From positions 1 through 8,915 of the forward strand of contig CAAGRM010000040.1 in NCBI GenBank assembly GCA_900772675.1: DNA of 8,915 bases, in the 5' to 3' direction. The DNA comes from Lachnospiraceae bacterium (lineage in GTDB: Bacteria > Bacillota > Clostridia > Lachnospirales > Lachnospiraceae). Under the pieces are notes generated by a model, which worked only from the letters and a program-made list of their open reading frames with translations, did no database searches and was not told the origin of the DNA. Position numbers and translations under genes: made by a program. This document shows positions 1-8,915 of the stretch, in pieces (position 1 is the first letter of the stretch; each line of letters starts with the position of its first letter).

Positions 1-675
1 CAGGAGCCGCAGAGCCGTGGGGCGGAACTTGACTGGCAGAGAACGGCAATGCGCGGTCGTTTCTGCGGCGGCGAGGCAGTACAGCGTGCAGCCGGAGAAG
101 AGAATGTTTCGGCAGCGGAAGCGATCAGGGATCTGGAAAAGATGCACATTTCCTATCTGAACAGCACGTATGACCCGCAGCTGCTGGAAGAATGGAAAAA
201 GGAAACCATAAACGGTGTGTCCGGCTTCGAAGCTGTGGGGAAACGTCTTGGTTACCGGTTTGTAGTGGAAAATGTGGAAATTCTTTCAGAAGAAGAGAAA
301 CGTATGTGGAAAACGGGGGAAGATTCTTCCGGTCAGATGACCTGGATGCGGATTACCCTGGAAAACCACGGATTTGCCGGGCTGACGGAAGAAGCCGACT
401 GTTTCCTGGAGATAGAAGAGGAGAACAAAAAGCCGGAAAAATACAGGATCCATACCGATGCCAGAGCCTGGCACAGTGGAGAAACCACCATACTTTGCCG
501 GCAAATCAAGCTGCCTGCGGTGGCAGAACCCAAAAAAATGTTTCTGGCATTATACCGCAGGCGGGATGGGCATCCGATTCTGTTTGCCAATCAGAATGCG
601 GAAAGCGGGCGTGTGTTTCTGGGCACGTATCAGAGCAGCTTTTCCAGCTTCAGTGTTCCGAGTCGGAATCCGTAA
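1..675 (+). CDS. DUF4832-family protein, C-terminal part (5' end outside window)
   Basis: The frame is open from base 1 to the TAA at 673-675, so the gene starts left of the window and the ATG at 49 is very unlikely to be its start. Visible product is 224 residues. It aligns by eye with the C-terminal half of the minus-strand protein at 630-2033: GAELDWQ matches DELDFQD, the GGE motif is kept, KMHISYLNS matches RMHVSYLNS, GVSGFEAVGKRLGYRFVV matches GISGYDYIARHMGYRYVV, and the end FLGTYQ matches FRLGTL. This is the DUF4832 pattern, usually found behind a DUF4874 domain with a glycosidase-like barrel; its biochemical role is not established. The last 13 codons (637-675) run past the point where the family normally ends and are antisense to the neighbouring gene, so this C-terminal tail was probably gained by loss of an original stop. 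Whether the 5' part is intact cannot be seen. Confidence 0.8.
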   Translation, partial: QEPQSRGAELDWQRTAMRGRFCGGEAVQRAAGEENVSAAEAIRDLEKMHISYLNSTYDPQLLEEWKKETINGVSGFEAVGKRLGYRFVVENVEILSEEEKRMWKTGEDSSGQMTWMRITLENHGFAGLTEEADCFLEIEEENKKPEKYRIHTDARAWHSGETTILCRQIKLPAVAEPKKMFLALYRRRDGHPILFANQNAESGRVFLGTYQSSFSSFSVPSRNP

Positions 676-2033
676 GTATCATGGGAAAACGTGTTGGCAG
701 GCTGGATTTCCCGCCAAAGTGACGGATCGGTCATCCGAAAATATACCGTATAAGTTCCTTTTTCCAGCTCACGGAACGGAAGGGAAACCGAAAGCTCTGC
801 GGTATTTTGGGGGAGCCAGAATCTGGAATCCCCGGACAGCGGGAAGGAGAAAAGCTTTCCTTTATCGGAAACCAGGGTGATTTCCAGATCCAGTCTGCGG
901 TAGCCGACGGAAAAACCGACATTTTCGAGCTCAATATTCAGCCGGGACTGATGCAGGGCAGTGTTGCGAACCACATAGCGGTAACCCATATGGCGCGCGA
1001 TATAGTCGTAGCCGGAGATACCGTCAAAAACAGAGGATTCATCGTAGTAAACCGAATTTTTCCACTTATCCAGAACCGCCGGATCATGCTCTGAATTCAA
1101 ATAAGAAACATGCATCCGGGAGAGATCCGCAAGGGCATGGTCAAGGTCATTGAAGGGATTGTCGAGAATCACCTCGCCGCCGTTTGGGACAAAATTGCAG
1201 AGCCTGTCCTGAAAGTCAAGCTCATCCTCACGCACCCAGGCAGAGCGATAAGCATCCGCAGAGGCAGGCGTATCTCCGTATGTGCCGGTATCATTTGCTG
1301 TTCCGAGCATTCCGTCATTGAAAAGCCCGAGGCGGGAGGAAAGTGAGCCATCAAAAGCAGTTTCTGCGGAAGGCAGCTCTGCCGAATTCAGAATCTTCCG
1401 TCGCTGTACCGGTGTGCGGACGGACAGAAAAATCGAAGGATCGATCACGTCTGCCAGATGCTGCATCAGAATGGAGCAGTCTTCATCGGACAGATGGTCG
1501 GAGCCATTCATCTCTCCGCAGTTACCGACAAAAATGCCCTGGATCAGAAAAACACTGTCCGTGTAGCGGTTTACGATTGCAGCAGTCTGATCCATGTGGC
1601 GCAGAATCTGGTCGAGGCTTTGCGGTTCCGATTCTTTCGCTTTGCCGTCCCAGTCGTACAGAAAGCGCAGAATCATCGAATTTCCGTGCTTCTGCCAGGA
1701 GGACAAAATCGTGTCAAGCTGTGCAAGTGCCGGATCGGAAAGATCCTGATCGGCAAACCGGCGCAAATTCAGTTCCAGCATCACAAGTCCGGGTGTCTTT
1801 TCGGGATTGGAATCCGGGTCGGGAAGATTGGAGAGCGTATCGTTTCCGAGAACGTAGCCGTACATCGAATAGAATCCGATATACGGATTGGATAATTCCT
1901 CTGCGGATTCCGTACACGCTTCCGGTGTATAACTGACATGATAAAAAGTGCAGATGCAAAGAAAAGCAAACAGGATGAGAAACAACAGGAGCAGAAGCGA
2001 GAATAAAATACGGGAAAACACTCTTTTTTTCAT
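630..2033 (-). CDS. Membrane-anchored DUF4874/DUF4832 protein
   Basis: The product has 467 residues. Residues 5-30 form a strongly hydrophobic signal-anchor after MKKR, so the rest should lie outside the membrane. Residues about 45-205 fit DUF4874: SNPYIGFYSMYG near 48-59, the RFLYDW segment at 123-128, and QGIFVGNCGE around 165-174 in place of the usual aromatic-rich GfiG-WGEW segment. Residues about 205-455 fit DUF4832: LFNDGMLGTANDTGTY at 237-252, GGE at 285-287 and MHVSYLNS at 307-314. The fold is thought to resemble a glycoside hydrolase barrel plus a beta domain, but no activity is proven; a role in surface polysaccharide handling is inferred from the flippase and Stealth genes nearby. 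The start is supported by AAAGGA at 2039-2044, five bases before the ATG. The stop (630-632) lies inside the convergent paralogue, leaving no room for a separate terminator. Confidence 0.88.
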   Translation of the reverse strand: MKKRVFSRILFSLLLLLFLILFAFLCICTFYHVSYTPEACTESAEELSNPYIGFYSMYGYVLGNDTLSNLPDPDSNPEKTPGLVMLELNLRRFADQDLSDPALAQLDTILSSWQKHGNSMILRFLYDWDGKAKESEPQSLDQILRHMDQTAAIVNRYTDSVFLIQGIFVGNCGEMNGSDHLSDEDCSILMQHLADVIDPSIFLSVRTPVQRRKILNSAELPSAETAFDGSLSSRLGLFNDGMLGTANDTGTYGDTPASADAYRSAWVREDELDFQDRLCNFVPNGGEVILDNPFNDLDHALADLSRMHVSYLNSEHDPAVLDKWKNSVYYDESSVFDGISGYDYIARHMGYRYVVRNTALHQSRLNIELENVGFSVGYRRLDLEITLVSDKGKLFSFPLSGDSRFWLPQNTAELSVSLPFRELEKGTYTVYFRMTDPSLWREIQPANTFSHDTYGFRLGTLKLEKLL

Positions 2034-2072
2034 AAAAATCCTTTCTGATCAGGCAGATATAAACCAGAGCGC

Positions 2073-2114
2073 GTCTGAAAAATCATTTCCGCAATCTGCA
2101 AGCTTTTTTCAGAC
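2073..2114. repeat. 10-bp perfect inverted repeat in divergent intergenic region
   Basis: GTCTGAAAAA at 2073-2082 is matched by TTTTTCAGAC at 2105-2114, with a 22-base loop. One mismatch further out, two more bases pair (2070-2071 with 2116-2117). It lies between the start codons of the minus-strand DUF4874/DUF4832 gene (2033) and the plus-strand flippase (2263), in a 229-base gap where promoters for both should be. No T-run follows it on either strand, so it is not an ordinary terminator. It could be a leader hairpin or an operator with two half-sites. I see no convincing -35/-10 pair in this gap. Confidence 0.5.
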
Positions 2115-2251
2115 ACGATCCAATGGCAAAAACATTTGTGATCGCCTGGTTTTCTGTAAAAACGGTGCCGTATCATTCCATCATACCATTTCGGAACAGT
2201 AAAAACCAGAAAAACAGAAGAAAAAAGTAATGAGAGTACATAACAAAGAAA

Positions 2252-2257
2252 AGGAGG
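2252..2257 (+). promoter_or_regulatory. Ribosome binding site fixing the flippase start
   Basis: AGGAGG ends five bases before the ATG at 2263. The other in-frame ATG, at 2230, has no purine-rich site at a useful distance and would put this Shine-Dalgarno sequence inside the coding region. The protein beginning at 2263 (MRIKNLFRNS) also has the normal N-terminus for this flippase family. Confidence 0.85.
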
Positions 2258-2262
2258 ACATC

Positions 2263-3795
2263 ATGCGGATTAAAAATCTATTTCGAAACAGCTTTTTCAG
2301 TATGGTTTCGCAGTTTGCACTCCTGATGCTTGGATTTTTCAGCCAGCGGGCAATGAATTTGTATATGGGTGCGGAACTTGTCGGCATGAACGGAGTCATT
2401 TCCAATGTTATTAACATCCTGTCCGTGACAGAGCTCGGCATTTCGACAGCCATTGTTTATCATCTGTACGGAGCACTTGCAAGGAAGGATGAGCATGAGA
2501 TTGCAGCGCTGATGAACCTGTACCGGAAGGCGTACCGTATTTTTGCGGTGATTGTATTCACGGCAGGAATGCTGCTGCTTCCGCTGATTCATCTGTTTAT
2601 GAAAAACAACAGCTACTCCCTGACGTATATTCGGATCTTGTACGCTATGTGGCTGATTCGCACGGTACTTTCCTATCTGCTCACCGATCGAAAATCGCTT
2701 TTAATTGCAGACCAGAAGGAATACATTGCGAGTATCGCCGGCCTGATTTTAAATGTTGTAAGTTATCTGGCGATTATTCTTCTTGTGACATATCAACAGA
2801 ATTATCTTCCGGCACTTGGCATTGGGATTGTGACAGAGGTGATGCTGAACATCTGGATTAACTGGTATGTGGAACGGAAATATCCGTTTCTTCATCAGCT
2901 GCGGAAAGAAAAAGGTTCCTCTTTCTTTAAGGAGCTGATCTTAAAGGATCTGAAAAACGTGTTTATCTCCAGGGTTTCGGACAAAATGCTGAACTGTACC
3001 GATAACCTGATTATTTCCGGGTTCATCGGCGTCGGCACAGTAGGACGGTATGCGAACTACAGCATGATTACGCAGGCGATTATCAATATTCTTACGATTC
3101 TGGCCAACACGATTCAGCCGACCATCGGAGATTACTTTACCGAAAAGAATTATCGGCGGAACTATGAAATTCTGCGGCAGCTGACCTTTGTGTTTTTCTG
3201 CATTTCTTCCGTTGTGGCCGCCGGACTTTTTTCACTGATTACTCCGTTTATCTGCGATATCTGGCTGAGTCCCGCGTATGAGCTTGGATGGGGAACAGCA
3301 GTGCTTTGTATTGTGGTGCTGCTGATCAAAATCATGGGACTGCCGCTCAGTCTTATGATGGGGGTAACAGGACTGTTTGAAAAAGAAAAAAATGCAGGCG
3401 CATCAAGTGCGGTTCTGAATCTGATCGTATCGCTTGCTCTTGTAAGACCATATGGCATGACAGGAGTCCTTCTTGGAACCTTACTTTCCTATCTGCTGCA
3501 GATCTGCTATCGATACGTTATTTTTTTCCGGGATTTTCTGGAAATGAAAGAAGAAGCGATACGTTATGCGAGGGATCTGGGCGAATACACCGCGGTGATG
3601 ATCCTGGAAGTCGCAGTGACGCGAAGGATCATACCGCTGATCTATGGAAACGGTGGAATGACGCCATTTATCTTCTGTTTTGTCCTCTGTATTCTGGTGC
3701 CGCTGGCACTAAATGGTGTGTTCTTTGGAAGAGGCTGGAGACTCCAGAGTATTGTGAAAATGGTGCGGGGAATGAAAAGAAGCGGAAGCAGATGA
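2263..3795 (+). CDS. Polysaccharide flippase, MATE/MOP superfamily (Wzx-like)
   Basis: The product has 510 residues when started at 2263. It is hydrophobic along its length, with many membrane spans. The N-terminal region reads like Clostridia lipid-linked oligosaccharide flippases: AELVGMNGVISNVINILSV, then TELGISTAIVYHLYG, then a polar loop with ALARKDEHEIAALMNLYRKA. Family knowledge says such proteins move undecaprenyl-diphosphate-linked repeat units across the cytoplasmic membrane for capsule or exopolysaccharide assembly. The length is normal for the family and no frameshift is seen. It stands alone on the plus strand: divergent from the DUF4874/DUF4832 gene upstream and convergent with the protease gene downstream. 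The donor lipid and glycan are unknown. A link to the export module to its right is possible only by position. Confidence 0.9.
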   Translation: MRIKNLFRNSFFSMVSQFALLMLGFFSQRAMNLYMGAELVGMNGVISNVINILSVTELGISTAIVYHLYGALARKDEHEIAALMNLYRKAYRIFAVIVFTAGMLLLPLIHLFMKNNSYSLTYIRILYAMWLIRTVLSYLLTDRKSLLIADQKEYIASIAGLILNVVSYLAIILLVTYQQNYLPALGIGIVTEVMLNIWINWYVERKYPFLHQLRKEKGSSFFKELILKDLKNVFISRVSDKMLNCTDNLIISGFIGVGTVGRYANYSMITQAIINILTILANTIQPTIGDYFTEKNYRRNYEILRQLTFVFFCISSVVAAGLFSLITPFICDIWLSPAYELGWGTAVLCIVVLLIKIMGLPLSLMMGVTGLFEKEKNAGASSAVLNLIVSLALVRPYGMTGVLLGTLLSYLLQICYRYVIFFRDFLEMKEEAIRYARDLGEYTAVMILEVAVTRRIIPLIYGNGGMTPFIFCFVLCILVPLALNGVFFGRGWRLQSIVKMVRGMKRSGSR

Positions 3796-3801
3796 TTTTT
3801 T

Positions 3802-3831
3802 GCGGCAGCCTGTCATTTGCAGGCTTACCGC
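3802..3831. other. Hairpin between convergent genes, not a canonical terminator
   Basis: AGCCTG at 3807-3812 pairs with CAGGCT at 3820-3825 around a 7-base loop, and GCGG at 3802-3805 pairs with CCGC at 3828-3831 outside a small internal bulge. It sits in the 29-base gap between the flippase stop (3795) and the protease stop (3825-3827), partly overlapping the latter. The six T residues at 3796-3801 come before the stem on the plus strand and read as A after it on the minus strand, so neither direction has the U-tract of an intrinsic terminator. It may stabilise 3' ends or slow polymerase. Confidence 0.45.
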
Positions 3832-4262
3832 CCGGAAGAAATTTTGCGAAAAAGTGCCATGATACGCCAGAAAAACGGGCGGATGGGGCGCAGGAAAAGC
3901 CAGAGAGAGGAAAGCATGCGGTAGACCGGATGAGAGACAGAAAACGATTTCCCGTTGCGCACAACACCTGTCAGCTTCCCACGGATCTGATCCGGGCGGA
4001 GCGGCCCTTCGATTTCGGTCTGGTTGTCCCCGACCAGATAAAAGCCATCCGAAGTGATGCGGCAGATCCGGTGAAGCACAAGAATACCCTGTTCACGGCG
4101 GTAAAGAATGACATCGCCGCGGCGGAGAAGATGGATCGGATACGCCTCAATGACGGCCTCATCCCGTCCGGGATGAAAAAGCGGATACATGCTGTAGCCC
4201 TGCGGCTTCAGCCGGATCGCGGAGCCGTCTTTTAAGAGCTGTTCAATGTCGTAGGTATACAT
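3825..4262 (-). CDS. S24/S26 family signal-peptidase-like protease
   Basis: The product has 145 residues. GYSMYPLF at 22-29 holds the nucleophile Ser24 in the usual GxSMxP context. RRGDVILYRR at 47-56 and VLHRICRI at 62-69 match the second conserved block, but His64 stands where bacterial signal peptidase I has Lys, as in the SipW, archaeal and ER-type enzymes. GDN at 78-80 fits the last conserved block. There is no N-terminal membrane anchor; instead the C-terminus (about 109-145) is rich in aromatic, hydrophobic and basic residues and could bind the membrane. GGAG at 4270-4273 lies seven bases before the ATG. The gene is divergent from the PqqD-HprK/exporter operon. Because that exporter lacks a C39 peptidase domain, this protease is the obvious candidate to remove the leader of the substrate at 7533-7913; that pairing is inference. 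Confidence 0.82.
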   Translation of the reverse strand: MYTYDIEQLLKDGSAIRLKPQGYSMYPLFHPGRDEAVIEAYPIHLLRRGDVILYRREQGILVLHRICRITSDGFYLVGDNQTEIEGPLRPDQIRGKLTGVVRNGKSFSVSHPVYRMLSSLWLFLRPIRPFFWRIMALFRKISSGR

Positions 4263-4295
4263 ATGGAAACTCCGTTCTGAAAAAAAGATAGATTT

Positions 4296-4304
4296 ATTAT
4301 AGCA
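4296..4304 (-). promoter_or_regulatory. Extended -10 promoter for the protease gene
   Basis: Read on the minus strand, TGC is followed directly by TATAAT (4301 down to 4296), an extended -10 element. There is no good -35 hexamer at 16-18 bases upstream, which extended -10 promoters tolerate. Transcription would begin near 4289, giving a 5' leader of about 27 bases before the ATG at 4262. A plus-strand promoter for 4343-5509 must lie in the same 80-base gap, probably overlapping this AT-rich patch, but I cannot define it. Confidence 0.55.
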
Positions 4305-4342
4305 TCTCTTTTCCGGAGCGAAAAGACAGAAAGGAACAAAAA

Positions 4343-5509
4343 ATGAGAATCAGAAGACAGGAAGGATATCTGCTGCAGAAAATCGGAAAAACCGTTTATC
4401 TTTTGCCCTATGGACAGAAAATTGCGGACCAGAAGCGTGGAATGGAACTGAATGAAACGGCTCTGAGGTTATGGGAGATGCTGGAACAGCCGCAGACGGT
4501 GGAAGCACTGACAGACAAGATGGCCGCATATTACGAGATTCCAAAAGAGGAGCAGGGAGAACTGGCGAAGGATATAGAGGCATTTGTACAGGAACTGCTT
4601 GTATTTGGCGCTGTGCGCCGGGAGCTGGGCTGCCCAAAGGGAAGCTGTGAGGGGCGGCTGCATATTGCGGGAATAAAAATTGAAGTCTATGGAGAAAAAG
4701 GATGCATTCCGAAGCAGTTTGATGCATTTCGCATGACAGATGGCGAAAATCCGGAGAAAGCAATCCCGGATCTTATCCTGGAACTGGCAGAACGTCTGCC
4801 AGGGAGCCGTCAGAACGGAACCATTCTGATCCGCAACCGGGATCTAACGGTTGCCATCTGGGAGGAGGGCTATGTTTTCCGGTTCGATACACTGAAAAAT
4901 ATTTACGAAATCTGGATGAAAGAAGACGGCAGTTATGTGCGGATTTATTATCGCTGCCCCATCAATGAGGAAGAGCAGGATTCCCTCTTCCTTGCAATCC
5001 GCCCGGTATTTCTGTTTCTGGCGCAGCGAAGGGGAATGTTTGCACTGCATTCGGCATCCCTTTTGTATCTTGAAAAAGCCTGGCTGTTTTCCGGTCCGTC
5101 GGGGATGGGAAAATCAACCCACACGGCACTCTGGAAAAAATTGTTTGCGACACCGTTTCTGAACGGGGATCTGAACCTGATCGGAAAAGAGGGAGAGAAA
5201 TTCGTTGTCTATGGCATCCCGTGGTGCGGAACATCAAAAATCTTTACGACGGAGAAAAAAGAGCTGGGTGGAATTGTACTGTTGGAAAAGGCGCCGTCGG
5301 AAGAACTGGTTTCGCTGACAGAAGAACAGAAAACCCTCCGTGTGATGCAGCGCATGATTTCCCCACCCTGGACCGCAGAGCTGATGGTAAAAAATTTAAA
5401 ATTCGCAGAAGCGGTTGCAAAGGAAAAGCCGGTTTACTTCCTACGATGCACAAAGAATGACACAGCGGCGGAAACGATACGGCGGCAGATCGAGGAGGAT
5501 GAATCATGA
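4343..5509 (+). CDS. PqqD-like domain fused to HPr-kinase-like ATPase
   Basis: The product has 388 residues. Residues 1 to about 95 form a PqqD/RRE-type winged-helix domain: GYLLQKIGKTVYLLPYGQ, then LNETALRLWEML, EQPQTVEALTDKMA and a C-terminal helix. In RiPP pathways such domains bind the leader of the substrate. The C-terminal half is an HPr kinase/PEP-carboxykinase-type ATPase: FALHSASLL before the P-loop GPSGMGKST at 251-259, FLNGDLN at 272-278, and GIPWCGTSK further on. HprK relatives in lasso peptide clusters phosphorylate the precursor, so substrate phosphorylation is a reasonable guess. No lasso cyclase or leader peptidase B2 is present in the window. AAAGGA at 4330-4335 lies seven bases before the ATG. 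The TGA overlaps the exporter ATG by four bases, so the two are translationally coupled. Confidence 0.85.
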   Translation: MRIRRQEGYLLQKIGKTVYLLPYGQKIADQKRGMELNETALRLWEMLEQPQTVEALTDKMAAYYEIPKEEQGELAKDIEAFVQELLVFGAVRRELGCPKGSCEGRLHIAGIKIEVYGEKGCIPKQFDAFRMTDGENPEKAIPDLILELAERLPGSRQNGTILIRNRDLTVAIWEEGYVFRFDTLKNIYEIWMKEDGSYVRIYYRCPINEEEQDSLFLAIRPVFLFLAQRRGMFALHSASLLYLEKAWLFSGPSGMGKSTHTALWKKLFATPFLNGDLNLIGKEGEKFVVYGIPWCGTSKIFTTEKKELGGIVLLEKAPSEELVSLTEEQKTLRVMQRMISPPWTAELMVKNLKFAEAVAKEKPVYFLRCTKNDTAAETIRRQIEEDES

Positions 5510-7275
5510 AGGAGCTTCGGCAGAAGATAGGGAAATACCTTCAGGCAGAAATGCTGCAGAAGATGTGGAAGGAATTTCGCTGGATTTTTCAGTATGCCAG
5601 AAGGTACTGGAAAGCCATGCTTTTTTATACGGCGCTTGGCATTTTCGGAACCGGTGTTTCACTGGCATCGAGTGTGATCTCAAAGGATCTTGTCGATATC
5701 ATCACAGGCCACCAGACGGGAAAACTGATGCAGACCTTTGCATTGATGATAGGATTTTCCTTTGGAAATACCCTGATTTCCCAGGCGACCAGTTATGCCT
5801 CGACGATGATTAACCTGAAAGTAGATCGGGAAATCCAGAATGACATTTTTGAAAAAATTCTGGTGACGGACTGGGAATCCTTAACCACTTATCACACGGG
5901 CGATCTGGTTACACGCTGGAGCTCGGACGCATCGAACATTTCCGGCGGTATCCTGAACTGGCTGCCGAATCTTGTGATTTATACGGTAAAATTTATCAGT
6001 GCACTGGCAGTTGTTGTTCATTACGATCCGACATTTGCGGTCTTTGCACTGCTCGGAATCCCGTTCAGCGCCCTGCTGTCGCGCCCGCTGCTGCGGCGGA
6101 TGACGAACAACAATCAGCGGAGCGCACAGATGAGCGCGAAGCTGTACGGCTTCAACCAGGAGGCATTTTCCAATATTCAGACGATTAAGGCATTCGATAT
6201 GATTCGTTTTTATGTAAATCGTTTGAAAAATCTGCAGCAGGACTATATCAAAATGCGGCTCGATTTCCAGAAAATGTCCATTGCAACATCACTTCTGATG
6301 ACGCTGATCAGCTACGTTGTTTCCTACAGCTGCTATGGCTGGGGAATTTACCGTGTCTGGAGCGGAGCAATTTCCTATGGAACGATGACCATGTTTCTGT
6401 CCCTTTCCGGTACGCTGACCGGTGCGGTCAACTCTTTGGTGAGTCTTGTGCCGTCGGCGATATCACTCGGCATTTCAGCCGGCCGTCTGATGGATATCGT
6501 AGAGATGCCGCAGGAGGATTACAGTGCAGATGGCGAAGTAGAACAGTTTGCGGAGAAATATCAGTCGGGAGGCATCGGACTTAAGATGCAGGATCTTTGC
6601 TATACGTATCACACAGGGACGGAAGTGTTTTCGAATGCTTCGATGGAAGCGTGGCCGCATGAGATTATTGCACTGGTTGGCCCATCGGGAGGGGGGAAAA
6701 CAACCATGCTCCGCCTGATTTTGTCCCTGCTGCGTGCGCAGGAGGGGGAAGCCTGGATCGGTGCAGGAGAGGAACCATCGCAGAGGCTTGCCCTGTCGCC
6801 GTCTACGCGAAAGCTGTTTTCCTACGTGCCGCAGGGAAACACGATGTTTTCGGGAACAATAGCGGAAAATATGCGGAATGTGAAGCCGGAAGCTACAGAC
6901 GAGGAGATCATAGAAGCATTAAAACTGGCATGTGCCTGGGATTTTGTGGAAAAACTGCCAGACGGTATTAAGAGTATGGTGAAAGAACGCGGCGGTGGAT
7001 TTTCAGAGGGGCAGGCACAGCGGCTTTCGATTGCGCGCGCACTGCTTCGGAAATCACCGATTCTGCTGCTGGATGAAGCAACCTCGGCACTTGATGTGGC
7101 AACAGAGAGGAAGGTGCTGAACAATATTATGACGGATACGTATCCGCGAACCTGCATTGTAACGACACATCGGCCTACGGTACTCGGAATCTGTACGAGA
7201 GTGTATGCGATTCGGGATAAGAAGTGCGAAGTGGTGGGTGAAACGGAGATCGCGGAGATGGAGAAGGATTTTTAA
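5506..7275 (+). CDS. ABC exporter, fused permease and ATPase, no peptidase domain
   Basis: The product has 589 residues, a typical ABC half-transporter that would work as a dimer. The membrane domain shows spans at about 36-58, 76-98, 149-171, 173-192, 260-284 and 291-312. The ATPase domain has Walker A GPSGGGKTT at 392-400, Q-loop Gln443, a signature in the variant form FSEGQ at 499-503, Walker B ILLLDEATSALD at 519-530 and H-loop His555. There is no N-terminal C39 cysteine peptidase domain, so any leader cleavage must be done by another protein. Translation is coupled to the PqqD-HprK gene by an ATGA overlap, with GAGGAGG just upstream. The coupling and the candidate substrate next door suggest export of the 7533-7913 protein; drug or lipid export cannot be excluded from sequence. 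Confidence 0.88.
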   Translation: MKELRQKIGKYLQAEMLQKMWKEFRWIFQYARRYWKAMLFYTALGIFGTGVSLASSVISKDLVDIITGHQTGKLMQTFALMIGFSFGNTLISQATSYASTMINLKVDREIQNDIFEKILVTDWESLTTYHTGDLVTRWSSDASNISGGILNWLPNLVIYTVKFISALAVVVHYDPTFAVFALLGIPFSALLSRPLLRRMTNNNQRSAQMSAKLYGFNQEAFSNIQTIKAFDMIRFYVNRLKNLQQDYIKMRLDFQKMSIATSLLMTLISYVVSYSCYGWGIYRVWSGAISYGTMTMFLSLSGTLTGAVNSLVSLVPSAISLGISAGRLMDIVEMPQEDYSADGEVEQFAEKYQSGGIGLKMQDLCYTYHTGTEVFSNASMEAWPHEIIALVGPSGGGKTTMLRLILSLLRAQEGEAWIGAGEEPSQRLALSPSTRKLFSYVPQGNTMFSGTIAENMRNVKPEATDEEIIEALKLACAWDFVEKLPDGIKSMVKERGGGFSEGQAQRLSIARALLRKSPILLLDEATSALDVATERKVLNNIMTDTYPRTCIVTTHRPTVLGICTRVYAIRDKKCEVVGETEIAEMEKDF

Positions 7276-7282
7276 AGATAAA

Positions 7283-7325
7283 AAAAGAAAAAGCAATGGG
7301 GACGCACCTCATTGCTTTTTCTTTT
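7283..7325. terminator. Bidirectional intrinsic terminator
   Basis: The arms 7283-7298 and 7310-7325 are perfectly complementary over 16 bp, including the core AAAGCAATG/CATTGCTTT, and can extend through GGG/CCT to a 5-base loop. The A-rich left arm and T-rich right arm give a U-tract in both directions. It starts 8 bases after the exporter stop on the plus strand and 17 bases after the stop of the remnant on the minus strand (7342), so it should end both the PqqD-HprK/exporter operon and the substrate transcript. Confidence 0.9.
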
Positions 7326-7341
7326 GATAACTTGCTGAAGA

Positions 7342-7500
7342 TTAATCGGTAATTTTATCACTAACAACCGCAAGACCTGGCTTAGAAATTACAACTAAAT
7401 CATCTAAACCAATGTTATCATTAGGATTTTTCTGGAATTTCATATAGCGAGAAGCAACATCGAGATGCAGCGTAAGCGGAATCGAGATGTTGCTCTGAAC
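7342..7500 (-). pseudogene. C-terminal remnant of a second substrate-like protein
   Basis: Read on the minus strand, the frame from 7500 encodes about 52 residues and ends with TAA at 7344-7342. SNISIPLTLHLD followed, after an insertion, by NIGLDDLVVIS resembles the C-terminus of the intact upstream protein, SNPLTIGIHLN followed by TSIDDLKMTGF. The remnant is in a different frame from the intact gene and begins about 33 bases after its stop (7533). It has no start codon with a ribosome binding site; the only ATG (7441-7443) is internal. The rest of the gene, including a leader, is missing. Codon use looks more AT-rich towards its end. It would be transcribed from the same promoter as the intact gene. 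The similarity is short and was judged by eye, so homology is likely but not certain. Confidence 0.6.
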
Positions 7501-7532
7501 AGTTATCAAAGTTTTTAGAGCAGGTTTGCTTT

Positions 7533-7913
7533 TTAGTTTACCGAGTAGGTGAAGCCGGTCATCTTCAGATCGTCGATGCTGGTTCCGTGATTTAAATGGA
7601 TACCAATCGTCAGTGGATTTGATGCTGTGCTGGCAAAGGTAAACGTAGCAGTCTTTCCGGAGCAGGAAGTCTGTACAGATGCATCATCCGTTTCTGCCTG
7701 GTCAACCGTGTCGTTGAACGTAACGTTCAATGTGATCGTTCCGTTAATACCTGACCAGTTTGCCATTGCAAGACCTTTACCGCCATTTGTACCCCAGCGA
7801 TCCCACACGCCGTAGTAAGTAACATTCAGAGTTCCTCCGCCGCTTGCCGCATAAACGCCTTCTGCCATTCCGGTGTCGATAGAGACGACAGGTTTTTTAT
7901 AAGCTTTAGTCAT
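7533..7913 (-). CDS. Candidate exported substrate protein with RiPP-like leader
   Basis: The product has 126 residues. Residues 1 to about 25 form a leader with KKPVVSIDTG and then MAEGVYAASG; it has no long hydrophobic core and so is not a standard Sec signal peptide. V20-Y21-A22 fits the -3/-1 rule for signal-peptidase-type cleavage, and SGGG follows. The body (about 26-126) is rich in Thr, Asn, Ser and Gly with alternating beta-type segments such as TLNVTYYGVW, TITLNVTFND, TATFTFAS and FTYSV, suggesting a small beta-sandwich. There is a single Cys (84). Five Asn-X-Ser/Thr sites occur at 30, 52, 57, 63 and 67. AAGGAG at 7925-7930 lies 11 bases before the ATG. It has its own strong promoter and converges on the exporter operon. 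I recognise the leader style as one found with PqqD/HprK modules in Clostridia, but not the body; its function is unknown. Confidence 0.75.
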   Translation of the reverse strand: MTKAYKKPVVSIDTGMAEGVYAASGGGTLNVTYYGVWDRWGTNGGKGLAMANWSGINGTITLNVTFNDTVDQAETDDASVQTSCSGKTATFTFASTASNPLTIGIHLNHGTSIDDLKMTGFTYSVN

Positions 7914-7960
7914 AGATCAGTAATCTCCTTTCTTGTGAAAATTCTTTTTATTACAAATTT

Positions 7961-7990
7961 ATTATAGAAATAAAATCACACACATGTCAA
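7961..7990 (-). promoter_or_regulatory. Consensus SigA-type promoter of the substrate gene
   Basis: On the minus strand, TTGACA (7990 to 7985) and TATAAT (7966 to 7961) both match the consensus exactly, with an 18-base spacer. Transcription should start near 7954, giving a 5' leader of about 40 bases before the ATG at 7913. This predicts high expression of the substrate gene from its own promoter, separate from the machinery genes. Confidence 0.85.
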
Positions 7991-8075
7991 TAGATCCGAG
8001 ATAAAAAATTACAATTTTAATTAAAATACATATTGCTTTATAATCTGTCACGCGAACGAACAGAAAAAAAGTTTT

Positions 8076-8915
8076 TTATTTCTCAAACTGTGATTTTTCC
8101 GGAAACAGGATAGAAAATGCATGGTTTAATTCCTGTTTTACTTTTTCATATGGGATTTCAAAGTTGCTGTCGTTGATACAAATGCATTTTGACTTCTGTT
8201 TCGTAATCGTCTTTACCAGCTCCGGGTTTTCCGGCTGCAGATTAAAGTATCGGCAGAATTTATGAATATTCTTCGGAACAAAATTTCCGCTCAGCTTCTG
8301 ATATTCCCGCAGAACATACTGGCTGATATCTTCTTTGTGACGGAAAGGATGGCAACAGACACGATGCAAAAGCTCTTCTTCGTTTTTCCAGAAGAAACGG
8401 TAGGACTCTTTTTTTAGCGGGGATGGCCCGTGTACGGTGTAAAAACCGGTAAAACGCGGAAAGGCCATTTCCAGAAGATTATATCCGAAATACATCAACG
8501 GATAGCCGGGATGAAAATATGCGCCCAGCTGTTTCTTCATATTTTCCCGTTTATCGAAATATTTGGCGAGAACCATCGCATTGTTCAGATAGACATACGG
8601 CATAATCTGGTCATCCGCATTTGCAACATCTGGCTGAAGCGCAAGCATATCAACAGGTCTTTCGTCTCTAAAAAAATCTTCCGGAGAAACTTTTTTTATG
8701 AGAAACATATCATCATTGAAATAAACAAAATTTTCTGTCAGCCATTCAATGCGATGAAAATTCCACTCAATTGGATGGGAACTAAAGGTAGGAAGAAATT
8801 CCGCAGGAATAAAATCCTCGTGCCGCACAATATGCAGTTTGGGATGCTCTTCCTTTAACCATTTCGGCAGATGCCCATAGGTTATAAAATGAATTTGGTT
8901 GACCCATGGTGCAAA
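8076..8915 (-). CDS. Stealth-family sugar-phosphate transferase, C-terminal part
   Basis: The frame is open to the right edge of the window, so the N-terminus (including conserved region CR1) is missing; 279 residues are visible. The GTG at 8826-8828 is internal, not a start. CR2 is clear: FAPWVNQIHFITYGHLPKWL at the edge, then IVRHEDFIPAEFLPTFSS, EWNFHRIEWLTENFVYFNDD. CR3 follows as YTVHGPSPLKKES, and CR4 as ICINDSNFEIPYEKV near the C-terminus. Stealth proteins are hexose-1-phosphoryl transferases that build phosphodiester-linked capsule or exopolysaccharide chains; the NDD motif is part of the conserved active region. The sugar donor is not predictable here. With the flippase and DUF4874/DUF4832 genes it supports a surface polysaccharide locus. 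The stop is followed by an AT-rich stretch with no clear terminator before the substrate promoter 85 bases on. Confidence 0.92.
   Translation of the reverse strand, partial: FAPWVNQIHFITYGHLPKWLKEEHPKLHIVRHEDFIPAEFLPTFSSHPIEWNFHRIEWLTENFVYFNDDMFLIKKVSPEDFFRDERPVDMLALQPDVANADDQIMPYVYLNNAMVLAKYFDKRENMKKQLGAYFHPGYPLMYFGYNLLEMAFPRFTGFYTVHGPSPLKKESYRFFWKNEEELLHRVCCHPFRHKEDISQYVLREYQKLSGNFVPKNIHKFCRYFNLQPENPELVKTITKQKSKCICINDSNFEIPYEKVKQELNHAFSILFPEKSQFEK

What the first reader, a model, noticed from the sequence alone, without database searches (positions are those of the whole stretch)
3825..7913. Compact leader-dependent processing and export module with a protein-sized substrate
Seen: four genes side by side encode a His-type signal-peptidase-like protease, a PqqD-HprK fusion, an ABC exporter lacking a peptidase domain, and a small leader-bearing, beta-rich protein with a very strong promoter. 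Known: PqqD/RRE domains bind RiPP leaders, HprK relatives phosphorylate lasso precursors, and ABC exporters move processed peptides. Inferred: these form one pathway in which the leader of the 126-residue protein is bound by the PqqD domain, the protein is perhaps phosphorylated, exported, and cleaved by the S26 enzyme. No radical SAM enzyme, lasso cyclase, lanthionine synthetase or C39 peptidase is present in the window, and the substrate is far larger than a usual RiPP core, so this fits none of the standard classes I know.
Basis: partly seen in the sequence, partly recalled or inferred. Interest (0 to 1): 0.85.

Follow-up and report, generated by a model that had tools for sequence, protein, structure and literature searches.

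The report
Leader-tagged protein export and processing module
In bacteria of the Lachnospiraceae family, a recurring gene module puts one short, highly conserved leader tag in front of quite different small proteins, and the neighbouring genes are predicted to bind that tag, likely phosphorylate the protein, cut the tag off and export the protein, so peptide-antibiotic machinery appears to have become an interchangeable protein-delivery system near surface-sugar genes.

Summary
The four genes are real. The module is a Lachnospiraceae relative of the recently published linear polyphosphorylated peptide (LPP) RiPP systems, with three changes: the RRE (PqqD) is fused to the HprK-like kinase; the leader reads KxYxKPxV...EGVYAASG; and the cargo is protein-sized (about 50-165 aa) and interchangeable. 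In 397 Lachnospiraceae genomes the leader occurs in 22; 21 of these carry the fused kinase, as do 3 of the 375 without the leader; none of 66 genomes with other HprK/PqqD hits has the leader. All 22 also carry DUF4832, present in 58 of the other 375. Precursor pairs at one locus share on average 74-78% of the leader but about 20% of the mature part. The window records a cargo swap: leader and promoter match Fusicatenibacter DNA, the mature part matches Coprococcus DNA, and the 3' end of a Fusicatenibacter-type cargo remains as a fossil. The S26 triad is invariant in the relatives aligned, most leader-contact residues of the RRE are kept and the promoter is a 12/12 consensus. Two cargo families are predicted beta-sandwiches, nearest to carbohydrate-binding modules. 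Phosphorylation, cleavage and export are inferred.

The parts
3825..4262 (-). S26 (SipW/LppS-like) Ser-His-Asp leader peptidase, 145 aa, no clear transmembrane helix
   Evidence: TIGR02228 E 4e-9 (below cut-off); S24/H64/D79 invariant in 43 of 43 rows, 19-residue hydropathy maximum 1.08
4343..4621 (+). PqqD/RRE domain (about residues 1-93) of the fusion; predicted to bind the YxKP leader
   Evidence: Pfam PqqD E 5.3e-12; best PDB match LppB 9x8z (profile E 0.0035; single sequence E 0.29); contact residues N37, D77, F81 kept in 51, 52 and 52 of 58 ORFs
4985..5467 (+). HprK-like P-loop kinase domain (about residues 215-375) of the same ORF 4343-5509
   Evidence: TIGR04355 E 0.002; H236, K257, D276 in 56, 56 and 55 of 58 ORFs
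5506..7275 (+). MsbA-like ABC exporter without C39 peptidase domain
   Evidence: ABC_membrane 1.2e-35, ABC_tran 6.1e-26, no C39 in the table
7342..7437 (-). Remnant (last 31 codons and stop) of a different cargo gene of the L001/L040 type
   Evidence: blastx 58% over 31 aa to L040 cargo, E 2.6e-10; DNA 73% to the 3' end of the L001 cargo gene
7533..7913 (-). Precursor, 126 aa
   Evidence: 2086 relatives at E<=1, best 120 listed; 118 of these 120 match a strict leader pattern, the other two differ from it in one letter
7839..7913 (-). Leader (residues 1-25, ending EGVYAASG); predicted cut A23|S24, S24 = candidate phospho-site
   Evidence: P, E, G, A, S, G invariant in the 47 leaders aligned; cut and phospho-site by analogy to LppA (PMC13381572), not tested
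7533..7838 (-). Mature domain, predicted beta-sandwich
7961..7990 (-). Consensus promoter TTGACA-N18-TATAAT of the precursor gene
   Evidence: 12 of 12
630..2033 (-). DUF4874-DUF4832 protein; DUF4832 is associated with the leader at genome level
   Evidence: E 3.7e-49 and 1.4e-52; DUF4832 in 22 of 22 leader genomes against 58 of 375 others
1..675 (+). Second DUF4832 protein, cut by the window start
   Evidence: E 3.4e-35
2230..3795 (+). Polysaccharide flippase-like membrane protein (true start probably 2263, by its ribosome site)
   Evidence: PF01943 E 1e-6; recurs beside the module
8076..8915 (-). Stealth-family protein (sugar-phosphate transferase family, function recalled), cut by the window end; lies where many relatives have the NTase
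   Evidence: Stealth_CR2 E 3.4e-33

Best explanation
The window holds a module in which the PqqD domain likely binds the YxKP motif of the precursor's leader, the fused HprK-like domain would phosphorylate the invariant serine at the leader's end, the S26 peptidase is predicted to cut beside it (YAA|SG), and the ABC exporter is predicted to secrete the freed, predicted beta-sandwich protein. It is a variant of the LPP type of RiPP pathway that appears to have become an interchangeable protein-delivery system: the leader is kept and the mature domain is exchanged. The gene surroundings (flippase, Stealth, DUF4832/DUF4874, NTase in relatives) and the carbohydrate-binding-like predicted folds suggest that the delivered proteins work at the cell surface with an exopolysaccharide. 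Shown by sequence: module, leader conservation, co-occurrence, mosaic DNA of the cargo gene, conserved catalytic and contact residues. Inferred: binding, phosphorylation, cleavage point, export, order of the swap, surface role.
For: Leader and fused RRE-kinase co-occur in 21 genomes, leader only 1, fused only 3, neither 372 of 397; 0 of 66 genomes with other HprK/PqqD hits have the leader. 26 of 37 leader hits lie within 10 kb of a fused gene on the same contig. The leader is in 2 of 391 class-level genomes, both already in the family sample. 47 leaders: P, E, G, A, S, G invariant, Y and V over 90%. The closest solved structure to the RRE profile is LppB in complex with its leader (9x8z, E 0.0035, weak); the LppB residues that hold Tyr and Pro of YxxP (N33, D70, F74) map to N37, D77, F81 here, kept in 51, 52 and 52 of 58 ORFs (PMC13381572 section 8). 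The S26 triad is invariant in 43 of 43 rows, as required in LppS (section 11). LppA is cut after F-E-T, aromatic at -3 and small at -1, which Y-A-A matches. Mosaic cargo gene. Same-locus precursor pairs: mean leader identity 0.78 and 0.74, mature 0.23 and 0.18 (6 and 5 pairs). DUF4832 is in 22 of 22 leader genomes. Four of ten cargos scanned hit CBM_2, two above cut-off.
Confidence: 0.72

Rival explanations
1. It is a plain LPP pathway whose product is an ordinary modified natural product (signal or antimicrobial); the large core is a long RiPP core without protein-like function.
For: Same gene set as LPP in relatives, NTase included; published LPP precursors run to 200 aa with variable C-termini (PMC13381572, section 6).
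Against: Cargos fall into recurrent domain families; two without detectable sequence link are predicted as beta-sandwiches and others match Pfam CBM_2. The RRE is fused and the leader motif after YxxPxV differs from LPP's.
Confidence: 0.2
2. The HprK-like domain does not phosphorylate cargo but uses ATP as a switch that loads leader-bound cargo onto peptidase and exporter.
For: The fusion puts leader binder and ATP-binding domain in one chain; I know of no phosphorylation shown for this clade.
Against: K257, H236 and D276 are in 56, 56 and 55 of 58 ORFs; a serine at the leader end is invariant in the 47 leaders aligned (three odd leaders, L017, L042 and L039, were left out of it, and L017's ends differently); the relative LppK phosphorylates its precursor (PMC13381572, section 7).
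Confidence: 0.15
3. The four genes are only neighbours: the precursor is secreted by another route and the kinase gene serves something else.
For: 11 of 37 leader hits are not within 10 kb of a fused gene.
Against: 21 of 22 genome-level co-occurrence; recurrent module in related loci; the leader has no long hydrophobic stretch that would serve as a Sec signal (sequence).
Confidence: 0.03

Closest known systems
Linear polyphosphorylated peptides, LPP (Popov et al. 2026, PMC13381572; sections 6, 7, 8, 9, 11, 12 read, the rest searched for words)
   Same: SpI-like Ser-His-Asp leader peptidase, RRE recognising YxxPxV, HprK-like kinase, MsbA-like exporter, capsule-type surroundings, no cyclase; NTase present in many relatives
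   Different: RRE and kinase fused; leader end EGVYAASG instead of HQxIxFETxxS; recurrent, exchangeable cargo domains predicted to fold; DUF4832/DUF4874 association; no NTase in the window. The paper's main text holds neither the word stems Clostridi and Lachnospir nor the motif GVYAAS
Paeninodin-type phosphorylated lasso peptides
   Same: PqqD (B1), HprK-like kinase, exporter, [Y/W]xxP leader motif (as told in PMC13381572)
   Different: No cyclase and no B2 protease found in the window; leader has Y not W; cargo is protein-sized
SipW/TasA secretion (recalled)
   Same: SipW-like peptidase family (below cut-off)
   Different: No Sec-type hydrophobic signal in the leader, no clear N-terminal membrane helix in the peptidase, dedicated ABC exporter and RRE-kinase
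C39 peptidase-containing ABC transporters (PCAT)
   Same: ABC export of a leader-bearing small protein
   Different: No C39 domain found, no double-glycine-type processing peptidase on the exporter; separate S26 peptidase

Membership tests
LPP | SpI-like peptidase with Ser/His/Asp triad | tested here: met
   S24/H64/D79 in 43 of 43 rows
LPP | Discrete RRE | tested here: not met
   RRE is fused to the kinase in one 388-aa ORF
LPP | HprK-like kinase | tested here: met
   TIGR04355 E 0.002 only; P-loop K and catalytic-type H and D kept in 55-56 of 58 ORFs; activity untested
LPP | NTP transferase (PF14907) in the cluster | tested here: not met
   None among the 8 window proteins; found in 25 of 49 related fused-type loci by phmmer with two queries; 4 of those 25 checked singly by Pfam, 4 confirmed (L003, L019, L022, L036), and L103 besides
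LPP | MsbA-like exporter without C39 | tested here: met
LPP | Leader YxxPxVLxHQxIxFETxxS | tested here: not met
   YxxPxV shared; the rest reads differently and ends EGVYAASG
LPP | Polyphosphorylated serine in the core | not testable with these tools
   needs mass spectrometry
LPP | Capsule/exopolysaccharide locus | tested here: met
   flippase, Stealth and DUF4832 neighbours in the window and in relatives
Lasso peptide | Asparagine-synthetase-like cyclase and B2 protease | tested here: not met
   no such domain among the 8 window proteins scanned
PCAT/C39 export | C39 peptidase domain on the ABC exporter | tested here: not met
   no Peptidase_C39 in the Pfam table of the exporter
CBM2 (window cargo) | Pfam CBM_2 match | tested here: not met
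   no CBM_2 hit at E<=1
CBM2 (window cargo) | CBM2-like fold | tested here: inconclusive

The most novel reading that the evidence does not exclude
This is a general leader-addressed protein secretion and decoration system born from a RiPP pathway: one 23-residue tag, read by a fused RRE-kinase, delivers any small domain placed behind it; the phosphorylated N-terminal serine left by S26 cleavage is the anchor on which NTase, Stealth and flippase products build or attach a (phospho)glycan, giving surface proteins that carry or grip the cell's own polysaccharide, with cargo domains swapped by recombination at the tag.
Probability: 0.2. Interest if true: 0.88.

Novelty: new variant of a known kind. 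Interest (0 to 1): 0.7.

Why it matters
It would show a RiPP leader-recognition machine turned into a modular protein exporter in Lachnospiraceae, many of them gut bacteria, with natural cargo swaps at the leader junction. It makes two questions directly testable: what LPP-type clusters beside capsule genes are for, and whether leader plus RRE-kinase can address arbitrary small proteins for processing and export. The window's cargo family is abundant in public sequence data (2086 proteins at E<=1; one listed member, P0046, named Blautia glucerasea by a source, on 743 contigs).

Tried and rejected
Lasso peptide: rejected, no cyclase or B2 among the window proteins. C39 exporter: rejected. Sec/SipW substrate: rejected on leader sequence. 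Cargo as known family: no Pfam match over cut-off, no NCBIfam match. PDB sequence search of S26: no hit; of the DUF4832 protein: no hit; of a stand-alone HprK relative: nothing useful. Rfam: nothing at gathering scores. A neighbour scan covered 96 proteins of 11 loci (one search had listed 141 of 15 loci; I left out 4 loci and 7 further ORFs); among the 25 of 68 families displayed there is no cyclase or radical SAM family, so rarer ones are not excluded. Collections of phages, plasmids, E. coli and viral contigs were not searched. Fused-type loci were L001-L048 and L067; L049 (kinase in two adjacent ORFs) was in neither group; L050-L080 without L067 were the split group, in some of which no PqqD ORF was seen beside the kinase. 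The short YxKP precursors are picks from a motif list that also held chance ORFs. Literature searches: (open-licence PMC only); apart from PMC13381572 no title or abstract listed there describes such a module, and EGVYAASG is in none of the papers that one search listed (10 of 26). PMC12710340 was seen in passages only; other papers in search listings only. PADLOC and PHROGs were not searched.
Full report
What is there. Four ORFs stand as described: S26 peptidase 3825-4262(-), PqqD-HprK fusion 4343-5509(+), ABC exporter 5506-7275(+) and a 126-residue precursor 7533-7913(-). Domain searches support PqqD (E 5.3e-12) and ABC exporter, show no C39 domain, and give the precursor no family over cut-off. 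The kinase half matches HprK-related models only weakly (TIGR04355 E 0.002; stand-alone relatives in other Clostridia match ScmC and HprK_rel_A, below cut-off), but its P-loop lysine and catalytic-type His and Asp are kept in 55-56 of 58 ORFs (57 distinct). The precursor promoter is a perfect TTGACA-N18-TATAAT. The source organism is not told; closeness to Fusicatenibacter (L001) and Blautia proteins points to Lachnospiraceae (inference).

A recurrent module. A scan of genome contigs with 16 PqqD-HprK relatives kept the best 80 loci. L001-L048 and L067 are of the fused type. Of L001-L048, 27 have at least 9 kb on both sides of the fused gene; in these I find ABC 24, leader ORF 23, S26 22, NTase 16, DUF4832 13, flippase 12, Stealth 8 (bit thresholds my own; the leader profile was trained on these loci). 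Without the flank condition 39 of 48 hold a leader ORF. In L050-L080 (without L067) the kinase is a separate gene; nine of them hold candidate 38-56 aa YxKP precursors (L050, L051, L053, L057, L060, L064, L071, L073, L080), and NTase was found in 5 of 30 by a two-sequence search, confirmed by Pfam for L071 and L080. These look like LPP-type short-peptide systems.

One leader, many cargos. Fifty-one leader ORFs above 20 bits were found in the window (1) and in 40 of 80 loci (50). Of 50 distinct leaders, 47 were aligned (three odd ones left out): P6, E16, G17, A21, S22, G23 invariant and Y3, V18 above 90%. Mature parts fall into one large linked group (38, itself mixed: CYTV..., DCWTV... and CBM2-like types), a Cys-rich group (6), the window's group (3: window, L002, L003) and four singletons; 20 further stretches gave 21 more leader ORFs, some of new types. 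Precursor pairs at one locus are on average 78% (6 pairs of one linked group) and 74% (5 pairs of different groups) identical in the leader, and 23% and 18% in the mature part.

Genome-level test. In 397 genomes of the family of G001 (the genome of L001), the leader (E<=1e-3) is in 22 and PqqD/HprK hits are in 90. I class 24 as fused (open frame of 370 or more with both halves, four of them read from two pieces: G361, G215, G051, G026; judged by hand, and the tool cut its match list at the end). Leader and fused: 21; leader only: 1 (G148); fused only: 3; neither: 372. None of the 66 genomes with other HprK/PqqD hits has the leader. DUF4832 is in 80 of 397 and in 22 of 22 leader genomes (Fisher p 1e-30 and 4e-17, not corrected for kinship). 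26 of 37 leader hits are within 10 kb of a fused gene. At class level the leader is in 2 of 391 genomes, both in the family sample. The window's mature domain is in 1 of 397 genomes, with fused kinase and leader. The leader model came from loci found through the kinase gene; by coordinates 5 of the 24 fused places are such loci, so most of the association is not self-made, and the DUF4832 result is free of that choice.

A mosaic cargo gene. DNA comparison: window 7840-7995 (leader and promoter) is 75% identical to L001 (Fusicatenibacter saccharivorans); window 7341-7428 is 73% identical to the 3' end of L001's cargo gene, and by blastx 7345-7437 matches the last 31 residues of the same cargo type (58% to L040, E 2.6e-10); between them no L001 match better than E 0.1 appears, and 7533-7901 is instead 76% identical to the Coprococcus catus cargo gene (L002). 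The L001 similarity ends at the leader's last codons. The simplest reading is replacement of the mature domain behind a kept leader, leaving the old 3' end behind. The order of events is inferred.

Mechanism. Popov et al. 2026 (PMC13381572; sections read) show for LPP that LppB binds YxxPxV, LppS (S29, H68, D93) cuts after F-E-T with LppB's help, and LppK phosphorylates core Ser3. The closest PDB match of the RRE profile here is LppB (9x8z, E 0.0035; the window sequence alone E 0.29). With a chain offset of 18 that I worked out from the residues named in the paper, LppB N33, D70 and F74 map to N37, D77 and F81, kept in 51, 52 and 52 of 58; Y60 maps to Y64, Y in 32 and F in 12. S26 keeps the triad in 43 of 43 rows and shows no clear membrane helix (44 examined; the highest values come from one gene with an over-extended start, present twice as L003/L083), so cleavage inside the cell is likelier than outside. 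By analogy (aromatic -3, small -1) the cut is predicted at YAA|SG, leaving the invariant serine first; it is the best candidate phospho-site. None of this is demonstrated.

Verdict. What is new here, as far as could show, is the fused RRE-kinase, the EGVYAASG tag, exchangeable protein cargo with a visible swap, and the tight link to DUF4832 and polysaccharide genes.

Noticed in passing
L001:13808-15061: Tn916-type integrase (Phage_integrase 6.6e-36, Integrase_DNA 1.6e-34) beside the cargo gene of Fusicatenibacter, a possible route for module or cargo transfer.
   Followed up: no
L007, L010, L024, L028, L034, L035, L047, L087, L088, L092, L101, L103: Cys-rich cargos with the same leader (types KCDSKYMNG... 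and CRYGRKQA... and similar), about 50-100 aa after the leader, unlike the beta-sandwich cargos.
   Followed up: partly
L050, L051, L053, L057, L060, L064, L071, L073, L080: Candidate short 38-56 aa YxKP precursors in loci of other Clostridia with a separate HprK-like kinase, LPP-like sister systems; L080 has two nearly identical copies.
   Followed up: partly
window 630-2033 and 1-675: Pair of DUF4832 proteins of opposite strands; DUF4832 tracks the leader at genome level (22 of 22); function unknown, no PDB relative by sequence for 630-2033.
   Followed up: partly
L102:8278-9631: Three leader-bearing cargo genes of different sequence in a row beside one module.
   Followed up: no
L088 (G137:C87:8000-22000): Two leader ORFs beside their own S26 and ABC genes, about 37 kb from the fused kinase of the same contig (L041/L089), so the module can be split within a genome.
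   Followed up: partly
L093, L094, L095 (G098, G051, G026): Fused kinase genes in genomes without a leader at E<=1e-3 and without DUF4832, perhaps a separate subtype; L093 has a weak leader-like ORF.
   Followed up: partly
L090-L092 (G148): Three leader-bearing ORFs on three contigs of a small assembly without any kinase hit; probably incomplete, not proven.
   Followed up: no
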